From: an uncultured Porphyromonadaceae bacterium
Lineage (GTDB): Bacteria > Bacteroidota > Bacteroidia > Bacteroidales > Muribaculaceae
NCBI GenBank assembly: GCA_947177685.1
Contig: CAMWVE010000003.1
Span: 62,001-126,000 of the forward strand
Length of the DNA: 64,000 bases
Direction of reading: 5' to 3'
Positions 1 through 64,000 of the stretch are shown here, in pieces. The position numbers and the translations under genes were made by a program. How positions within the stretch are numbered: position 1 is the first letter of the stretch; every line of letters begins with the position of its first letter. The notes beneath the pieces were generated by a model that saw only the letters and a list, made by a program, of their open reading frames with translations, had not been told where the DNA came from and made no database searches.

Positions 1-639
<639 letters not shown>

Positions 640-676
640 TTAATTGATTACAAGTTGCTTTTGGCTTAATTTTCTG

Positions 677-684
677 CAAAAGTA
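677..684 (-). promoter_or_regulatory. Putative promoter -7 box for gapA
   Basis: On the minus strand this reads TACTTTTG, an exact match to the Bacteroidetes TAnnTTTG -7 element. It is correctly placed upstream of the gapA start at 624. No well-spaced -33 TTG was found. Confidence 0.55.
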
Positions 685-768
685 ATAATTTTTCTCCAAT
701 TATTTATCATGATTGGTGAAATTTTTCTTTAATTTTTACTAATAGGGCATTTTTTCAGAAATATTTGC

Positions 769-776
769 TATATTTG
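769..776 (+). promoter_or_regulatory. Putative promoter -7 box for the PHP phosphatase gene
   Basis: TATATTTG matches TAnnTTTG exactly and lies 30 nt before the ATG at 806, so the 5' UTR would be short. It could also drive the next gene at 1561, which follows after 8 nt. Confidence 0.55.
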
Positions 777-805
777 CGGTAAAATCAACTCTTTTTCCGG
801 TCATC

Positions 806-1552
806 ATGCTGTTCAATTTCTTTAAATCGAAGGACTCCGCGGAGTCAAAACTTTTCTACAAAACGGATATCCACTGCCACATAATGCCGGGGGTGGACCA
901 CGGCGCACAAACCGTCGAGGAGTCGCTTCAGCTCATCGAGGCTCAGCAGCGCTGGGGCATAGAGCAGATAATCCTCACCTCGCATGTGACAGACGACACC
1001 TTTGAGAACAATCCCGAAACGCTTGCCGAGGGGTTCCGCGTGCTCTCCGAAGGGGTGAAAGATGCCGGTAACCCCATAAAACTCGCTTATTCAGCCGAAT
1101 ACCGCATCGACACACTTTTCGTGAACCAGCTTGAGAACGGACTTATTGTTCCCATGCCTGACAACTACCTGCTGCTGGAGAACGCCTTCATTCAGGAGCC
1201 GATTGGACTGGACCGCCTGCTGTTCGACCTTAAGGTGAAGGGCTACAAGGTGATAATGGCGCACCCGGAACGTTTCCCCTATTACTACGGCAACCTCGAC
1301 CGATACAAGGAACTTCACGAAGCGGGCAACCGGTTCCAGATAAATCTGCTCAGTCTTGCAGGATTTTTCGGCAAAGATGCGAAAAAAACTGCCGAATGGA
1401 TTGTCAAGAACGGCATGGCTGATTTTCTGGGCAGCGACATGCACCATATCCGCCACGCCGAAACCATCGACAAGTATCTGCACTCCGGCGAATATCGCAA
1501 ACTGTTGCCGTGGCTGGAACGAACCGTTAAAAACGATATTTTCAAACTCTGA
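806..1552 (+). CDS. PHP-family protein-tyrosine phosphatase (CpsB/YwqE-like)
   Basis: 248 aa, close to the usual length of CpsB/CapC/YwqE metal-dependent tyrosine phosphatases. The PHP metal-binding motifs are visible: DIHCHIMPGVDHGA (residues 21-34), an ENAFI segment near the middle, MAHPERF and the C-terminal FLGSDMHH. Family members dephosphorylate BY-kinases that control exopolysaccharide chain length. No polysaccharide polymerase or BY-kinase gene is adjacent, so the substrate here is unknown. It is probably co-transcribed with the cysteine desulfidase-type gene downstream (8-nt gap). Cytoplasmic; no signal peptide seen. Confidence 0.88.
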   Translation: MLFNFFKSKDSAESKLFYKTDIHCHIMPGVDHGAQTVEESLQLIEAQQRWGIEQIILTSHVTDDTFENNPETLAEGFRVLSEGVKDAGNPIKLAYSAEYRIDTLFVNQLENGLIVPMPDNYLLLENAFIQEPIGLDRLLFDLKVKGYKVIMAHPERFPYYYGNLDRYKELHEAGNRFQINLLSLAGFFGKDAKKTAEWIVKNGMADFLGSDMHHIRHAETIDKYLHSGEYRKLLPWLERTVKNDIFKL

Positions 1553-1560
1553 CATCAATC

Positions 1561-2856
1561 ATGAACGAAGCTGAACGCCTCGAAATAATAGCCCTGATGC
1601 AGCGCGAGGTGGTCCCTGCCATGGGATGCACCGAACCGATAGCGGTGGCTCTCTGCGTGGCGCGTGCCGCCGAAATCCTCGGCGAACGCCCCGGGAACAT
1701 AACCGTTGACCTCAGCGCCAACATACTCAAGAACGCCATGGGTGTCGGTATTCCCGGCACCGGCATGACTGGACTTCCGGTTGCCATAGCTCTTGGCGCC
1801 ATCATCGGCAAAAGCAGCTACCGGCTCGAGGTGTTGCGCGATGTCACACCCGAAGCGGTTGCCGAAGCCCGGTCAATGATTGCTGAAAAGCGGATTGAAA
1901 TAAGGCTGAAAAAAGGTATTACCGAGAAACTCTACATTGAGGCGACGCTTGCTGCCGGCGGTCACACTGCCCGCGTAATCATTGCCGGCGGTCACACCTC
2001 GATTGTCTACGAGGAGAGTGACGGTGCATCTCTGCTTGACCGGCGCAGCCAAGTCACCGAGCAGACCGAGGGTGAAACGGTAGACCTCACACTGCGTAAG
2101 GTGTGGGATTTCGCCACCACCGCCCCGCTGAGCGAGTTGCGGTTCATACTGGAGGCGCGGCGCCTGAACAAGTCGATAGCCGAGCAGTCGTTCGCCGGAC
2201 ACTTCGGTCATGCCGTAGGTCGCACGCTCCAAAGCGAGCGTCAGCGCTCCATGATGGGCGACTCCCCCTTCTCGCGGATCCTCTCCTACACATCTGCCGC
2301 CTGCGACGCCCGCATGGCAGGAGCTGCCATTCCGGTGATGAGCAACAGCGGCAGCGGCAATCAGGGGATAGCAGCCACACTCCCCGTGGTGGTCTATGCC
2401 GAGGAAATTTTTGCCTCGGAGGAGCAGACCACACGCGCACTGATTCTGAGCCACCTGACGGTGATTTACATAAAGCAGAGTCTGGGACGCCTGTCGGCAC
2501 TTTGCGGTTGCGTGGTAGCAGCCACCGGCTCGGCATGCGGACTGTGTTACCTGATGGGGGGCGACTACGAACGTGTGGCAGCCACCACGAAAAACATGAT
2601 AGCCAACCTCACCGGCATGATATGTGACGGAGCCAAACCGAGCTGCTCCATGAAGGTGACGAGCGGCGTTTCGACCGCCATGATTTCTGCCATGATGGCA
2701 ATGGAGGGTCACTGCGTGACCTCGGTGGAGGGCATCATTGACGACGATGTAGACAAATCAATCCACAATCTCACCTCCATAGGTCACGACGGCATGAATG
2801 AGACTGACCGCCTCATTCTGAAAATTATGACTGAGAAACAATCGGTTACTCCTTGA
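1561..2856 (+). CDS. L-cysteine desulfidase / UPF0597 (CyuA, serine dehydratase alpha-like) family protein
   Basis: 431 aa. The N-terminal MGCTEPIAVAL segment and the C-terminal Cys-containing blocks (SACGLCYLMGG and MICDGAKPSCSMKV) are the hallmarks of the UPF0597/CyuA family. These are oxygen-labile [4Fe-4S] enzymes that break L-cysteine into pyruvate, ammonia and sulfide, and they are related to the L-serine dehydratase alpha chain. The cluster-ligand Cys residues appear retained. The 3' end overlaps the convergent esterase gene by 11 bp. Substrate (Cys versus Ser) cannot be fixed from sequence; the nearby Cys/Met PLP enzyme at 3684 suggests sulfur amino acid metabolism, which is inference. 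Confidence 0.85.
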   Translation: MNEAERLEIIALMQREVVPAMGCTEPIAVALCVARAAEILGERPGNITVDLSANILKNAMGVGIPGTGMTGLPVAIALGAIIGKSSYRLEVLRDVTPEAVAEARSMIAEKRIEIRLKKGITEKLYIEATLAAGGHTARVIIAGGHTSIVYEESDGASLLDRRSQVTEQTEGETVDLTLRKVWDFATTAPLSELRFILEARRLNKSIAEQSFAGHFGHAVGRTLQSERQRSMMGDSPFSRILSYTSAACDARMAGAAIPVMSNSGSGNQGIAATLPVVVYAEEIFASEEQTTRALILSHLTVIYIKQSLGRLSALCGCVVAATGSACGLCYLMGGDYERVAATTKNMIANLTGMICDGAKPSCSMKVTSGVSTAMISAMMAMEGHCVTSVEGIIDDDVDKSIHNLTSIGHDGMNETDRLILKIMTEKQSVTP

Positions 2857-3676
2857 TAAACGCCTCGTTGAAGAAAAGGAGGTGATAGAGAACCGAGTTA
2901 CGCCAGTATTGGATGGTGTGCTTGCCGGGACGGACAATGTAGTCGTGATCGATGCCGTTCTTGTCCAGTTCCTTGTGCAGGTTGTTGTTTACTTCTGCGA
3001 AGAAATCATCCTTGCCGCAGTCAAACAGAATGTTCTGCTCGCCGTTCTTCAATCCGGGCACCAGATTGATTACGGTGTGCTGCTCCCAAACTTCAGGATT
3101 CTCAGCCTTGGTGCCGAGGCGTTTTGCCATTTTCCAGTTTTTGGGGAACGGACGGATGTCGACACCGCCGCTCATGCTTGCCACGCTCTTGAACACGTCG
3201 GGGTGACGCAGTCCGAGCCACAACGCACCGTGTCCACCCATGCTCAGCCCGGAGATGGCACGCTTGTCAGCCGATGGTATGGTGGGGTAAGTGGCATCGA
3301 TGTAGGGAACAAGGTCGTTGATGAAGAAAGACTCCATCTGCATGGAGGGGTCAACCGGAGAATCCCAGTACCATGAGTCGCGTCCGTCAGGCATCACCAG
3401 AATCATGCCGTACTGATTGGCGGCATCCTTTATGCGGGGCATACGTTCTATGTAAGTCTTGTAGTCACCGCTGTAGCCGTTGAGCAGATAAACGGTGGGG
3501 AATTTCGCCTCAGGGTCAGTCAGCGCTGCGTCAGGGAGATAGACTGTCACCTTCATCGGTGTGGCGAGATTCTTTGTCTGAACCAGTGCGGTGTCGACGT
3601 TGGTGGTGAAACGTTCTGCCGCGCATGCGGTCAGTATGCTCACCATGAGAAGCAGTGATAGGATCAGTTTTTTCAT
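2846..3676 (-). CDS. Esterase family lipoprotein (alpha/beta hydrolase, EstA/antigen-85-like)
   Basis: 276 aa with an N-terminal lipoprotein signal ending in LTAC (lipidated Cys18). The nucleophile elbow GLSMGGHGA places the catalytic Ser at about residue 145. A likely acid lies in FDCGKDDFF and the catalytic His in RPGKHTIQYW, so the triad looks complete. The family covers acetyl-ester, feruloyl-ester and S-formylglutathione hydrolases. The lipid anchor points to an envelope enzyme, probably releasing acyl groups from glycans or small esters; the true substrate is unknown. It is the third gene of the leftward tsaB unit (7 nt after the PLP enzyme) and overlaps the convergent cysteine desulfidase gene by 11 bp. 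Confidence 0.85.
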   Translation of the reverse strand: MKKLILSLLLMVSILTACAAERFTTNVDTALVQTKNLATPMKVTVYLPDAALTDPEAKFPTVYLLNGYSGDYKTYIERMPRIKDAANQYGMILVMPDGRDSWYWDSPVDPSMQMESFFINDLVPYIDATYPTIPSADKRAISGLSMGGHGALWLGLRHPDVFKSVASMSGGVDIRPFPKNWKMAKRLGTKAENPEVWEQHTVINLVPGLKNGEQNILFDCGKDDFFAEVNNNLHKELDKNGIDHDYIVRPGKHTIQYWRNSVLYHLLFFNEAFIKE

Positions 3677-3683
3677 TGTGTTA

Positions 3684-4856
3684 TTAATTTAGGGCTTGTG
3701 ATATGTCATTGAAAATGTCGTCGACATCCTCCAGACCCACTGACAGGCGTATGGTGGTGTCCTTGACGTCCATGGCTTTACGCTGCTCCGGTGTGAACGG
3801 ACCGAAGATGGTCGATGCCGGATGTATGGCAAGCGTTTTATTATCGAAAAGATTGGTGGCGCGCTTCACTAACTGAAGTTTGTTCAGGAAGTCGTAGCAT
3901 GCCTGCTCGCTCTCCAGATCAATGGTCATCATGGCGCCGGCAGTGCCGCCGTACTGCTTGACCATCAGCTTATTGTACGGATTATCTTCAAATCCGGTGT
4001 AGTTCACCTCCTTAATCTGAGGCAGGGTGCGCAGCTTGCGGGCGAGCGCGGCGGTGTTGGCTGATTGCAGCGCGTAGCGGGCTGCAAGATTCTCCAGTCC
4101 GAGAGTCTGCATGTAAGCCACATGCGGGGTCATGTAAGCCCCGAAGTTCATCAGAGTGTCGCGGCGCAGACGTTCGTCGAAATTCTTAACAGTGCCATAG
4201 TCGATAATCAGACCGCCGATGGTTGTGGCACCACCTGAGATATATTTTGTGCTTGAGACCACCTCAATGTCCACGCCGAGCGCATGCGCGTCGAACTCGG
4301 TGAACGGTATGGCAGTGGTGTCAGCCACAAGTGGCGCTCCGCAGGCGTGTGCCACGCGGGCAAGCATGGCCACGTCAGCAACCTCAAGCTGAGGATTAGT
4401 CAGAATCTCAAAGAAGAGGGCGCAGGTATCGGCGTCAACAGCCTCCGTCACCTGCTTCTCGTCCAGAAGGTCTACCGCACGACATTCCACGCCGAAGCGT
4501 GCCATGGTCCGGCTCAGCAGGGCGAAGGTGTTGCCGAACAGATGGCGTGAGGTCACTATGTTCTTACCTGCCGAGGCAAGGGTCAGCACAACGTTGCTGA
4601 TAGCTGCCATTCCGGAGTTGACCGCCACCACATCACGGGCGCCGGTCAGCGCTTTCACACGGTTCTCGAAATGGATAACTGTTGGGTTAGTGATTCTTGA
4701 ATAGTCCGGTTCGTTGATGCGTCCGCAGAAGGCGTCAGCCATTACGGCGGCGTTGTCGAACTCATAGGCATCGGTGTGATATACCGGCATGGCAATCGCC
4801 CCGTAGGCATCGCGGTGAGGGAATGGCGACTGTATGGCAATGGTTGATTTTTTCAT
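3684..4856 (-). CDS. PLP-dependent Cys/Met metabolism enzyme (gamma-synthase/gamma-lyase family)
   Basis: 390 aa fold-type I aminotransferase-like enzyme of the cystathionine gamma-synthase / methionine gamma-lyase / O-acetylhomoserine sulfhydrylase family. The Schiff-base lysine is K204 in SSTKYISGGAT, preceded by the substrate and phosphate-binding elements DYSRITNPTV and NSGMAAISN. It catalyses a gamma-elimination or gamma-replacement on homoserine-derived or sulfur amino acids; the exact reaction cannot be assigned. Its ATG overlaps the tsaB stop by one base (TAATG), so translation is probably coupled to tsaB, although the functions look unrelated. Confidence 0.9.
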   Translation of the reverse strand: MKKSTIAIQSPFPHRDAYGAIAMPVYHTDAYEFDNAAVMADAFCGRINEPDYSRITNPTVIHFENRVKALTGARDVVAVNSGMAAISNVVLTLASAGKNIVTSRHLFGNTFALLSRTMARFGVECRAVDLLDEKQVTEAVDADTCALFFEILTNPQLEVADVAMLARVAHACGAPLVADTTAIPFTEFDAHALGVDIEVVSSTKYISGGATTIGGLIIDYGTVKNFDERLRRDTLMNFGAYMTPHVAYMQTLGLENLAARYALQSANTAALARKLRTLPQIKEVNYTGFEDNPYNKLMVKQYGGTAGAMMTIDLESEQACYDFLNKLQLVKRATNLFDNKTLAIHPASTIFGPFTPEQRKAMDVKDTTIRLSVGLEDVDDIFNDISQALN

Positions 4857-5560
4857 TATGAAAGTTTTTTAAGCAGCGGACTTGTTGATTTTACCGCCTG
4901 ATATTCTTTAAGATATTCGGGTACGCTATAGGCAAGGTCGAGGAAATCGCGCCGGGCGAACGCCTGCTCGGCAAGAGGAGTCATGTCAGCTGCCAGCGGC
5001 ACGATGTCATCGATGAACCGTGCATTCGGGTGGGTTATGACCGCTTTGGCTTTCTCGGCTCCGTCGCCGAAAAAGAGTACGGTGCCGCTGTCGAGCCACT
5101 CCTTGTAGCCGTCAGGCTCCAGAATCAGCGGCACAGGCTTCAGCAGCGGGTTCAACCCCAGATCATAGACGGCGGTGTAGACCTCCATGCGGCGGGCATC
5201 GATCATGGGAGCATAGACCATGTCAGGTTCCACGTCAGGCAGAAACATGACGTGGGTAGCCATGATTTTCAGCGTGGGTATGCCAATCAGAGGCAGGTCG
5301 AGCGCATAAGCCAGTCCCTTAGCCTCGGAGAGCCCTATGCGGAGACCGGTGTAGCTTCCGGGACCGATGCTGACCGCTACCGCCTCCGGCTCCAACTCAT
5401 GGTCACGCGCGTAGTCCAGACAATCCTTGATGAATCCGCTGAGCAACGTGGCATGGTTCTGACCCGAAAAACTTTCGCGGTGAACCAGCACCATCCCTTC
5501 GGCACTGAGGGCGGCGGAGCAGACCTTCGTCGAGGTCTCTATGTTGATGATGACAGCCAT
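4856..5560 (-). CDS. tsaB: tRNA threonylcarbamoyladenosine biosynthesis protein TsaB
   Basis: 234 aa ASKHA-fold protein. The N-terminal IINIETSTKVCSAAL segment and the block SIGPGSYTGLRIGLSEAKGL are diagnostic for TsaB, the partner of TsaD/TsaE that makes t6A37 on ANN-decoding tRNAs. Length is normal for the family. First gene of a three-gene leftward unit with the PLP enzyme and esterase. A minus-strand TAAATTTG box at 5599-5606 supplies a plausible promoter, divergent from the yicC promoter. Confidence 0.95.
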   Translation of the reverse strand: MAVIINIETSTKVCSAALSAEGMVLVHRESFSGQNHATLLSGFIKDCLDYARDHELEPEAVAVSIGPGSYTGLRIGLSEAKGLAYALDLPLIGIPTLKIMATHVMFLPDVEPDMVYAPMIDARRMEVYTAVYDLGLNPLLKPVPLILEPDGYKEWLDSGTVLFFGDGAEKAKAVITHPNARFIDDIVPLAADMTPLAEQAFARRDFLDLAYSVPEYLKEYQAVKSTSPLLKKLS

Positions 5561-5598
5561 AAACGATTTAATTAAGTGTCATTTTAAAATATTCCGTG

Positions 5599-5606
5599 CA
5601 AATTTA
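5599..5606 (-). promoter_or_regulatory. Putative promoter -7 box for the tsaB operon
   Basis: Reads TAAATTTG on the minus strand, an exact match to TAnnTTTG, 39 nt upstream of the tsaB ATG at 5560. It forms a divergent pair with the yicC box at 5629-5636. Confidence 0.55.
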
Positions 5607-5628
5607 CGGAAATTTCCCGCTAATTGTT

Positions 5629-5636
5629 TAAATTTG
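5629..5636 (+). promoter_or_regulatory. Putative promoter -7 box for the yicC-gmk-nadD run
   Basis: TAAATTTG, an exact match to the Bacteroidetes -7 consensus, 22 nt before the yicC ATG at 5659. Confidence 0.55.
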
Positions 5637-5658
5637 CAAAAAATAAATTCACCTGACG

Positions 5659-6534
5659 ATGCTATTATCTATGACAGGCTTCGGCAAAGCTGTTGTCGAG
5701 GCGCCATCCAAAAAATTCACAGTCGAGATAAAATCTCTCAATTCCAAGCAGCTTGACCTCTCGACACGCATACCATCAAACTACCGTGACAAAGAGCTTG
5801 AAATACGCGGACTGATTGCCGCACAGCTTGAGCGCGGCAAGGTCGACCTCTCCATCATGGTCGAAACATCCGGCTACAATGATGTTGCGACGCTGAACAT
5901 GGAGGCGCTGGCGGCATACAAAAGTCAGATTGAGCTGATGTCGCAGAAGCTGTCGCTGCCCCTCCCCGGCGATTGGTATGCCACGCTGCTGCGTCTGCCC
6001 GACGTGATGAAAACCGAAACTGCCACGGAGGCATCAGAGGAGGAAGTGAAAGCGCTCATGACAGCCGTCAGCGATGCCGCAGCGGAACTGATGCAGTTCC
6101 GCCGCAAGGAAGGTCGCAAGCTCGAGGAGTTCTTCGACGTCAGGCTGCACCGCATCCGGGAACTGCTCGACGAGGTGCCGCGCTATGAAACTGAGCGTAT
6201 TGTGAAGATTCGCGCCCGGATAGAGGAGCAGCTCGGCAAAATCAACAAGGTGGACTATGACCGTTCGCGGCTCGAACAGGAGATGATCTACTACATAGAG
6301 AAACTCGATATAAACGAGGAGAAACAGCGCCTTGCACAACACATCGACTACTTCTTCGAAACCATGGAAAGCGGTCGCGGACAGGGCAAGAAACTCGGTT
6401 TCATAGCTCAGGAAATGGGACGTGAAATCAACACATTAGGCTCAAAATCGAACCACGCTGAAATGCAGATTATTGTGGTGAAGATGAAGGACGAGCTGGA
6501 ACAGATAAAGGAGCAGGTCCTCAATGTAATGTAA
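5659..6534 (+). CDS. yicC: YicC/YloC family endoribonuclease
   Basis: 291 aa. The N-terminus MLLSMTGFGKA and the C-terminal block QEMGREINTLGSKSNHAE are the signatures of the YicC/YloC family (N-terminal YicC domain, C-terminal DUF1732). E. coli YicC is an endoribonuclease that promotes decay of the sRNA RyhB; the role in Bacteroidetes is not established. The ATG at 5659 starts directly with the conserved motif. First gene of a run with gmk (39-nt gap) and nadD, an arrangement seen widely in bacteria. Confidence 0.93.
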   Translation: MLLSMTGFGKAVVEAPSKKFTVEIKSLNSKQLDLSTRIPSNYRDKELEIRGLIAAQLERGKVDLSIMVETSGYNDVATLNMEALAAYKSQIELMSQKLSLPLPGDWYATLLRLPDVMKTETATEASEEEVKALMTAVSDAAAELMQFRRKEGRKLEEFFDVRLHRIRELLDEVPRYETERIVKIRARIEEQLGKINKVDYDRSRLEQEMIYYIEKLDINEEKQRLAQHIDYFFETMESGRGQGKKLGFIAQEMGREINTLGSKSNHAEMQIIVVKMKDELEQIKEQVLNVM

Positions 6535-6573
6535 TTCGGAGTACTCCGGGTACTCCGAAAAAACCAATAAAAA

Positions 6574-7143
6574 ATGGAAGGAAAAGTCATAATAATATCG
6601 GCACCATCGGGGTGCGGCAAAAGCACCATCATCAAAGCGTTGGAAGATAGGGGAAACGTCAAACTGGAGTTTTCCGTGTCAGCCACCAACCGTGCGCCAC
6701 GTCAGGGCGAGGTCGACGGCGTCAACTATCACTTCCTCACCACCGAGCAGTTTCACGACCTGATTGCGCAGAACGCATTCGTGGAATATGAGGAGGTCTA
6801 TCCCGGACGTTTCTACGGCACTCTCCGCTCCGAGGTGGAGAATCGCTGCGCCGCGGGCAGCAACGTCATCCTCGACATCGATGTCAAGGGGGGCGTTAAC
6901 GTGGCGCGCATGTTCGGCGAAAAAGCTGTCAGCATCTTCATCATGCCGCCGAGCATCGAGGAGCTGCGCCACCGTCTGGAAAACCGAGCCACCGATGCCC
7001 CGGAAATGATTGCCGAACGTGTGGGCAAGGCGGAGTACGAAATTTCGTTCGCCCCGCAGTATGACCACCGCGTCATCAACGACAACCTTGACAAAGCAGT
7101 GGAGCAGACTGAGAAAATAATTCTTGACTTCATAAACAAATAA
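6574..7143 (+). CDS. gmk: Guanylate kinase
   Basis: 189 aa, normal length. P-loop SAPSGCGKST at residues 9-18, then SVSATNRAPRQGEVDGVNYHF (GMP-binding region) and the lid segment ENRATDAPEMIAERV. It phosphorylates GMP to GDP with ATP in the cytoplasm, feeding GTP and dGTP synthesis. It sits between yicC and nadD with 8 nt to the next start, so co-transcription is likely. Confidence 0.97.
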   Translation: MEGKVIIISAPSGCGKSTIIKALEDRGNVKLEFSVSATNRAPRQGEVDGVNYHFLTTEQFHDLIAQNAFVEYEEVYPGRFYGTLRSEVENRCAAGSNVILDIDVKGGVNVARMFGEKAVSIFIMPPSIEELRHRLENRATDAPEMIAERVGKAEYEISFAPQYDHRVINDNLDKAVEQTEKIILDFINK

Positions 7144-7151
7144 CCACCCAA

Positions 7152-7766
7152 ATGGAGGAGCCGAAAAAAAGAATAGGTATTTTCGGAGGGTCGTTCAACC
7201 CCATCCACCGCGGACATCTGATGCTCACGCAGTGGCTGCTCCATGAAATGTCGTTTGACCAGATATGGTTTGTGGTCTCACCCTCCAACCCGCTGAAACA
7301 CTCCGCCGACATGCTGCCCGAACAGCAACGGCTGGAAATGGTGAAATTAGCGCTGAACGGTCATCCCCGGCTTGTTGCCTGCGACGTGGAGTTCGACATG
7401 CCGCGTCCGTCATACACCATAGCCACTCTGCGTGAACTGTCGAGTCGGCATCCGGACTGCGACTTCACGCTCATCATAGGCGCCGACAACTGGGAGGTCA
7501 TCGACCACTGGCGCGCCGCTGACGAAATCATCCGTGACTACGGCATTGTGATTTATCCCCGACCGGGAGCCACCGTCAATGCCGACACGCTGCCGCCCGG
7601 CGTCACCCTCTGCCACGCTCCGGTCGTAGCCGTCTCGTCGACCATGCTGCGCAACCTCATTCCGCAGTGGGGACCGCTCGACTATTTCCTTACTCCCGAA
7701 GTAAGCGATTACATTGTAAACAACAAACTCTATAATTATGGAAACACCCTCAATCGTCAACACTAA
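7152..7766 (+). CDS. nadD: Nicotinate-nucleotide adenylyltransferase
   Basis: 204 aa nucleotidyltransferase. GIFGGSFNPIHRGH (residues 9-22) carries the (H/T)xGH motif at 19-22, and VSSTMLRN matches the C-terminal ISSTxIR motif. It converts nicotinate mononucleotide and ATP to deamido-NAD in NAD biosynthesis. Its 3' end overlaps the following DUF5063 gene by 29 nt, indicating translational coupling. Confidence 0.96.
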   Translation: MEEPKKRIGIFGGSFNPIHRGHLMLTQWLLHEMSFDQIWFVVSPSNPLKHSADMLPEQQRLEMVKLALNGHPRLVACDVEFDMPRPSYTIATLRELSSRHPDCDFTLIIGADNWEVIDHWRAADEIIRDYGIVIYPRPGATVNADTLPPGVTLCHAPVVAVSSTMLRNLIPQWGPLDYFLTPEVSDYIVNNKLYNYGNTLNRQH

Positions 7767-8262
7767 CTCCATAGCCTTCATAGGGCTGTGCAACGAATAT
7801 TGCTCCACACTGGAAAACGCCCGCGAATCAACCCGCGAGGAGCTTGTGGAACGGATGCTCAACCTGCTTCCGCGCATGTACATTGCAGCCACTGACCTGA
7901 AAGTGAACATGATAGAACCTGAGGAACCGTACATCGAGGGGAGTCTGGACGAGGACTATTACGAGGCTATCCGCCGCAACGTGGAAAACCTCTTGGGTCC
8001 TGACGACATATATCTGGAAGTGTTCGAAGAGGATATGAAATACTCTGACACTCCGGTGTCAGCATCGATCTCGGAGAGTCTTGCCGACATTTTTCAGGTA
8101 ACGTTCAACTTCATCAGCATGGTCAAGGATGCGCCTGACGAAATCGTAGGGCTGGGACTGATAGCCGTGCGCGATGAGTTCCGCGAATACTGGGGTGCCA
8201 CACTCTGCAACGTGCTCCGTGCGCTGCATAATCTCCGATACCGGTTCAACGACCTTGACTGA
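7738..8262 (+). CDS. DUF5063 domain-containing protein
   Basis: 174 aa, acidic and predicted helical, without signal peptide or membrane segments. The pattern of NEYC near the N-terminus, an EPYIEGSLDEDYYEAI middle and DIYLEVFEEDM resembles the Bacteroidetes DUF5063 family. Function unknown. The ATG lies 29 nt inside nadD, which makes a real coding gene very likely; the first residues METPSIVNTNS are less conserved-looking than the rest, so a later start is possible. Confidence 0.8.
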   Translation: METPSIVNTNSIAFIGLCNEYCSTLENARESTREELVERMLNLLPRMYIAATDLKVNMIEPEEPYIEGSLDEDYYEAIRRNVENLLGPDDIYLEVFEEDMKYSDTPVSASISESLADIFQVTFNFISMVKDAPDEIVGLGLIAVRDEFREYWGATLCNVLRALHNLRYRFNDLD

Positions 8263-8298
8263 GACAATAAATAATATAATCATTACATAAATACTCCC

Positions 8299-9747
8299 AT
8301 GAAGAAACTTGCTTTAACCCTTTGCCTCGGCATGACCCTTTCGTGCTGGGCAGCCTCACCCAAACTGGAAATCTACAGCGGAGAAACCGACACCGTCTTT
8401 TCTCCCTCGCACTATGTGATTGCCGTGACCGAACCGGGCTGCGACGCCACCATCAACGGTGAGAAAATTCACGTTTACAAAACCGGCTCGTTCGGCACCA
8501 AGCTCAACCTCAAACCGGGCAAGAACAGCATCAACGTGAAAGTGACCGACGGCAAGAAAAAAGCTGAAAAGAAATTTTTCGTGTTCTACAATCCCGATGG
8601 CAAGCCTGCCGTCAAGGAAGAGCTTCCCCCGGTGACTCAGCCGCTGATGCACCCGCTCGACATAACCACACTGCCCGGCGCCTATCTGCAGAACGGCAAC
8701 GGTGACGACCGTCTGGGCGGTTCTAAAATGGGATTCCTCGTGGAGGATATTCCCATGACTGCCGTAGGCGAGACCGAGAACCTCTATAAAGTACAGCTCT
8801 CTGACAACCGCTATGCCTATCTTCCCAAAGAATATGCCCAGCAAGGTGGCGAAGGACGCGCAACCGTCAACTCCGGTTCGTGGAGCATCATGAACATAGG
8901 CGACACTGACCGCGTGACCGTGGCTCTCCCCCGCCGGGTACCTTATTACTATGTTACCGAACTTGAACCCTCGGTGCTGAAAGTGTCGCTGTTCGGCGTC
9001 ACAAACAATTCCAACTGGATTACCCAGCGCAACGAGCCGGGCATGATTGACTATGTGGATTTCGCGCAGGATGAGAGCGATGTGCTCACCGTCATTCTCC
9101 ATCTGAAGGAGAAATACCAGTGGGGCTTCACCGTGGGCTATCAGGGCAACAACATCGTCATTGACGTGCGCCACCGTCCGCAGTCGCTCGCGCTCAAGGA
9201 TCTCACAATTGGCGTGGATGCCGGTCACGGCGAGAAATATTCAGGTGCCGTGTCGCCCTCAGGTCTGAAAGAGAAGGACGCGAACCTCGACATTGTCCTC
9301 AAAATTGCCGCAATGCTTGAGAAAGAAGGTGCAAAAGTGGTTCTTAGCCGTCCGGATGACTCAAACGTGAGCATGACCGAGCGCAAGAGAATCTTCCGCG
9401 AAGCAGGCGTAGACCTGATGGTGTCAGTACACAACAACGCCTCAGGTAACCCTCTGGAACCGATGGGCACCAGCGTTTACTACAAGCACATCTGCAACCG
9501 TCCGCTCGCCAAGGCTCTCCACACTTCAATGCTGTCACTGGGTGTGGCTGACTTCGGTCTGACCGGCAACTTCAACTTCTCGCTCAACGGTCCGACCGAC
9601 TATCCCAACGCCCTTGTCGAAGGTCTGTTCATGTCGTCACTCCCTGAGGAGGAGATGCTCGCTGACCCCGATTTCCGCACCAAAATGGCTGAAAAAGTTG
9701 TCGAAGGGCTCAAAAACTACCTCAAGGAGGTTGAAAAATCACTCTGA
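8299..9747 (+). CDS. N-acetylmuramoyl-L-alanine amidase (Amidase_3) with N-terminal extension
   Basis: 482 aa secreted protein: hydrophobic leader ([18 protein letters not shown]), a roughly 280-residue N-terminal region with beta-rich modules, then an Amidase_3 catalytic domain from about residue 305. Zinc-site motifs are present: [12 protein letters not shown] (His), [10 protein letters not shown] (Glu) and MVSVHNNAS (His). It cleaves the amide bond between MurNAc and the stem peptide during cell separation or wall turnover. The N-terminal part likely targets septal or wall sites; its fold is not recognised. The stop overlaps the thyA ATG by one base. Confidence 0.9.
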
Positions 9748-10541
9748 TGAAACAATATCTCGACCTGTTACGACACATAATGGAGAACGGTGTGGACAAA
9801 AGTGACCGCACCGGAACCGGAACCCGCAGCGTGTTCGGACACCAGATGCGCTTCGACCTCGCCGACGGGTTCCCACTGCTCACCACCAAAAAACTCCATC
9901 TCAAATCCATCATCCACGAACTGCTCTGGTTCCTGAAAGGCGACACAAATGTGGCTTATCTGCAGGAAAACGGGGTCAGGATATGGAACGAATGGGCTGA
10001 TGAGAACGGTGACCTCGGTCACATCTACGGCTATCAGTGGCGCTCGTGGCGCGACTACGACGGAGGGTTTATCGACCAGATTTCGCAGGCAGTGGAGGAT
10101 ATCAAGAACAATCCTGACTCGCGCCGCATAATTGTCAGCGCATGGAATGTGGCTGACCTGCCCAACATGAAGCTACCCCCGTGCCATGCCTTCTTCCAGT
10201 TCTATGTGGCTGACGGACGGCTGTCGCTGCAACTCTACCAGCGTTCAGCCGACACTTTCCTCGGTGTGCCGTTCAACATCGCCTCCTACGCGCTGTTGCT
10301 GCTGATGATGGCGCAAGTCACAGGTCTGAAACCGGGCGAGTTCGTCCACACCACCGGCGATACACATATATATAATAACCACTTCCCGCAGGTGGAGGAG
10401 CAGCTGAAACGCACTCCGCGCAAACTTCCGGTGATGAAACTCAATCCTGAGGTGAAATCAATCTTCAACTTCAAATATGAGGACTTCACGCTGGAAGGCT
10501 ATGACCCCTACCCCCACATTGCGGCGAAAGTGTCAGTATAA
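9747..10541 (+). CDS. thyA: Thymidylate synthase (ThyA)
   Basis: 264 aa, the canonical ThyA length. Active-site Cys in [12 protein letters not shown], the dUMP-phosphate Arg segment [11 protein letters not shown] and the folate-site [20 protein letters not shown] are all present. Makes dTMP from dUMP using methylene-tetrahydrofolate. The ATG overlaps the amidase stop (TGATGA arrangement). No dihydrofolate reductase gene follows, unlike many Bacteroides arrangements. Confidence 0.98.
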
Positions 10542-10571
10542 ATCAATATTAACCCATTATCACATTCAATT

Positions 10572-12041
10572 ATGCCCTCTAACGCATTGATAACCATCCT
10601 GACCATAGCGGGTTACTTCCTGCTGCTGTTGGGAATCTCATACTTCGCTTCACGCAAAAGCGACAACTCCACCTTCTTCACCGGCAACCGAAAGACACCG
10701 TGGCCCTTGGTGGCATTCGCCATGATCGGCGCAGCCATCTCAGGCGTTACCTTCGTTTCGGTTCCGGGCATGGTAGAGGCGAAAGGCTATGCCTATCTCC
10801 AGATGGTGTTAGGTTTCATAGTGGGATATTTCCTTATCGCCGCCGTGCTTGTTCCAATATTCTACAAAAAAAACCTCATCTCCATCTACGGCTATCTTGA
10901 AGAACGCTTCGGCGGTGCCACTTACCGCACCGGCGCATGGTTCTTCTTCATAAGCAAGATGCTCGGCGCCTCGGTGCGCTTCCTCGTGGTGTGTGTGGTT
11001 CTCCAGCTTGCGGTTTTTGCCCCGCTCCACCTCCCCTTCGAGCTGAACGTCATCGTCACCATAGCCCTGATATGGCTCTACACCGTGCAGGGTGGTGTGA
11101 AAACTCTGATTTGGACCGATACGCTGAAAAGCTTCTGCCTGATTATGTCGGTGGTGCTCTGCATCTACTTCATTTCGCAGAATCTTCACTTCTCATTCTC
11201 GGACATGTACAAGCATGTGACCGAACACACCACCGCACAGATGTTCTTCTTCGATGACCCGAAGGCTGAGACATATTTCTGGAAACAGTTCATCGCCGGT
11301 ATCTTCATGGCTATCGCCACCAACGGACTTGATCAGGACATGATGCAGCGCAACCTCGCCTGCAAGGACTCACGCGAAAGCCAGAAGAACATGATTGTCA
11401 GCGGCGTGCTCCAGTTCTTCGTGGTGGCGCTGTTCCTCATTCTCGGAACCATGCTCGTTATCTTCCTTGAAACCAAAGGCATAGAGAAACCTGCCAAGAG
11501 TGACGGCATATTCCAGATGGTTGCCTTCCACGACGAGATGCCTATAGTGGTGGGCATACTGTTCATCCTCGGACTGATTGCCGCGGCATATTCGGCAGCC
11601 GGTTCGGCACTCACCTCGCTGACCACCTCGTTCACCGTGGACCTGCTCGGCGCGCACAAAAAACAGGATGATGCCCGCCTTGCCCGCACCCGCAAACTGG
11701 TCCACATTGCCATGTCGGCAGTCATGGGTCTGGTCATCATAGGCTTCTACTACCTCAGCAACGAGGACGCCATCAGCGCCGTTTACACTCTGGCATCCTA
11801 CACCTACGGTCCTATTCTGGGTCTGTTCGTGTTCGGTCTGTTCTTCAAGAAACCGGTCCACGACAAGCTCGTGCCGGTGGTCTGCATCCTTGCTCCCGCC
11901 CTCTCATGGGTCATCCAGTGGTGGCTCGACCACGCCTTCGGCTACAAGACCAGCTTTGAGCTGCTCCTTATCAACGCAGGCGTAACCGTCATAGGGTTGA
12001 TGCTGCTCACAATCGGCAAGAGACAGACCGTGAAAATCTGA
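10572..12041 (+). CDS. Sodium:solute symporter (SSS/SLC5 family)
   Basis: 489 aa integral inner-membrane protein with about 13 hydrophobic segments. The N-terminal YFASRKSDNSTFFTGNRKTP and the block FAMIGAAISGVTFVSVPG match SSS-family transporters. Substrate is not predictable; the closest families carry sugars, sialic acid, pantothenate or proline with Na+. A WYL regulator gene starts 6 nt downstream and may belong to the same transcript. Confidence 0.88.
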   Translation: MPSNALITILTIAGYFLLLLGISYFASRKSDNSTFFTGNRKTPWPLVAFAMIGAAISGVTFVSVPGMVEAKGYAYLQMVLGFIVGYFLIAAVLVPIFYKKNLISIYGYLEERFGGATYRTGAWFFFISKMLGASVRFLVVCVVLQLAVFAPLHLPFELNVIVTIALIWLYTVQGGVKTLIWTDTLKSFCLIMSVVLCIYFISQNLHFSFSDMYKHVTEHTTAQMFFFDDPKAETYFWKQFIAGIFMAIATNGLDQDMMQRNLACKDSRESQKNMIVSGVLQFFVVALFLILGTMLVIFLETKGIEKPAKSDGIFQMVAFHDEMPIVVGILFILGLIAAAYSAAGSALTSLTTSFTVDLLGAHKKQDDARLARTRKLVHIAMSAVMGLVIIGFYYLSNEDAISAVYTLASYTYGPILGLFVFGLFFKKPVHDKLVPVVCILAPALSWVIQWWLDHAFGYKTSFELLLINAGVTVIGLMLLTIGKRQTVKI

Positions 12042-12047
12042 CGCCGG

Positions 12048-12953
12048 ATGTCGAAATCGCAGCTCGCAAGCGCCATCTGGCTGATGGACACCATCCGCAA
12101 GTATGGCAAAATCACTCTGGCTGAAATATCACGCCGCTGGCTCGACTCTCCCATTTCGGAGGGTCGACGCCTGCCGCGTCGCTCATTCCACAACTACCGC
12201 CTTGCTGCCGAGAACCTTTTCAATGTGACCATTGACTGCGACACCGCCACCTATGAATACTACATCCGCGACGACTCCGGCGGAAGCAAAGTGGCTGACT
12301 GGCTGCTCAACTCATCAGCCATAAACAGCGTTCTGAGCGATGCCCGCGAGGTGTCGTCACGCATCATCTTCGAGGATGTGCCCTCGGCGCGCGAACATCT
12401 GCACAGCGTGGTCGACGCCCTGAAGGCTGACCGACAGATAAAATTCTCCTATCACTCCTACAGTCGCGGCGAACCTACCCCCGGAGTGGTCATAGAACCT
12501 TATTTCCTGAAAATTTTCCGCCAGCGGTGGTATGTCACCGGGCGAAATGTGAAGGAAAAGACCATCAAGACCTATGCCCTCGACCGCATGAGCGACGTGC
12601 TGCTGCTCGACACCGAGTTCAGGCTGCCTGACTCTTTCAATGCCGAAGTGTTCTGCTCAAACTCGTTCGGCGTCATCTTCAACACGTCGAAAGTAACGGA
12701 TGTTACGTTGCGTGCCGATGCCCGTCAGGCTAAATACCTTAGGGCGCTTCCGCTCCATACCACCCAAAAGGAGACCGTCAACAACGGCTATTCGCTGTTC
12801 AAATATGAGCTGCGCCTGACACCTGACTTCGTCAGCGAAATCCTCTCCTACGGACCGCGCGTGACGGTCATCGCCCCTGACGAACTGAAGCTCATGGTCA
12901 CCACGCAGCTGCAGGAAGCATTGCGCAACTATGAAAAAGCCGTCGATAACTGA
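12048..12953 (+). CDS. WYL domain-containing transcriptional regulator
   Basis: 301 aa. An N-terminal helix-rich segment (residues 1-90, consistent with an HTH) precedes a WYL domain (about 120-190) with IKFSYHSY, IEPYFLKIFRQRWYVTG and TYALDRMSDV, followed by a C-terminal extension. WYL proteins sense ligands, often nucleic-acid related, and commonly regulate stress or defence functions. No defence genes are adjacent, so its target may be elsewhere or the upstream symporter. A palindromic repeat lies 28 nt after its stop. Confidence 0.87.
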   Translation: MSKSQLASAIWLMDTIRKYGKITLAEISRRWLDSPISEGRRLPRRSFHNYRLAAENLFNVTIDCDTATYEYYIRDDSGGSKVADWLLNSSAINSVLSDAREVSSRIIFEDVPSAREHLHSVVDALKADRQIKFSYHSYSRGEPTPGVVIEPYFLKIFRQRWYVTGRNVKEKTIKTYALDRMSDVLLLDTEFRLPDSFNAEVFCSNSFGVIFNTSKVTDVTLRADARQAKYLRALPLHTTQKETVNNGYSLFKYELRLTPDFVSEILSYGPRVTVIAPDELKLMVTTQLQEALRNYEKAVDN

Positions 12954-12980
12954 TTCAATGATCGGTGGCAAAAAATGGAT

Positions 12981-13044
12981 TTAAGCCCCATTCCCCAGCC
13001 TTTACAAATATTGGGGAACAGGGTCTTGGTGAACAGGGGCTTAA
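12981..13044. repeat. Palindromic repeat R1 (GACCC-GTTCCCCAATATT family)
   Basis: A 64-bp near-palindrome bounded by TTAAGCCCC and GGGGCTTAA (9 bp perfect). On the minus strand it contains the box GACCCTGTTCCCCAATATT shared with repeats at 14591, 32561, 42250 and 46426. It sits between the WYL gene and hipA, ending 3 bp from the hipA stop, and may act as a transcription terminator for both. Confidence 0.75.
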
Positions 13045-13046
13045 TC

Positions 13047-14156
13047 TCAGGATAATTCCGTGCAGCCGTATCGGACTTCTTCAATCAGTTCCTTACATCT
13101 ATCCTCTGAAAGTTTGATTTTCTTGCCCACAGCAATGAAATCAGATAGGCTGGGATGTCCCGTGCCGTTGACGGATGTTGCGTGTTCACCATTATAGCCT
13201 TCGGTGCATAGGGTTAGGTCGTATGCCGGAGCAAGTCGCCATCTCCATCTCTTTGAATCGTTATCCCTGACAACATAGAAACTGAAATTCTTGCAATGGT
13301 CATCCTTATTATCAGTAAAGTAATTGAACACCATTCTACGAAACATCTGCTCGACATCTTCACGACATTGGGTCAGGTAGCCCGTTAGTGCGAGTAGATT
13401 TGAATAATCCATAAACGGCTCATGGAGGGAAATGCACATTAATCCTCCGGCTGTGGCAGTATGAATTCGGTTACCATTGTTGTCAATATCGAACCGCCTT
13501 GACGCGAAATATCTTCCATTGACAAGTCGGAAGTCAGGTACATTGATACCACATTTTCTCGCGGTCTCATTATATCGAGCTTCTTGTATTCCTATATCTT
13601 TCGGGTCGTAAGTATGGCGGAACTTGACTAACCAGTGTCCTTCTGAATCTGAAAATACAGCTTTTGGTCTTGCTCCTCCGCTGTTACGACTATTATATAG
13701 GAGAAGTCCGGCATCCTTATCCTGATGTTCCTTAAGAACTTCAAGCGCAATTTCCTGAAGCCGGTCAAAATCTGTTACAGATTCTTCCTGATCAAGATTA
13801 ACAGACGGTGAATAAGTCAAGGCTCCCATACCATTGTCACCAACCAATGCAAGTCTGTCAAGAGAAGACAAGTCGGCATCATTAATTCCATTACGGAGTA
13901 ATGCTTTATGAAGCAAATAGCGACCGTACCCATCGGGCAGACTATCTTCAAAGACACCGAAATTTCCATAAAACGGTTGTGGTCTGGCAATGAAAACACC
14001 TGATTTCAATGGAAGCTCGAGCGGTGATATACTGAAACCGTCAGCAAGCCATGACTTATCGTACTCAAAAACATTGAGCCGATTATCAGGAGTAAGTGAA
14101 AGCACCCCTACAGGTCGCCCATGAAACAGAACATTAAGCTTTTCAGTCTTTTTCAT
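13047..14156 (-). CDS. HipA-type serine/threonine kinase toxin
   Basis: 369 aa. The HipA N-terminal domain (FHGRPVGVLSL, LPDGYGRYLL) is followed by the kinase core: GGARPKA at 160-166, ATP-binding Lys178 in HWLVKF, catalytic segment NKDDHCKN (283-290, Asp285 as the likely base) and the metal-binding LAPAYD (Asp313). All key residues are kept, so it looks active. E. coli HipA phosphorylates glutamyl-tRNA synthetase and induces persistence; the substrate here is unknown. Overlaps the antitoxin gene by 4 nt. The module is AT-richer than its neighbours and is bracketed by related repeats, suggesting acquisition. Confidence 0.9.
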   Translation of the reverse strand: MKKTEKLNVLFHGRPVGVLSLTPDNRLNVFEYDKSWLADGFSISPLELPLKSGVFIARPQPFYGNFGVFEDSLPDGYGRYLLHKALLRNGINDADLSSLDRLALVGDNGMGALTYSPSVNLDQEESVTDFDRLQEIALEVLKEHQDKDAGLLLYNSRNSGGARPKAVFSDSEGHWLVKFRHTYDPKDIGIQEARYNETARKCGINVPDFRLVNGRYFASRRFDIDNNGNRIHTATAGGLMCISLHEPFMDYSNLLALTGYLTQCREDVEQMFRRMVFNYFTDNKDDHCKNFSFYVVRDNDSKRWRWRLAPAYDLTLCTEGYNGEHATSVNGTGHPSLSDFIAVGKKIKLSEDRCKELIEEVRYGCTELS

Positions 14157-14512
14157 ACCTTATTACGTTTTATGTAAGCTCTCTTGTCATTACTTTTCTG
14201 TCGAATCTGTTCAAGTTCTTCTATTGTATCAAACTTAGGAACGCTAAATAAATCCATTATTTCTGATGTATAACCCAGTCCCATAGCAAGCTTAATCAAC
14301 GATTCGAATGCAATAAGACCCTTTTGTTCAAAGCGTGCTACCGTAGATAACGGCACTCCTGACAGCTCGGCAATACGCTGTCGGGTGATATTTTTCTCAA
14401 CCCTTCGCTTTCGGAAGTTTTCGGCAACCTGCTTCATAATGTCATCGGCATTATGAAGCGTAAAGTTATACAATACAGACAACATACTATTACTATTATT
14501 GACAATATTCAT
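14153..14512 (-). CDS. HipB-like XRE-family antitoxin / autoregulator
   Basis: 119 aa. A helix-turn-helix of the Cro/CI type spans about residues 30-95, with RQRIAELSGVPLSTVARFEQ as the recognition-helix region, followed by a Lys/Arg-rich tail. It lies directly upstream of hipA and overlaps it by 4 nt (ATGA-type), the standard order for a type II toxin-antitoxin pair. By analogy it should bind and restrain the kinase and repress its own promoter. The first methionine was taken; a later ATG within 30 codons would also keep the HTH. Confidence 0.87.
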   Translation of the reverse strand: MNIVNNSNSMLSVLYNFTLHNADDIMKQVAENFRKRRVEKNITRQRIAELSGVPLSTVARFEQKGLIAFESLIKLAMGLGYTSEIMDLFSVPKFDTIEELEQIRQKSNDKRAYIKRNKV

Positions 14513-14533
14513 AATACTGCTAATATTTTACTA

Positions 14534-14563
14534 CAAAGATAATGATAAATTTTGACACAACAA
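14534..14563 (-). promoter_or_regulatory. Promoter of the hipBA-type module
   Basis: On the minus strand a TTG at 14561-14563 is separated by 19 bp from TATCTTTG at 14534-14541, matching both the -33 and the -7 Bacteroidetes elements. It lies 22 nt from the antitoxin start. The AT-rich stretch between box and start contains short inverted repeats that could serve as the antitoxin operator, but no clear operator can be defined. Confidence 0.7.
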
Positions 14564-14590
14564 TGGATGTTGTTGATTTCACACAAAGAT

Positions 14591-14637
14591 TTAGACCCCG
14601 TTCCTCAATATTGCTAAGGCTTGGGAACAGGGTCTTA
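14591..14637. repeat. Palindromic repeat R2 (GACCC-GTTCCCCAATATT family)
   Basis: A 47-bp hairpin: AGACCCCGTTCC pairs with GGAACAGGGTCT with one mismatch, around a loop containing CAATATTGCTAAGG. It is the same sequence type as the reverse complement of R1, so R1 and R2 flank the hipBA-type genes in opposite orientation. The rest of the 14513-14813 intergenic region holds the module promoter and the glycogen operon promoter; nothing else was recognised. Confidence 0.75.
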
Positions 14638-14762
14638 CATGATGCAGACTTTATTGCACTGAATAATTACCAAAGATGGATTGCATCTGTTAAAAGTTAT
14701 TAAAAAATGCCATTTTGTTTAATTTTTAATAAAAAAGAAACCGATTCCAGTCATTTTTTTGT

Positions 14763-14770
14763 TAAATTTG
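14763..14770 (+). promoter_or_regulatory. Putative promoter -7 box of the glycogen operon
   Basis: TAAATTTG, exact match to TAnnTTTG, 43 nt before the ATG at 14814. No well-spaced TTG upstream. Confidence 0.55.
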
Positions 14771-14813
14771 AACAGCAAAACCAAAACATAATAAGTATTA
14801 TCAAACCATAGCC

Positions 14814-16760
14814 ATGAGTTATCTTAAGTTTGACAAAAAACTGATGATAAATCTGGAACAGTCGTTGCCGAAGGAGATGTTGCGCACCAACAGGGCAGGA
14901 GCCTATCACTGCACCTCGATAGTTGGCTGCAACACACGCAAACAGCACGGACTGCTCGTGATTCCGCTGCCCGGACAGGACACATACCGCCCCCATGTCC
15001 TGTTATCATCACTTGACGAAACCGTGATTCAACATGGTGCCCCGTTCAACCTCGGGCTGCACCGCTACCGGGGGGGAGTATATTCGCCTAACGGTCACAA
15101 GTATATCCGCGAGTTCGACTGCGACAACGTGCCGCGGACAACCTACCGAGTGGGAGGCGTGATACTGACCAAAGAAAAAATTTTCATAACCAAGGAAAAC
15201 AGAATACTCATTCGCTACACTTTGGTTGACGCTCACTCGCCCACAACGCTCTGCTTCCGCCCGTTTCTGGCGTTCCGCGACAGTAACGCGCTCTGCATAC
15301 AGAACAACGACATCGACGGCACGATGACCCCGGTGGCAAACGGCGTGTCATGCTGCCTCTACAAAGGGTTCCCCACCCTCTACATGCAGTTCAGCCGCAA
15401 GGCGGAGTGGATCGATGAACCTAACTGGTACAACGGCATCGAATATGTCAAAGACCTTGAACGGGGGGTCCCCTACTCCGAGGATCTCTATGTGCCGGGC
15501 TACTTCAAAGTGAACATCAAAAAAGGTGAGTCGATAATATTCTCGGCAGGCGTCGACGAAATCTCGCCCCGAAACCTCAACAAACTCTACGAAACCGAGA
15601 TTGCCACCCGAACCAAGCGCACATCGTTCTTCAACTGCCTCAAAAACGCAGCCAAACAGTTCTATCTGACCGAGGGCGACGAAATGTACATGCTCTCAGG
15701 CTACCCGTGGGGAGTGGTGCTGGCACGAAACACCTTCATGTCGCTGCCGGGCAACACACTCGCCATCAGCCACAAGGAGGACTTTGAAAAAATCATGGCT
15801 ACGGCGATGAAAGCGCTCCGCGACTACATGGCAACCGGCGTGCCCTCAAAGAAAATCCTCGGCATAGAACATCCCGACATACCTCTGTGGGCAGCCCGCG
15901 CCATCCAGCTTTACGCTAAAAACGAAGGGCATGACTCAGCCCGAGCACGCTATGGCAAAGATCTGGCTGACATGCTCGACTACATAATAGGCAACGGTCA
16001 CAACAACCTGCGCATGCAGCCTGACGGCATGCTGACCACAAACGGCACCACTCATGCCGTGTCATGGATGAACTCGCATCTGGACAACCGCCCGGTGATT
16101 CCTCGCACAGGCTATCTGGTGGAATTCAACGCCCTGTGGTACAACGCCCTGATGTTCGCCGCCGAGCTGCTCGGCAGCAGTGAGGAGTTTGCCGCAAAAG
16201 CCGAACAATACAGCGAAATTGCAGCGCGTATGAAACAGCCGTTCATCGACATGTTCCTCAACGACTACGGCTATCTCTATGACTATGTCGACGGACAGTT
16301 CGCATCGCCCGAAGTACGACCGAACATGGTCATTGCCATCGGTCTGGACTACTCGCCGCTTGACCGCCGTCAGCGCAAAGGTGTGCTTGACGTGGCAACA
16401 CGCGAGCTGCTGACTCCCAAAGGATTGCGAACACTGTCGCCGAAAAGCTACGGCTACCGTCCGTTCTATCTCGGCTCACCCGAAGAACGCGAGCTGGCGC
16501 TCCATCAGGGTCCGGCACGTCCGTGGCTCATAGGATTCTATGCCGACGCCTACCTGCGCGTGTTCGGCTTCTCAGGCGTCAGCTACATCGACCGCATGCT
16601 CATTGGCTTCGAGGATGAGATGTCGCAGGGTTGCATAGGCTCACTGTCACAGCTCTACGACGGCAATCCCCCTTTCAGCGGACGCGGCGCCATCTCGCAT
16701 GCCACCAACGTAGCTGAAGTGCTCCGCACTTTGCGCACATTAAAGAAACTGAATATCTAA
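14814..16760 (+). CDS. Glycogen debranching enzyme (amylo-alpha-1,6-glucosidase family)
   Basis: 648 aa cytoplasmic enzyme. The N-terminal beta-rich domain (NRAGAYHCTSIVGCNTRKQHGL) is GDE_N-like; the C-terminal (alpha/alpha)6 barrel contains YPWGVVLARNTF, DGMLTTNG and VSWMNSHLDNRPVIPRTGY, where acidic residues normally act in GH133-type debranching enzymes. It hydrolyses alpha-1,6 branch glucose residues of glycogen. It heads an operon with a GT4 synthase-like gene and a GH57 gene (19- and 18-nt gaps), the standard Bacteroidetes glycogen cassette. Confidence 0.92.
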   Translation: MSYLKFDKKLMINLEQSLPKEMLRTNRAGAYHCTSIVGCNTRKQHGLLVIPLPGQDTYRPHVLLSSLDETVIQHGAPFNLGLHRYRGGVYSPNGHKYIREFDCDNVPRTTYRVGGVILTKEKIFITKENRILIRYTLVDAHSPTTLCFRPFLAFRDSNALCIQNNDIDGTMTPVANGVSCCLYKGFPTLYMQFSRKAEWIDEPNWYNGIEYVKDLERGVPYSEDLYVPGYFKVNIKKGESIIFSAGVDEISPRNLNKLYETEIATRTKRTSFFNCLKNAAKQFYLTEGDEMYMLSGYPWGVVLARNTFMSLPGNTLAISHKEDFEKIMATAMKALRDYMATGVPSKKILGIEHPDIPLWAARAIQLYAKNEGHDSARARYGKDLADMLDYIIGNGHNNLRMQPDGMLTTNGTTHAVSWMNSHLDNRPVIPRTGYLVEFNALWYNALMFAAELLGSSEEFAAKAEQYSEIAARMKQPFIDMFLNDYGYLYDYVDGQFASPEVRPNMVIAIGLDYSPLDRRQRKGVLDVATRELLTPKGLRTLSPKSYGYRPFYLGSPEERELALHQGPARPWLIGFYADAYLRVFGFSGVSYIDRMLIGFEDEMSQGCIGSLSQLYDGNPPFSGRGAISHATNVAEVLRTLRTLKKLNI

Positions 16761-16779
16761 TCCCTTAATACTCGATAAA

Positions 16780-18042
16780 ATGAAAGCATTAATGTTCGGC
16801 TGGGAGTTCCCGCCTCACATCCTGGGGGGATTAGGAACAGCAAGCTACGGTCTGACCAAAGGAATGTGGGAATGTGGCGACATGGAAATCACCTTCGTCA
16901 TTCCCAAACCTTTCGGCGACGAGGACAAAAGTTTCGCCCAAATCATCGGAGCCTCGCAGGTGCCGGTGGCATGGCGCGACGTCACATGGGACTATGTGGA
17001 AAGCCGCATAGGCAACGTGATGAACCCTGACCTCTACTTCCGTCTGCGTGACCACATCTACGCCGACTTCAACTACATGCGCACCAACGACCTCGGGTGC
17101 ATAGAATTTTCAGGTCGCTACCCCGATAACCTGCTCGAAGAAATCAACAACTACTCCATCATGGCAGGCGTGGTGGCGCGAACCATTGACTTTGACATAA
17201 TCCACTCCCACGACTGGCTCACCTACCCCGCCGGAATTCACGCCAAGCAGGTGACAGGCAAACCGTTGGTGATTCATGTGCATGCCACTGACTACGACCG
17301 CAGCCGCGGCAACGTCAACCCCACCGTGTTCAACATCGAGCGCGACGGCATGATTCATGCCGACCACATCATAACCGTGTCGGAACTGACCCGCCGCACC
17401 GTCATAGAGAAATACGGCATTGACCCGGCTAAGGTTACCACAGTCCACAACGCCGTGGTGCCCCTGAGCGAAGAACTGCTCAACGTGGAAGTGAAAAAGC
17501 CCAAGGACAAGATTGTCACCTTCCTCGGACGAATAACCATGCAGAAAGGTCCGGAATACTTTGTGGAAGCCGCAGCCCGTGTGCTCAAACTCACACCCAA
17601 CGTGCGCTTCGTAATGGCAGGTTCCGGCGACATGATGGACAAGATGATTTCACTGGCTGCCGAACGCGGCATCGCCGACCGCTTCCACTTCCCCGGATTC
17701 CAGAAAGGAAAGCAGGTCTACGAAATGCTCAAGGCATCCGATGTCTACATCATGCCCTCCGTATCAGAGCCGTTCGGCATCTCACCGCTTGAAGCCATGC
17801 AGATGGGCGTACCCTCCATCATATCCAAGCAATCAGGATGCGCCGAAATCCTCGACAACGTCATCAAGACCGACTACTGGGACATCGACGCAATGGCTGA
17901 CGCCATCTACTCCATCATAACCTATCCGGCAATGTACAACCAGCTCCGCGAGGATGGTCTCAAGGAGGTAAACCAGATAACATGGGACAAAGCCGGAGCT
18001 AAAGTAATCAAAATCTACAAAGACATTTTAGGACAACATTAA
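16780..18042 (+). CDS. Glycosyltransferase (GT4-like), probable glycogen/alpha-glucan synthase
   Basis: 420 aa GT-B fold protein. The N-terminal KALMFGWEFPPHILGGLGTA gives the donor/acceptor start motif of glycogen-synthase-like enzymes; HSHDWLTYPAG and the C-terminal EPFGISPLEAMQMGVPSI (nucleotide-sugar site, E-x7-E pattern) follow. Placement between debranching enzyme and GH57 genes argues for alpha-glucan elongation from UDP- or ADP-glucose. Some members of this clade are annotated only as glycosyltransferases, so sugar specificity is inferred from context. Confidence 0.88.
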   Translation: MKALMFGWEFPPHILGGLGTASYGLTKGMWECGDMEITFVIPKPFGDEDKSFAQIIGASQVPVAWRDVTWDYVESRIGNVMNPDLYFRLRDHIYADFNYMRTNDLGCIEFSGRYPDNLLEEINNYSIMAGVVARTIDFDIIHSHDWLTYPAGIHAKQVTGKPLVIHVHATDYDRSRGNVNPTVFNIERDGMIHADHIITVSELTRRTVIEKYGIDPAKVTTVHNAVVPLSEELLNVEVKKPKDKIVTFLGRITMQKGPEYFVEAAARVLKLTPNVRFVMAGSGDMMDKMISLAAERGIADRFHFPGFQKGKQVYEMLKASDVYIMPSVSEPFGISPLEAMQMGVPSIISKQSGCAEILDNVIKTDYWDIDAMADAIYSIITYPAMYNQLREDGLKEVNQITWDKAGAKVIKIYKDILGQH

Positions 18043-18060
18043 TCCCCCACGGTTTCACCT

Positions 18061-19506
18061 ATGAAAGCTATTTGTTTTTATTTCCAGATACATCAGCCAT
18101 TCCGTCTGAAACGCTACCGCTTCTTTGACATCGGCAACGACCACTACTACTACGATGACTTCGCCAACGACGACATCATCACCCGCATAGCCCACCAGAG
18201 CTACATTCCCGCAGCCGAGTCGCTCCTGCGCATGATCGAACAGTCGAAAGGCAAATTCCGCTGCGCCATCGCCGTTTCAGGCTCCGCGCTGGAACAAATC
18301 GAACAATATACCCCCGAGTTTCTCGACCTGCTCAAACAGCTTGCCAAGACCGGCGCCGTGGAATTCATCGCCGAAACCTACGCCCACTCACTGGCATCGC
18401 TCGCCGACCCTGAGGAGTTCGCAGAGCAGGTGAAAGTACACGGTGAAAAAATCCACGAACTGTTCGGTCAGAAACCGAAAGTGTTCCGCAACACCGAGCT
18501 GATCTACGACGACGAAATAGCACCCCAGATTGCAGCCATGGGCTACAAAGGTGTCATCACCGAAGGTGCAAAACACATCCTCGGTTGGAAATCGCCCAAC
18601 TACGTCTATTCAGCAGCCTCAGCCCCCAAGCTGAAAATTCTGCTTAAAAACGACAAACTCAGCGACGACATCGCATTCCGTTTCTCAAATCCCGAATGGA
18701 GCGAATATCCCCTCACCGCCGACAAATACATCGACTGGATTGCCAACACTCCCGCTGACGAGCAGATTGTCAACCTGTTCATGAACCTTGAGACCTTCGG
18801 TGGCATGCAGCCCCGTGAGAGCGGCATCTTCCAGTTCTTGGAAGCACTCCCCCGCTTCGCCCACGAACGCGGCATCAGCTTCGTGACACCATCCGAAGCC
18901 GTGTCAAAGCTCAAACCCGTAGGCACCATCTCAGTGCTTCATCCCATCTCATGGGCTGATGAAGCGCGTGACACCTCGGCATGGCTCGGCAACAAACTGC
19001 AGAACGAAGCATTCGAAAAACTCTACTCAGTGGCTGAACGCGTACGCCTCTGCGACGACCGCCGCCTGAAACAAGACTACTGGTATCTGCAAGCATCGGA
19101 TCACCTCTTCTACATGTCCACAAAACACAAGAACGACGGTGAAGTCCACTCGCACTTCTCACCCTACGAAACCCCCTATCAGGCATTCACCAACTACATG
19201 AACATCCTCTCGGACTTCATGGTGCGCGTTGAAGAGCAGTTCCCGCAGTCCATTGAAAACGAAGAGCTTAACTCCCTGCTGACCACCATCAGAAATCAGG
19301 CTCGCGAAATCCAGACTCTCAATAAGGAAGTAAATTCCATGCGCCTGAACCTCGAACACATCAACGAGGAACATGCCACCCGCGAAGCCCTCGCGGAACC
19401 CAAGAAAAAAGAGTCTGCAAAAGAAGCAAAGCCAAAAAAAGCAGCCAAAAAGGAAGCGAAAGCCAAAAAAGAAGTCAAACCTAAAACCAAAAAATCCGCA
19501 GAATAA
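18061..19506 (+). CDS. GH57 family protein with Lys/Ala-rich tail and altered catalytic motif
   Basis: 481 aa. The GH57 barrel starts with FYFQIHQPFRL (His11) and has the nucleophile in VFRNTELIYDD (Glu146). Motif 4 reads NLFMNLETFGG: Asn242 stands where GH57 amylases and 4-alpha-glucanotransferases normally have the acid/base Asp (MDYETFG). It may therefore be inactive as a hydrolase, or use another residue. After residue about 415 comes a coiled-coil segment and then a low-complexity AKKE-type tail of about 35 residues, typical of nucleic-acid- or glycan-surface-binding extensions. Last gene of the glycogen operon; a strong terminator follows. Confidence 0.9.
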   Translation: MKAICFYFQIHQPFRLKRYRFFDIGNDHYYYDDFANDDIITRIAHQSYIPAAESLLRMIEQSKGKFRCAIAVSGSALEQIEQYTPEFLDLLKQLAKTGAVEFIAETYAHSLASLADPEEFAEQVKVHGEKIHELFGQKPKVFRNTELIYDDEIAPQIAAMGYKGVITEGAKHILGWKSPNYVYSAASAPKLKILLKNDKLSDDIAFRFSNPEWSEYPLTADKYIDWIANTPADEQIVNLFMNLETFGGMQPRESGIFQFLEALPRFAHERGISFVTPSEAVSKLKPVGTISVLHPISWADEARDTSAWLGNKLQNEAFEKLYSVAERVRLCDDRRLKQDYWYLQASDHLFYMSTKHKNDGEVHSHFSPYETPYQAFTNYMNILSDFMVRVEEQFPQSIENEELNSLLTTIRNQAREIQTLNKEVNSMRLNLEHINEEHATREALAEPKKKESAKEAKPKKAAKKEAKAKKEVKPKTKKSAE

Positions 19507-19532
19507 TCCATTCTGCAAATAAAAACCCGGAG

Positions 19533-19570
19533 GAGGGTGTGTCAAAATGTAAATTTTGGCGCACCCTCTT
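19533..19570 (+). terminator. Rho-independent terminator of the glycogen operon
   Basis: GAGGGTGTGTCAAAAT pairs with ATTTTGGCGCACCCTC around a 4-nt loop, followed by TTTA. About 15 paired bases, 26 nt after the GH57 stop. Confidence 0.85.
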
Positions 19571-19649
19571 TAGGTTTGTCAGAATAAGACACCGTCCTAT
19601 TTTATCTATATGATCTTTTTTTGAATTTTTATATTTCAAAGAAAATCAG

Positions 19650-19657
19650 TAACTTTG
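19650..19657 (+). promoter_or_regulatory. Putative promoter -7 box for the DUF6056/GtrB/GtrA unit or a leader RNA
   Basis: TAACTTTG, exact TAnnTTTG match. The nearest upstream TTG (19621-19623) is 26 bp away, longer than the usual 19-21. The first probable coding start is over 300 nt downstream, which implies a long leader. Confidence 0.6.
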
Positions 19658-19970
19658 CCACTGCAAACCCACACCGGGTCTGCAGACATATTAAGAAAGC
19701 GATTTTCGCTTCGTTCCATCGCTGAAACCTAGGAAACTTCAACGCTGAAATACGGAATGAAAGTGAAAGTGTGCTCTCTTTTGACTTGTATTGCCATTTA
19801 TAATCATGAAATACGGTCAAAAGTGGGGTTTGCTATCACTTGCTCGTATTTCATGGGAATCCTAGGCCCACAGCGTTGAACAAGTGAGATTAGGCTCCAC
19901 TTTTTTATTATGCCTTCTTAATCAAACACTATCAATTGCATCTGAGAGCCAACGATGCCGTTTCCCAAAA
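19658..19970 (+). ncRNA. Structured leader or small RNA upstream of the DUF6056-like gene
   Basis: No convincing coding region. Nested inverted repeats are visible: CTGCAAACCC with GGGTCTGCAG (19661-19686); AAGCGA with TCGCTT; CCTAGGA near 19730 with TCCTAGG near 19860; AACGCTG with CAGCGTT; and an 11-bp perfect stem CATGAAATACG/CGTATTTCATG (about 19805-19854). A weak AGTG...CACT hairpin followed by TTTTTT ends near 19905. This fits either a free small RNA or an attenuated 5' leader. No known RNA family recognised. Confidence 0.45.
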
Positions 19971-21701
19971 ATGTTGCGCTTTCTCCTCAAGAAGTTTAAG
20001 CAATTTTCTTCAATCACTAAGTGTTGCATATTTTTATCTCTTCTAATTGCTCTGATTACTTCAGCAGTTGTTGGAATTAAAGCTTACTATGTTGTCCCAA
20101 TGGGAGACGACTTACTATATAAATATGTGTTAGACGATCAAACACTGTGGTCCAACACTATTACAAACGAAATCAGCAATTTGGGCGATGCGATAAGTTC
20201 ACAATATCGACAATATTTCGTTACCAACGGGCGAACTCTCGTGCATATTTTGGTGCAAATGATGGCTGGACCATGGGGACCGCTTTGTTTCAGCATATTC
20301 ATTGGATGCCTGATTGGCTTTTCAATGACTTTGTTAATTAATTATACCATCCCTTCCGGTAAACGGTTCAACCCTTTTGTATGGTTTCTTATATCACTTT
20401 TCCTCCTTTACGTTTTTCAGGGTCACTGCATTTTATGGACAAGATTAGCTGCCGGCATCAACTACCTGTATCCTATGGTTTTAACCTTAGCCTTTCTCAT
20501 TATTGATAGAAAATATCTTAATTCCGGGGATGTCAAGGCAAACAAGTGGATTTACCCATTCTTGGGAATACTGGGATTTATTACCGGCTGGAGTCATGAA
20601 AGTTATTGTATTCCACTGTCAGGCGCCTTATTTGTCAGATATTGCTATATATTATATAAACACAAGATTAATACTATATCTTTGGCTAACTGGATAATGG
20701 CAGTTTCATTATGGATTGGTAGCGCTATTCTTGTGTTTGCTCCGGGAAATTTCATAAGAGTCGCAGGCTCCCCAAGCATTATTAATACATTTGCGAAAGG
20801 AACGGATTTCCTTTTGAATACTTGGACTTTTTGGTGCGCGGTTTTGTTTGTGGCAATACTGGCATTGTTTAACAGACCAATTTTGCATCGGTTCATAAAA
20901 GAAAGATCCATTGACTTCATCATGGTTTGCATATCAATAATATTTGGCATGATGGCTAACACAGGTTCTTGGTCATTCGTAGGAGTGTCTTTTTTTAGTT
21001 TGATTTTATTGCTCGCAGGAATAGGATACCTAAAATTGTCTTATAACTATGTTGTGATAGCATTAAGTTTAGCAGGCTTTATTCCTCTTTTAATTCATCA
21101 ATCGAGAATAATTGAATCCATGCGCTTAATCCGGAATGTGAATACACATTTTCTTGAATTTTACATACGGAATCCGAACAAGACATTATTAGTTCCAACA
21201 ATAGAAATTCCCACGAATGTAAAACAATATGTATATAACTGGTTCAACGATGGAAATACAGACGAGGTCATGGAATGTCTGAATTTGTGCTACTACAATC
21301 ATCTGAATAAAGCCATATTACTTAACAAAAACGACTATAATGCTTACATGGGGAAAGGGTTAAACAACCTTGCTAAAGAGGAGAAAGTGCCATATCAGGG
21401 TGAAAAGTATCTATGGTTTCGAAAAAACACCATAAATGAAGGAGACACATTGATTCTCACTCATCCACCATTTGGTCAATGGTCAGGACCAATTGGTTGG
21501 TTACGCAAACTAAAGAGAGGTGGTTCTGATGCTGCCGTTAAACCTGAGAAAGAATATATTATCCTTACAGATTCGATCATGCTGAAAGGGGAAGGCACAT
21601 TTTCAGGTATAAAGAAAGGGCATAGGGAAATAATTGATATTACTATAAGAGAAAAAATTTCAAATGAAGAAAATCTCGATACTTGTACCAATGTACAATG
21701 A
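19971..21701 (+). CDS. Polytopic membrane protein, DUF6056-like
   Basis: About 576 aa from the ATG at 19971 (MLRFLLKKFKQF); an open frame extends to 19884 but those codons run through the structured leader and lack membrane-protein character. Roughly ten hydrophobic segments occupy residues 15-400, with a periplasmic loop after the first (VVPMGDDLLYKYV, NGRTLVHIL) and a C-terminal soluble region. The pattern resembles DUF6056/GtrII-like glucosyltransferases, which use lipid-linked sugars. AT-richer than flanking genes. Its last 38 nt overlap the GtrB-like gene, so the two are probably co-translated. Confidence 0.75.
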   Translation: MLRFLLKKFKQFSSITKCCIFLSLLIALITSAVVGIKAYYVVPMGDDLLYKYVLDDQTLWSNTITNEISNLGDAISSQYRQYFVTNGRTLVHILVQMMAGPWGPLCFSIFIGCLIGFSMTLLINYTIPSGKRFNPFVWFLISLFLLYVFQGHCILWTRLAAGINYLYPMVLTLAFLIIDRKYLNSGDVKANKWIYPFLGILGFITGWSHESYCIPLSGALFVRYCYILYKHKINTISLANWIMAVSLWIGSAILVFAPGNFIRVAGSPSIINTFAKGTDFLLNTWTFWCAVLFVAILALFNRPILHRFIKERSIDFIMVCISIIFGMMANTGSWSFVGVSFFSLILLLAGIGYLKLSYNYVVIALSLAGFIPLLIHQSRIIESMRLIRNVNTHFLEFYIRNPNKTLLVPTIEIPTNVKQYVYNWFNDGNTDEVMECLNLCYYNHLNKAILLNKNDYNAYMGKGLNNLAKEEKVPYQGEKYLWFRKNTINEGDTLILTHPPFGQWSGPIGWLRKLKRGGSDAAVKPEKEYIILTDSIMLKGEGTFSGIKKGHREIIDITIREKISNEENLDTCTNVQ

Positions 21702-22626
21702 GCAGGAGGTACTCCCGGCTCTTTATGACAGGCTCTCGGCATTGATGGATGCCAATAAGGAATATGAGTGGGAAGTCGTGATGGTCAATGACGGCAGCAC
21801 AGACAACACTGCTGCGATTGCACTCCGGATGCACCAGCGTGACCAGCGATTCCATCTGATTGATCTATCGCGTAACTGCGGCAAAGAAACTGCCATGATG
21901 GCAGGTTTCGACATGGTCACAGGTGACTGTACTGTTATAATGGATGCCGACCTACAGCATCCGCCGGAGGTTATTCCTGCGATGATCGCCAAATGGGAGA
22001 GCGGCTTCGATGATGTTTACGGACGCAGGATCACCCGCGGTAAAGAGCCTTGGCTGAGAAAGAAGCTCTCATTGATGTATTATCATCTTCTGCAGAGGAC
22101 CACACGAGTTCCGATATTGGAAAATGTGGGCGATTTCAGACTGTTAGACAAATCATGCATAAACGCTCTGCGTCAATTGCGTGAAACACACCGTTATACC
22201 AAAGGCTTGTATTGCTACATCGGTTTCAAAAAAACAGATGTGCCTTTTGAACAAGGCGATCGAGAGGCGGGTGAAACAAAATGGAATTTCATGCGGCTTA
22301 TGGGATTGGCTATCGAGGGTATAACTTCCTATACCACCGTTCCACTGAGATTTGCTACCATCATGGGATGTGTTGTGTCATGTCTCGCCATGCTGTACCT
22401 TCTGTTCATCATCATAAAGACCATATTTGTGGGTGAGCCAGTAGCCGGCTTCCCTACCCTCATGGTTACCGTCCTTTTCTTAGGTGGAATTATCCTCCTG
22501 ACACTGGGTGTTATAGGAGAATACCTCGCCCGAATATTCAATGAAACTAAACAACGCCCCAATTACTTCATTAGAGAACTTGACGGGAAACGATTTACAG
22601 GAAAAGGTATTGATGACAATAAATAA
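21664..22626 (+). CDS. GtrB-like polyprenyl-phosphate glycosyltransferase (GT2, DPM1-type)
   Basis: 320 aa. N-terminal GT-A domain: LVPMYNEQEVLPAL, VNDGSTD, metal-binding MDADLQHPPEV, then GDFRLLDK and the membrane-proximal helix region TKGLYCYIGF; two C-terminal hydrophobic segments (about 235-260 and 270-295). It transfers a sugar from a nucleotide donor to undecaprenyl phosphate on the inner leaflet. Together with the GtrA flippase-like protein and the upstream polytopic protein it forms a serotype-conversion-style three-component system that would decorate a surface glycan. Confidence 0.9.
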   Translation: MKKISILVPMYNEQEVLPALYDRLSALMDANKEYEWEVVMVNDGSTDNTAAIALRMHQRDQRFHLIDLSRNCGKETAMMAGFDMVTGDCTVIMDADLQHPPEVIPAMIAKWESGFDDVYGRRITRGKEPWLRKKLSLMYYHLLQRTTRVPILENVGDFRLLDKSCINALRQLRETHRYTKGLYCYIGFKKTDVPFEQGDREAGETKWNFMRLMGLAIEGITSYTTVPLRFATIMGCVVSCLAMLYLLFIIIKTIFVGEPVAGFPTLMVTVLFLGGIILLTLGVIGEYLARIFNETKQRPNYFIRELDGKRFTGKGIDDNK

Positions 22627-23161
22627 ATTGATACAAACGTTTCTGAAAAGTGATCACATAGTGTTCACTTACATACGTTCTACTGCTGCAAGTCTTGGTT
22701 CGGCGGTGACCGACCTTGGAACACGAATACTACTGTATTCTGTGTTTTTGACCGCCTTACCGGAATTTTATCGGTCCAATATTTCCGTAGCCACCGGCGC
22801 GATTATCGGTGGGGTGGTCAACTGCATTATCAATTATAAATTCACCTTCCACGCTGACGGTCAGAGTATTAAAGCCGTGTCGGTGAAGTTCCTCATCTGC
22901 TGGGCAGGAAATCTGCTGCTTAACATGTATGGCACCACGTTGCTTGTGATGCCCCTGAGCCGTTGGGAAGTGTTGTTGAATCTTGGGATTACAAATGAAC
23001 AGATTTTTGCCATTACCACATTTGGTGTTGCCGTTTTGGTCAGCATATTCTGGAATTTTACAGTGCAGAAATATTTCGTTTATCGACCGAACAGATTTGA
23101 CGCTTTTGCAATCCGACTGGTTGACGCTCTCGACATATTTCACCACCGGGAAAAGAAATAA
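22613..23161 (+). CDS. GtrA family membrane protein
   Basis: About 182 aa from the ATG at 22613 (MTINKLIQTFLKSD); an upstream in-frame ATG at 22541 would lie fully inside the GtrB-like gene. Four hydrophobic segments with the GtrA pattern (IRSTAASLGSAVTDLGTRI, GVVNCIINYKFTFHADG, FWNFTVQKYFVYRPN). GtrA proteins are thought to flip polyprenyl-phosphate sugars. It overlaps the GtrB-like gene by 14 nt. Convergent with the helicase gene, leaving 14 bp between the stops. Confidence 0.88.
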   Translation: MTINKLIQTFLKSDHIVFTYIRSTAASLGSAVTDLGTRILLYSVFLTALPEFYRSNISVATGAIIGGVVNCIINYKFTFHADGQSIKAVSVKFLICWAGNLLLNMYGTTLLVMPLSRWEVLLNLGITNEQIFAITTFGVAVLVSIFWNFTVQKYFVYRPNRFDAFAIRLVDALDIFHHREKK

Positions 23162-23175
23162 TTCCTGAAAAGTTA

Positions 23176-25809
23176 TCACTTGCGGTCAAAGAAGCGCATC
23201 ACCGGGAGGAGGTAGGGGGAGACTTCTTTGGCTATGGAGAACTGGGTGCCGTGGCGGGAGGTGCCGATGAAGTTACGGTAGGTGTGGATGACCAAGCGCT
23301 TGCGGGCACGGGTCAGCGCCACATAGAGTTTGCGGGCATCTTCAAGTTTGTCGGCATCGGTTTTGGAGAGGAACGATGGATAGGCTCCGTCAACTGCTCC
23401 GTAGATGATGACATTGTCAAATTCAAGCCCTTTGGCTTTGTGTACGGTGGCTATGAAAAGCGGCTCACGGATAATGCCAGCCTCACAGAGGTCTGCCTCA
23501 CGATAGGTGTTCAGTTCCATCACCAGACGCCCCAACTGCTCTGCCAATATAGCTGGGACGACGGGCAACGAATCCACCTTTGTCTGCACGAACTCCTTGA
23601 CATAGTCGATTTTAGATGTCAGCGACTGATATTGTTCCTCTGCCTTGAGCAAATTATAGAGGCGGTCTATTTCATCTACAAGGGCGGTTCTGCCTGCACT
23701 GTCATAAAGACGCTGTTTAGCCGAAAGATATATGTCGCCGTATCGTTCGCGCACTTTCGCTCCGAACTTGTCCACCGCGCGCTCCCATGTCTTACGGTGT
23801 TCAAGGGCAAACTCCGGTTCGGCGGCACGCTGCAGCAGATGCTTCATCAGCGAGTGCGTGGCTTCGATGTCGTCATTGGCAAGATGCGAGTTCTCCCCTT
23901 CGAGTGACAGCTGCGCCAACAGGTCTTTCAGCTTGTGGCTCCGCAGGTCGGGATAGATAAGCCGCGCTAACTTGAGGGTATCGAAGCGTTCGGGGTGCCT
24001 GCTGCGAAGGTCTGTTTCCGGACAATCGCGGCGCAGGTTGTAGTCAAGTATGTTGTAGTCAAATTCAACATTATGCCCCACCAGAGTGCTTCCTTCGGCA
24101 AACTCCATGAAACGCTGCAATCCTTGGCGACGTGACAGGTGTGGTGTTGCGGCATATTCCTTCACCAACGGATTCTCCAAGTCGCCCAACATAGGCGGAA
24201 TGGCTTTGTCGGTGTGAAGCATAATGTTCAGTGTATCAACCACCTTTCCGCCGACAATCTTCATGGCGGCTATTTGCACTATGTCATCGCCGGTTATGTC
24301 AAGTCCGGTGGTTTCGGTGTCATAGATAACAATGGGACCGTCAGTAGCATCGTCGAATGCGCAGAGATATGTTTTGCCATCGTTGCGGAAAAAGTCAGTG
24401 GGAGTGATTGCCGCATCCATCAGCCGCCGCATGGTTTTGCGACCCTGCGCAAGGCTTTTCACCAGCCCCATGGAGTAGAGCAGCCGGGTCCATGCAAGGA
24501 AATTGAATTCCATTGACAGGATGTTCAGATGCGACAGAATCAGCTGCATTCCCGGTGTGGCGAAGAAGTCGGTGCCTGAAATCTTGAAGTGCGGCGTGTC
24601 GCCGAGTTTTTCCGATATTTCATCAGCCTCGCTGTTTCGCGACACAATCACGGCACAGGTCTCCCCGCCGGCGGTGTATGACTCGGCGACCTTGGCTATA
24701 TAAGATGGAGCTGCCAGATTATTCTCCGAGCTGAGCAGGCGCAGATGACCATGGGGTGCCGACTGCTGATTGTCGGCTGACGGAAGTCGGTCGCTGTCGG
24801 CTCCAAGATTCTCTATGGCATACTCATTATATAAATCAAGCAGATAGCGTGGCGAGCGATAGTTGCGCGAAAGCGAATGGCAGTTGTCGCCACACCGCTC
24901 GCGCAGCTTGTCAAGCATGGTCAGGCGCGCACCTATGAACGAGAAGATTGCCTGCTGCTCATCACCTAAATAAAGCGCCACGGAGTCAGGCATATCCGCC
25001 TTAAGCAAGTCAGCCACAGCCATTTGCAGCGGGTTCAGATCCTGCACCTCATCGATTTGCATCCATCGGTAGCGCTTGCGGTTCGAATCGGCTCGCAGGG
25101 CATCGTAAGCCCGCAGGAGAATATCATCGAAATCAATCAGGTTGTTCCGGAGCTTATACGCACGGTATCCCGCAGCCATTTTCAGCCAGTGGATGGCGGT
25201 GGCATGAGGTCGCACATCCTTCACCCGCTCGCCTATGGTGTCAATGCCGTCCATCAGCTGCACCAAGCCGCTGCGCGTTGGTCTGACACCTGCAGCATCG
25301 CAGAGCGCATGAAGCGCGACCGTGGGCAGTTCGGGCACCGACACAAACAGATCGGAAGGGTGTCCGTGACGGAACTGATGCATCAGATGTTCAAATTTCA
25401 TAACGGCGGCAAGGTGGTCATTGCGGAAATAGTCGCGGTTGCCGGCGTCAGCTTCCGGAATCAGCTCCTCGAAAATCGAGAATGAATCCTTTTCGTCCAG
25501 AATATTCCCTGATTGCGGCAGCAAACCGTTGCCGAACAGATAATTGGCACAGAAGCGGTGGATGTTGCCCACAAAAAGTTCCTCAGCCACCTCATTGCCA
25601 GCCATGGCAGTTATGCGCCCCTCCATGCCGCGGGCAGCACGGTTGGTGAAAGTCAGGCAAAGCATGTCGCCCGGACTGACCCCACGTTGCACCGCACGGC
25701 GCACCCGCTCAGCCAGAATCGCTGTTTTGCCGCATCCGGGAGGTGCGAGCACCAGATGTTCACCTCTGCTGATTTCTATCACCCGCTGTTGCTGCTCGTC
25801 GTAAATCAT
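23176..25809 (-). CDS. UvrD/Rep-type helicase with internal DnaQ-type 3'-5' exonuclease domain
   Basis: 877 aa. SF1A helicase motifs flank an inserted exonuclease: Walker A LAPPGCGKTA (21-30), motif Ia TFTNRAA (53-59), Walker B QIDEVQDLNP (251-260), LGDEQQAIFSF (281-291), then a DEDDh exonuclease at about 493-662 with DTETTGLD (Asp497, Glu499), GHNVEFD (Asp584) and HLANDDIEA, then the helicase C-terminal motifs ATVHKAKGLEFDNVI and YVALTRARKRL. All catalytic residues are present in both parts. Likely DNA repair or replication restart with coupled unwinding and 3'-5' degradation. Transcribed alone from a TAATTTTG promoter. Confidence 0.92.
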   Translation of the reverse strand: MIYDEQQQRVIEISRGEHLVLAPPGCGKTAILAERVRRAVQRGVSPGDMLCLTFTNRAARGMEGRITAMAGNEVAEELFVGNIHRFCANYLFGNGLLPQSGNILDEKDSFSIFEELIPEADAGNRDYFRNDHLAAVMKFEHLMHQFRHGHPSDLFVSVPELPTVALHALCDAAGVRPTRSGLVQLMDGIDTIGERVKDVRPHATAIHWLKMAAGYRAYKLRNNLIDFDDILLRAYDALRADSNRKRYRWMQIDEVQDLNPLQMAVADLLKADMPDSVALYLGDEQQAIFSFIGARLTMLDKLRERCGDNCHSLSRNYRSPRYLLDLYNEYAIENLGADSDRLPSADNQQSAPHGHLRLLSSENNLAAPSYIAKVAESYTAGGETCAVIVSRNSEADEISEKLGDTPHFKISGTDFFATPGMQLILSHLNILSMEFNFLAWTRLLYSMGLVKSLAQGRKTMRRLMDAAITPTDFFRNDGKTYLCAFDDATDGPIVIYDTETTGLDITGDDIVQIAAMKIVGGKVVDTLNIMLHTDKAIPPMLGDLENPLVKEYAATPHLSRRQGLQRFMEFAEGSTLVGHNVEFDYNILDYNLRRDCPETDLRSRHPERFDTLKLARLIYPDLRSHKLKDLLAQLSLEGENSHLANDDIEATHSLMKHLLQRAAEPEFALEHRKTWERAVDKFGAKVRERYGDIYLSAKQRLYDSAGRTALVDEIDRLYNLLKAEEQYQSLTSKIDYVKEFVQTKVDSLPVVPAILAEQLGRLVMELNTYREADLCEAGIIREPLFIATVHKAKGLEFDNVIIYGAVDGAYPSFLSKTDADKLEDARKLYVALTRARKRLVIHTYRNFIGTSRHGTQFSIAKEVSPYLLPVMRFFDRK

Positions 25810-25825
25810 GATATGTCATTTTTCA

Positions 25826-25833
25826 CAAAATTA
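25826..25833 (-). promoter_or_regulatory. Putative promoter -7 box for the helicase gene
   Basis: TAATTTTG on the minus strand, 17 nt upstream of the ATG at 25809. No correctly spaced TTG was seen. Confidence 0.45.
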
Positions 25834-25888
25834 ACAATAAAATCTGTATCACGGCGTAATAATGCACGAAAATCTGCGTTATAAGTGT

Positions 25889-27295
25889 ATGAAAAATCTG
25901 CAAATTACCATTATACTATCCATTTTATCGCTTTTCCTGCTCGGTTCATGCATCGAGGACGGCGTATCGACAAGCAGTGCCGACCAGCCTGTTTTCTCCG
26001 TTGACACCCTCAGGCTTAGCGATTCATTCACAGGCGCCACCACCCCCACAGGGCGTTTCGTGGTGCATAACCGCTACGACAAAATCATTTCCGTTGGCTC
26101 GATCGCGCTGCGCGACCGCGAGCAGGGCGTGTTCCGCCTCAACGTCGACGGCATTTCGGGCACAGAGTTCAACAATGTTGAAATCCGCCCTAACGACTCC
26201 ATTTTCGTGTTCGTGGAGGCTAAACTCCCGCACAACGGCGTCGACAACCCTGTGGTGATCGAGAACACGCTCGACTTCAACACCCACGGGCAGACCCGCT
26301 CGGTGGTCCTGTCAGTCAAAGGACAGGATGCGGTTGACATCAACGGTCTGACAATCAGCACAAACACCGTCTGGAACGACGCGCGCCCATATCACATTTT
26401 CGACAGCATAGTTGTTGCCGAAGGAGCCACACTTACCTTACCGCCCGGCGCACGCCTCGCCTTCCACGACAAGGCATACATGAAAATCTACGGCACACTG
26501 AAATCGGAGGGCACAGCCGACAGACCGGTTGAATTCACCGGTGACCGCAGCGGATTTGTGGCATCAAACATCCCCTACGAAATCATGTCCGGGCAGTGGG
26601 ACGGCGTGTTCTTTGCCCCCACATCCAAAGACAACCTGCTGAAATTCACCTCAGTGCGCAACTACACCAACGGCATTGTCCTCGACAACGTGACGTCATC
26701 GCCTGCCCTGACAGTCATTGCCTCACAGCTGCGCAACTCAAAAGGCTATGTGCTCGCGTCGCTCCACAGCGACCTGCGTCTCTACGCCTCCGAGCTTGCC
26801 GAAGCCTCCGAGGGCATACTTTATCTGGAGGGCGGTTCGCACGTCATAAACCACTGCACCATAGCCAACTACTATCTTTTCACCGCATTAGGCGGACCTG
26901 CCGTGCAGTTCTATCACTACAATGAGAAAAGCGACAATGAATCCGGACTCCCCTACCTCACAGCCGACATCTCCAACACCATCATTTACGGCAACGGCAC
27001 CGATCTCAACGTAGGCGACTTCACCGGACTCCCCGTCTATTTCCGCAACACGCTGTTGCGCTCCGCCGGCAGCAATGATGACAACTTCATCAACTGCCTG
27101 TGGGACACCGACCCTAAGTATTACACGGTCCGTTCCGACTACTACTTCAACTATCATCTGCAGCCGGAGTCACCTGCCATCGGTGCGGCTGACCCCGCCC
27201 TGACGCATCCCAACTCCCTTGTCGACTTCAGCGGCAAACGCCAGAACACCGCCGCCCCTGACCTCGGCGCGTATGTGTTCGTACCCGAAGAATAA
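25889..27295 (+). CDS. Right-handed beta-helix-like lipoprotein
   Basis: About 468 aa from the ATG at 25889, which begins a lipoprotein signal MKNLQITIILSILSLFLLGSC; an upstream ATG at 25862 would add nine codons with no signal character. The mature N-terminal part is an immunoglobulin-like beta domain; residues about 160-440 show repeated short beta segments (GTLKSEGTADRPVEFTG, SSPALTVIASQLRNSKG, DISNTIIYGNGTDLN) typical of parallel beta-helix proteins. It is probably an outer-membrane or surface lipoprotein binding or cleaving glycans, but no catalytic motif is clear. Followed after 15 nt by another lipoprotein. Confidence 0.78.
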   Translation: MKNLQITIILSILSLFLLGSCIEDGVSTSSADQPVFSVDTLRLSDSFTGATTPTGRFVVHNRYDKIISVGSIALRDREQGVFRLNVDGISGTEFNNVEIRPNDSIFVFVEAKLPHNGVDNPVVIENTLDFNTHGQTRSVVLSVKGQDAVDINGLTISTNTVWNDARPYHIFDSIVVAEGATLTLPPGARLAFHDKAYMKIYGTLKSEGTADRPVEFTGDRSGFVASNIPYEIMSGQWDGVFFAPTSKDNLLKFTSVRNYTNGIVLDNVTSSPALTVIASQLRNSKGYVLASLHSDLRLYASELAEASEGILYLEGGSHVINHCTIANYYLFTALGGPAVQFYHYNEKSDNESGLPYLTADISNTIIYGNGTDLNVGDFTGLPVYFRNTLLRSAGSNDDNFINCLWDTDPKYYTVRSDYYFNYHLQPESPAIGAADPALTHPNSLVDFSGKRQNTAAPDLGAYVFVPEE

Positions 27296-27310
27296 AAACC
27301 GTTCCATGAT

Positions 27311-27769
27311 ATGAAAAAGTTTCTGTATCTGCTGTTATTACCCCTCATCGCCGTTGCTTTCAGCAGCTGCGATGACAACAACGAACCCATTGACACCAAA
27401 CTGATTGTAGGTCAATGGGAAATAGTGTCTGCGGATCATCCGGAATACACTTGTATTTACAATTTCACCACCCAGAACCAAAACACATGGAGCTGGGGCA
27501 CGCTGACAACATATTATCTCACCGTCAGCGGCAACCCCGTGTACGACAAAGTCTACAGCTGGCACATCTCAGACCCCCAGAACGACGACACCGTATATCT
27601 TGAAACCACCCTTCAGGGCGAACTTGACAGCGACGATGCTTGGGGAAACACCGACTATTTCATTGTCGAGAAACTGACCTCCACCGAAATGACACTGCGC
27701 AGAAACACCGTAGGCGATTCCCGCACCAAAATAAAATTCCTCCGCCGCAACGACCTGAAGCTGCCGTAA
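27311..27769 (+). CDS. Small lipocalin-like lipoprotein
   Basis: 152 aa with a clear SPII signal (LIAVAFSSC, lipidated Cys20). The mature part begins with KLIVGQWEIVSAD, the opening strand of Bacteroidetes lipocalin-like lipoproteins, followed by alternating beta segments. Function unknown. Likely in the same transcript as the beta-helix lipoprotein (15-nt gap). Confidence 0.75.
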   Translation: MKKFLYLLLLPLIAVAFSSCDDNNEPIDTKLIVGQWEIVSADHPEYTCIYNFTTQNQNTWSWGTLTTYYLTVSGNPVYDKVYSWHISDPQNDDTVYLETTLQGELDSDDAWGNTDYFIVEKLTSTEMTLRRNTVGDSRTKIKFLRRNDLKLP

Positions 27770-27830
27770 AAGCGCATTGAGTGAGACAGAAAACCTACGA
27801 GCGCGATATTGAATAAACAAGGATAAAAAC

Positions 27831-27855
27831 AGCCGCTTAGCAATGCTAAACGGCT
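27831..27855 (-). terminator. Terminator of the leftward secreted-protein cluster
   Basis: AGCCGTTTAGC pairs with GCTAAGCGGCT around a short loop. On the minus strand it is followed by GTTTTTATCC, so it best serves the gene ending at 27917; it may also stop rightward transcription from 27769. Confidence 0.75.
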
Positions 27856-27916
27856 GATTCCATATTGTCGAAAAAAACTGCCTCAATTTTAGAGCAGTTT
27901 ATACAGTTTGTGGGTG

Positions 27917-29227
27917 TTATATCGCGAATTTAAACGAATGTGAGCCTATTCTCAATATGTAAATACCGGGAGTATTTAACTCAATTTTGGACTCATTTGT
28001 GATTTTGACAAGTGAGCCATTAGAAGAATAAATTTTCACAATATCACCGACAGAGAGACCGGAAACGCTAACCAGCTTGTTGAAAACGCTAACATGATAA
28101 TTGTTTATATCATTCTCAATATTATCTACATACGTTGAAACTTCATCAGCGAAAACTGCATTTACAATTGAATTTGATTCAAGTTTGGGTATGGTCAAAT
28201 AAATGGAGTTTCCGTCAATAGTCTGTTCTTCCCCATCAATAGATAATGAATGAAGCAAATATCCTTCGTCTGGTGTAAGCTTGAGGTTTATATCCTCCAT
28301 TTCGGAAACATCTATGGAAATGGATCCGTTGGGAAGTATTATTGAAAGCCATCTCTTTTCAGGCTCGTTAACCGTTATTCTGCATGAAGCTTTAATGTCG
28401 CTTCCATCAGTTGACCCGCATGTGATGAGGCAACTCCCGACGCCGACAGCACGGACTAAGCCATTATTTACAGTTGCAACGTCATAATTGTCTGAAGTCC
28501 ACTCTACAGTTCTGTTATTAGCATCCTCAGGAAGAATAACTGCGGTGAGCGAAAATTCTTTATCCGGTTCCATTATTCTTTCATATTCCGAAAGTTCAAT
28601 TGATGATACCTTTGTGGGTTCTTTTACAGTCACAATACAGTAATTTCCTGCACCGCTACCATCTTTGGCTCTTGCCCAAACCTTGACCGTACCGGCACCG
28701 AGAGCCGTCACGAGACCACTGGTGCTTACAGAGGCTACACTATAGTTTTCCGTTGAAAAGTTTAAACTGCGAACGGTTGCATTGCTGGGATATGCAACTG
28801 TGCTAAGCTGTAAAGTATGACCCACATCCAAAGTTGCAGATGATGGCGTCATCTCTATTCGGGTAACCAATATTGTGTTCGCCTTAATTGTTATATCGTA
28901 GTAAAAATCCATTGTACGATAATATCCGTCGATGTAATAGGAACAATGATAATTCAGCTTGGCTGTCCCAACAGTGTTTCCCTTTATGGTACAAGCTTTA
29001 TTGGTTTTAGATTGGATGCTGATTGCAGAACTTCCGGCAGTCCATGAATAATTGATACCTGTGGCTCGATTGAGAGTGGTTTGGTAAGCCGCTCCAATAG
29101 AAACCGTAACTGTATTCCCCTGAATAACCGTGGCTTCACCATCCTTTATTTGAGCAGTTGAGGTTTCCGTAAAAGCTGTGAGAATCAGCAGAAGCATTAC
29201 TGGTAAAAAGTGATAAAATGATTTCAT
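27917..29227 (-). CDS. Secreted protein with BIG2-type Ig-like domains and C-terminal sorting-like tail
   Basis: 436 aa: signal peptide (LLLILTAFTETSTAQ), an N-terminal domain of about 100 residues, then two bacterial Ig-like (BIG2) repeats marked by LDVGHTLQLSTVAYP and PDKEFSLTAVILPEDANNRTVEWTSDN, a further beta region, and a C-terminal 70-residue module (VFNKLVSVSGLSVGDIVKIYSSNGSLV, split here) ending in PGIYILRIGSHSFKFAI, which resembles type IX secretion sorting domains. Probably surface-exposed. First or only gene after the TAGATTTG promoter at 29291; genes further upstream are in the same direction. Confidence 0.78.
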   Translation of the reverse strand: MKSFYHFLPVMLLLILTAFTETSTAQIKDGEATVIQGNTVTVSIGAAYQTTLNRATGINYSWTAGSSAISIQSKTNKACTIKGNTVGTAKLNYHCSYYIDGYYRTMDFYYDITIKANTILVTRIEMTPSSATLDVGHTLQLSTVAYPSNATVRSLNFSTENYSVASVSTSGLVTALGAGTVKVWARAKDGSGAGNYCIVTVKEPTKVSSIELSEYERIMEPDKEFSLTAVILPEDANNRTVEWTSDNYDVATVNNGLVRAVGVGSCLITCGSTDGSDIKASCRITVNEPEKRWLSIILPNGSISIDVSEMEDINLKLTPDEGYLLHSLSIDGEEQTIDGNSIYLTIPKLESNSIVNAVFADEVSTYVDNIENDINNYHVSVFNKLVSVSGLSVGDIVKIYSSNGSLVKITNESKIELNTPGIYILRIGSHSFKFAI

Positions 29228-29290
29228 GCGAACTGCAATTTACTATTATATAAATTTTACTATTATAAAAATATTAAGTTATTTAAAAGT

Positions 29291-29298
29291 CAAATCTA
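29291..29298 (-). promoter_or_regulatory. Putative promoter for the Ig-like protein gene
   Basis: TAGATTTG on the minus strand with a TTG at 29320-29322, 21 bp further upstream. Transcription would start about 55 nt before the ATG at 29227 and would lie just beyond the 3' end of the neighbouring gene. Confidence 0.5.
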
Positions 29299-29314
29299 TC
29301 ATAGCAAATAAATG

Positions 29315-30157
29315 TCAGTCAACAATTTTTGATACAATTCCATCAGTGAAAATGATGACATAGTCATTTGCGTAAATCCACCTCACTCGCTCACCTGATT
29401 TTCGCTTGTTCATAGGAGGTCCGAGTAAAATAGTGACTTCATCTTCATTCATCCCCACGGCAACATCTGATTTTTTCTTAAGCAAATTGTAGTTTGGAGA
29501 TACAATATCCTTTCTGGTATTGACATAGTCCATCATATCTGAAATATATCCTGAACTCACTTTCACAAGTTCCTTTACCAATTCCTCATGGCGCTTATTT
29601 CTGTCAGGATGAAGTTTTTCCAGAGGTATTGTTCGCGGTATCAGACCCTTTTCACGAAAACGGCAGTCAATATCGAATATTTCAAAACACAAAGACCCGT
29701 CATCAGCGGAAATTTTTATATTGCATGTATAGGTCGTTTCATTTGACGTTGTGCCCTGTGTACGTTTGAAAATCATCACAAAGTTGTTATTATCATAATC
29801 TATTGACTCGAATCCTTCCTTTGCATTTTCTTTACGCTCAAAATTATTTGATGCGTACACCATTGCAGCCAAAAAAATCTGAGTATCCCTCATATCGTTT
29901 ACCTTACAGCAATCCTTTATTACAGCAATGGTATCGACAATGTTCCCATCATCATCCACGACAGGGCGTGACTCTGGATAAAACTGCTTGATACCTTCAA
30001 CCTCAGAAGGTAAACTTGAAGATGACACCCACGCTCCATAGTCAATTACAGAGCCGGGGTCCTTTTTTAACTTTATCTTTATTGCATTTACTCTTAACGG
30101 AACAAGGAAGATCAAAGCCAAGGAGAGTAAAATAATATGTCTTTTCATTTTCATCAT
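29315..30157 (-). CDS. Secreted hypothetical protein with C-terminal BamE/SmpA-like segment
   Basis: 280 aa from the first of three near-adjacent methionines (MMKMKRH); the signal peptide runs to LRVNA. The middle (about 100-215) has alternating strands resembling DUF4468-type Bacteroidetes domains. The C-terminus VGMNEDEVTILLGPPMNKRKSG then RVRWIYANDYVIIFTDGIV follows the BamE/SmpA pattern of a helix followed by strands. Function unknown; probably periplasmic or at the outer membrane. Sits between the Ig-like gene and the beta-barrel gene, all leftward. Confidence 0.7.
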   Translation of the reverse strand: MMKMKRHIILLSLALIFLVPLRVNAIKIKLKKDPGSVIDYGAWVSSSSLPSEVEGIKQFYPESRPVVDDDGNIVDTIAVIKDCCKVNDMRDTQIFLAAMVYASNNFERKENAKEGFESIDYDNNNFVMIFKRTQGTTSNETTYTCNIKISADDGSLCFEIFDIDCRFREKGLIPRTIPLEKLHPDRNKRHEELVKELVKVSSGYISDMMDYVNTRKDIVSPNYNLLKKKSDVAVGMNEDEVTILLGPPMNKRKSGERVRWIYANDYVIIFTDGIVSKIVD

Positions 30158-30222
30158 AATAGCAGCGTGACGGAATCACATTTTTGTCATCCGTCACGCC
30201 AGATTTGGTAAATAATCTGTTT

Positions 30223-30897
30223 TTAGAACGCGTAGCCAACACGGAACATCAGATTGCTTGAGGTACCGGATGCTTCATCTGACATATCAATAAAACCGCG
30301 CTGATAGGTAATGTCGAAATTGAATTTCTTATACCATACACCAATGCCGACCTGCATGCCAGCATCGAATTTCTGGTAACCATCAAGTTCACTCAAGCTC
30401 CATGAGTCGCTGTCATCACCATGATGATCTCCTTCAAAATAAAACTTTTCAGTCAATTTTCCGGAGAAGTCATAGCTTACGAAACCGCCCAAATGACCGT
30501 CAAGTTTGATGTTGTCTGTCAGCGAATACTTGTAACCAATTGTAAACGGGCTGTATTTAACATTCCATGCAAGCAGACCTGCCTTCACGTCGCCGTCATA
30601 TCTATCTTCATATTCTGAAGAATAACCTCTTGTGCCAATACCGAGTTCCATGCTCCAATAAAGTCCGGATTTGCCAATGGCACGATTGAAGCCAAAGTCG
30701 ATGTCCATACCCATCTTTGAGCCTACCGAATCATAATTATCGGTATCCGTACCGGCAATATTATTAATCGACATTCCGAGTCGGGCATACCACACGGTTT
30801 CAGTTTTTGACTTTACAAATGTTCTCGATGAAACAACCTGTGCACTTGCGCTCACTGCCATAAGAGTTGCAGCAAGCATTAAAAGAACCTTTTTCAT
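30223..30897 (-). CDS. Outer membrane beta-barrel protein
   Basis: 224 aa with a signal peptide (LMAVSASAQ). Alternating aromatic/hydrophobic strands run the whole mature length and it ends RGFIDMSDEA...LMFRVGYAF, a terminal Phe as expected for BAM-inserted barrels. About eight strands are suggested by length, as in OmpX/OmpW-like or porin-family PF13568 proteins. Role unknown; its partners may be the secreted proteins on either side. Confidence 0.8.
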   Translation of the reverse strand: MKKVLLMLAATLMAVSASAQVVSSRTFVKSKTETVWYARLGMSINNIAGTDTDNYDSVGSKMGMDIDFGFNRAIGKSGLYWSMELGIGTRGYSSEYEDRYDGDVKAGLLAWNVKYSPFTIGYKYSLTDNIKLDGHLGGFVSYDFSGKLTEKFYFEGDHHGDDSDSWSLSELDGYQKFDAGMQVGIGVWYKKFNFDITYQRGFIDMSDEASGTSSNLMFRVGYAF

Positions 30898-30936
30898 TTT
30901 TGAAATAATTTAAATGTTGGAAAAATGTTACTTGGA

Positions 30937-31464
30937 TTATTTTTTATTCTGATTCTCATTTTTACTACCATTTGAGGATTCTCCTCCCGTGCCGATTGAC
31001 ACAGACGTGCGGGCATCGGGATAAACCACGCCGATCATGTCCACTTCATCCTTTGATGCAGGTCGGAAATTAGTATATTTAACCGGATAGCCCGACAGTT
31101 CAACCACCAGCATCTTGGAATCCTTTTCATATACATAAGAGTTAAATAACGGCTCGATGACAGCATCCGCATCCCCCTCCTGACAAGCGCGATAAAGCGC
31201 ACGGTTTTTGAAATTCTGCAATTCAAAATTGAAAGTCTGCTCCACTGATTTTATCTCAAAATAGTAAGGTCCGAAAGTTTCCCTACTTGTGGAGAGCATC
31301 TGCATGTCGCAAATCTGAGGTGTAACAAAAGTACGAACTTCCGGCACCAGTCGGCGTGCCTCTGATTCTTCCCATACCTTGACATTGTTATCCTTTTTTT
31401 GAGCCAAGGCACCAAATGCACAACCTGCAACAAGCAAGCCAGCAATAAAACAACATTTTTTCAT
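30937..31464 (-). CDS. Small secreted hypothetical protein
   Basis: 175 aa. N-terminus MKKCCFIAGLLVAGCAFGALAQ could be read as SPI (cut after ALA) or as a lipoprotein (VAGC, Cys15). The mature chain has an Arg/Glu-rich start, a mixed alpha/beta centre and a Ser/Asn/Lys-rich tail (GTGGESSNGSKNENQNKK). Not recognised as a known family. It is the first gene of the leftward secreted cluster, 66 nt downstream of the terminator of the candidate RNA at 31530-31831, so the RNA could be its leader. Confidence 0.7.
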   Translation of the reverse strand: MKKCCFIAGLLVAGCAFGALAQKKDNNVKVWEESEARRLVPEVRTFVTPQICDMQMLSTSRETFGPYYFEIKSVEQTFNFELQNFKNRALYRACQEGDADAVIEPLFNSYVYEKDSKMLVVELSGYPVKYTNFRPASKDEVDMIGVVYPDARTSVSIGTGGESSNGSKNENQNKK

Positions 31465-31529
31465 AGTGCTATGAAATGTGAGTTAACGGCTGAACGACTC
31501 ACAGTTCAACGCAAATCAGATTATTAAAT

Positions 31530-31831
31530 AAAAAAAGCGTGAGAGTCTTACCGTTGCTCGTCACGCTGATTCAAGGCATGTGGCTCGCCTTACTCTGTAT
31601 AACGAGCAACGCAGAAGCCCACGCCGATATGATTATTTCTTATATAAATTAAGAAACAGCATACCCATGAACATCTACCGTTGCATTCGTTCTTGACAGA
31701 GTGATTATTGAAATTGCCACATTTCTGAATCAGCCAAATAACGAAACGTCGATAAACGCTTAGAAACTATTACGGCACTCTTGCCGTTTTTCCCTCCCTA
31801 TAAAACCTTAAAGGTTCCATCGGCGAGGAAT
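31530..31831 (-). ncRNA. Candidate ~300-nt structured RNA (independent promoter and terminator)
   Basis: No coding potential. The transcript is bounded by a near-perfect Bacteroidetes promoter at 31838-31867 and ends in a rod-like hairpin followed by seven T on the minus strand (31530-31536). The 3' rod has nested stems: GCGTG with CACGC, a perfect 9-bp GTTGCTCGT with ACGAGCAAC (31602-31610 and 31553-31561), and AAGGC with GCCTT at the tip. The 5' part has ACGGCAAGAGTGCCGT and AACCTTTAAGGTT hairpins. It could be a stand-alone small RNA or an attenuator leader for the gene at 30937. Not tmRNA, RNase P RNA or SRP RNA by signature. Confidence 0.6.
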
Positions 31832-31837
31832 CAGCGA

Positions 31838-31867
31838 CAAAATTATGAATTTTTTATTATTTTACAA
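31838..31867 (-). promoter_or_regulatory. Promoter of the candidate RNA
   Basis: On the minus strand TTG (31865-31867) is followed after exactly 19 bp by TAATTTTG (31838-31845), matching the -33/-7 consensus and spacing. It points away from secG. Confidence 0.75.
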
Positions 31868-31929
31868 AATATCTTGATTTTTTTATTTGATTCATTCTAC
31901 TCTGCATTGTGAAATATCGGCAGGAATAT

Positions 31930-31960
31930 TTGAATAACTCAAAAAAAATTCGTTACTTTG
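31930..31960 (+). promoter_or_regulatory. Promoter of secG
   Basis: TTG at 31930-31932 and TTACTTTG at 31953-31960 (one mismatch to TAnnTTTG), spaced 20 bp, 88 nt before the secG ATG. The GCGGCGCGAAGTCAGTGAC leader in between shows no recognised element. Confidence 0.6.
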
Positions 31961-32048
31961 CAAACTAATTGCGGCGCGAAGTCAGTGACTCCGCTGTCAG
32001 TTGATGCGTAATCCACTAAAAATAAAACAGATAATAAACATATAACCA

Positions 32049-32423
32049 ATGCTTTACACAATTATTATCGTATTAACCGTAATTGTAGCTATCCTCCTTG
32101 TGGGAGTCGTACTCGTTCAGAAATCGAAAGGTGGCGGTCTTGCCTCGAACTTCGCCGGCTCAAATCAGGTGCTTGGCGTACGCCGAACCAATGACTTCAT
32201 CGCCAAGGCTACTTGGGTGCTCGCCGGTATCGTTGCAGTGCTGTCAATAGCTTCTGTTTTCTGCTCGCCCAACGCCAATGTCGCCACCGGCTCACGCATG
32301 AAAACCCAGAACACTGTTGTTGCCGGAACCGAGTATTCTACCGAACGCACCGTGCAGGATGCAACTGACGGCGTCATCGAGACTGTCACAGAAGAAGGTA
32401 GCACCACTGACACAGTTGGCTGA
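32049..32423 (+). CDS. secG: Preprotein translocase subunit SecG
   Basis: 124 aa inner-membrane protein with two transmembrane segments (residues 2-24 and 56-76) linked by the SecG loop VQKSKGGGLASNFAGSNQVLGVRR. The C-terminal 45 residues are Thr/Glu-rich, as in other Bacteroidales SecG. SecG assists the SecYEG channel during export. Single-gene unit with its own promoter. Confidence 0.95.
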   Translation: MLYTIIIVLTVIVAILLVGVVLVQKSKGGGLASNFAGSNQVLGVRRTNDFIAKATWVLAGIVAVLSIASVFCSPNANVATGSRMKTQNTVVAGTEYSTERTVQDATDGVIETVTEEGSTTDTVG

Positions 32424-32460
32424 CAGACGTTTGCGGTAACCGTTTCACAATAACTCATTC

Positions 32461-32509
32461 GGGAGTTCCGGTGTCACACCCTGCCACAGGGGTATGTCGC
32501 GGTGCTCCC
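32461..32509 (+). terminator. Imperfect hairpin downstream of secG
   Basis: GGGAG pairs with CTCCC and an inner ACCCTG pairs with CAGGGGT; the hairpin is followed by TTTG. The poor T-run makes this a weak terminator call; it lies 37 nt after the secG stop. Confidence 0.4.
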
Positions 32510-32560
32510 TTTGCTGCATTGACTGACAGTGTTCCGCTCAGCTGACTCATTACCTAACTT

Positions 32561-32815
32561 AGAGCCCGTTCCCCAATTTATGTTAAAAACATGGCGGTCA
32601 ATGGATGACCGAGGCGAAGGAAATATTAAATGTTAGGATAGTCAAATACTACAACAAAAGTTAAATTTTTTAGAATAACAATGCCTGTCAACTCAACAAA
32701 AGTTAGCAACGTATCGCATCTCTGGGGCATCTTTTGCACTGTGCCTCAGTCACAGAACAAAACCTGCTCCGAGATATGCGACCCTGTTTTTAACAGAATT
32801 TGGGGAACGGGCTCT
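32561..32815. mobile_element. MITE-like 255-bp element with 34-bp terminal inverted repeats
   Basis: Left end 32561-32594 and right end 32782-32815 match in inverted orientation at 31 of 34 positions, starting AGAGCCCGTTCCCCAA and running through GTTAAAAACA. The 187-bp interior is non-coding. No transposase inside. Flanking TT/TTA gives only an ambiguous target duplication. The right end stops about 14 bp before the likely phoH start codon. Its end sequence is related to the palindromic repeats around the hipBA-type genes. Confidence 0.75.
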
Positions 32816-32829
32816 TTATCACAACTGAA

Positions 32830-33810
32830 TTGATAGAACGAATAATCATAATCGACTCTGTTGACCCCGTGGTTTTCTACGGCGTCAATAACTGCAACAT
32901 GCACCTGCTGCGCAACCTCTTCCCCAAACTGCGCATCATGGCTCGAGGCTCGGTCATAAAGGTCATTGGCGAAAATGACGAGACTGCCGCCTTCGAGGAA
33001 AAGGTGAAACAGCTTGAAAAATACTGTGCCGAACACAACACCATCACCGAGGATATCATTCTGGACATCGTAAAGGGCTCAGGCGCCCCGGAGATAAAAA
33101 AGGATGGCATAATCATCTACGGCATCAACGGCAAACCTATTTCCGGACGCAACCCCAATCAGCAGAAACTGGTGGAGGAATTCATGCACAACGACCTGAC
33201 GTTTGCGCTCGGTCCTGCCGGAACGGGTAAAACCTACATAGCCATTGCCTTGGCTGTCAGAGCGCTGAAGAACCGCGAGGTGCGCAAGATAATACTGTCG
33301 CGTCCGGCAGTGGAAGCAGGTGAGAAACTCGGATTCCTGCCCGGCGACATGAAGGACAAAATCGACCCCTACCTACAGCCGCTCTACGATGCGCTGGAGG
33401 ACATGATTCCTGCCGTGAAACTGAAGGAATACATGGAGTCGAATGTCATACAGATAGCTCCGCTGGCGTTCATGCGCGGACGCACCCTCAACGATGCCGT
33501 CATAGTGCTTGACGAGGCACAGAACACCACCACCCACCAGATAAAGATGTTCCTTACCCGACTGGGCAACAACGCCAAGATGATCATCACCGGCGATCTG
33601 ACCCAGATTGACCTTCCGCGCACCGTTTCATCGGGATTGCGCCACGCCCTGCGTGTGCTCCACGATGTTCCCGGCATTGGCAAGGTGGAGTTCGGCAAAA
33701 AAGATATTGTGCGCCACCCGCTGGTGCAGCGCATTGTCGACGCCTACGAGAAATACGACCACGATCAGCCCGATGGCGCCGAAACAACAGAAGAAATCAC
33801 AATCAACTAA
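32830..33810 (+). CDS. phoH: PhoH family ATPase
   Basis: 326 aa from a TTG at 32830 (codons read [21 protein letters not shown]), which aligns with the usual start of Bacteroidetes PhoH; an in-frame TTG at 32800 would begin inside the MITE-like end. There is no ATG before residue about 23. N-terminal nucleic-acid-binding part, then a P-loop ATPase: [28 protein letters not shown] and the Walker [12 protein letters not shown]. Putative RNA helicase/ATPase linked to phosphate stress and RNA turnover in other bacteria. Followed by purC after 10 nt. Confidence 0.9.
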
Positions 33811-33820
33811 ATATTTCCGC

Positions 33821-34774
33821 ATGGAATCAACACTTCTTACCACCGATTTCAAATTCCCCTCTCAGACTGCCGAATATCACGGCAAAGTACGCGACGTCTA
33901 CACCATTGCTGACGACATAATGGTGATGATTGCCACTGACCGCATTTCAGCCTTCGACGTTGTCCTCCCCAAAGGCATACCGTTCAAAGGTCAGGTCCTC
34001 AATCAGTTAGCCGGATATTTTCTGGACGCTACCGCTGACATTGTCCCGAACTGGAAATTAGCGTCGCCCGACCCCATGGTCACCGTCGGCTACAAGGCTG
34101 AGGGATTCCGTGTGGAAATGATCATCCGCGGCTATCTGACCGGCAGCGCTTGGCGCGAATATAAAAACGGATGTCGCTCGCTCTGCGGCGTGACCCTGCC
34201 CGACGGCATGAAGGAAAACCAGCGTTTCCCAGAGCCTATCATCACCCCCACCACCAAGGCTGAAGCCGGACACGACGAAAACATCTCGCGCGAGGAAATC
34301 ATAGCGCAGGGCATCGTGTCAAAAGAGGACTACGAGGTGATGGAGCGCTACACCCGCGCCCTGTTTGAACGTGGAACTCAGATGGCAGCTGAAAAAGGTC
34401 TGATTCTGGTCGACACAAAATATGAGTTCGGCAAGCGCGACGGCAAGGTGATTCTGATTGACGAAGTCCACACCCCCGACTCCTCACGCTACTTCTACGC
34501 TGACGGCTATCAGGAAAAATTTGAAAAAGGTGAGCCGCAGCGTCAGCTCTCGAAAGAATTCGTGCGCCAGTGGCTTATTGAAAACGGCTTCATGGGTCAG
34601 GCTGGTCAGAAAGTGCCTGAAATGACCCCCGAATTCGTGCAGTCAGTGTCAGAGCGCTACATTGAACTATATGAGAAAATCACCGGCATGAAGTTTGAAA
34701 AGGCGAATGAAACCGACCTGACACAACGCATAGCCTCAAACACTCTCAACTGCCTGCAGAACCTGCAGCGGTAA
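33821..34774 (+). CDS. purC: Phosphoribosylaminoimidazole-succinocarboxamide synthase
   Basis: 317 aa from the ATG at 33821; the open frame runs back into phoH but those codons are a shadow. Motifs [42 protein letters not shown] and [11 protein letters not shown] identify SAICAR synthase of purine synthesis (CAIR plus Asp plus ATP). The longer bacterial/yeast-type length is normal for Bacteroidetes. Confidence 0.96.
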
Positions 34775-34777
34775 CCG

Positions 34778-35527
34778 GTGGCTGAAATGGAAGTAAAGGC
34801 TGAGAAAATAAACCCCTACGTCAATGACACCCGCCCCAAAACGGAGCAGGTGCGCGACATGTTCGACTCCATTGCGCCTGCCTACGACTTCATGAACCGA
34901 GCCATGACGTTCGGCATTGACAAGTGGTGGCGCTCGCTGGCGGTGAAGATGATCCGGAAGCATGCGCCGAAGCAGATTCTGGATGTGGCAACCGGCACGG
35001 CTGACCTCGCCATCAAGCTTGCCACCGAGCTGAAGCCCGAACATGTGACAGGCATAGACCTGTCAGAAGGGATGATAGAACTGGGGAGGCAGAAAGTGGC
35101 GTCACGCGGGTTGACCGACCGGATCACGCTCGTCACCGGTGACTGCCTGAGCCTGCCGTTCGCCGACAATAGTTTCGACTGCGTCACGGTGGCTTACGGC
35201 GTGCGCAATTTCGAGCATCTCAGCCAAGGCTACCGCGAGATGCACCGAGTGCTGAAACCGGGCGGAATGATTTGCGTGATAGAGCTTTCCACACCGCAGT
35301 CACCGTTGGTGAAACCGTTCTACAAGCTCTACACACGCACACTGATACCTGCCGTGGGGCGCCTTATCTCCAAGGACACCCGCGCCTACTCCTATCTGCC
35401 TGAGAGCATAGCCGCAGTGCCGCAGGGCGACCGGATGCTGAGTCTGATGAGCGATGCCGGCTTCTCTGCCTGTCGCTGCCGCCGGCTCACCTTCGGCACC
35501 TGTTCAATCTACACAGCAACAAAATGA
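34778..35527 (+). CDS. menG: Demethylmenaquinone methyltransferase
   Basis: 249 aa. Starts at GTG 34778, or ATG 34787 three codons later. SAM-binding motifs ILDVATGTADLAI and GIDLSEGMIELG, plus the UbiE/MenG marker VTVAYGVRNFEHL, identify the C-methyltransferase that completes menaquinone. The stop overlaps the ABC transporter ATG by 4 nt. Confidence 0.93.
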   Translation: MAEMEVKAEKINPYVNDTRPKTEQVRDMFDSIAPAYDFMNRAMTFGIDKWWRSLAVKMIRKHAPKQILDVATGTADLAIKLATELKPEHVTGIDLSEGMIELGRQKVASRGLTDRITLVTGDCLSLPFADNSFDCVTVAYGVRNFEHLSQGYREMHRVLKPGGMICVIELSTPQSPLVKPFYKLYTRTLIPAVGRLISKDTRAYSYLPESIAAVPQGDRMLSLMSDAGFSACRCRRLTFGTCSIYTATK

Positions 35528-37353
35528 AGGAATTTTTCAAAATACTCCGCCGGTTCGTACCACCTTACAGGAAATATCTGCTGCTGAGCATACTGTTCAA
35601 CATTCTCGCGGCATTCCTGACGCTGTTCTCCTTCGCCGTCATCATTCCCATTCTGGAGATGCTGTTCAAGGTGAAGGAAGGCGTGTATCACTACATGACC
35701 CTTGACGACGGCTCGCTCAAGGATGTGATATTCAACAACTTCTACTACTACACTCAGGTGGCTGTTGACCGTTGGGGTCAAGCTACCACGCTCGCCCTGT
35801 TGGCAGCGCTGTTAGTGGTGATGACAGCCCTGAAAACCGGAGTCACCTATCTGGCATCGTTCTTCGTGATTCCCATGCGCTCCGGCATAGTGCGCGACAT
35901 CCGCAACTTCGTGTATGACAAAATCGTCACCCTGCCCATCTCCTTCTTCACCACGGAGCGCAAGGGCGACGTGATGGCGCGCATGAGCGGCGACGTGGCA
36001 GAAATCGAGAACTCCATCATGGCATCGCTCGACATGATGTTCAAGAACCCGGTGATGATAGTTGTCTGCCTCGGCACCATGATTTTCATATCGTGGCAGC
36101 TCACGCTGTTCGTGCTGGTGCTTCTGCCGCTTGCCGGATTGGTCATGGGTCGCATAGGCAAGCGACTGAAACGCAAGTCGTTGCGCGGACAAAACCAGTG
36201 GGGACTGCTGATGTCGAACATCGAGGAGACACTGGGCGGACTACGCATCATCAAAGCGTTCAACGCCGAAAAGAAAGTGCGCGACCGCTTCCACCGCGAG
36301 AACGAGGTGTTCTATGACCTCTCGAACCGCATAGCGCGCCGTCAGGCACTCGCCCACCCCATGAGCGAGTTTCTCGGCACGGTGGCAATAGCCATAGTCC
36401 TCTGGTTCGGCGGCTCGCTTATCCTCAACGGCTATTCCTCCATGAACGCCGCCTCGTTCATTTACTACATGGTGATATTCTACAGCATCATCAATCCTGC
36501 CAAAGACTTGTCGAAAGCTGTCTACTCCATCCAGAAAGGTTTGGCGTCAATGGAGCGTATCGACAAGATTTTGGGTGCCGACAATCCCATCAAAGACCCT
36601 GCCGAACCGGTCAAGATAGAGCATCTGAAAGGGAATATCAGCTACAAGGATGTGACATTCAGCTACGGACAGAACCCCGTGCTGCGCGACATCGACCTTG
36701 AGATACCTGCCGGAAGCACCGTGGCGCTTGTGGGTCAGTCAGGCTCCGGAAAATCCACCCTTGCCGACCTTCTGCCCCGATTCTACGATGTCGACAAAGG
36801 CTCCATAACCATTGACGGAGTGGACATCCGCGACCTGAAGGTGCATGACCTGCGCTCGTTCATGGGCAACGTCAATCAGGAAGCTATTCTGTTCAACGAC
36901 ACATTCTATAATAATATAACTTTCGGCGTCAAGGACGCCACCATGGAGCAGGTGGAGGAGGCAGCCCGCATTGCCAACGCCCATCAGTTCATCGAGGAAT
37001 CGGAGCATGGCTACCAGACCAACGTGGGCGACCGCGGCTGCCGTCTGTCAGGCGGACAGCGCCAGCGTGTCAGCATAGCCCGAGCCATTCTTAAGAATCC
37101 CCCCGTGCTGATTCTCGACGAAGCTACCTCGGCGCTTGACAGCGAAAGCGAGAAACTGGTGCAGGAGGCTCTGGAACGACTGATGAAGAACCGCACCACA
37201 CTGGTCATCGCACACCGACTCTCTACCATACGCAACGCCGACCTGATCTGCGTGCTACACGAAGGACGCATCGTAGAACGCGGCACCCACGACGAGCTTC
37301 TCGCCATTCCCGGCGGCTACTATCGTCATCTGGTCGACATGCAGAAATTCTAA
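35524..37353 (+). CDS. MsbA-like ABC exporter (fused membrane and ATPase domains)
   Basis: 609 aa half-transporter: six transmembrane helices in residues 15-320, then an ATPase with Walker A GQSGSGKST, Q-loop GNVNQEAILFND, signature LSGGQRQRVSIARAIL and Walker B VLILDEATSALD. The family exports lipid A, lipids or drugs across the inner membrane; MsbA-like function is likely from the run of envelope genes but not proved. Start ATGA overlap with menG. Confidence 0.9.
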   Translation: MKEFFKILRRFVPPYRKYLLLSILFNILAAFLTLFSFAVIIPILEMLFKVKEGVYHYMTLDDGSLKDVIFNNFYYYTQVAVDRWGQATTLALLAALLVVMTALKTGVTYLASFFVIPMRSGIVRDIRNFVYDKIVTLPISFFTTERKGDVMARMSGDVAEIENSIMASLDMMFKNPVMIVVCLGTMIFISWQLTLFVLVLLPLAGLVMGRIGKRLKRKSLRGQNQWGLLMSNIEETLGGLRIIKAFNAEKKVRDRFHRENEVFYDLSNRIARRQALAHPMSEFLGTVAIAIVLWFGGSLILNGYSSMNAASFIYYMVIFYSIINPAKDLSKAVYSIQKGLASMERIDKILGADNPIKDPAEPVKIEHLKGNISYKDVTFSYGQNPVLRDIDLEIPAGSTVALVGQSGSGKSTLADLLPRFYDVDKGSITIDGVDIRDLKVHDLRSFMGNVNQEAILFNDTFYNNITFGVKDATMEQVEEAARIANAHQFIEESEHGYQTNVGDRGCRLSGGQRQRVSIARAILKNPPVLILDEATSALDSESEKLVQEALERLMKNRTTLVIAHRLSTIRNADLICVLHEGRIVERGTHDELLAIPGGYYRHLVDMQKF

Positions 37354-37394
37354 CCAATTGATATATCTACACTTACAATAATCCTCTCTTTACA

Positions 37395-38360
37395 ATGATC
37401 GAACTCGAAAACCTATCAGAGATTATCAACAACGCGCTCCGCGACATAGATTATCCCTCGCAGCCTGCCGGACTCTATCAGCCCATAGCCTACATTCTGG
37501 ACTGCGGAGGCAAGCGACTGCGCCCCGTGCTGACCCTTGCGGCATGCCAGGCAGTGTGCGGCGACTCAGCCAAAGCCCTCAATCAGGCTATGGCAATGGA
37601 GATGTTCCACAACTTCACCCTGCTGCATGACGATGTGATGGATAAGGCTGACCTGCGGCGCGGACGTCCAACGGTTCACCGCAAATGGGATGAGGCTACC
37701 GCAATCCTGTCGGGCGACGCGCTGCTGACTCTCGCCACCATGCGCGTCAGCATGAACGCCGGCGAACATCTCCACGATGTCATGACTCTGTTCAACAAAA
37801 CAGCCATGGAGGTCTACGAAGGACAGCAGAATGACATGGATTTTGAGCAGGAGGATGATGTCACAATAGAGCAATATGTCGAGATGATCCGACTGAAAAC
37901 ATCAGTTCTGTTAGGCGCCGCATGCGAAATGGGAGCCATCATGGGCGGAGCCGATGAAAAAGTGCGACGCGCGCTTTACACCTACGGTGAGAAACTCGGA
38001 TTGGCGTTCCAGCTGCAGGATGACTACCTCGACACCTACGGCGACGCACTGATTTTCGGCAAGGAAATCGGTGGCGACATAGTCAACAACAAGCGCACAT
38101 GGCTGCTTGTGACAGCCCTTGCTGCCGATGAAAGCGGTAAACTCCGCAAACTCATAGAACATTGCCCGGTGGCAAATTCCGAAAAAATCGCCATCGTCAT
38201 GGAGATTTACGAAAAACTGAATCTGCCGCAACTTTGCACCGACGCCATCCGCAGCTATGTCGATCAGGCGGTGACAGCCGTGAAAACAGCCGGGCTCAGT
38301 GCTGCCGACGAGAAATTCTTTGTTGATCTGGCGCTTTCAACCATAGGCAGAACTCACTGA
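37395..38360 (+). CDS. Polyprenyl synthetase (trans-isoprenyl diphosphate synthase)
   Basis: 321 aa all-alpha enzyme. First Asp-rich motif LLHDDVMDKADLRRGRP and second FQLQDDYLD, plus GGKRLRPVL near the start. Makes long-chain isoprenyl diphosphate, plausibly the octaprenyl side chain of the menaquinone finished by the neighbouring menG product. Chain length cannot be read from sequence by eye. Confidence 0.92.
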   Translation: MIELENLSEIINNALRDIDYPSQPAGLYQPIAYILDCGGKRLRPVLTLAACQAVCGDSAKALNQAMAMEMFHNFTLLHDDVMDKADLRRGRPTVHRKWDEATAILSGDALLTLATMRVSMNAGEHLHDVMTLFNKTAMEVYEGQQNDMDFEQEDDVTIEQYVEMIRLKTSVLLGAACEMGAIMGGADEKVRRALYTYGEKLGLAFQLQDDYLDTYGDALIFGKEIGGDIVNNKRTWLLVTALAADESGKLRKLIEHCPVANSEKIAIVMEIYEKLNLPQLCTDAIRSYVDQAVTAVKTAGLSAADEKFFVDLALSTIGRTH

Positions 38361-38367
38361 TTGACCA

Positions 38368-39138
38368 ATGTTGATTGACACCCACACACATCTGTATCTT
38401 CCCGAATTCGGCGATGACACTGCCGGCGCGGTCGACCGCGCCGTTGCTGCAGGCGTCGGGTTCATGGTGCTTCCCAACGTGGACCTGACCACCATTGAGC
38501 CTATGAAACGGCTTCATGCAGCCCGACCCGCCGTCACCGCCATGGCTATGGGGCTGCACCCCACCGAGGTTACTGCCGACCACCGCGAGCCGCTTGCCGA
38601 AATCGGTCGAGAGCTTCACTCCGCTCCGGCTGACTATGTGGCTGTGGGTGAGATTGGGATAGACCTCTACTGGGACAAGACGTTCCGCAAAGAGCAGATG
38701 GAAGTGTTCGCCACACAGTGTCAATGGGCTGTCAGTCTGGGGCTTCCGGTGATCATCCATTGCCGAGAGGGACTCGACGAAACCCTTGAGGTGCTCGATT
38801 CGCTACCGGTCAGACCGCGCGGAGTGTTTCACAGCTTCGGAGGCACGGTTGACGATGTGGAGCGCATACGCCGCACCGGCGATTTCTATTTCGGCATCAA
38901 CGGCATCGTTACCTTCAAGAACTCCGGGCTTCGCAAAACCCTGCCTGCAATAGGGCTTGACCGCCTGCTGCTTGAAACCGATGCGCCCTACCTTGCACCG
39001 GTGCCGATGCGGGGCAAACGCAACGAGTCGTCATTCCTGATCCACACAGCCGCACATGTGGCTGATGCGCTTGGATTGGCGACTGACGAACTTGCCCTCC
39101 GGACCTCGGAAAATGCTAAAACACTATTCTCACTATGA
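38368..39138 (+). CDS. TatD family hydrolase
   Basis: 256 aa TIM-barrel metal-dependent hydrolase. Motifs IDTHTHLYLPEF, the metal Glu in AVGEIGIDLY, IHCREG and LLETDAPYLAP. TatD proteins act as 3'-5' exonucleases or deacylases. Overlaps the next start by 4 nt. Confidence 0.92.
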   Translation: MLIDTHTHLYLPEFGDDTAGAVDRAVAAGVGFMVLPNVDLTTIEPMKRLHAARPAVTAMAMGLHPTEVTADHREPLAEIGRELHSAPADYVAVGEIGIDLYWDKTFRKEQMEVFATQCQWAVSLGLPVIIHCREGLDETLEVLDSLPVRPRGVFHSFGGTVDDVERIRRTGDFYFGINGIVTFKNSGLRKTLPAIGLDRLLLETDAPYLAPVPMRGKRNESSFLIHTAAHVADALGLATDELALRTSENAKTLFSL

Positions 39139-40532
39139 ACGATTTACTCATCAAAATAGCCGACTCCGTTTGTGGTTACCCGCTGTTTATCATCCTGATA
39201 GGCGGCGGATTCTACCTGTTCATCCGCTCCGGACTGATTTCGCTGCGCCGACTTCCGGAGGCGCTCAAAGAACTGCGCCGCAAAAGCGACGGCGAAGGTC
39301 AGATTAGCTCCGCACAGGCTCTGGCATCGGTTGTTGCGGCAACCATAGGCTTGGGCAACATCGCCGGTGTGGCAATAGCCCTTGTCATCGGCGGACCGGG
39401 AGCCATATTCTGGATGTGGGTCAGCGCGGTTGTCGGAATGGCTACGAAGTACCACGAAGGAGCGCTCGCCATAATGTACCGAGGCACGGATTCTGCCGGA
39501 AACCGTCGCGGCGGTACCATGTACATTATTGAGAAAGGTTTAGGCAGCAAATGGCGTCCGCTCGCAGTTTTCTTCGCCCTTTCAGGCATGGTCGGCACCA
39601 TGTGCATCATGAACGCCAATCAGCTCACCGAGGCGGTGACCACCGTATTCACCACTCCTGAGGGGCTCGACAACAGCCAGTTCTTGGGCATCCTCTCGGC
39701 AGCCACCGGCTTTGACAACGCCCAGTCGTTCAAGCTGTTAGTGGGCATAATGATTGCCATAGTAGTGGCACTGGTGGTGCTTGGTGGCATCAAGCGCATA
39801 GCCCGCGTGGCATCCGTTCTTGTGCCTTTCATGGTGGGCATATACTTCCTGATGGTGACCTACATCATCGCCACAAATTTCGCACATGTGCCTGACGTGC
39901 TGAGTTCCATCTTCCGCGAGGCATTCAGCCTCGAAGCCGGACTGGGCGGACTGATAGGTGTGGCTATCGTGGGTGCGCGACGTGCCGCACTGGTAAATGA
40001 CGCAGGTGTGGGAACAGCTTCGATCATGCACGGCGAATCCAAGAATCACGAACCGGTGCGCGAAGGTCTGATAGCCATGCTCGGACCGAGCATCGACTCC
40101 GGACTGGTCTGCACGCTGACCGCACTGGCGCTGCTGCTCTGCGGCAACATCCCCGAAGGGGGCGACATAAAAGGTCTGGAGATGGCTATAAACGCCTTTG
40201 ACTCAGCCATTCCCGGCGGTCAGTATCTGCTGCTGCTCATTGTTCTCTGCTTCGGGCTGTCGTCGATGTTCTCCTACTCGTTCTACGGACGCAGCTGTGC
40301 GTCATATCTGTTCGGTGAGAAGAAATCGCAGATCTACACCTACATTTTCATTCTTTCAATGATTGTTTTCGCGGTGATTCCGCTGAAAGCTGCGGTGGCT
40401 GTCTGTGACTTGTTCTACGCACTGATGACCATACCCACCATGATAGCGGTGATTGCTCTGAGCGGAAAGGTGCGTAAAGCCACACGCGACTATTTCCAAA
40501 GGGAGAAGGAGAAGAAAAACGCCAACAAATAG
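39135..40532 (+). CDS. Sodium:alanine symporter family protein (AGCS)
   Basis: 465 aa with about 11 transmembrane helices. AGCS markers: GGGFYLFIRSGLISLR near the start, ATIGLGNIAGVAIAL, and GARRAALVNDAGVGTASI. Imports alanine or glycine with Na+. Last gene of the run starting at phoH; convergent with apbE. Confidence 0.9.
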   Translation: MNDLLIKIADSVCGYPLFIILIGGGFYLFIRSGLISLRRLPEALKELRRKSDGEGQISSAQALASVVAATIGLGNIAGVAIALVIGGPGAIFWMWVSAVVGMATKYHEGALAIMYRGTDSAGNRRGGTMYIIEKGLGSKWRPLAVFFALSGMVGTMCIMNANQLTEAVTTVFTTPEGLDNSQFLGILSAATGFDNAQSFKLLVGIMIAIVVALVVLGGIKRIARVASVLVPFMVGIYFLMVTYIIATNFAHVPDVLSSIFREAFSLEAGLGGLIGVAIVGARRAALVNDAGVGTASIMHGESKNHEPVREGLIAMLGPSIDSGLVCTLTALALLLCGNIPEGGDIKGLEMAINAFDSAIPGGQYLLLLIVLCFGLSSMFSYSFYGRSCASYLFGEKKSQIYTYIFILSMIVFAVIPLKAAVAVCDLFYALMTIPTMIAVIALSGKVRKATRDYFQREKEKKNANK

Positions 40533-40541
40533 GCTGACCCA

Positions 40542-41531
40542 TCAGGGACGGGCACCATATTCCTGAATCACGAACTCACCCTCGGGCGACGCTGTCACCA
40601 GCATTATCCACACCCCCGAGAGTCCGGCTGCCATTGTTTTCACGGAATCAGGTTCCATTGCCATGACTGCCGTGGCGAGTGCGTCGGCAAGCATGCAGTC
40701 AGGCGCCACCACGGTTGCGCTGAGTGTGGAGGTTTCCACGGGGCGTCCGGTACGCGCCGAAATGGTGTGTCCGAAACTCTTCCCCTCGCCGTTCTTCCTA
40801 TAATTGCGGTAGTTGCCTGATGTAGCCACGCCACAGTCAGAAATCTCAAGCAGCGACACCACCTCAGGCGACTGCGGAGCAAGACCTTCGCGCGGCGCCT
40901 CAACTCCTATCCTCCACTTCCTGCCGCGGTCGCTGACACCGGCAAGAGCCATTTCGCCACCAATCTCCACCATGTAGTCGGTGCATCCGTTACGGCGCAG
41001 CATGGCTCCCACCTCGTCGCATGCCAGACCTTTGGTGATGGAGCTGAAATTGAACTCCGTGCCGTCGCTCTTGCGTATGATTTTGCCGTCGTCATCAATG
41101 CGGCAGTCGTTTATGCCTACTGACTCAAGCGCCTCGGCAATCTCTGCATCGGAGGGCATAGAGTCACGCTGAGTGTAGCCGAATCCCCACAGATTGATAA
41201 GCGGCGCCAACGTTGGATCATAGAGCCCGCCGCTCAACAGATTGACCTGCTGCGAGCATGCCATAACCTTGCGTAATAATGAGTCACACCTCACATCCTC
41301 GCCACGGTTTACCGCAGATATCAGCGACACACTGTTGAACGGCGACAGCGACAGCTCCACCCGCCGCATGACCGCACGAACCGAGTCGTCGAGATTCGCG
41401 GCGGAATTGTAGGTGATGTGATAAGAAGTGTTCCACACGGCTCCCTCCATGTGGCGATAACGCTTGCCGTCGCAGCCCGACAGAATTGCCAACACAATTA
41501 ACACACTGGTCAAAAACGATGCTTTTTTCAT
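40542..41531 (-). CDS. apbE: FAD:protein FMN transferase (ApbE) lipoprotein
   Basis: 329 aa from the ATG at 41531, where a lipoprotein signal begins (MKKASFLTSVLIVLAILSGC). ApbE motifs: NTSYHITY, SITKGLACDEVGAML, MVEIGGEMALAG, VATSGNYRNY and TISARTGRPV. It attaches FMN to Thr residues of membrane proteins such as RnfG/NqrC. Those targets are not in the window. The TAAATTTG box at 41550-41557 would drive it, divergent from the DJ-1 gene. Confidence 0.94.
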   Translation of the reverse strand: MKKASFLTSVLIVLAILSGCDGKRYRHMEGAVWNTSYHITYNSAANLDDSVRAVMRRVELSLSPFNSVSLISAVNRGEDVRCDSLLRKVMACSQQVNLLSGGLYDPTLAPLINLWGFGYTQRDSMPSDAEIAEALESVGINDCRIDDDGKIIRKSDGTEFNFSSITKGLACDEVGAMLRRNGCTDYMVEIGGEMALAGVSDRGRKWRIGVEAPREGLAPQSPEVVSLLEISDCGVATSGNYRNYRKNGEGKSFGHTISARTGRPVETSTLSATVVAPDCMLADALATAVMAMEPDSVKTMAAGLSGVWIMLVTASPEGEFVIQEYGARP

Positions 41532-41549
41532 ATAAATCAGTTGTTTATG

Positions 41550-41557
41550 CAAATTTA
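41550..41557 (-). promoter_or_regulatory. Putative promoter -7 box for apbE
   Basis: TAAATTTG on the minus strand, 18 nt before the start at 41531. Confidence 0.5.
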
Positions 41558-41593
41558 ACAACTTAATTTGAACCAACTGTCAATCCTAATGGT

Positions 41594-41601
41594 TAAATTT
41601 G
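41594..41601 (+). promoter_or_regulatory. Putative promoter -7 box for the DJ-1 family gene
   Basis: TAAATTTG with a TTG at 41568-41570 (23 bp away), 66 nt before the ATG at 41668. Confidence 0.5.
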
Positions 41602-41667
41602 CAAAAATTATCAGCGGAAGCTGATCAATTGCAAAGCAGCCATTAACAAACATAACATCACCCGATT

Positions 41668-42252
41668 ATGAAAATCTCATACATTTTCCTTGCCAAAGGT
41701 TTTGAAGAAATTGAAGCCATAACCCCTATCGACGTGCTGCGTCGCGCCGGCATGAACGTGAAAACCGTGTCTATCACTGACAGCCGCGAAGTGGTGGGAG
41801 CGCATGGCACACCCATCAAAGCCGACATGCTTTTCACCGACTGCGTGTTCGACCCCGCCGACACCGAATGGCTCATACTTCCCGGAGGTATGCCCGGCGC
41901 CGAAAATCTTCACAAATTCGAGCCGCTGAACCGGCTGTTGCTCGAGCATGCTGCCAACGGAGGCAAGATTGCTGCCATCTGCGCTTCGCCTGCCGTGGTT
42001 CTCTCACCCCTCGGAATACTTGACGGTCATGAAGCCACCTGCTATCCCGGCTTCGAGAAACTCTGCCACAAAGAAGTGAAAATGCGTGACCAGCGTGTGG
42101 TGGCGCTTGAGAAAATCATCACTGCCAACGGACCTTCGTCAGCGCTTCACTTCTCGCTTGCCATCGTAGCCAACTCCATGGGCGAAAGCGTGTCGCAGGA
42201 AGTGGGTTCGGGAATGTTGTTCTACACCCGCTCCACCAGCATGTTCTTCTAA
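41668..42252 (+). CDS. DJ-1/PfpI family protein
   Basis: 194 aa of the DJ-1/ThiJ/PfpI superfamily. The N-terminal FLAKGFEEIEAITPIDVLRRAG, WLILPGGMPGAENL and the nucleophile elbow AAICASPAVVL (Cys) are conserved. Related proteins act in oxidative stress or glyoxal detoxification; this one is often annotated 4-methyl-5-thiazole monophosphate biosynthesis protein without proof. The stop codon is the first base triplet of repeat R4. Confidence 0.88.
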   Translation: MKISYIFLAKGFEEIEAITPIDVLRRAGMNVKTVSITDSREVVGAHGTPIKADMLFTDCVFDPADTEWLILPGGMPGAENLHKFEPLNRLLLEHAANGGKIAAICASPAVVLSPLGILDGHEATCYPGFEKLCHKEVKMRDQRVVALEKIITANGPSSALHFSLAIVANSMGESVSQEVGSGMLFYTRSTSMFF

Positions 42253-42277
42253 GACCCCGCTACCGAATATTTGTTAA
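42250..42277 (+). repeat. Repeat R4, degenerate member of the GACCCCGTTCCCC family
   Basis: TAAGACCCCGCTACCGAATA followed by TTTGTTAA, differing at a few positions from the R5 copy at 46426. A hairpin ACGCTT...AAGCGT (42278-42298) follows directly. It supplies the stop codon of the DJ-1 gene. Confidence 0.55.
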
Positions 42278-42353
42278 CGCTTTGGACGGTCAAGCGTCGT
42301 GCCGATCTGTTCGCGCAGAGAGGGAGCGACTCTCTATTTCAATACCTCCCCTA

Positions 42354-43052
42354 TTAACTCCTCTTCATTATCTCCCTTATTATCTCCTCGACATGGATTT
42401 TCACCGTGTCGAGGCAGGGCAGGGGCATGTTGCCGTCGTTGAGCAACAGCGGCAGTTCGGTGCATCCCAGTATCACACCCTCTATTCCGTCACGCGCGCG
42501 CATGCGCTCAATAATCTGCTGAAACTCAGCCAGAGTCTCCTCCTTGATCACACCGAACTCCAGTTCGGTTGAAATCCTTTGATTCACAAGCTCACGGTCA
42601 GCCGCCTCAGGCACCACTATCTCAATTCCGTGGCGCCGGAAAGGCTCTTTGAAGAAATCACGCTCCATGGTGAAACAGGTTCCCAACAGACCCAATCGCC
42701 TGTAACCTTGCCTGACAGCATGCCGACAGGTGGCATCGACAATACTAATCAGCGGCACCGGCGACTGCTCCTGCAACCGGTCAAAGACAATATGGGCAGT
42801 GTTGGCTGTAAGGACCACAAAATCAGCCCCGCACCGGGCAAGATTTGTTATGGCACCCATGAGATAATCCGTCAGTTCAGCCATCCGCTCTTCGCGTATC
42901 AGCTGCTGGATGTAGAAAACACTCAGGCTCTCGATGGCGACATGAGGAAAAACATCAGCACCGACACGGGCATTGACCCCGAAAACAATATCACGATAAT
43001 ACGATAGAGTCGACTCCGGACCCATTCCCCCTACCATGCCTAATTTCTTCAT
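42354..43052 (-). CDS. Aspartate/glutamate racemase family protein
   Basis: 232 aa from the ATG at 43052 (MKKLGMVGGMGPESTL); an open frame upstream to 43217 lacks protein character and contains the promoter. Two catalytic Cys/Thr motifs are expected and seen: VLTANTAHI (Asn-Thr-Ala with no Cys) and GVILGCTELPLL (Cys). The first site normally reads N-T; the pairing with a single visible Cys suggests an Asp racemase or hydantoin racemase-like variant. Confidence 0.85.
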   Translation of the reverse strand: MKKLGMVGGMGPESTLSYYRDIVFGVNARVGADVFPHVAIESLSVFYIQQLIREERMAELTDYLMGAITNLARCGADFVVLTANTAHIVFDRLQEQSPVPLISIVDATCRHAVRQGYRRLGLLGTCFTMERDFFKEPFRRHGIEIVVPEAADRELVNQRISTELEFGVIKEETLAEFQQIIERMRARDGIEGVILGCTELPLLLNDGNMPLPCLDTVKIHVEEIIREIMKRS

Positions 43053-43076
43053 CTCTGTAACTTTTTCTTTACAATA

Positions 43077-43084
43077 CAAAGTTA
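43077..43084 (-). promoter_or_regulatory. Putative promoter -7 box for the racemase gene
   Basis: TAACTTTG on the minus strand, exact consensus, 24 nt before the start at 43052. It supports the shorter start choice. Confidence 0.55.
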
Positions 43085-43166
43085 GATAATTTCGCCGGAT
43101 AATGAACTCTTGGCATCGCAAAATGACACAATTCTGCCCAAAAACAGCAAAAAAATGTTTAAGCAA

Positions 43167-43197
43167 TTGGATTATTTGGCAATTATGATTATCTTTG
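43167..43197 (+). promoter_or_regulatory. Promoter of the GHL10 gene
   Basis: TTG at 43167-43169 and TATCTTTG at 43190-43197 with a 20-bp spacer, 57 nt before the ATG at 43255. Confidence 0.7.
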
Positions 43198-43254
43198 TAG
43201 ACAACAAATACTACCAATCACAATTTTTCTTAAACTAATCCTAAAAATTATCTC

Positions 43255-46200
43255 ATGAAATTCTGTAAAATTCTGCTCGCGGCTGCAGTTATCGCGTCAG
43301 TGGTTTCTTTCAGGGTTAGCGCTGAAACAGCTGAAATACCCAAGAACGAACTGCGCTCGGCATGGCTTCCGTCAATATCGACAAACACAAGCTGGCCCGG
43401 CAGCGACCAAGGCACTTCGGCATCAGTTGCTAAGAAGCAGCAGCAGTCACTTATCGCACACATCGACCGCATGGTCAAATACAACTGTAACGCTCTGGCT
43501 CTTCAGGTTCGCCCCATGGGTGACGCCCTCTATAAATCAAGCTGTGAACCGTGGTCGCACTATCTGACCGGCAAGCGTGGCACAGCTCCCACCTACGACC
43601 CTCTTGAATTCTTCGTCAAAGAGTGTCATGCCCGTGGAATCGAGGCTCACGCGTGGGTCAACCCCTTCCGTCTGAAGAAAGGTGCCACCCCCCTCACCGC
43701 CTATGATCAGGCTCACATTGACAAAGGCTGGACCATCACCTACACTCATCCACAAGAAGGTACTACCACCATTTTTGACCCGGGTAATCCTGAAGTTCGC
43801 AAGTACATCGTTGACCGCGTGATGGAAATTGTCAAGAACTACGATGTCGACGGCGTCATGTTCGACGACTATTTCTATTGCCCCGGCTTACCCTACGACA
43901 TCACTTCGGGCTACGACTATGCCGAGTATAAAGCTTCCGGCACAAAACTTTCGCTTGCCGACTGGCGCCGCGAAAACGTAAACAAGATGATTGCCGAAAC
44001 CAATGCCGCAATCAAGGCGATAAAACCTTGGGTACGCTTCGGTCTCAGCCCCCGAGGCATCGGTGGCGGTCCTGCCGGCGTATCTGCAAAGAAATATGGT
44101 CTGCCCGCTTGTCCCGCATCGGCAGGCGACGGCATGTACAACAGCATCTTCTGCGATCCCCTCGCTTGGATGGCTGAAAAAAGCATCGACTACCTCAGCC
44201 CGCAGATCTACTGGGCAAGCACACAGTCAAACGCACCCTATGTCCCCATCTGCAACTGGTGGGTAAAAGTTTCTGACAAATTCGATGTAGCATTCTACTC
44301 CAGCGTCGGCGCCTACCGCAACTATGTAGCCGGCGAAATGGGACTCGAACTCAACACCAACCGCGTGGAGAACCACGACGGTGACAACGGCGTGGTTTTC
44401 TATGCCGCAGGTGACATGGATCAGTACGACAGCGAACTCAAAGCCGCCTTCGCAACCAAGTCGCTCGTGCCTCCCCTGCGCCTTTATTCCACTGATGATC
44501 CCGGCAAAATCGCCGAACTCACCAAGAACGGTACTACTCTCTCATGCACAAAACTCGACAAAGTACGCTATGCGTTCTATGCCGTACCCAAAACGGTTAC
44601 CCTCGAAGATGCCGCAAGCAAGGTAAAGACAGGCTTCAACGCCAAATATCTCCTCGGCTTCTCCTACACCCCCACCTTCACTCTCCCCACCGACAAGGCT
44701 GAAGGATACTGGTATGCCGTAACCCCCTATGACCGCTACGGTTACGAATGGGAAGCCACCACCCTCGGCATCGACATCATCAAGCCCGCACCCGAAATCA
44801 CACTGGTGCAACCTGAAAATGGCGCCCAATTCAGCGAAGGCGACATCACCTTCGGGGTTTCAAAAATTGATGTTGCGACACGCCAGACTATCGAAATCTC
44901 CACCGAGATCACATTCAAGGAACCTCTGCTTGTAATCGACACCCCCTCGAACACCTCTGACAACACCTTGTTCTACGTTGTTCCTGTGTCGACATTCTCT
45001 GAAGGCACCTACTATTGGCGCGCCACAACCGAAGCAAAAGGCTATAATGACGGTGTTTCGGCATTTCGTTCTTTCAGCATCCAGCCAAGCTCCACCGGAG
45101 ACTACACCCTGATTACCGACGGTGAAATGTACAACTTCGCTAATCACTCCTCAGCAGAAGGAAAACAGATCCGCCTTGAGAACCTCTGGATTCGCTCTGA
45201 CAATCATGGCAATCCCCTCGGCATAGACACCGACCACTGCCGTGACTTCACCGTGGTGGGCAACACCATCTACATCGCCCGAATGGAAGCAGTCAGCAGC
45301 ACAGCCGCCATCAGCCTCCTGCGTTACAATGCCGAAACCGGCGAGCAGATGAGCACCCTCGAACTCACCAAAGATGACAATTACAAAGGATTCTATGCTC
45401 CGCTGACAACCGTAACCACTGACGATGCCGGCAATCTCCTGATCAGTGCCATGGCTCTCTCCGCCAACAACAATGTCGTTGTAGGCAAAGTGAACCCCGT
45501 CACAGGCGCCGTAACCACCGTAATGGCTGAAAAAGCTGCCGGACGCGTGGACCACATTGATGTTATCGGTGACATTAACACCGATGCCTATATCATTGCA
45601 GCAGGTGCCGCACTCCCCAGCATCTACCGCTGGCATTTGGTCAATGGAAAAGTAACCGAGTCAAAGACCTTCGCCCACGGTGTATCAAACAACCTCGGCA
45701 CAGCGCCGCGCATCCATGCGGTTTCCAAGGACGGAGCCTTCATTGACGGCGGTTCCACCGACTTCCACTACTACGACTTCGCCAAAGGAAAAGCCACAGG
45801 CGTGTTCCCCTCAAAGAAAGCTGTATCCACAAACGGTGGTGCATACTTCACCTTCGACGGCATGCCCTTCATAGTATATCCTCACACCACATTCGCAAAC
45901 GGCATCTGTTACAGCATCGACTACGGTCCCGCTCTCCCGGCAAGCTACGAGAATCTGACCAACATCTGGCAGATTACCCCCAAGAGCTTCGGTAACCGCA
46001 CCGCAGCCGGAGGTGACTTCGGGGCTCTCGCAGAAGCCAGAGTGTTTGAAGGCACATCACAGCAGCCCAAGGTGCGCGCAGTTCTGCCCGAAGAGGATAC
46101 TGACGGCAAAAAAGCCATCATATATGTCTACGCAGCCAACAACGCGCTCGCGGCATATAAGCTCGACTACAAGCCCACTCCATCGGCTGTCGACGGCATC

Positions 46201-46410
46201 GCTGACGAAATGGGTCTGCATCTGACAATGAATGACGGCATCCTCAGCCTCGGCGCAAAAGCTGACGATGTGGAAGCCTTCACTCCCGCCGGAGTCATGA
46301 TTGCTCATGCCACCGACACCGATGCCATCAGCCTCCACGGTCAGTCAGGTCTTGTTCTGGTAAAAATCACCATCGACGGCAAGCAGAAAACCATCAAGAT
46401 AATCCTCTGA
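43255..46410 (+). CDS. Large secreted GHL10-type glycosyl hydrolase-like protein
   Basis: 1051 aa. Signal peptide to VSA; then a GHL10 (YngK-type) TIM barrel in about residues 30-400 with ELRSAWLPSI, QVRPMGDALYKS, EAHAWVNPFR and VDGVMFDDYFY; a fibronectin III/Ig-like region (400-600); a region of beta repeats that may form a propeller (620-960); and a C-terminal 60-residue module ending LVKITIDGKQKTIKIIL, similar to Bacteroidetes sorting domains. GHL10 proteins are linked to cell-wall or glycan cleavage. Probably surface or extracellular. Confidence 0.87.
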   Translation: MKFCKILLAAAVIASVVSFRVSAETAEIPKNELRSAWLPSISTNTSWPGSDQGTSASVAKKQQQSLIAHIDRMVKYNCNALALQVRPMGDALYKSSCEPWSHYLTGKRGTAPTYDPLEFFVKECHARGIEAHAWVNPFRLKKGATPLTAYDQAHIDKGWTITYTHPQEGTTTIFDPGNPEVRKYIVDRVMEIVKNYDVDGVMFDDYFYCPGLPYDITSGYDYAEYKASGTKLSLADWRRENVNKMIAETNAAIKAIKPWVRFGLSPRGIGGGPAGVSAKKYGLPACPASAGDGMYNSIFCDPLAWMAEKSIDYLSPQIYWASTQSNAPYVPICNWWVKVSDKFDVAFYSSVGAYRNYVAGEMGLELNTNRVENHDGDNGVVFYAAGDMDQYDSELKAAFATKSLVPPLRLYSTDDPGKIAELTKNGTTLSCTKLDKVRYAFYAVPKTVTLEDAASKVKTGFNAKYLLGFSYTPTFTLPTDKAEGYWYAVTPYDRYGYEWEATTLGIDIIKPAPEITLVQPENGAQFSEGDITFGVSKIDVATRQTIEISTEITFKEPLLVIDTPSNTSDNTLFYVVPVSTFSEGTYYWRATTEAKGYNDGVSAFRSFSIQPSSTGDYTLITDGEMYNFANHSSAEGKQIRLENLWIRSDNHGNPLGIDTDHCRDFTVVGNTIYIARMEAVSSTAAISLLRYNAETGEQMSTLELTKDDNYKGFYAPLTTVTTDDAGNLLISAMALSANNNVVVGKVNPVTGAVTTVMAEKAAGRVDHIDVIGDINTDAYIIAAGAALPSIYRWHLVNGKVTESKTFAHGVSNNLGTAPRIHAVSKDGAFIDGGSTDFHYYDFAKGKATGVFPSKKAVSTNGGAYFTFDGMPFIVYPHTTFANGICYSIDYGPALPASYENLTNIWQITPKSFGNRTAAGGDFGALAEARVFEGTSQQPKVRAVLPEEDTDGKKAIIYVYAANNALAAYKLDYKPTPSAVDGIADEMGLHLTMNDGILSLGAKADDVEAFTPAGVMIAHATDTDAISLHGQSGLVLVKITIDGKQKTIKIIL

Positions 46411-46425
46411 TTTCCCCATAATCTC

Positions 46426-46455
46426 TAAGACCCCGTTCCCCAATATTTTTTAAGG
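46426..46455 (+). repeat. Repeat R5 of the GACCCCGTTCCCC family
   Basis: TAAGACCCCGTTCCCCAATA followed by TTTTTTAAGG, the cleanest copy of the box. Only one half of the palindrome is present; it merges directly into a terminator-like hairpin. Confidence 0.65.
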
Positions 46456-46487
46456 CGGAGCATCGGACTCACCGGTGCCCCGCCTTA
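46451..46487 (+). terminator. Hairpin downstream of the GHL10 gene
   Basis: TAAGGCGGAGC pairs with GCCCCGCCTTA (11 of 14 in the extended stem) around a 10-12 nt loop. The following bases TCGTTA are T-poor, so termination strength is uncertain. Confidence 0.5.
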
Positions 46488-46514
46488 TCGTTATCCACAG
46501 ATTGAACAAAAATT

Positions 46515-46544
46515 TTGCCAGTTCTGTTAGTTTTACTAAATTTG
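46515..46544 (+). promoter_or_regulatory. Promoter of rlmN
   Basis: TTG (46515-46517), 19-bp spacer, TAAATTTG (46537-46544): a textbook Bacteroidetes promoter. The GTG start at 46563 is only 18 nt beyond, so the leader is very short. Confidence 0.75.
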
Positions 46545-46562
46545 TAGAATAAACCGGAAAAC

Positions 46563-47591
46563 GTGGAAAAAACCGTATTGTTAGGCATGAATCCTCAGCA
46601 ACTGAAGCAGGTTGCGATTGAAGAGGGACTGAAACCATTCGTGGGCAAACAGCTTGCGAAGTGGCTCTATGAGAAGCGTGCCACCGACTTCAGCGTAATG
46701 ACAGACATAAGTGTGGCTGGTCGCGAACGGCTCGCCCGGAAATATGTCATAGGGCGTGAGTCTCCATTGAAAGAGGCGCTGTCAGCTGACGGCACTGCAA
46801 AATATCTGTTCCGCGGTGTCAACGGCAGGGATGTTGAAGCTGTTTATATCCCTGACCGCGAGCGTGCCACACTCTGCGTCAGTTCGCAGGCAGGATGCAA
46901 AATGAACTGCTCGTTCTGCATGACAGGCAAACAAGGGTTCCACGGCAATCTCACGGCTGCCCAGATTATTAATCAGGTCCTTTCGGTACCCGGCTCGGAA
47001 AACCTCACCAACATTGTGTTTATGGGCATGGGTGAGCCTATGGATAACCTACCCGAAGTGCTTCGTGCCATAGAAGTGCTGACCGAGCCGTGGGGTCTGG
47101 CATGGAGCCCCAAGCGTATAACCGTGTCATCGATAGGCAAATTGCGTGAACTCAGGCAGTTGCTCGAACAGACCAAAGTTCATGTGGCAATTTCCATCCA
47201 CTCTCCATTCCCGCAGGAACGCCACGACCTGATGCCGGTGGAGGGAGCATATCCCATCACCGAGGTCATAGCCTTGTTGCGCGAATTCGATTTCAGCCAT
47301 CAGCGGCGCCTGTCGTTTGAATATATAATGTGGCGAGGAGTCAACGACGACCTCCGCCATGCCGACGCACTCGCGCGTCTGCTCCGCGGTCTTGCCTGCC
47401 GCGTGAACCTCATCAGGTTTCATGCCATCGACGGCGCCGACCACCTGCAGCCTGCCTCTCCCGATGCTATGGTGCGTTTCCGCGATCGCCTCAACGATGC
47501 GGGCATAACAGCAACCATCCGCGCATCGCGTGGCGAGGATATTGACGCCGCATGCGGGATGCTTGCCGGAAAACAAAACACAAACAATTGA
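46563..47591 (+). CDS. rlmN: Dual-specificity 23S rRNA/tRNA adenine C2 methyltransferase (RlmN)
   Basis: 342 aa radical SAM enzyme with a GTG start. Motif CKMNCSFC (CxxxCxxC cluster ligands), GMGEPMDNL, and the C-terminal DIDAACGMLAGK containing the methyl-carrying Cys. Methylates A2503 of 23S rRNA and A37 of some tRNAs. The short leader fits the GTG choice; no better ATG lies upstream. Confidence 0.95.
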   Translation: MEKTVLLGMNPQQLKQVAIEEGLKPFVGKQLAKWLYEKRATDFSVMTDISVAGRERLARKYVIGRESPLKEALSADGTAKYLFRGVNGRDVEAVYIPDRERATLCVSSQAGCKMNCSFCMTGKQGFHGNLTAAQIINQVLSVPGSENLTNIVFMGMGEPMDNLPEVLRAIEVLTEPWGLAWSPKRITVSSIGKLRELRQLLEQTKVHVAISIHSPFPQERHDLMPVEGAYPITEVIALLREFDFSHQRRLSFEYIMWRGVNDDLRHADALARLLRGLACRVNLIRFHAIDGADHLQPASPDAMVRFRDRLNDAGITATIRASRGEDIDAACGMLAGKQNTNN

Positions 47592-47604
47592 ATTTCACTT
47601 CATT

Positions 47605-47985
47605 ATGAAAAGATATTTCTTAGCAGCTCTGACCGCCTTGCTCCTTGCGGCAACCATGTTTGCCGAAGGTAAAGCCAATGCACAGTTCAAAGATAAAACC
47701 CACAATTTCGGCACCATCCGCGAAGCCGACGGTCCGGTGACAACCGAATTTCCTTTCACCAACGACGGCGATGCTCCGCTGGTGATTGTCTCAGCCGTAG
47801 CCTCGTGCGGATGCACAAGTCCGGAATATCCCCGCAAACCTGTTCAGCCGGGTGAGTCAGGCGTAATCAAGGTCACCTACGACCCTGCCGGACGTCCGGG
47901 TGAATTCAGCAAGACCATCACGGTCCGCACCCCTGACAAACGCATCAAGCTGCGCATCAAAGGCAATGTCATTCCCAAGAACTGA
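47605..47985 (+). CDS. DUF1573 domain protein (short)
   Basis: 126 aa from the ATG at 47605, which opens a signal peptide (LTALLLAATMFAEG). A single DUF1573 beta-sandwich follows: HNFGTIREADGPV, FTNDGDAPLVIVSAVASCGCTSPEYP and GVIKVTYDPAGRPG. Family function unknown; common in Bacteroidetes surface or periplasmic proteins. Two nt before the next gene, which is a related protein. Confidence 0.88.
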   Translation: MKRYFLAALTALLLAATMFAEGKANAQFKDKTHNFGTIREADGPVTTEFPFTNDGDAPLVIVSAVASCGCTSPEYPRKPVQPGESGVIKVTYDPAGRPGEFSKTITVRTPDKRIKLRIKGNVIPKN

Positions 47986-47987
47986 TT

Positions 47988-49055
47988 ATGAAAAGAGTTT
48001 CGCTGACACTACTGCTTCTGACAGCCATCTTGTCGATCCATGCCACCACTTCCATCCGCTGGCTCGGCACGGTTCATGACTTCGGTGCGTTCGACGAGAA
48101 CGACGGTAAAGTCAACTGCCGCTTCCGGTTTGTCAACACCGGCGACGAACCGGTGGCGATAATAACCGTGCGCACCACCTGCGGATGCACCACTTCAAGC
48201 TACACACGAGGCTCCGTGGCTCCCGGCGACACTGCCTCCATCGACGTGACCTTCAATCCGGTAGGGCGCGCCGGCAAATTTGAAAAAGATATTTTTGTGG
48301 ATACAAACACCGATCCGCGCCGCAGTAAGCTGACCATAAAAGGGGTAGTCGTAGGCTCATCGAACACAGTGCGGTCACGCTTCCCTGTCGATGCCGGAGC
48401 ACTCAAGCTGCGGTCTGACATGATTGCTTTCGGCGAGCTACCCTCGTCACGCATAAAAACCGAATATCTCGACGCCTACAACACCTCCGTAGACACCCTG
48501 CATGTGCAGTGGGAGAACCTGCCACCCTACATCACCGTCGGGAACAATCCTCACGGCATAGCCCCGGGTGAATTTAACACATTCTCCATCAGTTTCGACC
48601 CCTACAAATGCAAGGAATATGGCGTGATTACTGATGAGATAACCCTCCGAACAGGCAACGACACCAAGAAAATCAAAACCGTGGCTATAGTCAGCGAGGA
48701 TTTCTCGCGCCTCACCCCCGCTCAACTCGCAAAAGCACCGGTAATCAAGGTAAGCCCCACCCGAGTGGAACTTACCCCCGTCAGCCGCTCGCAGAAAAAA
48801 GTGGAATGTCACATAACGGTCACCAACGAAGGGAAACAGCCGCTGATGCTCCGCCGCGTTTACAGCGCTGACGACGGTGTCGAAATCTCGGAGTTCCCCA
48901 CAAAGATAAAGAAAGGAAACTCAGCTGACATCGCCGTCACCATAAACCTCGACGACATCAGCTCCGATTTCATAAATGCCAGAGTTTCAATAGTTTCAAA
49001 CTCGCCATCATCGCCCACAACCATCGTGCGCATAGCCGGCGAGATAACCCAGTAA
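47988..49055 (+). CDS. DUF1573 domain protein (long)
   Basis: 355 aa. Signal peptide (LLLLTAILSIHA), an N-terminal DUF1573 domain like that of the preceding gene (VHDFGAFDENDGKVN, TTCGCTTSSYT, DVTFNPVGRAG) and two further beta-sandwich segments (about 130-240 and 245-355). Probably a periplasmic structural or binding protein. It and the short neighbour look like an ancient tandem duplication. Confidence 0.87.
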   Translation: MKRVSLTLLLLTAILSIHATTSIRWLGTVHDFGAFDENDGKVNCRFRFVNTGDEPVAIITVRTTCGCTTSSYTRGSVAPGDTASIDVTFNPVGRAGKFEKDIFVDTNTDPRRSKLTIKGVVVGSSNTVRSRFPVDAGALKLRSDMIAFGELPSSRIKTEYLDAYNTSVDTLHVQWENLPPYITVGNNPHGIAPGEFNTFSISFDPYKCKEYGVITDEITLRTGNDTKKIKTVAIVSEDFSRLTPAQLAKAPVIKVSPTRVELTPVSRSQKKVECHITVTNEGKQPLMLRRVYSADDGVEISEFPTKIKKGNSADIAVTINLDDISSDFINARVSIVSNSPSSPTTIVRIAGEITQ

Positions 49056-49070
49056 TCCCCCCGCTTAGCA

Positions 49071-50189
49071 ATGGAACATCCTGAAAACGATTCGCAATAC
49101 GCAGGTCTGACCGTCAACTCAGGCGTTGCCCAACCCCCATCAGTAAACCCCTATCTCAAGGCTCGCAAACGCAAGCCGTTGCCCTCACCTGCCGAAATGG
49201 TCGAGCGAATACTCAAAGGCGACGTGACCATGCTGAGCCGTGCCGTGACATTGGTGGAGAGCATAAATCCCGCACATGAGGCAGTGGCACAGGAAGTCAT
49301 CGAAAAATGCCTCCCCTACTCCGGAAACTCACGCCGCATAGGCATCACCGGAGTGCCCGGAGCCGGCAAAAGCACCTCCATCGATGTGTTCGGTCTGCAC
49401 GTTCTGCGTGACGGCGGCAAGCTTGCCGTACTCGCCATCGACCCCTCAAGCGAACGCACCAAAGGGAGTATTCTCGGCGACAAAACCCGCATGGAAAAAC
49501 TCTCGCTCCATCCTGATGCCTTCATACGCCCTTCTCCATCGGCAGGCTCATTAGGAGGTGTGGCACGTAAAACCCGCGAGACAATCGTTCTGTGCGAAGC
49601 AGCCGGATTCAACAACATCTTCGTAGAGACCGTAGGCGTAGGGCAGAGCGAAACCGCCGTACACTCCATGGTCGACTTCTTCCTGCTGATACAACTTGCC
49701 GGCACCGGCGACGAACTGCAAGGCATAAAGCGCGGCATCATGGAAATGGCTGACGGCATTGTAATCAACAAAGCTGACGGCGACAACATTGACCGCGCAC
49801 GTCTGGCACAGGCACAGTTCCGCTCGGCACTTCACCTCTTCCCCCCCACAACATCCGGATGGATGCCCGAAGTGCTCACATACTCAGGATATTACGAGTT
49901 AGGCATACCCGAAGTGTGGGAGATGATTGACCGCTACTTTGAATTTGTGAAGAAAAACGGCTACTTCGAGCTTAAGCGTCAGCAACAGGCACGCTACTGG
50001 ATGCGCGAAACCATCCAGAGCCGTCTGCTCAACAACTTCTACAACAACCCGGAAGTAGAACAGCGTCTTGCAGCCCTTGAAAATCAAGTACTTGCCAACA
50101 GACTAAGCTCATTTGTCGCTGCAGGCAACATCCTCGACTTCTACTTCAACCATCTTGACATCACCAACCAAAGTCAGTCCAACGACTAA
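49071..50189 (+). CDS. meaB: Methylmalonyl-CoA mutase-associated GTPase MeaB
   Basis: 372 aa G3E-family GTPase. P-loop GITGVPGAGKSTSID, switch/Walker B LAIDPSSERTKGSILGDKTRM, and ETVGVGQSE. Protects and loads the B12-dependent methylmalonyl-CoA mutase used for propionate production. The mutase genes are not in this window. Confidence 0.95.
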   Translation: MEHPENDSQYAGLTVNSGVAQPPSVNPYLKARKRKPLPSPAEMVERILKGDVTMLSRAVTLVESINPAHEAVAQEVIEKCLPYSGNSRRIGITGVPGAGKSTSIDVFGLHVLRDGGKLAVLAIDPSSERTKGSILGDKTRMEKLSLHPDAFIRPSPSAGSLGGVARKTRETIVLCEAAGFNNIFVETVGVGQSETAVHSMVDFFLLIQLAGTGDELQGIKRGIMEMADGIVINKADGDNIDRARLAQAQFRSALHLFPPTTSGWMPEVLTYSGYYELGIPEVWEMIDRYFEFVKKNGYFELKRQQQARYWMRETIQSRLLNNFYNNPEVEQRLAALENQVLANRLSSFVAAGNILDFYFNHLDITNQSQSND

Positions 50190-50270
50190 AAACTACCGTC
50201 TAACAACTAAAAACTATAGACTACCGACTAATATCTAAAGACTAAAGCCTACCGACTAAAAACTAAACCA
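50190..50270 (+). repeat. Low-complexity CTAAAAACTA repeat block (a)
   Basis: About 80 bp made of variants of GACTAAAAACTA, CTAACAACTA and CTACCGACTA. Related blocks, in opposite orientation, occur at 51492-51531 and 53104-53163. Confidence 0.6.
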
Positions 50271-50273
50271 CCC

Positions 50274-50675
50274 ATGACAAAAACCCTTACACTGCTACTT
50301 TGCTCAGCCTGTTTTCTGATGATGCTATCATCATGTCTTTCCACCGAGCAGAAAATGCTTAAGAAAGATGTAGAAGTTCTCAACCAGAACCTTCCCGCGG
50401 AAGTTGCCGGAATAACAATCGTTACCGCCGCTTACGACACCGAAACAGATATCGTTACCCTTGAACTTTACGCCGAGAACTCCCTTTCGGCATTAGCAGC
50501 TTCAAAAACACCCGCGCTTGTTCAGCAAGGACTCATCGTCTACCTCAAGTCAACCGATTGGGGTTCAGACTTCCTCACCTCAGTCCGCAAGGCAAACGTA
50601 ACCCTCAAATGCCCCTGCTACGATGAATCAGACAACGAAATCATCACTCTGAACATTCCCCCCGAGGACCTCTGA
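50274..50675 (+). CDS. Small hypothetical lipoprotein
   Basis: 133 aa with an SPII signal (ACFLMMLSSC, lipidated Cys at about 21). The mature part is mixed alpha/beta (VEVLNQNLPAEVAGI, ETDIVTLELYAENSLSAL). Not recognised. Followed by a bidirectional terminator shared with tRNA-Leu. Confidence 0.7.
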   Translation: MTKTLTLLLCSACFLMMLSSCLSTEQKMLKKDVEVLNQNLPAEVAGITIVTAAYDTETDIVTLELYAENSLSALAASKTPALVQQGLIVYLKSTDWGSDFLTSVRKANVTLKCPCYDESDNEIITLNIPPEDL

Positions 50676-50701
50676 TTCCACATAACCCTAACACAAAAAA
50701 A

Positions 50702-50728
50702 AGAGGACTCTCGCCATGAGAATCCTCT
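50702..50728. terminator. Bidirectional terminator between the lipoprotein gene and tRNA-Leu
   Basis: AGAGGACTCTC pairs with GAGAATCCTCT (one mismatch) around GCCAT. T-run TTTTTCT follows on the plus strand and TTTTTTTT on the minus strand, so it serves both converging units. Confidence 0.85.
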
Positions 50729-50735
50729 TTTTCTG

Positions 50736-50817
50736 TACCCGGAGCCGGGATCGAACCGGCACGGATTGCTCCATCGGTGTTTGAGACCGACGCGTCTACC
50801 GATTCCGCCATCCGGGC
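50736..50817 (-). tRNA. tRNA-Leu (anticodon CAA)
   Basis: 82-nt cloverleaf on the minus strand: acceptor GCCCGGA/TCCGGGT, D-arm with GGCGGAATCGGTAGACGC, anticodon stem CGGT/ACCG with loop CTCAAAC (CAA, reads UUG), a class II variable arm (GGAGCAATCC) and T-arm GCCGG-TTCGATC-CCGGC. CCA is not encoded. Confidence 0.97.
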
Positions 50818-50973
50818 TTTGCGGTGCAAAGGTACGCAGTTTTTTTGGGTTTTCAAAATTTTTGGAGATTTTGATGCGACTATTCCTAAAGAAATCAATT
50901 ATTCTCATATAAAAGACTGCCTGACCTTGGCTGTCAGACAGTCTCTTGGGAATTTTATGAAAGGGGATGGATA

Positions 50974-51492
50974 TTATGCTGTTGCCAGAGGCGCAGGTGT
51001 GGTGTAGGTGCGTGATGCAAGTTCCTGATCAAGCATGTAGATGCCAGTGCCGTCCTTACCGATCATTGTGTACTTGTCAATGAGCTGCTGTGCGGTTTCC
51101 TCTTCTTCAACCTGCTCGGAGATGAACCAGTTGAGAGTTTCGCGGGTGGCATAGTCATGTTCGGCTTCTGCCATTGCGTAAATTTTGTTTATCAGCGATG
51201 TTACCACCTGCTCGTGTGCCAGTGTAGCCTTGAAGGCGTCGAGGGGTGTAGCCCACTCGGTTTCCACTGCTGCAATAGGTTTGAGCAGCACGCGACCGCC
51301 ACGTTGGTTGACATAGTTCATGAAGATGTGGGCATGGTCTTGTTCTTCGCGGAACTGGATGCGGAACCAGTTGGCTACGCCGGGATTACCTTTGGCTTCA
51401 AAGTTGTTAGCCATTGACAGATAGAGATATGCTGACCAGAATTCGGCATTGATTTGCTCGTTGAGAGCGGCTTCGAGTTTTTCGCTTAACAT
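50974..51492 (-). CDS. ftnA: Ferritin (FtnA-type)
   Basis: 172 aa four-helix bundle protein. Ferroxidase ligands are visible in LNEQINAEFWSAYLYLSMA and FREEQDHAHIF, and in the C-terminal helix WFISEQVEEE. Normal bacterial non-haem ferritin length. Stores iron in 24-mers. A CTAAAAACTA repeat block lies directly upstream. Confidence 0.95.
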   Translation of the reverse strand: MLSEKLEAALNEQINAEFWSAYLYLSMANNFEAKGNPGVANWFRIQFREEQDHAHIFMNYVNQRGGRVLLKPIAAVETEWATPLDAFKATLAHEQVVTSLINKIYAMAEAEHDYATRETLNWFISEQVEEEETAQQLIDKYTMIGKDGTGIYMLDQELASRTYTTPAPLATA

Positions 51493-51531
51493 ATTATTAG
51501 TTGTTAGTTTTTAGTCGTTAGTTTTTAGGTG
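51492..51531 (-). repeat. CTAAAAACTA repeat block (b)
   Basis: On the minus strand reads as CTAAAAACTAACGACTAAAA and CTAACAACTAAT. Same family as blocks at 50190 and 53104. Confidence 0.55.
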
Positions 51532-51569
51532 TAGGGACGCTTCGTGGAGTGTCCGGTAAAATAGAGGTA

Positions 51570-52175
51570 TCAGTCTTTAGTTGTTCTGAGCGTGATATCG
51601 CGATGGTTGACTTCACATGTCATTATGTTGCCCTGTATTTTGATGTCGTCAATCTTGGTGAATTTGAAGAAGTCACCGCGAAGAGATTCGGTAATCTGCT
51701 GACGAACATATTGTGCGGCTGAGGGTTGCAACTTTGCAAGGTCGGGACCGTTCTCACTCATCTCGCCTGCTGGGGTAAGGACTGTGGCTGATGGGTCAAC
51801 CTCAACACTGAATGTTTCGGGACGCAGATAAATGGCTATCTCATCGTCATCGACAGCAGCCCATGTTCCGCTGATAGTGGCTTTCCCACTGGCAGTGACA
51901 CTGACAGGTGCCTCGGGGTTATCATTGTCGGGAAGCTGAGTGTTTACCGATACCATGCTGCTGATTACAATTTCTCCACCTGCCTGCGAGGGTTCTTTGA
52001 CAAACTCCACCAGACGCATGATGCCTATGGTCTGACCTTCGGTGTCGGTTATCTGATCGGGCTGCATGGTCCATGTACCTTGAAGTTGCTCTGCCAGACG
52101 CTGTTTGCTGTCGCATGAGCTTAGCCCAAGTATCATTATCGCTGCTGCGAAAAGTGCTGTAAGTTTTTTCATCAT
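51570..52175 (-). CDS. Hypothetical lipoprotein, lipocalin-like
   Basis: About 201 aa from the ATG at 52175 (MMKKLTALFAAAIMILGLSSC); an in-frame ATG at 52238 would put extra residues before the signal. Mature start RLAEQLQGTWTMQPDQITD is the strand pattern of lipocalin-like Bacteroidetes lipoproteins. Function unknown. Downstream of queE in the same direction, 50 nt apart. Confidence 0.72.
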   Translation of the reverse strand: MMKKLTALFAAAIMILGLSSCDSKQRLAEQLQGTWTMQPDQITDTEGQTIGIMRLVEFVKEPSQAGGEIVISSMVSVNTQLPDNDNPEAPVSVTASGKATISGTWAAVDDDEIAIYLRPETFSVEVDPSATVLTPAGEMSENGPDLAKLQPSAAQYVRQQITESLRGDFFKFTKIDDIKIQGNIMTCEVNHRDITLRTTKD

Positions 52176-52224
52176 AGTTTGTTTTACATATATAATATGT
52201 AAACAATTCTCTGGCTGAAAAGGT

Positions 52225-52788
52225 TCAGGGTATGTCAATCAACTTGTGGGTTTGAAGCGAAAGATTCCATTCAGGATGGTCGAGGACGTAGCGCAGGGTC
52301 TGCGGGATGTTCTGTCCGGAAAGGGGCTGAAGATAGAATCGTGTGACCGAGGGATATTCCTCAAGGTAATGCTGCATGTCACTGCCCTGATACACCAACT
52401 TCAACTCATCGATGCGTGTAATACGGACGGGTCCGCCTGCTTTGGGGGAGCATGTGACCCAGTCGATTGTGTCAGGGAGCGGGTTAGTACCGTTGGTTTC
52501 TATGTGTACTGTAATCCGGTGGCTGTGAAGCAGATCAACAAGCTCCTCAAGGGGCTGCAACGATGGTTCACCGCCGGTAATGACCACTCTCCGGGCAGGA
52601 TAACGAAGCACGGTGTCGACAACGTCCTCCGGCGTCATCAGTGTGTGACGGCTGTGGTCGGTGTCGCAGAACGGACAGCTGAGGTTGCACCCTGACAGGC
52701 GCACGAAAACCATAGGGGTGCCGGTCCAGAACCCTTCACCCTGAATGGAGTAGAATATCTCGTTGATCCGGAGCGGTTTATTTCTCAT
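52225..52788 (-). CDS. queE: 7-carboxy-7-deazaguanine synthase
   Basis: 187 aa from the ATG at 52788 (MRNKPLRINEIFYSIQGEG). Radical SAM motif SGCNLSCPFCDTDHS (CxxxCxxC) and GGEPSLQPL. The compact size is normal for QueE. Catalyses ring contraction of carboxytetrahydropterin on the way to queuosine. Its start overlaps the queD 3' end by 11 nt. Confidence 0.94.
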   Translation of the reverse strand: MRNKPLRINEIFYSIQGEGFWTGTPMVFVRLSGCNLSCPFCDTDHSRHTLMTPEDVVDTVLRYPARRVVITGGEPSLQPLEELVDLLHSHRITVHIETNGTNPLPDTIDWVTCSPKAGGPVRITRIDELKLVYQGSDMQHYLEEYPSVTRFYLQPLSGQNIPQTLRYVLDHPEWNLSLQTHKLIDIP

Positions 52789-53107
52789 ACGCGGCAATGT
52801 TTCCCTCGCTTTCCTGCACTTCCACGCGATAGCAGTTTTGAATGTTGTCACAAACCCATCGAGCTATGTTTTCAGCGGTTGGGTTGAATGGAAGTACTTC
52901 ATTAAGATTCTGATGATCAAGACGTTCTGTTATTGCCTTTTTTATATGTGAAAAGTCTGTCACCATGCCGTCAGGGTTCAGCTCGGCTGCCCGGCAGAAC
53001 ACTGTGATTATCCAATTGTGACCGTGGAGATTCTCGCATTTGCTCTCGTAGCTGAGGCGTAGCGCGTGCGAGGCAGAGATTTCGAGTCGTTTTTTGACGT
53101 AGTACAT
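52778..53107 (-). CDS. queD: 6-carboxytetrahydropterin synthase
   Basis: 109 aa PTPS-family enzyme. Zn-binding His residues in SASHALRL and CENLHGHNW, and DFSHIKKAITERLDHQNLN with the catalytic Asp/His pair. Feeds QueE in queuosine synthesis. First gene of the queD-queE pair. Confidence 0.94.
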   Translation of the reverse strand: MYYVKKRLEISASHALRLSYESKCENLHGHNWIITVFCRAAELNPDGMVTDFSHIKKAITERLDHQNLNEVLPFNPTAENIARWVCDNIQNCYRVEVQESEGNIAAYEK

Positions 53108-53163
53108 TATAGTTGTTAGTCGGTAGTCGTTAGTTTTTAGTTAGTAGTCTATAGTCTTTAGTC
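53104..53163 (-). repeat. CTAAAAACTA repeat block (c)
   Basis: On the minus strand: repeated CTAAAGACTATAGACTACTA, CTAAAAACTAACGACTACCG and GACTAACAACTA. It lies between the CCA-adding enzyme stop and queD. Confidence 0.6.
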
Positions 53164-54585
53164 GGTAGGTTCCAGTCCGAGTTCTTTTCCTTTCTGAATC
53201 ATCAGTCTGTAAGCCAGATCGGGGTCGTTGGGAGTGTCGCTGTCCAAGAGTGACTCGCGGACAAATTGCTTGATTTCGCCCACCATTTTACCTTGACTGA
53301 GCCCGAACACACGCATGATGTCATCGCCGGTGACAGGGGGCTGCCACTGACGCAGGCTGTCGCGAGCCACCAGATCAGCTATTTTTTCGCGTACCTTGAT
53401 GTAGTTCTCCAGATAGCGTTTTACCTTGTCTGTGTTCTTGGAGGTTATGTCAGCCTCACACAGGGTCATCAGGGCGTCGAGATCTTCCCCGGCGTCAACT
53501 GCCAAACGGCGCACGGCTGAATCCGTGACGGTTTCCTCAACCAGAGCTATGGGGCGCATGTGCAGCTCCACCATTTTCATCACAAACTTCATTTTGTCGT
53601 CCATAGGGAATTTCAGTGAACGGAAAATTGCGGGTATCATCTTGGCACCCACGAAGTTGTGATTGTGGAATGTCCAGCCCACGTTGTCAGCCCATCGTTT
53701 GGTGACTGGTTTGGCTATGTCGTGAAACAGCGCTGCCCAACGGAGCCACACATCATCGCTTTTCGCAGCCACGGAGTCGAGCACCTGCATGGTGTGGTAG
53801 AAGTTATCTTTGTGTCCGCGACCGTGGTGTGTCTCAACGCCTTGCAGCGCCTCCACCTGCGGCAGAATAAGCTTGAGCAACCCGCTGTCAAGCAGCAGAC
53901 ACCACCCTATGGAGGGCTTTGCCGACTCCATGATTTTGGTCAGCTCCACATAAATGCGCTCGCGCGAAATTATCTCTATACGCGAAGCATTGCGCCGAAT
54001 TGCCTCGAATGTTTCATAGTCGATGGCGAATTTCAGCTGTGTAGCGAACCTTATGGCACGCATCATGCGCAAGGGATCGTCGCTGAATGTGATGTCGGGG
54101 TCAAGCGGAGTGCGTATCTTCCTGTGCTGCAAGTCCTCCATGCCGCCGAACATGTCTACAAGGTCTCCGAAACCTTCGCTGTTGACGCGGAGTGCCATGG
54201 CGTTGATGGTGAAATCGCGGCGGCTGATGTCATCTTCCAGTGTGCCGTCCTCCACCACGGGATTACGGCTCTCGCGGTGATATGATTCCTTGCGGGCACC
54301 TACAAACTCCAGTTCCACACCTCTGCCATAGACCTGCGCGGTGCCGAAATTCTTGAAAACAGTGACTTTGCCACGGGGTTTCATGCGGTTTGCAACCTCC
54401 TTGGCAAGTTCTATGCCGCTCCCGACCGTCAGAAAGTCAATATCCTTCGACTTCCGGTCAAGGAACAGATCGCGCACATAGCCCCCGACAACGTAGCAGT
54501 CGAAGCCGAGCGCATCGGCAGCCTCGCCGACGGTGTGAAACAGCGGCTTGTCAATATCGCGGCGTATTTCATCAAGTGACCTCAT
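53158..54585 (-). CDS. CCA-adding enzyme / poly(A) polymerase family with HD domain
   Basis: 475 aa from the ATG at 54585 (MRSLDEIRRDIDK), overlapping the preceding stop by 4 nt; an earlier start at 54612 lies inside that gene. Nucleotidyltransferase core: VGGYVRDLFLDRKSKDIDFLTVG, RRDFTINAMAL, RMMRAIRFA. C-terminal HD domain with ALFHDIAKP. The HD-containing form repairs tRNA 3' ends. A poly(A) polymerase role cannot be excluded from sequence. Confidence 0.92.
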   Translation of the reverse strand: MRSLDEIRRDIDKPLFHTVGEAADALGFDCYVVGGYVRDLFLDRKSKDIDFLTVGSGIELAKEVANRMKPRGKVTVFKNFGTAQVYGRGVELEFVGARKESYHRESRNPVVEDGTLEDDISRRDFTINAMALRVNSEGFGDLVDMFGGMEDLQHRKIRTPLDPDITFSDDPLRMMRAIRFATQLKFAIDYETFEAIRRNASRIEIISRERIYVELTKIMESAKPSIGWCLLLDSGLLKLILPQVEALQGVETHHGRGHKDNFYHTMQVLDSVAAKSDDVWLRWAALFHDIAKPVTKRWADNVGWTFHNHNFVGAKMIPAIFRSLKFPMDDKMKFVMKMVELHMRPIALVEETVTDSAVRRLAVDAGEDLDALMTLCEADITSKNTDKVKRYLENYIKVREKIADLVARDSLRQWQPPVTGDDIMRVFGLSQGKMVGEIKQFVRESLLDSDTPNDPDLAYRLMIQKGKELGLEPTD

Positions 54586-56375
54586 GACATTACAGTGGCG
54601 TTGGTGATACACTCGGCAGCCCCTTCGCTGCGGACAACATAGGTGTTCTCGATGCCCACGGCACCGACTCCCGGAATAACGAATTTCGGTTCTACGGCAA
54701 TTACGTTCCCTTCCTGAAGTATATGACGGCTGCGGGGCGCCAGCACCGGCAGTTCATTTATCTCTATGCCCACGCCGTGTCCCACGAATCCTGCATGCTG
54801 GCTGTGACCCATGAAATAGTCCTTCAGACCTTCCTCGGCTGCTATCTCCACGGCTCGCTCATAGAGCACTTTTGCCTCAGCACCGGGCTTTGCCATGGCT
54901 GCGATCTCGCCGCAGATGCGTATCGAGCAGTCGAGAGCGCGCTTTGCCTCAGACGGAAAATCACCTAAAACATACATGCGGGTCATGTCAGTCATGTAGC
55001 CGTTGAAGTTGCCGTTGGCGTCGACCATCACGGGCTCGTTGCGGTGGATTACCGATCCGTCGGCACCAACAGGGAGCGACGGATGCTGTCCGGCTCCACC
55101 CATGGCGAAATCGTAAGGCGACGGGGTGTCGCCGTTGTCTCCCACAAGAATATTTGCCATGAAAAGCTCCATGTCGTTGCCATGGATGCGGAAATTTCCG
55201 AGGCACCCTTCGCGGCGTAGCTGTGATTCTATCTCAATCTGCAGTTCCACGTCGGTCATACCTTCACGCATCATACCGGGAATCTGTTCGTAAACCTTGC
55301 TTTGCTGAACGCCTGATTGCTTCATCAGCGCTATCTCTGTTTCGGTTTTCACCGCACGGGCGTTCATCATTATCTTTGACATGTCGTGCAGACGGGCATC
55401 CGGAAACAGTTTGCGGAGCCGCTCTATGGTGTTCCATCCGGTGGTGTCAAGTTCCAGCGCAACCGAATGGGGAGCGCATCCGAGCAGTGCGGGAATATCC
55501 TCAGGCTTGCGGATGTAGTCTATCCCTTCTCCTTCCAGACCCAGAGGTCGGCGTATGAAATAGCGAGGCTCCCCTTCCGCAGGAATGGCTGCATAACCGC
55601 AGAACACACGTCCTGTGAGATAGAACAGATTGGCATTGTCCGCCACCAGTCCCCACTGTGCATCATCGCGGAGCATCTCGCCGCGGACACGCTGCAGTCT
55701 CTGCTCATAGTCATCTTTATCCCATAGAATCAGTGGGTTATGATTTAGCAGCATGTCGGTCAGCTGCGCGAATGAATCGGCATGATAATCGGCTTCAGGA
55801 GCATATCCGAACCCGTAGGTGACATTGAGCATCTTCACACCCGCCTTGTGGGCGCTGCGGCAGTCACCCTCGGTGTCACCGATGTAGAGGGGCGACCTGA
55901 GGTTATTTCGCTCGGCAAGCAGCCTGATGTTATAGGGTTTGTCGTGACCTGTCTCACCGTAGGTGATTGTGTCAATAAAATAAGGCTCCAGACGGGTGAA
56001 CCGCAGGAAGTTACGGAGTCCGTCCTCACCGCAGTTGCTTGCCATGTAGAGCGGGTAACGGCGGCTGAGTTCCGGAATCAGTCGGAACACATCGGGATAA
56101 AGTTTCCCACCGAGCACCGGCATCATTTTCTGCTCGTTTTCGAAAAGCAGCGCGAGGAAACGGGGACGGTCAATATCCCAGCCCTCGAAAATATGTTCCA
56201 AAATGACATCGAGGGTCTTGCCCATCAGCCCAATCAGCTCGTCGCGCCTGACGGTGCGGTCAATTCCGAGCTGTCGCGATGTGACGTTCCAGATTTCGCA
56301 ATAAGAGTCGACGGCATCCCACAGGGTTCCGTCCATGTCAAATATCAGACTGTCGAATTTCGCTTTCATTTTCAA
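54582..56375 (-). CDS. HAD hydrolase fused to M24 (Xaa-Pro) peptidase
   Basis: 597 aa two-domain protein. N-terminal HAD phosphatase, residues 1-210: IFDMDGTLWD (catalytic DxD), MASNCGEDG, GHDKPYNI and YIGDTEGDCRSA. C-terminal creatinase-fold region (about 220-350) and M24 metallopeptidase (355-590) with the full ligand set: VDANGNFNGY and MTDMTR (two Asp), GHGVGIEINE (His), AVEPKF and GIENTYVV (two Glu). Both active sites look complete. Not a frameshift: one open frame with a smooth linker at about 212-222. The combined role is unknown, perhaps dipeptide or phosphoester salvage. Confidence 0.88.
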   Translation of the reverse strand: MKMKAKFDSLIFDMDGTLWDAVDSYCEIWNVTSRQLGIDRTVRRDELIGLMGKTLDVILEHIFEGWDIDRPRFLALLFENEQKMMPVLGGKLYPDVFRLIPELSRRYPLYMASNCGEDGLRNFLRFTRLEPYFIDTITYGETGHDKPYNIRLLAERNNLRSPLYIGDTEGDCRSAHKAGVKMLNVTYGFGYAPEADYHADSFAQLTDMLLNHNPLILWDKDDYEQRLQRVRGEMLRDDAQWGLVADNANLFYLTGRVFCGYAAIPAEGEPRYFIRRPLGLEGEGIDYIRKPEDIPALLGCAPHSVALELDTTGWNTIERLRKLFPDARLHDMSKIMMNARAVKTETEIALMKQSGVQQSKVYEQIPGMMREGMTDVELQIEIESQLRREGCLGNFRIHGNDMELFMANILVGDNGDTPSPYDFAMGGAGQHPSLPVGADGSVIHRNEPVMVDANGNFNGYMTDMTRMYVLGDFPSEAKRALDCSIRICGEIAAMAKPGAEAKVLYERAVEIAAEEGLKDYFMGHSQHAGFVGHGVGIEINELPVLAPRSRHILQEGNVIAVEPKFVIPGVGAVGIENTYVVRSEGAAECITNATVMS

Positions 56376-56842
56376 TTAAATTCAATGCCGACAAGGTCGA
56401 TTTCCCTTACGGTGTCAACGCGCATGATGTGGCGTATGCGCAGCGGAGTGCCTATAACGTGCTCCACGTTCTCAAGAGCCTTGACACGGTGCTGATAGTG
56501 CAACCCTAACCGTTGCCCCTGCCAGTGACCGTAGGTGTCGGCAAGGATCATGTTGACGGTGTCGCGCTTTTCGGAGCCGTCGGCAGCTGTGTATGACACT
56601 TCCAGCCACAGGTTCGCATAGGGATAATCATTGCTGTGGCGCACAATCACCCGGCAGTCGCCCTTTGCAATGGAGTCGGCGTGTATCGGTATGAATGTCA
56701 GCGTGTCGCCATAGCTCCAGCCGTCGTCAAGGCTGATGTGTTGGTAGCTGCTGAACCGGTTTTCATCGCGGCAACATGCCAACATGACCGTCATTAAAAT
56801 GGCGGTCATGATTAATGGGATATGTTTCAGCGGTTTATCCAT
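56372..56842 (-). CDS. gldH: GldH-like lipoprotein
   Basis: 156 aa from the ATG at 56842 (MDKPLKHIPLIMTAILMTVMLAC), starting with a lipoprotein signal. An open frame continues to 57145 but is a shadow of the ricT tail. The pattern CRDENRFSSYQHISLDDGW, DTVNMILADTYGHWQGQR matches gliding-motility lipoprotein GldH. Here motility itself is not implied; in Bacteroidales GldH relatives occur without gliding. Overlaps the ricT 3' end by 8 nt. Confidence 0.82.
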   Translation of the reverse strand: MDKPLKHIPLIMTAILMTVMLACCRDENRFSSYQHISLDDGWSYGDTLTFIPIHADSIAKGDCRVIVRHSNDYPYANLWLEVSYTAADGSEKRDTVNMILADTYGHWQGQRLGLHYQHRVKALENVEHVIGTPLRIRHIMRVDTVREIDLVGIEFN

Positions 56843-58175
56843 TTGATTCGTTGTTATCCTGTGCCTGCCGGCGATTTCGGTTCTTGTTGCGCCGGCGTTG
56901 CTGATTGCTGTTTTTCGGCGGATTCTCGCCTTGCTGTCGCTGTTCATGCTGAGGCGTGGGCTGTTGCGGTGGCTGCTCCTTGGGCTGCTTGTCCGCTTCC
57001 TTGGGGTGTTTGTCAGCTTCCTTGGGCTGCTGCGGCTGTTTGTTGCCCCCCTTCTTCTTCTTTTTCTTCTTTTTGTCGAAGCGGGTGAGCGAGTCCTGAC
57101 CGAGCAGGTCGGCATATTCGCCTCGCTGTTTTTCGGTTTTCTCACCGTCGGGCAACAACTGGAGCGGTTTTTCGCCCTGCTTGTTCATTGCCATTATCTC
57201 AAACGCGCGGGCAGCAGTGATGGTCACCAGATTGGCAGGCACCGACTTGTCGGTGGAGTATGTGATCTCACGCTTGAATATGTCTGTCTTGAAGTGGAAA
57301 TATGTGGCGTCGGCAGTCTCAAGTCGTACTTCGCGAGGGGGCAGACGCTTGACACTTTCAACATACATGTCTGCCTCGAAATTCAGGCAGCACTTGAGTT
57401 TGGAGCACTGACCGGCGAGTTTCTGCGGATTGAGCGAGATGTCCTGATAGCGGGCGGCGCTGGTGGCTACGGAAACGAAACTGGTCATCCAGCTTGAACA
57501 GCACAGAGGACGACCGCAGGGACCGATGCCGCCAATGCGACCTGCCTCCTGACGCGCGCCAATCTGCTTCATCTCTATTCTGACCTTGAAGGTGTCGGCA
57601 AGCACTTTGATGAGCTGGCGGAAGTCAACGCGCTCGTCAGCGATGTAGTAGAAGATGGCTTTGTTGCCGTCGCCCTGATATTCCACATCGCCGATTTTCA
57701 TGTGGAGGTTAAGATCCTCGGCTATGCGGCGCGACTTTATCATGGTGTCATTCTCGCGAGCCTTGGCTTTCTCAAAGATTTCCATGTCAGCCGGACGCGC
57801 CTTGCGGAACACGCGCTTGATGTCGGCGTCAGGTTTGACACCTGCCTTGCGCATCTGTAATCTGACAAGCGCACCGGTCATGGAAACCTGCCCGATGTCA
57901 TGACCGGGCGACGCTTCCACGGCTACCCAGTCGCCTATTTCCAGCGGCAGGTCAGTGGAGTTCTTGTAGAATCCCTTTCGGGTGTTCTTGAACTGCACCT
58001 CGACCATGTTGTCATCAGCGAAGCCTCCGGGCACATCTGACAGCCAGTTGTAGCAGTGCAGCTTGCCACGCTGATTCGACCCGTCGCAACTGTCGCATCG
58101 GCGGCAGCACGATTTCTCCTGCACGGGTCCTGATTCGTCAATAAAGTCAGCAGGAGTGGTTACGTCCGCTTCCAT
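56835..58175 (-). CDS. ricT: PSP1/RicT (YaaT) family protein
   Basis: 446 aa. N-terminal Cys cluster CCRRCDSC and the PSP1 core with GGIGPCGRPLCCSSWM and KLAGQCSKLKCCLNFE (putative [4Fe-4S] ligands), then from about residue 365 a Lys-rich run (KKKKKKKK) and a low-complexity Pro/Gln/Lys tail ending RRRNKNRNRRQ. RicT of Bacillus helps RNase Y mature mRNAs. The ATG overlaps the stop of the RNase Y gene by one base (TAATG), a direct context link to that role. GldH follows downstream. Confidence 0.9.
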   Translation of the reverse strand: MEADVTTPADFIDESGPVQEKSCCRRCDSCDGSNQRGKLHCYNWLSDVPGGFADDNMVEVQFKNTRKGFYKNSTDLPLEIGDWVAVEASPGHDIGQVSMTGALVRLQMRKAGVKPDADIKRVFRKARPADMEIFEKAKARENDTMIKSRRIAEDLNLHMKIGDVEYQGDGNKAIFYYIADERVDFRQLIKVLADTFKVRIEMKQIGARQEAGRIGGIGPCGRPLCCSSWMTSFVSVATSAARYQDISLNPQKLAGQCSKLKCCLNFEADMYVESVKRLPPREVRLETADATYFHFKTDIFKREITYSTDKSVPANLVTITAARAFEIMAMNKQGEKPLQLLPDGEKTEKQRGEYADLLGQDSLTRFDKKKKKKKKGGNKQPQQPKEADKHPKEADKQPKEQPPQQPTPQHEQRQQGENPPKNSNQQRRRNKNRNRRQAQDNNESNG

Positions 58176-59716
58176 TATTTGGCAAAGCTGACTGAGCGGG
58201 TTTCGCGGATGACGGTAATTTTAACCTGTCCGGGATAGGTCATCTCATCCTGAATCCGCTTGGCGATTTCAGCCGAAAGTTTTTCAGTTTCCACATCGTC
58301 AATCTTGTCGGCACCCACAATGACGCGGAGTTCGCGACCTGCTTGGATGGCGTAGGTCTTGATTACGCCGGGATAGCTCAGAGCGAGCTGTTCAAGGTCG
58401 TTGAGTCGCTTGATGTATGCCTCGACAATTTCACGGCGGGCGCCGGGACGTGCACCTGAGATGGCGTCGCACACCTGAACTATAGGAGCGAGCAGCGATG
58501 TCTGCTCAATCTCGTCGTGGTGCGCACCGATGGCGTTGCATATTTCAGGTTTTTCCTTGTATTTCTCAGCGAGCTTCATGCCTAACAGTGCGTGTGGCAG
58601 TTCGGGCTCTTCATCGGGCACCTTGCCTATGTCGTGGAGCAGACCCGCACGGCGCGCCTTCTTCGGGTTCAGTCCCAGCTCCGATGCCATGATGGCGCAG
58701 AGATTTGCTGTCTCGCGCGAGTGCTGGAGCAGGTTCTGTCCGTAGCTTGAACGATATTTCATTTTACCGACAAGACGAATCAAGTCAGGATGCAGTCCGT
58801 GAATACCCAAGTCAATGGCGGTTCGCTTACCGGTCTCGACGATTTCCTCCTCAATCTGGCGGCGCACCTTGGCTACGACTTCTTCGATACGGGCAGGGTG
58901 GATGCGACCGTCAGCCACAAGCTGATGCAGTGCGAGGCGGGCTATTTCACGGCGCACGGGGTCAAAGCCTGAAAGCACGATTGCCTCAGGGGTGTCATCA
59001 ACGATGATTTCAATGCCGGTTGCAGCTTCCAAAGCACGGATGTTGCGACCTTCGCGACCAATGATGCGACCTTTTATCTCGTCAGAGTCGATGTGGAAAA
59101 TGGTCACTGAATTTTCGATGGCTGTTTCGGTGGCTACACGCTGGATTGACTGAACTACGATACGTTTCGCCTCCTTGTTGGCTGTCATCTTGGCTTCATC
59201 CATGATGTCGTTGATGTATGATGCGGCGGCGGTCTTAGCTTCGTCCTTGAGTGACTCCACGAGTTTTTCCTTTGCCTCCTCGCTGCTCAGACCTGAGATG
59301 TATTCAAGCTGTGCGCGGGCTGTGCCTATGAGTTTGTCAAGTTCCTGCTGACGCACTTCGTTGGCTGAAATCTGCTGATCGAGACCTGCGCGAACGTTGT
59401 CCAGTTCGTTGCGGGTGCGCTGGTTCTCGCTCTGCTGCTGGTTGAGTTGAGTCTCGCGCTGACGTATTTTCGCCTCCATCGACTGAATTTTTGACATGCG
59501 CTGGTTGGCAGTCTTTTCAGCATCGGATTTTATCTTCATTTCCTGTTCACGCGCTTCGAGAAGCTTGTTTTTGAGCAGGACGTCAGCCTCACGTTTGGCA
59601 TCCTCGATGATGAGTTTCGCACGGCTCTTGGCAATGGATTTCTGAATCATCATGGTGATCAGTACGCCCAAGCCGATTGAAACCAATGCAATAATTGAAT
59701 AGATAAGAATGGTCAT
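58175..59716 (-). CDS. rny: Ribonuclease Y
   Basis: 513 aa from the ATG at 59716 ([20 protein letters not shown], a membrane anchor); the longer open frame to 59812 runs through the 6S-like RNA terminator and is discarded. Coiled coil (about 30-190), KH domain ([22 protein letters not shown]) and HD domain with [14 protein letters not shown]. Initiates mRNA decay at the membrane. Start of the rny-ricT-gldH unit, directly behind the 6S-like RNA. Confidence 0.95.
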
Positions 59717-59744
59717 TTTTTCGGTTTTATTACTGTTGATTAAC

Positions 59745-59985
59745 AAAAAAAGCACTTTTCCACGCGTCGGGGTGCTATGCGGCATGCGGGATGCCGCCTC
59801 ACCGGATGACATGAGGTAGAGTGCGGAAGAAATTCACTATGTCTGCGGCAATCGCAAGCTTCGTCACCTCTGTGGCGAATGCGATGCCTGAAATTTATAT
59901 GCTTCCGGAGTGGTTCCGGAGCGTGATGCTCACAAGCAATTTGTCGGCATGTGTGCCGCCGGGCTGAAAGTTTCCCCCCTCGGGC
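59745..59985 (-). ncRNA. 6S RNA-like candidate between zapA and rny
   Basis: A gene-free interval on the zapA strand. Minus-strand fold: a long terminal hairpin at 59848-59888 (GCATCGC..TTCGCCAC with GGTG.CGAA..GCGATTGC), flanked by CGGAAG/CTTCCG and AAATTTCA/TGAATTT pairings that form an extended rod with an internal bulge, a GCGGCAT/ATGCCGC hairpin, and a terminator AGCAC...GTGCT followed by seven T at 59744-59750. In many bacteria 6S RNA lies directly behind zapA. Exact ends and the 6S identity are not proved. Confidence 0.5.
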
Positions 59986-59986
59986 G

Positions 59987-60340
59987 TCAGAAGTCGCTAT
60001 TGTTAAAAAACTCCCTCTGCTGCGGCTCTTCGCCCTCGGTCTGCTGATCGTTGGCGCCGATGATCATGCTGTCAATTTCATTTTCAAAGTTGTCGAGTAA
60101 GGAATCCAACTCCTTGGCTTCCCTTTCCTGCGCTTTGTACACTTGGGCGAACCTGAGTGCTATCATCGCGAGGATCTCCTCGTGGCTCTTTTTCGGGAAG
60201 TCTCTGGTCCATTTGACCCAGAGGTCATTCACCTTGTCACGCGCGCTAATCCATGTCGCCTCATCTTCACTTGAAGTAGCATTGACTTCAAAAGGCGCGA
60301 GATTGGCTATGCTGAGAAAAATCCTTTTTGTCTTGCCCAT
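59987..60340 (-). CDS. zapA: Cell division protein ZapA-like
   Basis: 117 aa. N-terminal beta segment (KRIFLSIANLAPFEVNATSS) followed by a long helix with coiled-coil character (ILAMIALRFAQVYKAQEREAKELD), the layout of ZapA, which bundles FtsZ filaments. Somewhat longer than E. coli ZapA owing to a Gln/Glu-rich tail. Starts 4 nt after the coiled-coil gene; the 6S-like RNA follows immediately. Confidence 0.83.
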   Translation of the reverse strand: MGKTKRIFLSIANLAPFEVNATSSEDEATWISARDKVNDLWVKWTRDFPKKSHEEILAMIALRFAQVYKAQEREAKELDSLLDNFENEIDSMIIGANDQQTEGEEPQQREFFNNSDF

Positions 60341-60344
60341 GGCA

Positions 60345-60638
60345 TCATTGTGTTAATTCGTTTATACACTTATTGATGTCCCGCACTAAACCGGATAAAA
60401 CGGCACGACTCTGCTCTACCTGCTCCCTTGTCGGGGCAAAAGTGCTTGCTATCTGCAAGTACTCCAGCTGCGCTTTCAGATCGTGTATCTCACGGCGCTG
60501 ACGGTCCACTATCTGCTGCAGACTTTCGGCGCGCTGCACGGCATCTTCCTTCTGCTTCCGGAGCATAGCCCCCTGTTCAAGCAAAAGTTCCATCTTGCTC
60601 TTAAGGCGAACCAGTCGTTGTTGCAGTTCTTCAGCCAT
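60345..60638 (-). CDS. Small coiled-coil protein upstream of zapA
   Basis: 97 aa, almost entirely helical with heptad spacing (LQQRLVRLKSKMELLLEQGAML). No known domain recognised. The tight spacing with zapA suggests a division-associated partner, comparable in style to ZapB, but this is inference. Confidence 0.75.
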   Translation of the reverse strand: MAEELQQRLVRLKSKMELLLEQGAMLRKQKEDAVQRAESLQQIVDRQRREIHDLKAQLEYLQIASTFAPTREQVEQSRAVLSGLVRDINKCINELTQ

Positions 60639-60653
60639 TTCTCCAATTTTTTA

Positions 60654-60661
60654 CAAAATTA
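60654..60661 (-). promoter_or_regulatory. Putative promoter -7 box for the coiled-coil/zapA unit
   Basis: TAATTTTG on the minus strand, 16 nt before the start at 60638. No well-spaced TTG. Confidence 0.45.
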
Positions 60662-60773
60662 ATTATTTTATTTTGAAAATAGCTATTTTGAGATGCATTT
60701 TTTTGAACCTTACGCCGTCTTTACTCGTTGTACTTTTAAATAAATGAAACAATAACAACTAAAATAGATATTT

Positions 60774-61355
60774 ATGTCTGAAAAATCAATTCGCGGTACT
60801 CAAACCGAACATAACCTACTGGCAGCTTTCGCCGGCGAAAGTCAGGCGCGCTCTCGTTACGAACTTTTTGCCCGCAAGGCTATCGAGGAGGGTTACCACC
60901 AGATTGCGGCTGTATTTGCCATGACCGCCGATCAGGAACTGGAACATGCCCGCCGTTTCTTCGAACAGCTTGAAGGCGGCTCTGTTGAAATCAAGGCTGC
61001 ATATCCCGCCGGCGTCATTGCCGACACCCGCACAAACCTTGCCGAAGCCGCTGCCGGCGAACGTGAGGAGTGGAGCGATCTCTATCAGAACTTCGCTCAG
61101 ACTGCCGAAGATGAGGGTTTCCCGAAAATCGCGGCTCTTTTCCGTCTGGTTGCAAAAGTTGAAGTGGAGCATGAGCAGCGCTACCTCAAATTGCTTGCCC
61201 GCATGGAGTCAGGAACAGTATTCTCCGATGATGAGGATGTTGCATGGATCTGCACCAAGTGCGGTTATGTTCACTATGGAAAATCAGCTCCTAAACAGTG
61301 TCCGGTTTGCGGCGCAGATCAGGGCTATTTCGAACGTAAACCTGATAATTATTGA
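60774..61355 (+). CDS. rbr: Rubrerythrin
   Basis: 193 aa. N-terminal ferritin-like diiron domain ([18 protein letters not shown], with EXXH-type ligands in [10 protein letters not shown] and EVEHEQRY) and C-terminal rubredoxin-like zinc/iron site [10 protein letters not shown] ... [11 protein letters not shown]. Reduces hydrogen peroxide in anaerobes. Single gene with a strong terminator. Confidence 0.96.
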
Positions 61356-61382
61356 TTCGCTTAACCATATATTGTTAGATGG

Positions 61383-61425
61383 GAGGGGTAGGTTTCTCGG
61401 TTTTGAAACCTACTCCTCTTTTTTT
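61383..61425 (+). terminator. Terminator of rubrerythrin gene
   Basis: GAGGGGTAGGTTTC pairs with GAAACCTACTCCTC (one G:T) around TCGGTTTT, then TTTTTTT. Confidence 0.9.
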
Positions 61426-61500
61426 AAAAAAAAACGAGGATAAGGCTGTTGAATGAAATCGGGGAGGATGACCTATGAAAACGGGGAAGCTGATAAAATA

Positions 61501-61537
61501 AACAGGCGGCATGTCATCAGTTGATATGCCGCCTGTT
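61501..61537 (-). terminator. Terminator of the YebC-family gene
   Basis: AACAGGCGGCAT pairs perfectly with ATGCCGCCTGTT around a 13-nt loop; on the minus strand TTATTTTATC follows. It lies about 20 nt after the stop at 61557. Confidence 0.85.
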
Positions 61538-61556
61538 AAGGTTAAGCGATAAGGAT

Positions 61557-62285
61557 TTATGCTTCCTCGTCCTCTTCTTTCATGTTGTGGAACACGTTCT
61601 GCACATCCTCATCCTCCTCAAGCTTTTCAAGCAGCTTGTCAAGGGTGGCGCGCTGTTCGGCAGTCACATCCTTAAGTTCGTGAGGTATGCGCTCGAATTC
61701 GGCGCTCACAATTTCGAAGCCATTGGATTCCAGATATTTCTGAATATTGGCAAATTCCTCGAAAGCGCCGTAGAGGATGATTTCTTCTTCATCGTTTTCA
61801 ATTTCATCTACGCCGTAGTCGATAAGTTCAAGTTCGAGATCCTCCAGTGACACACCATCTTTGGGCTTGATTTTGAACACGCTCTTATGGTCGAAAAGGA
61901 ATGTGAGCGAGCCCTGTGTGCCCAGCGAGCCGCCATGCTTTGTGAAGTATGAGCGTACGTTAGCCACGGTGCGGGTGTTGTTGTCAGTAGCGGCTTCAAC
62001 GAAGATGGCGATTCCGAACGGACCGTATCCCTCGTATGTAATTTCCTTGTAGTCGCTTGAATCCTTGTCGGTTGCCTTTTTAATGGCGCGTTCCACAGTG
62101 TCCTTAGGCATGTTGGCAGCCTTGGCATTCTGCATCAACACACGCAGACGGGGGTTGGTGGTAGGATCGGGACCACCTGCCTTGGCAGCTATAGTGATTT
62201 CTTTACCAATGCGGGTAAATGTGCGCGACATGTTACCCCAACGTTTGAGTTTTCTTGCTTTGCGATATTCAAAGGCTCTTCCCAT
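61557..62285 (-). CDS. YebC/PmpR family protein
   Basis: 242 aa, the usual size. N-terminal MGRAFEYRKARKLKRWGNMS and KEITIAAKAGGPDPTTNPRLR, then NMPKDTVERAIKK and YEGYGPFGIAIFVEAATDN. Members act as DNA-binding regulators or, as recently shown in some bacteria, as translation factors at poly-Pro stretches. An acidic Glu-rich tail ends the protein. Next to pheT. Confidence 0.93.
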   Translation of the reverse strand: MGRAFEYRKARKLKRWGNMSRTFTRIGKEITIAAKAGGPDPTTNPRLRVLMQNAKAANMPKDTVERAIKKATDKDSSDYKEITYEGYGPFGIAIFVEAATDNNTRTVANVRSYFTKHGGSLGTQGSLTFLFDHKSVFKIKPKDGVSLEDLELELIDYGVDEIENDEEEIILYGAFEEFANIQKYLESNGFEIVSAEFERIPHELKDVTAEQRATLDKLLEKLEEDEDVQNVFHNMKEEDEEA

Positions 62286-62320
62286 AGTAGTATATAAGTA
62301 GATGTTTGTTAAAATTCTGT

Positions 62321-64000
62321 TTAGCGGAGTTCGGCAGAAAGTTTTTTCTTGAGGTTGGTGATGATTTTGTTCATGACAGCCTCTATCTGCTTGTCCTGCA
62401 TGGTTTTTTCATCGTCCTGCAGAGTGAGTGCGATGGCGTAGGATTTCTTTCCTTCGGGCAGATGTTCACCCTCGTAGACGTCGAACAGACGGATTTCCTT
62501 GAGCAGCTTGCGCTCGCTTTCGCGTACTACCGACTCTACTTGCGCCATGCTGACCGACTTGTCGATCAGAAGCGCGAGGTCACGGCTCACCGGCTGTGCC
62601 TTGGGCAGCGGAGTGTAGGTGACGGAGCGTTTGGCAACCAGTTTCACAATGGCATCCCATGCGAGATCGGCGTAGCATACGGGCTGCTTGATGTCGAACT
62701 GTTTCAGGATTGCTTTACTCACAATGCCAAGTGTGGCGAGCGGCTTGCCCGAGCGGGTAGTGTATTCGAGAGCTGCACCGAAAAGTTCGCCGCCGTCGGT
62801 CTGGCGTGAGGCATATTCACGCGCGCTGATTCCGAGTCGGGCAAAAATGTTTTCCACTATCGCCTTGAGGTCATAGACGGTCGCCTCCTGCGCGGGTGCG
62901 TTCCAGAGTGCCGAACGGCAGTCACCGGTCATCCATATTCCCAGATGCGCCTCCTGACGGTAAGGCGCCAGAGGCTTCTCAGCTGTTGACTCAGCCTGAG
63001 GATTGAAGAAGTAAACGTTGCCGAACTCATACATCTTCAGGTCGGCACACTTGCGGTTGATGTTGTGCGACAGCGATTCCAGTCCGCCGAATATCAGCGA
63101 CTGACGCATCACGCTCAGATCGTTGCTCAGAGGGTTAAGCAGTCGCACGCAGTGGTCCAACGGATACTCTGTCAGCGAAGCGTAGTAAGCCTCGGCAGTG
63201 AGCGAGTTATTCATTATCTCGTTAAAGCCCTGTGCCGTAAGCTGTTCTGAAATCAGGCGCTGCAGATTGTCGGCGGTGTCGGTCGCCGTGTTATATGAAA
63301 GTGATGAATGGAGAGTGTCTGTGAGTTCAACGTTGTTGTAGCCATAGATTCGGAGTACATCTTCAACCACGTCACAGGGGCGTGTGACATCCACGCGATA
63401 TGTTGGAATCTCCAGCGCTACGGTGTCACTGTCGGGGCGTCCGGTAATTTCTATTTCCAGCGAGCGGAGTATGTCATCGACAGTGTCGCGGGGAATTTCC
63501 TTACCCACAAGAGCTGTCATGTAGTCATAGCTCAGATCCACTTTTGCCGGTTTGACCGGATTGGGATAAATGTCGACAGGTTCGCCGCATACCTCGCCTC
63601 CGGCAAGCTCCAGAATCAGTCGGGTTGCCAGTCGGAGCATATATTCAGTGCCGTTGGGATCCACGCCACGCTCGAAACGGAACGAAGAGTCAGTGTTCAG
63701 TCCGTGGCGACGAGCAGTCTTGCGCACCGAAGTGGGGTGGAAGCAAGCGCTTTCAATGAATACCGAAGTCGTCTGCTCGGTCACACCTGAATCCAGACCG
63801 CCGAACACACCTGCTATACACATAGGTTCCTCAGCGTTGCAAATCATCAGGTCGCGGGAATCAAGGGTGCGTTCCACTCCGTCAAGAGTGGTGAATTTTG
63901 TTCCCTCAGGGCAGGTCCGTACCACAATCTTGTCACCCTTAACCTTGTCAAGGTCAAAGCAGTGCAGGGGCTGACCCATACCCATGAGTATGTAGTTGGT
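62321..64000 (-). CDS. pheT: Phenylalanine-tRNA ligase beta subunit, N-terminus beyond window
   Basis: 560 codons visible, in frame to the right edge. GQPLHCFDLDKVKG, FGGLDSGVTEQTTSVFIESA, KTARRHGLNTDSSFRFERGVD (B3/B4 region), the B5 domain, the catalytic-like core and the C-terminal anticodon-binding FDX-ACB domain (VSRDLALLIDKSVS ... KSYAIALTLQDDEKTMQD) are present. The missing part holds the N-terminal EMAP-like domain, about 250 residues. Confidence 0.96.
   Translation of the reverse strand, partial: TNYILMGMGQPLHCFDLDKVKGDKIVVRTCPEGTKFTTLDGVERTLDSRDLMICNAEEPMCIAGVFGGLDSGVTEQTTSVFIESACFHPTSVRKTARRHGLNTDSSFRFERGVDPNGTEYMLRLATRLILELAGGEVCGEPVDIYPNPVKPAKVDLSYDYMTALVGKEIPRDTVDDILRSLEIEITGRPDSDTVALEIPTYRVDVTRPCDVVEDVLRIYGYNNVELTDTLHSSLSYNTATDTADNLQRLISEQLTAQGFNEIMNNSLTAEAYYASLTEYPLDHCVRLLNPLSNDLSVMRQSLIFGGLESLSHNINRKCADLKMYEFGNVYFFNPQAESTAEKPLAPYRQEAHLGIWMTGDCRSALWNAPAQEATVYDLKAIVENIFARLGISAREYASRQTDGGELFGAALEYTTRSGKPLATLGIVSKAILKQFDIKQPVCYADLAWDAIVKLVAKRSVTYTPLPKAQPVSRDLALLIDKSVSMAQVESVVRESERKLLKEIRLFDVYEGEHLPEGKKSYAIALTLQDDEKTMQDKQIEAVMNKIITNLKKKLSAELR

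Follow-up and report, generated by a model that had tools for sequence, protein, structure and literature searches.

A family of folded multicopy RNA elements in Bacteroidota and its proposed role as an mRNA leader ahead of unrelated accessory genes

Locus and fold of the window copy

The window, i.e. the whole stretch of 64,000 nucleotides that was analyzed, contains a folded RNA element on the minus strand (31868-31530) which is followed on the same strand by three genes (Table 1). The sole known RNA gene in the window is a tRNA-Leu(caa) at 50735-50817. An earlier note had described the element as a structured RNA that has a promoter of its own as well as a terminator-like end, and this description is strongly supported, including by covariation in relatives. 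Direct reading of the minus strand confirmed the promoter with the 19-nt spacing that had been claimed (TTTG-19-TAATTTTG), from which transcription would start at about position 31832. A generic sigma-70 scan returned nothing; such simple promoter scans are useless for Bacteroidota. The absence of a reading frame over about 300 nt was also borne out, with zero ORFs of at least 60 AA on the minus strand inside the element, as were the T7 tract and the 66 nt between it and the ATG of the first gene. Folding of positions 31832-31528 yielded -112.8 kcal/mol compared to -75.5 +/- 4.8 kcal/mol for shuffled sequences (z = -7.8), and none of 100 shuffles was as good, so the stability of this fold is far beyond chance. 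The perfect 9-bp stem reported in the earlier note is exact. However, of the rod hairpin that was said to end the RNA, this stem is only the upper helix (H), and the longer hairpin is closed by helix X. The 5' domain, which reads GCAGACC..GCAGAAGCCC..GGGTGGG in related copies, has diverged in the window copy.

The helices were derived from an alignment of 58 full-length copies (A3), which were aligned by sequence alone. An unbiased mutual-information scan of this alignment placed O, K1 and I among the top 14 pairs. The seven helices O, K1, I, P1, K2, H and X are paired in 99.0 % of 2827 cells, compared to 84.9 % in shuffles and 31-44 % when slid, and none of 500 shuffles was as good. Compensatory double changes were found at 24 pairs of these helices, which provides the stem covariation in relatives that had been proposed as a check. 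Since K1, H, X and K2 were not part of the model used to retrieve the copies, their pairing is not a retrieval artefact. Helix O covaries throughout a set of 63 core sequences that were mostly retrieved by letters alone; K1 is not independent in this set because it helped to select most of the sequences. K2, which is formed by the P1 loop and the strand after H, is present in most copies and weak in the window copy. Since X encloses H, and each of the two crosses O, K1 and I, the RNA is pseudoknotted, and the plain minimum-energy rod was dropped for a pseudoknotted model after the covariation had been counted. The mismatch types in the helices are strongly skewed, with 109 G-U and 4 A-C, and therefore selection acts on the RNA of the element's strand rather than on DNA.

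At the 3' end, helix X pairs GCGUGAG with CUCACGC, the latter preceding the U-tract, and its own partners outscore swapped ones with a z of about 10, or 13.2 in the phylum-wide set. Of the 10 nt that follow X, at least six are T in 104 of the 107 scored copies and in 85 of the 91 copies of the phylum-wide set, and in some copies the U-tract is interrupted. The hairpin of X and H together with the U-tract (31624-31530) has a folding energy of -42 kcal/mol. Another helix, Y, is formed by the strand that immediately precedes X and a segment located past the U-tract and ahead of the start codon. The z of own versus swapped partners for Y is 11.5, and 10.4 phylum-wide, where the controls gave 3.8 and -0.4. 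In most copies, the two helices X and Y have nucleotides in common and therefore compete, and a helix R competes with H (z 5.6). The pre-start hairpin of the window copy ends 27 nt short of the ATG. A second conserved element, TTGCGCCCGACACG..AGGG, is located between the U-tract and the ATG, immediately ahead of the start codon, for many of the window gene's orthologues as well as a few further genes (L180-L183, L185-L188, L190-L193, L053, L106, L112), and is missing in the window copy.

Table 1. Features of the element and of the genes behind it in the window
Feature	Sequence	Positions	Strand	Basis or remark
-33 element	TTTG	31865..31868	minus	Read from sequence; 19 nt before -7 box
-7 element	TAATTTTG	31838..31845	minus	Read from sequence; Bacteroidota-type promoter
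Variable 5' domain, two predicted hairpins	GGGAGGG	31772..31832	minus	Fold; diverged in window copy
P1 hairpin	AAGCG-UUUAUCG-ACGUUU	31744..31761	minus	Covariation set
Helix O, 5' strand	GCTGATTCA	31726..31734	minus	Partner 31565-31573; top covarying pairs, z 28.8
Helix K1, 5' strand	TGTGGC	31716..31721	minus	Partner 31579-31584; z 19, 99 % paired
Helix I, 5' strand	ACTCTGT	31696..31702	minus	Partner 31592-31598; z 21
Apical stem-loop		31626..31665	minus	Length and sequence variable; short or absent in ~130-nt form
Helix X, 5' strand	GCGTGGG	31618..31624	minus	Partner 31537-31543; 100 % paired in 58 copies
Helix H, 5' strand	GTTGCTCGT	31602..31610	minus	Partner 31553-31561; 99.5 % paired, double changes at 4 pairs
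Helix I, 3' strand	ACAGAGT	31592..31598	minus	Covariation
Helix K1, 3' strand	GCCACA	31579..31584	minus	Covariation
Helix O, 3' strand	TGAATCAGC	31565..31573	minus	Covariation
Helix H, 3' strand	ACGAGCAAC	31553..31561	minus	Covariation
Helix Y, 5' strand	GACTC	31543..31547	minus	Overlaps first base of X 3' strand
Helix X, 3' strand	CTCACGC	31537..31543	minus	Immediately 5' of T tract
U-tract, terminator-like end	T7	31530..31536	minus	After X; conserved in copies
Pre-start hairpin	TGAAC-TGTGAGTC-GTTCA	31491..31508	minus	Loop GAGTC (31500-31496) is Y 3' strand; family-wide conserved pairing
First gene, 175-aa secreted protein		30937..31464	minus	ORF and domain search; no Pfam family
Second gene, outer-membrane beta-barrel (OMP_b-brl_2)		30223..30897	minus	Operon with first gene kept in other genera
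Third gene, 280-aa secreted protein		29315..30157	minus	Domain search; weak BamE-like C-terminus

Distribution and relation to known RNAs

Judged from sequence comparison, the element belongs to a large family of folded RNAs of about 130-300 nt with many copies per genome in Bacteroidota. When eight genomes of the same genus were searched with BLASTN, dispersed copies of about 240 bp were found, most of which are preceded by a -7 box and followed by an ORF. In its own genome, BLASTN detected the window copy alone, and a covariance model was required to reveal the others. This model, R1, was built on the two arms and found further copies at C23:29505, C32:19322 and C5:77906, for a total of at least four. 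Within the genus, it gave 0-18 copies for each genome. In the same bacterial family, 135 of 149 genomes were matched, spread over 28 of 30 genera and with 1-18 copies per genome, as were 56 of 295 genomes sampled from the order. The weaker matches at the level of the order represent a short form of about 130 nt which keeps the conserved core and is missing the apical extension. The model for this short form, R2, matched 16 of 396, which is a lower bound since it misses the long form owing to the large insert. A weak short-form relative (L162) was observed on the window's own contig, outside the window, at G000:C3:17648-17797.

A core sequence pattern extended the distribution to named genomes of Bacteroides fluxus, B. 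acidifaciens, B. rodentium, B. xylanisolvens, B. finegoldii and B. heparinolyticus and one B. fragilis MAG, and further to Phocaeicola, Alistipes, Prevotella, Porphyromonas, Dysgonomonas, Flavobacterium, Chryseobacterium, Pedobacter and Fibrobacter. The copies in Bacteroides, Alistipes, Prevotella, Flavobacterium, Chryseobacterium, Pedobacter and Fibrobacter are of the shorter form. A MAG of the Muribaculaceae (L198) had the highest score among the named matches, which makes this the probable family of the window. The K1 partner is carried by 91 of the core-pattern matches. About a quarter of the exact-pattern matches were without this partner; those that were read look mostly like coding or unrelated sequence (e.g. 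L200, L202, L227) and were dropped. Carriage by phages and plasmids was limited to one exact-pattern match in viral contigs and one short unannotated phage match, with zero matches in plasmids.

The earlier note had suggested that the RNA could belong to a known Bacteroidales family, and scans of the window, the element and the best copies against Rfam speak against this. At the gathering threshold, the Rfam 15 scan of the whole window reported the tRNA alone. The proposed covariance scan of the element gave no family at gathering, known riboswitches included, and relaxed scans (E<=10 for the element, E<=1 for relatives and best copies) produced chance-level matches only. The view that the element is not a tmRNA, RNase P or SRP RNA was upheld, since none of these models reached the gathering threshold. 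The 6S model had no match in the own genome and matched in 5 of 14 control genomes.

The closest systems in kind are attenuators and expression-platform riboswitches. Among them, the c-di-GMP riboswitch GEMM-I is found before diverse genes. Such RNAs share with the element a 5' leader, a conserved tertiary fold, a terminator-like end, competing helices and functionally diverse genes. In contrast to them, the element is larger, has several crossing helices and an extra conserved pairing past the U-tract, and is associated with no common pathway and no Rfam match. Putative mobile promoters are promoter-bearing segments that are reused ahead of unrelated genes, whereas the reused unit is here mainly a deeply conserved RNA structure. 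The FopS/GibS paralogous sRNAs of Bacteroides (PMC11697453) are likewise a multicopy Bacteroidota family with a promoter and a terminator for each copy. However, FopS is described there as a single-stranded 5' stretch with one terminator hairpin that acts in trans, and it is in Rfam, whereas the element is a long, pseudoknotted leader tied to a gene. Membership in this family was rejected, as the element is folded throughout and much longer. The Bacteroidetes motifs of Weinberg 2010 (PMC2864571), i.e. 6S-flavo RF01685, Bacteroidales-1 RF01693, Bacteroides-1 RF01694 and Flavo-1 RF01705, are also structured RNAs from the same phylum that were found by comparative genomics, but they match no scanned copy even at E<=1. 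A literature search by name and by sequence letters, preprints and supplementary candidate-RNA tables aside, returned no description of the RNA. It could be included without a name in PMC8040213, which lists thousands of candidates. The kind of RNA, a structured mRNA leader with a terminator-like end, is already known, while the family, its architecture of crossing helices and its reuse before unrelated genes are new to the extent that this could be checked.

Genes behind the element

Most copies are followed on the same strand by a start codon 66-92 nt past the model end. A promoter-like box, TAn2-4TTTG, precedes 113 of 118 copies and is clustered about 90 nt ahead of the model start (random rate 28 % over the 220 nt scanned). 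Orthologues of the first window gene were found in 18 other genomes of the bacterial family, and the leader is directly ahead of the gene in 8 of these 18 according to R1 and in 4 more by eye. The leader recurs together with the three-gene operon in other genera, with flanking synteny absent where checked. Beyond this operon, the first genes vary widely: 92 proteins have matches in 41 Pfam families, with no dominant one (BspA-type repeats account for 10), and they include lipoproteins, restriction enzymes, a kinase, a sigma factor, regulators and modified-peptide precursors. As the downstream genes have no pathway in common, they do not point to a ligand. A defence-gene theme was rejected, as most first genes are without a PADLOC match, although a few restriction-modification genes occur. 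Visual inspection of the protein sequences revealed genes of the restriction-modification type right behind the leader in Fibrobacter and in further MAGs (L201, L203, L219, L225, L239, L284, L291). Several families repeatedly have a small XRE-like helix-turn-helix gene in first position (L107, L108, L171, L176, L195, L209, L269), and Cys-rich precursors with Cxxx repeats, which are radical-SAM target peptides with an apparent Tat-type leader, directly follow the RNA leader in L123, L131 and L136.

Pairs of leaders which are at least 78 % identical over the core have non-homologous first genes in 276 of 287 cases, and the similarity between them mostly spans from the promoter to just short of the ATG. 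Similar leaders thus precede non-homologous genes, and the leader is therefore a portable module. At a site linked to greA in three related genomes, the upstream flank and the leader are kept at 82-87 % identity; in one genome, several other genes directly follow the leader in place of the single lipoprotein gene of the other two, and the flank continues after them. This site (L318 G004:C29, L319 G007:C4, L320 G002:C7) could be a recombination hot spot. Together with the stable window operon, the replacement at the greA site shows that units of gene and leader can be stable and can also be reshuffled.

The dispersed copies, the similar copies before unrelated genes and the swapped cargo right behind a conserved leader at the greA site would also fit a mobile DNA repeat of the MITE or REP type, whose inverted repeats serve transposition or recombination and bring a promoter along. 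This origin is considered highly improbable. The mismatches in the helices have the strand bias of selection on a one-strand RNA, which is not expected for MITE or REP repeats, and a DNA inverted repeat has no need for crossing helices. In addition, the orientation relative to the gene is constant, and the copies are nearly absent from phages and plasmids.

Proposed function

The earlier note had left the choice between a stand-alone RNA and an attenuator. The latter part fits, with a same-strand ORF 66-92 nt further on and helix Y; the stand-alone part fits less well. The element lies between a promoter and a same-strand start codon, has the X/H hairpin with a U-tract, and is equipped with conserved competing helices (Y versus X and R versus H). 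It is therefore probably a 5' leader in the mRNA that carries 30937-31464 together with its two downstream genes, and a reused module in which X/H and the U-tract act as a conditional attenuator that is opposed by Y. The family, the helices, the RNA strand, the same-strand placement before genes and the modular reuse form the computed basis of this reading. Its own promoter and terminator-like end, the conserved helices and a multicopy distribution like that of the FopS sRNAs of Bacteroides (PMC11697453) could instead suggest a family of stand-alone, trans-acting sRNAs, in which the RNA of about 300 nt is the product and the adjacent gene is incidental. However, most copies have a same-strand ORF at a narrow distance, helix Y ties the RNA to the pre-start segment, and leader and operon are kept together across genera, so that this explanation appears improbable.

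With the attenuating leader as the preferred reading, each module would consist of a promoter, the folded RNA, the U-tract and the pre-start hairpin, ahead of unrelated accessory genes. The nascent leader would adopt a compact, pseudoknotted fold (O, K1, I, K2) around the long 3' hairpin (X, H), which together with the U-tract could serve as a conditional transcription terminator. On read-through, the strand before the U-tract would pair instead with the pre-start segment (Y), and Y, in competition with X, would set the start region for translation. Being located past the U-tract, Y cannot by itself prevent termination, and the competition of helix R with H gives no more than a hint of an antiterminator upstream. 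Termination, switching and the sensed signal are the parts of this mechanism that we infer.

The main rival is a translational switch, in which the U-tract is the loop of an H-type pseudoknot with stems X and Y upstream of the start codon that blocks or recruits ribosomes once it is formed. Shine-Dalgarno sequences are little used in this phylum. Both X and Y are strongly conserved and lie next to each other on one strand, and the spacing to the start codon is narrow. The interrupted U-tracts of some copies would be better tolerated by a structural loop than by a terminator, and thus count against attenuation. On the other hand, the run of T right after X in nearly all scored copies is stricter than a loop requires, and X and H with the U-tract have the shape of a textbook terminator. 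Overall, a translational switch is judged unlikely, although less so than an sRNA or a mobile repeat.

As a multicopy front end before unrelated genes, the leader probably represents a general on/off device for accessory genes. A more far-reaching reading, which is offered tentatively, is a phylum-wide general-purpose module, i.e. one pseudoknotted RNA that has been copied and recombined and that puts newly acquired accessory genes, such as those for surface proteins, lipoproteins, restriction-modification enzymes, peptide precursors and regulators, under one common cellular signal. If true, a major gut phylum would have an RNA regulon that is entirely missed by present annotation, with several to more than 12 leaders per genome, and many kinds of accessory genes, including those for surface proteins, restriction enzymes, modified-peptide precursors and regulators, would be tied to one RNA device. 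The element would then be a candidate for a new class of ligand- or protein-sensing RNAs and a tool at hand for controlling genes in gut bacteria, and it would offer a testable answer to the question of how Bacteroidota control freshly acquired genes. With the covariance models and the phylum-wide list of copies, this can be tested directly in culturable species, e.g. of Bacteroides.
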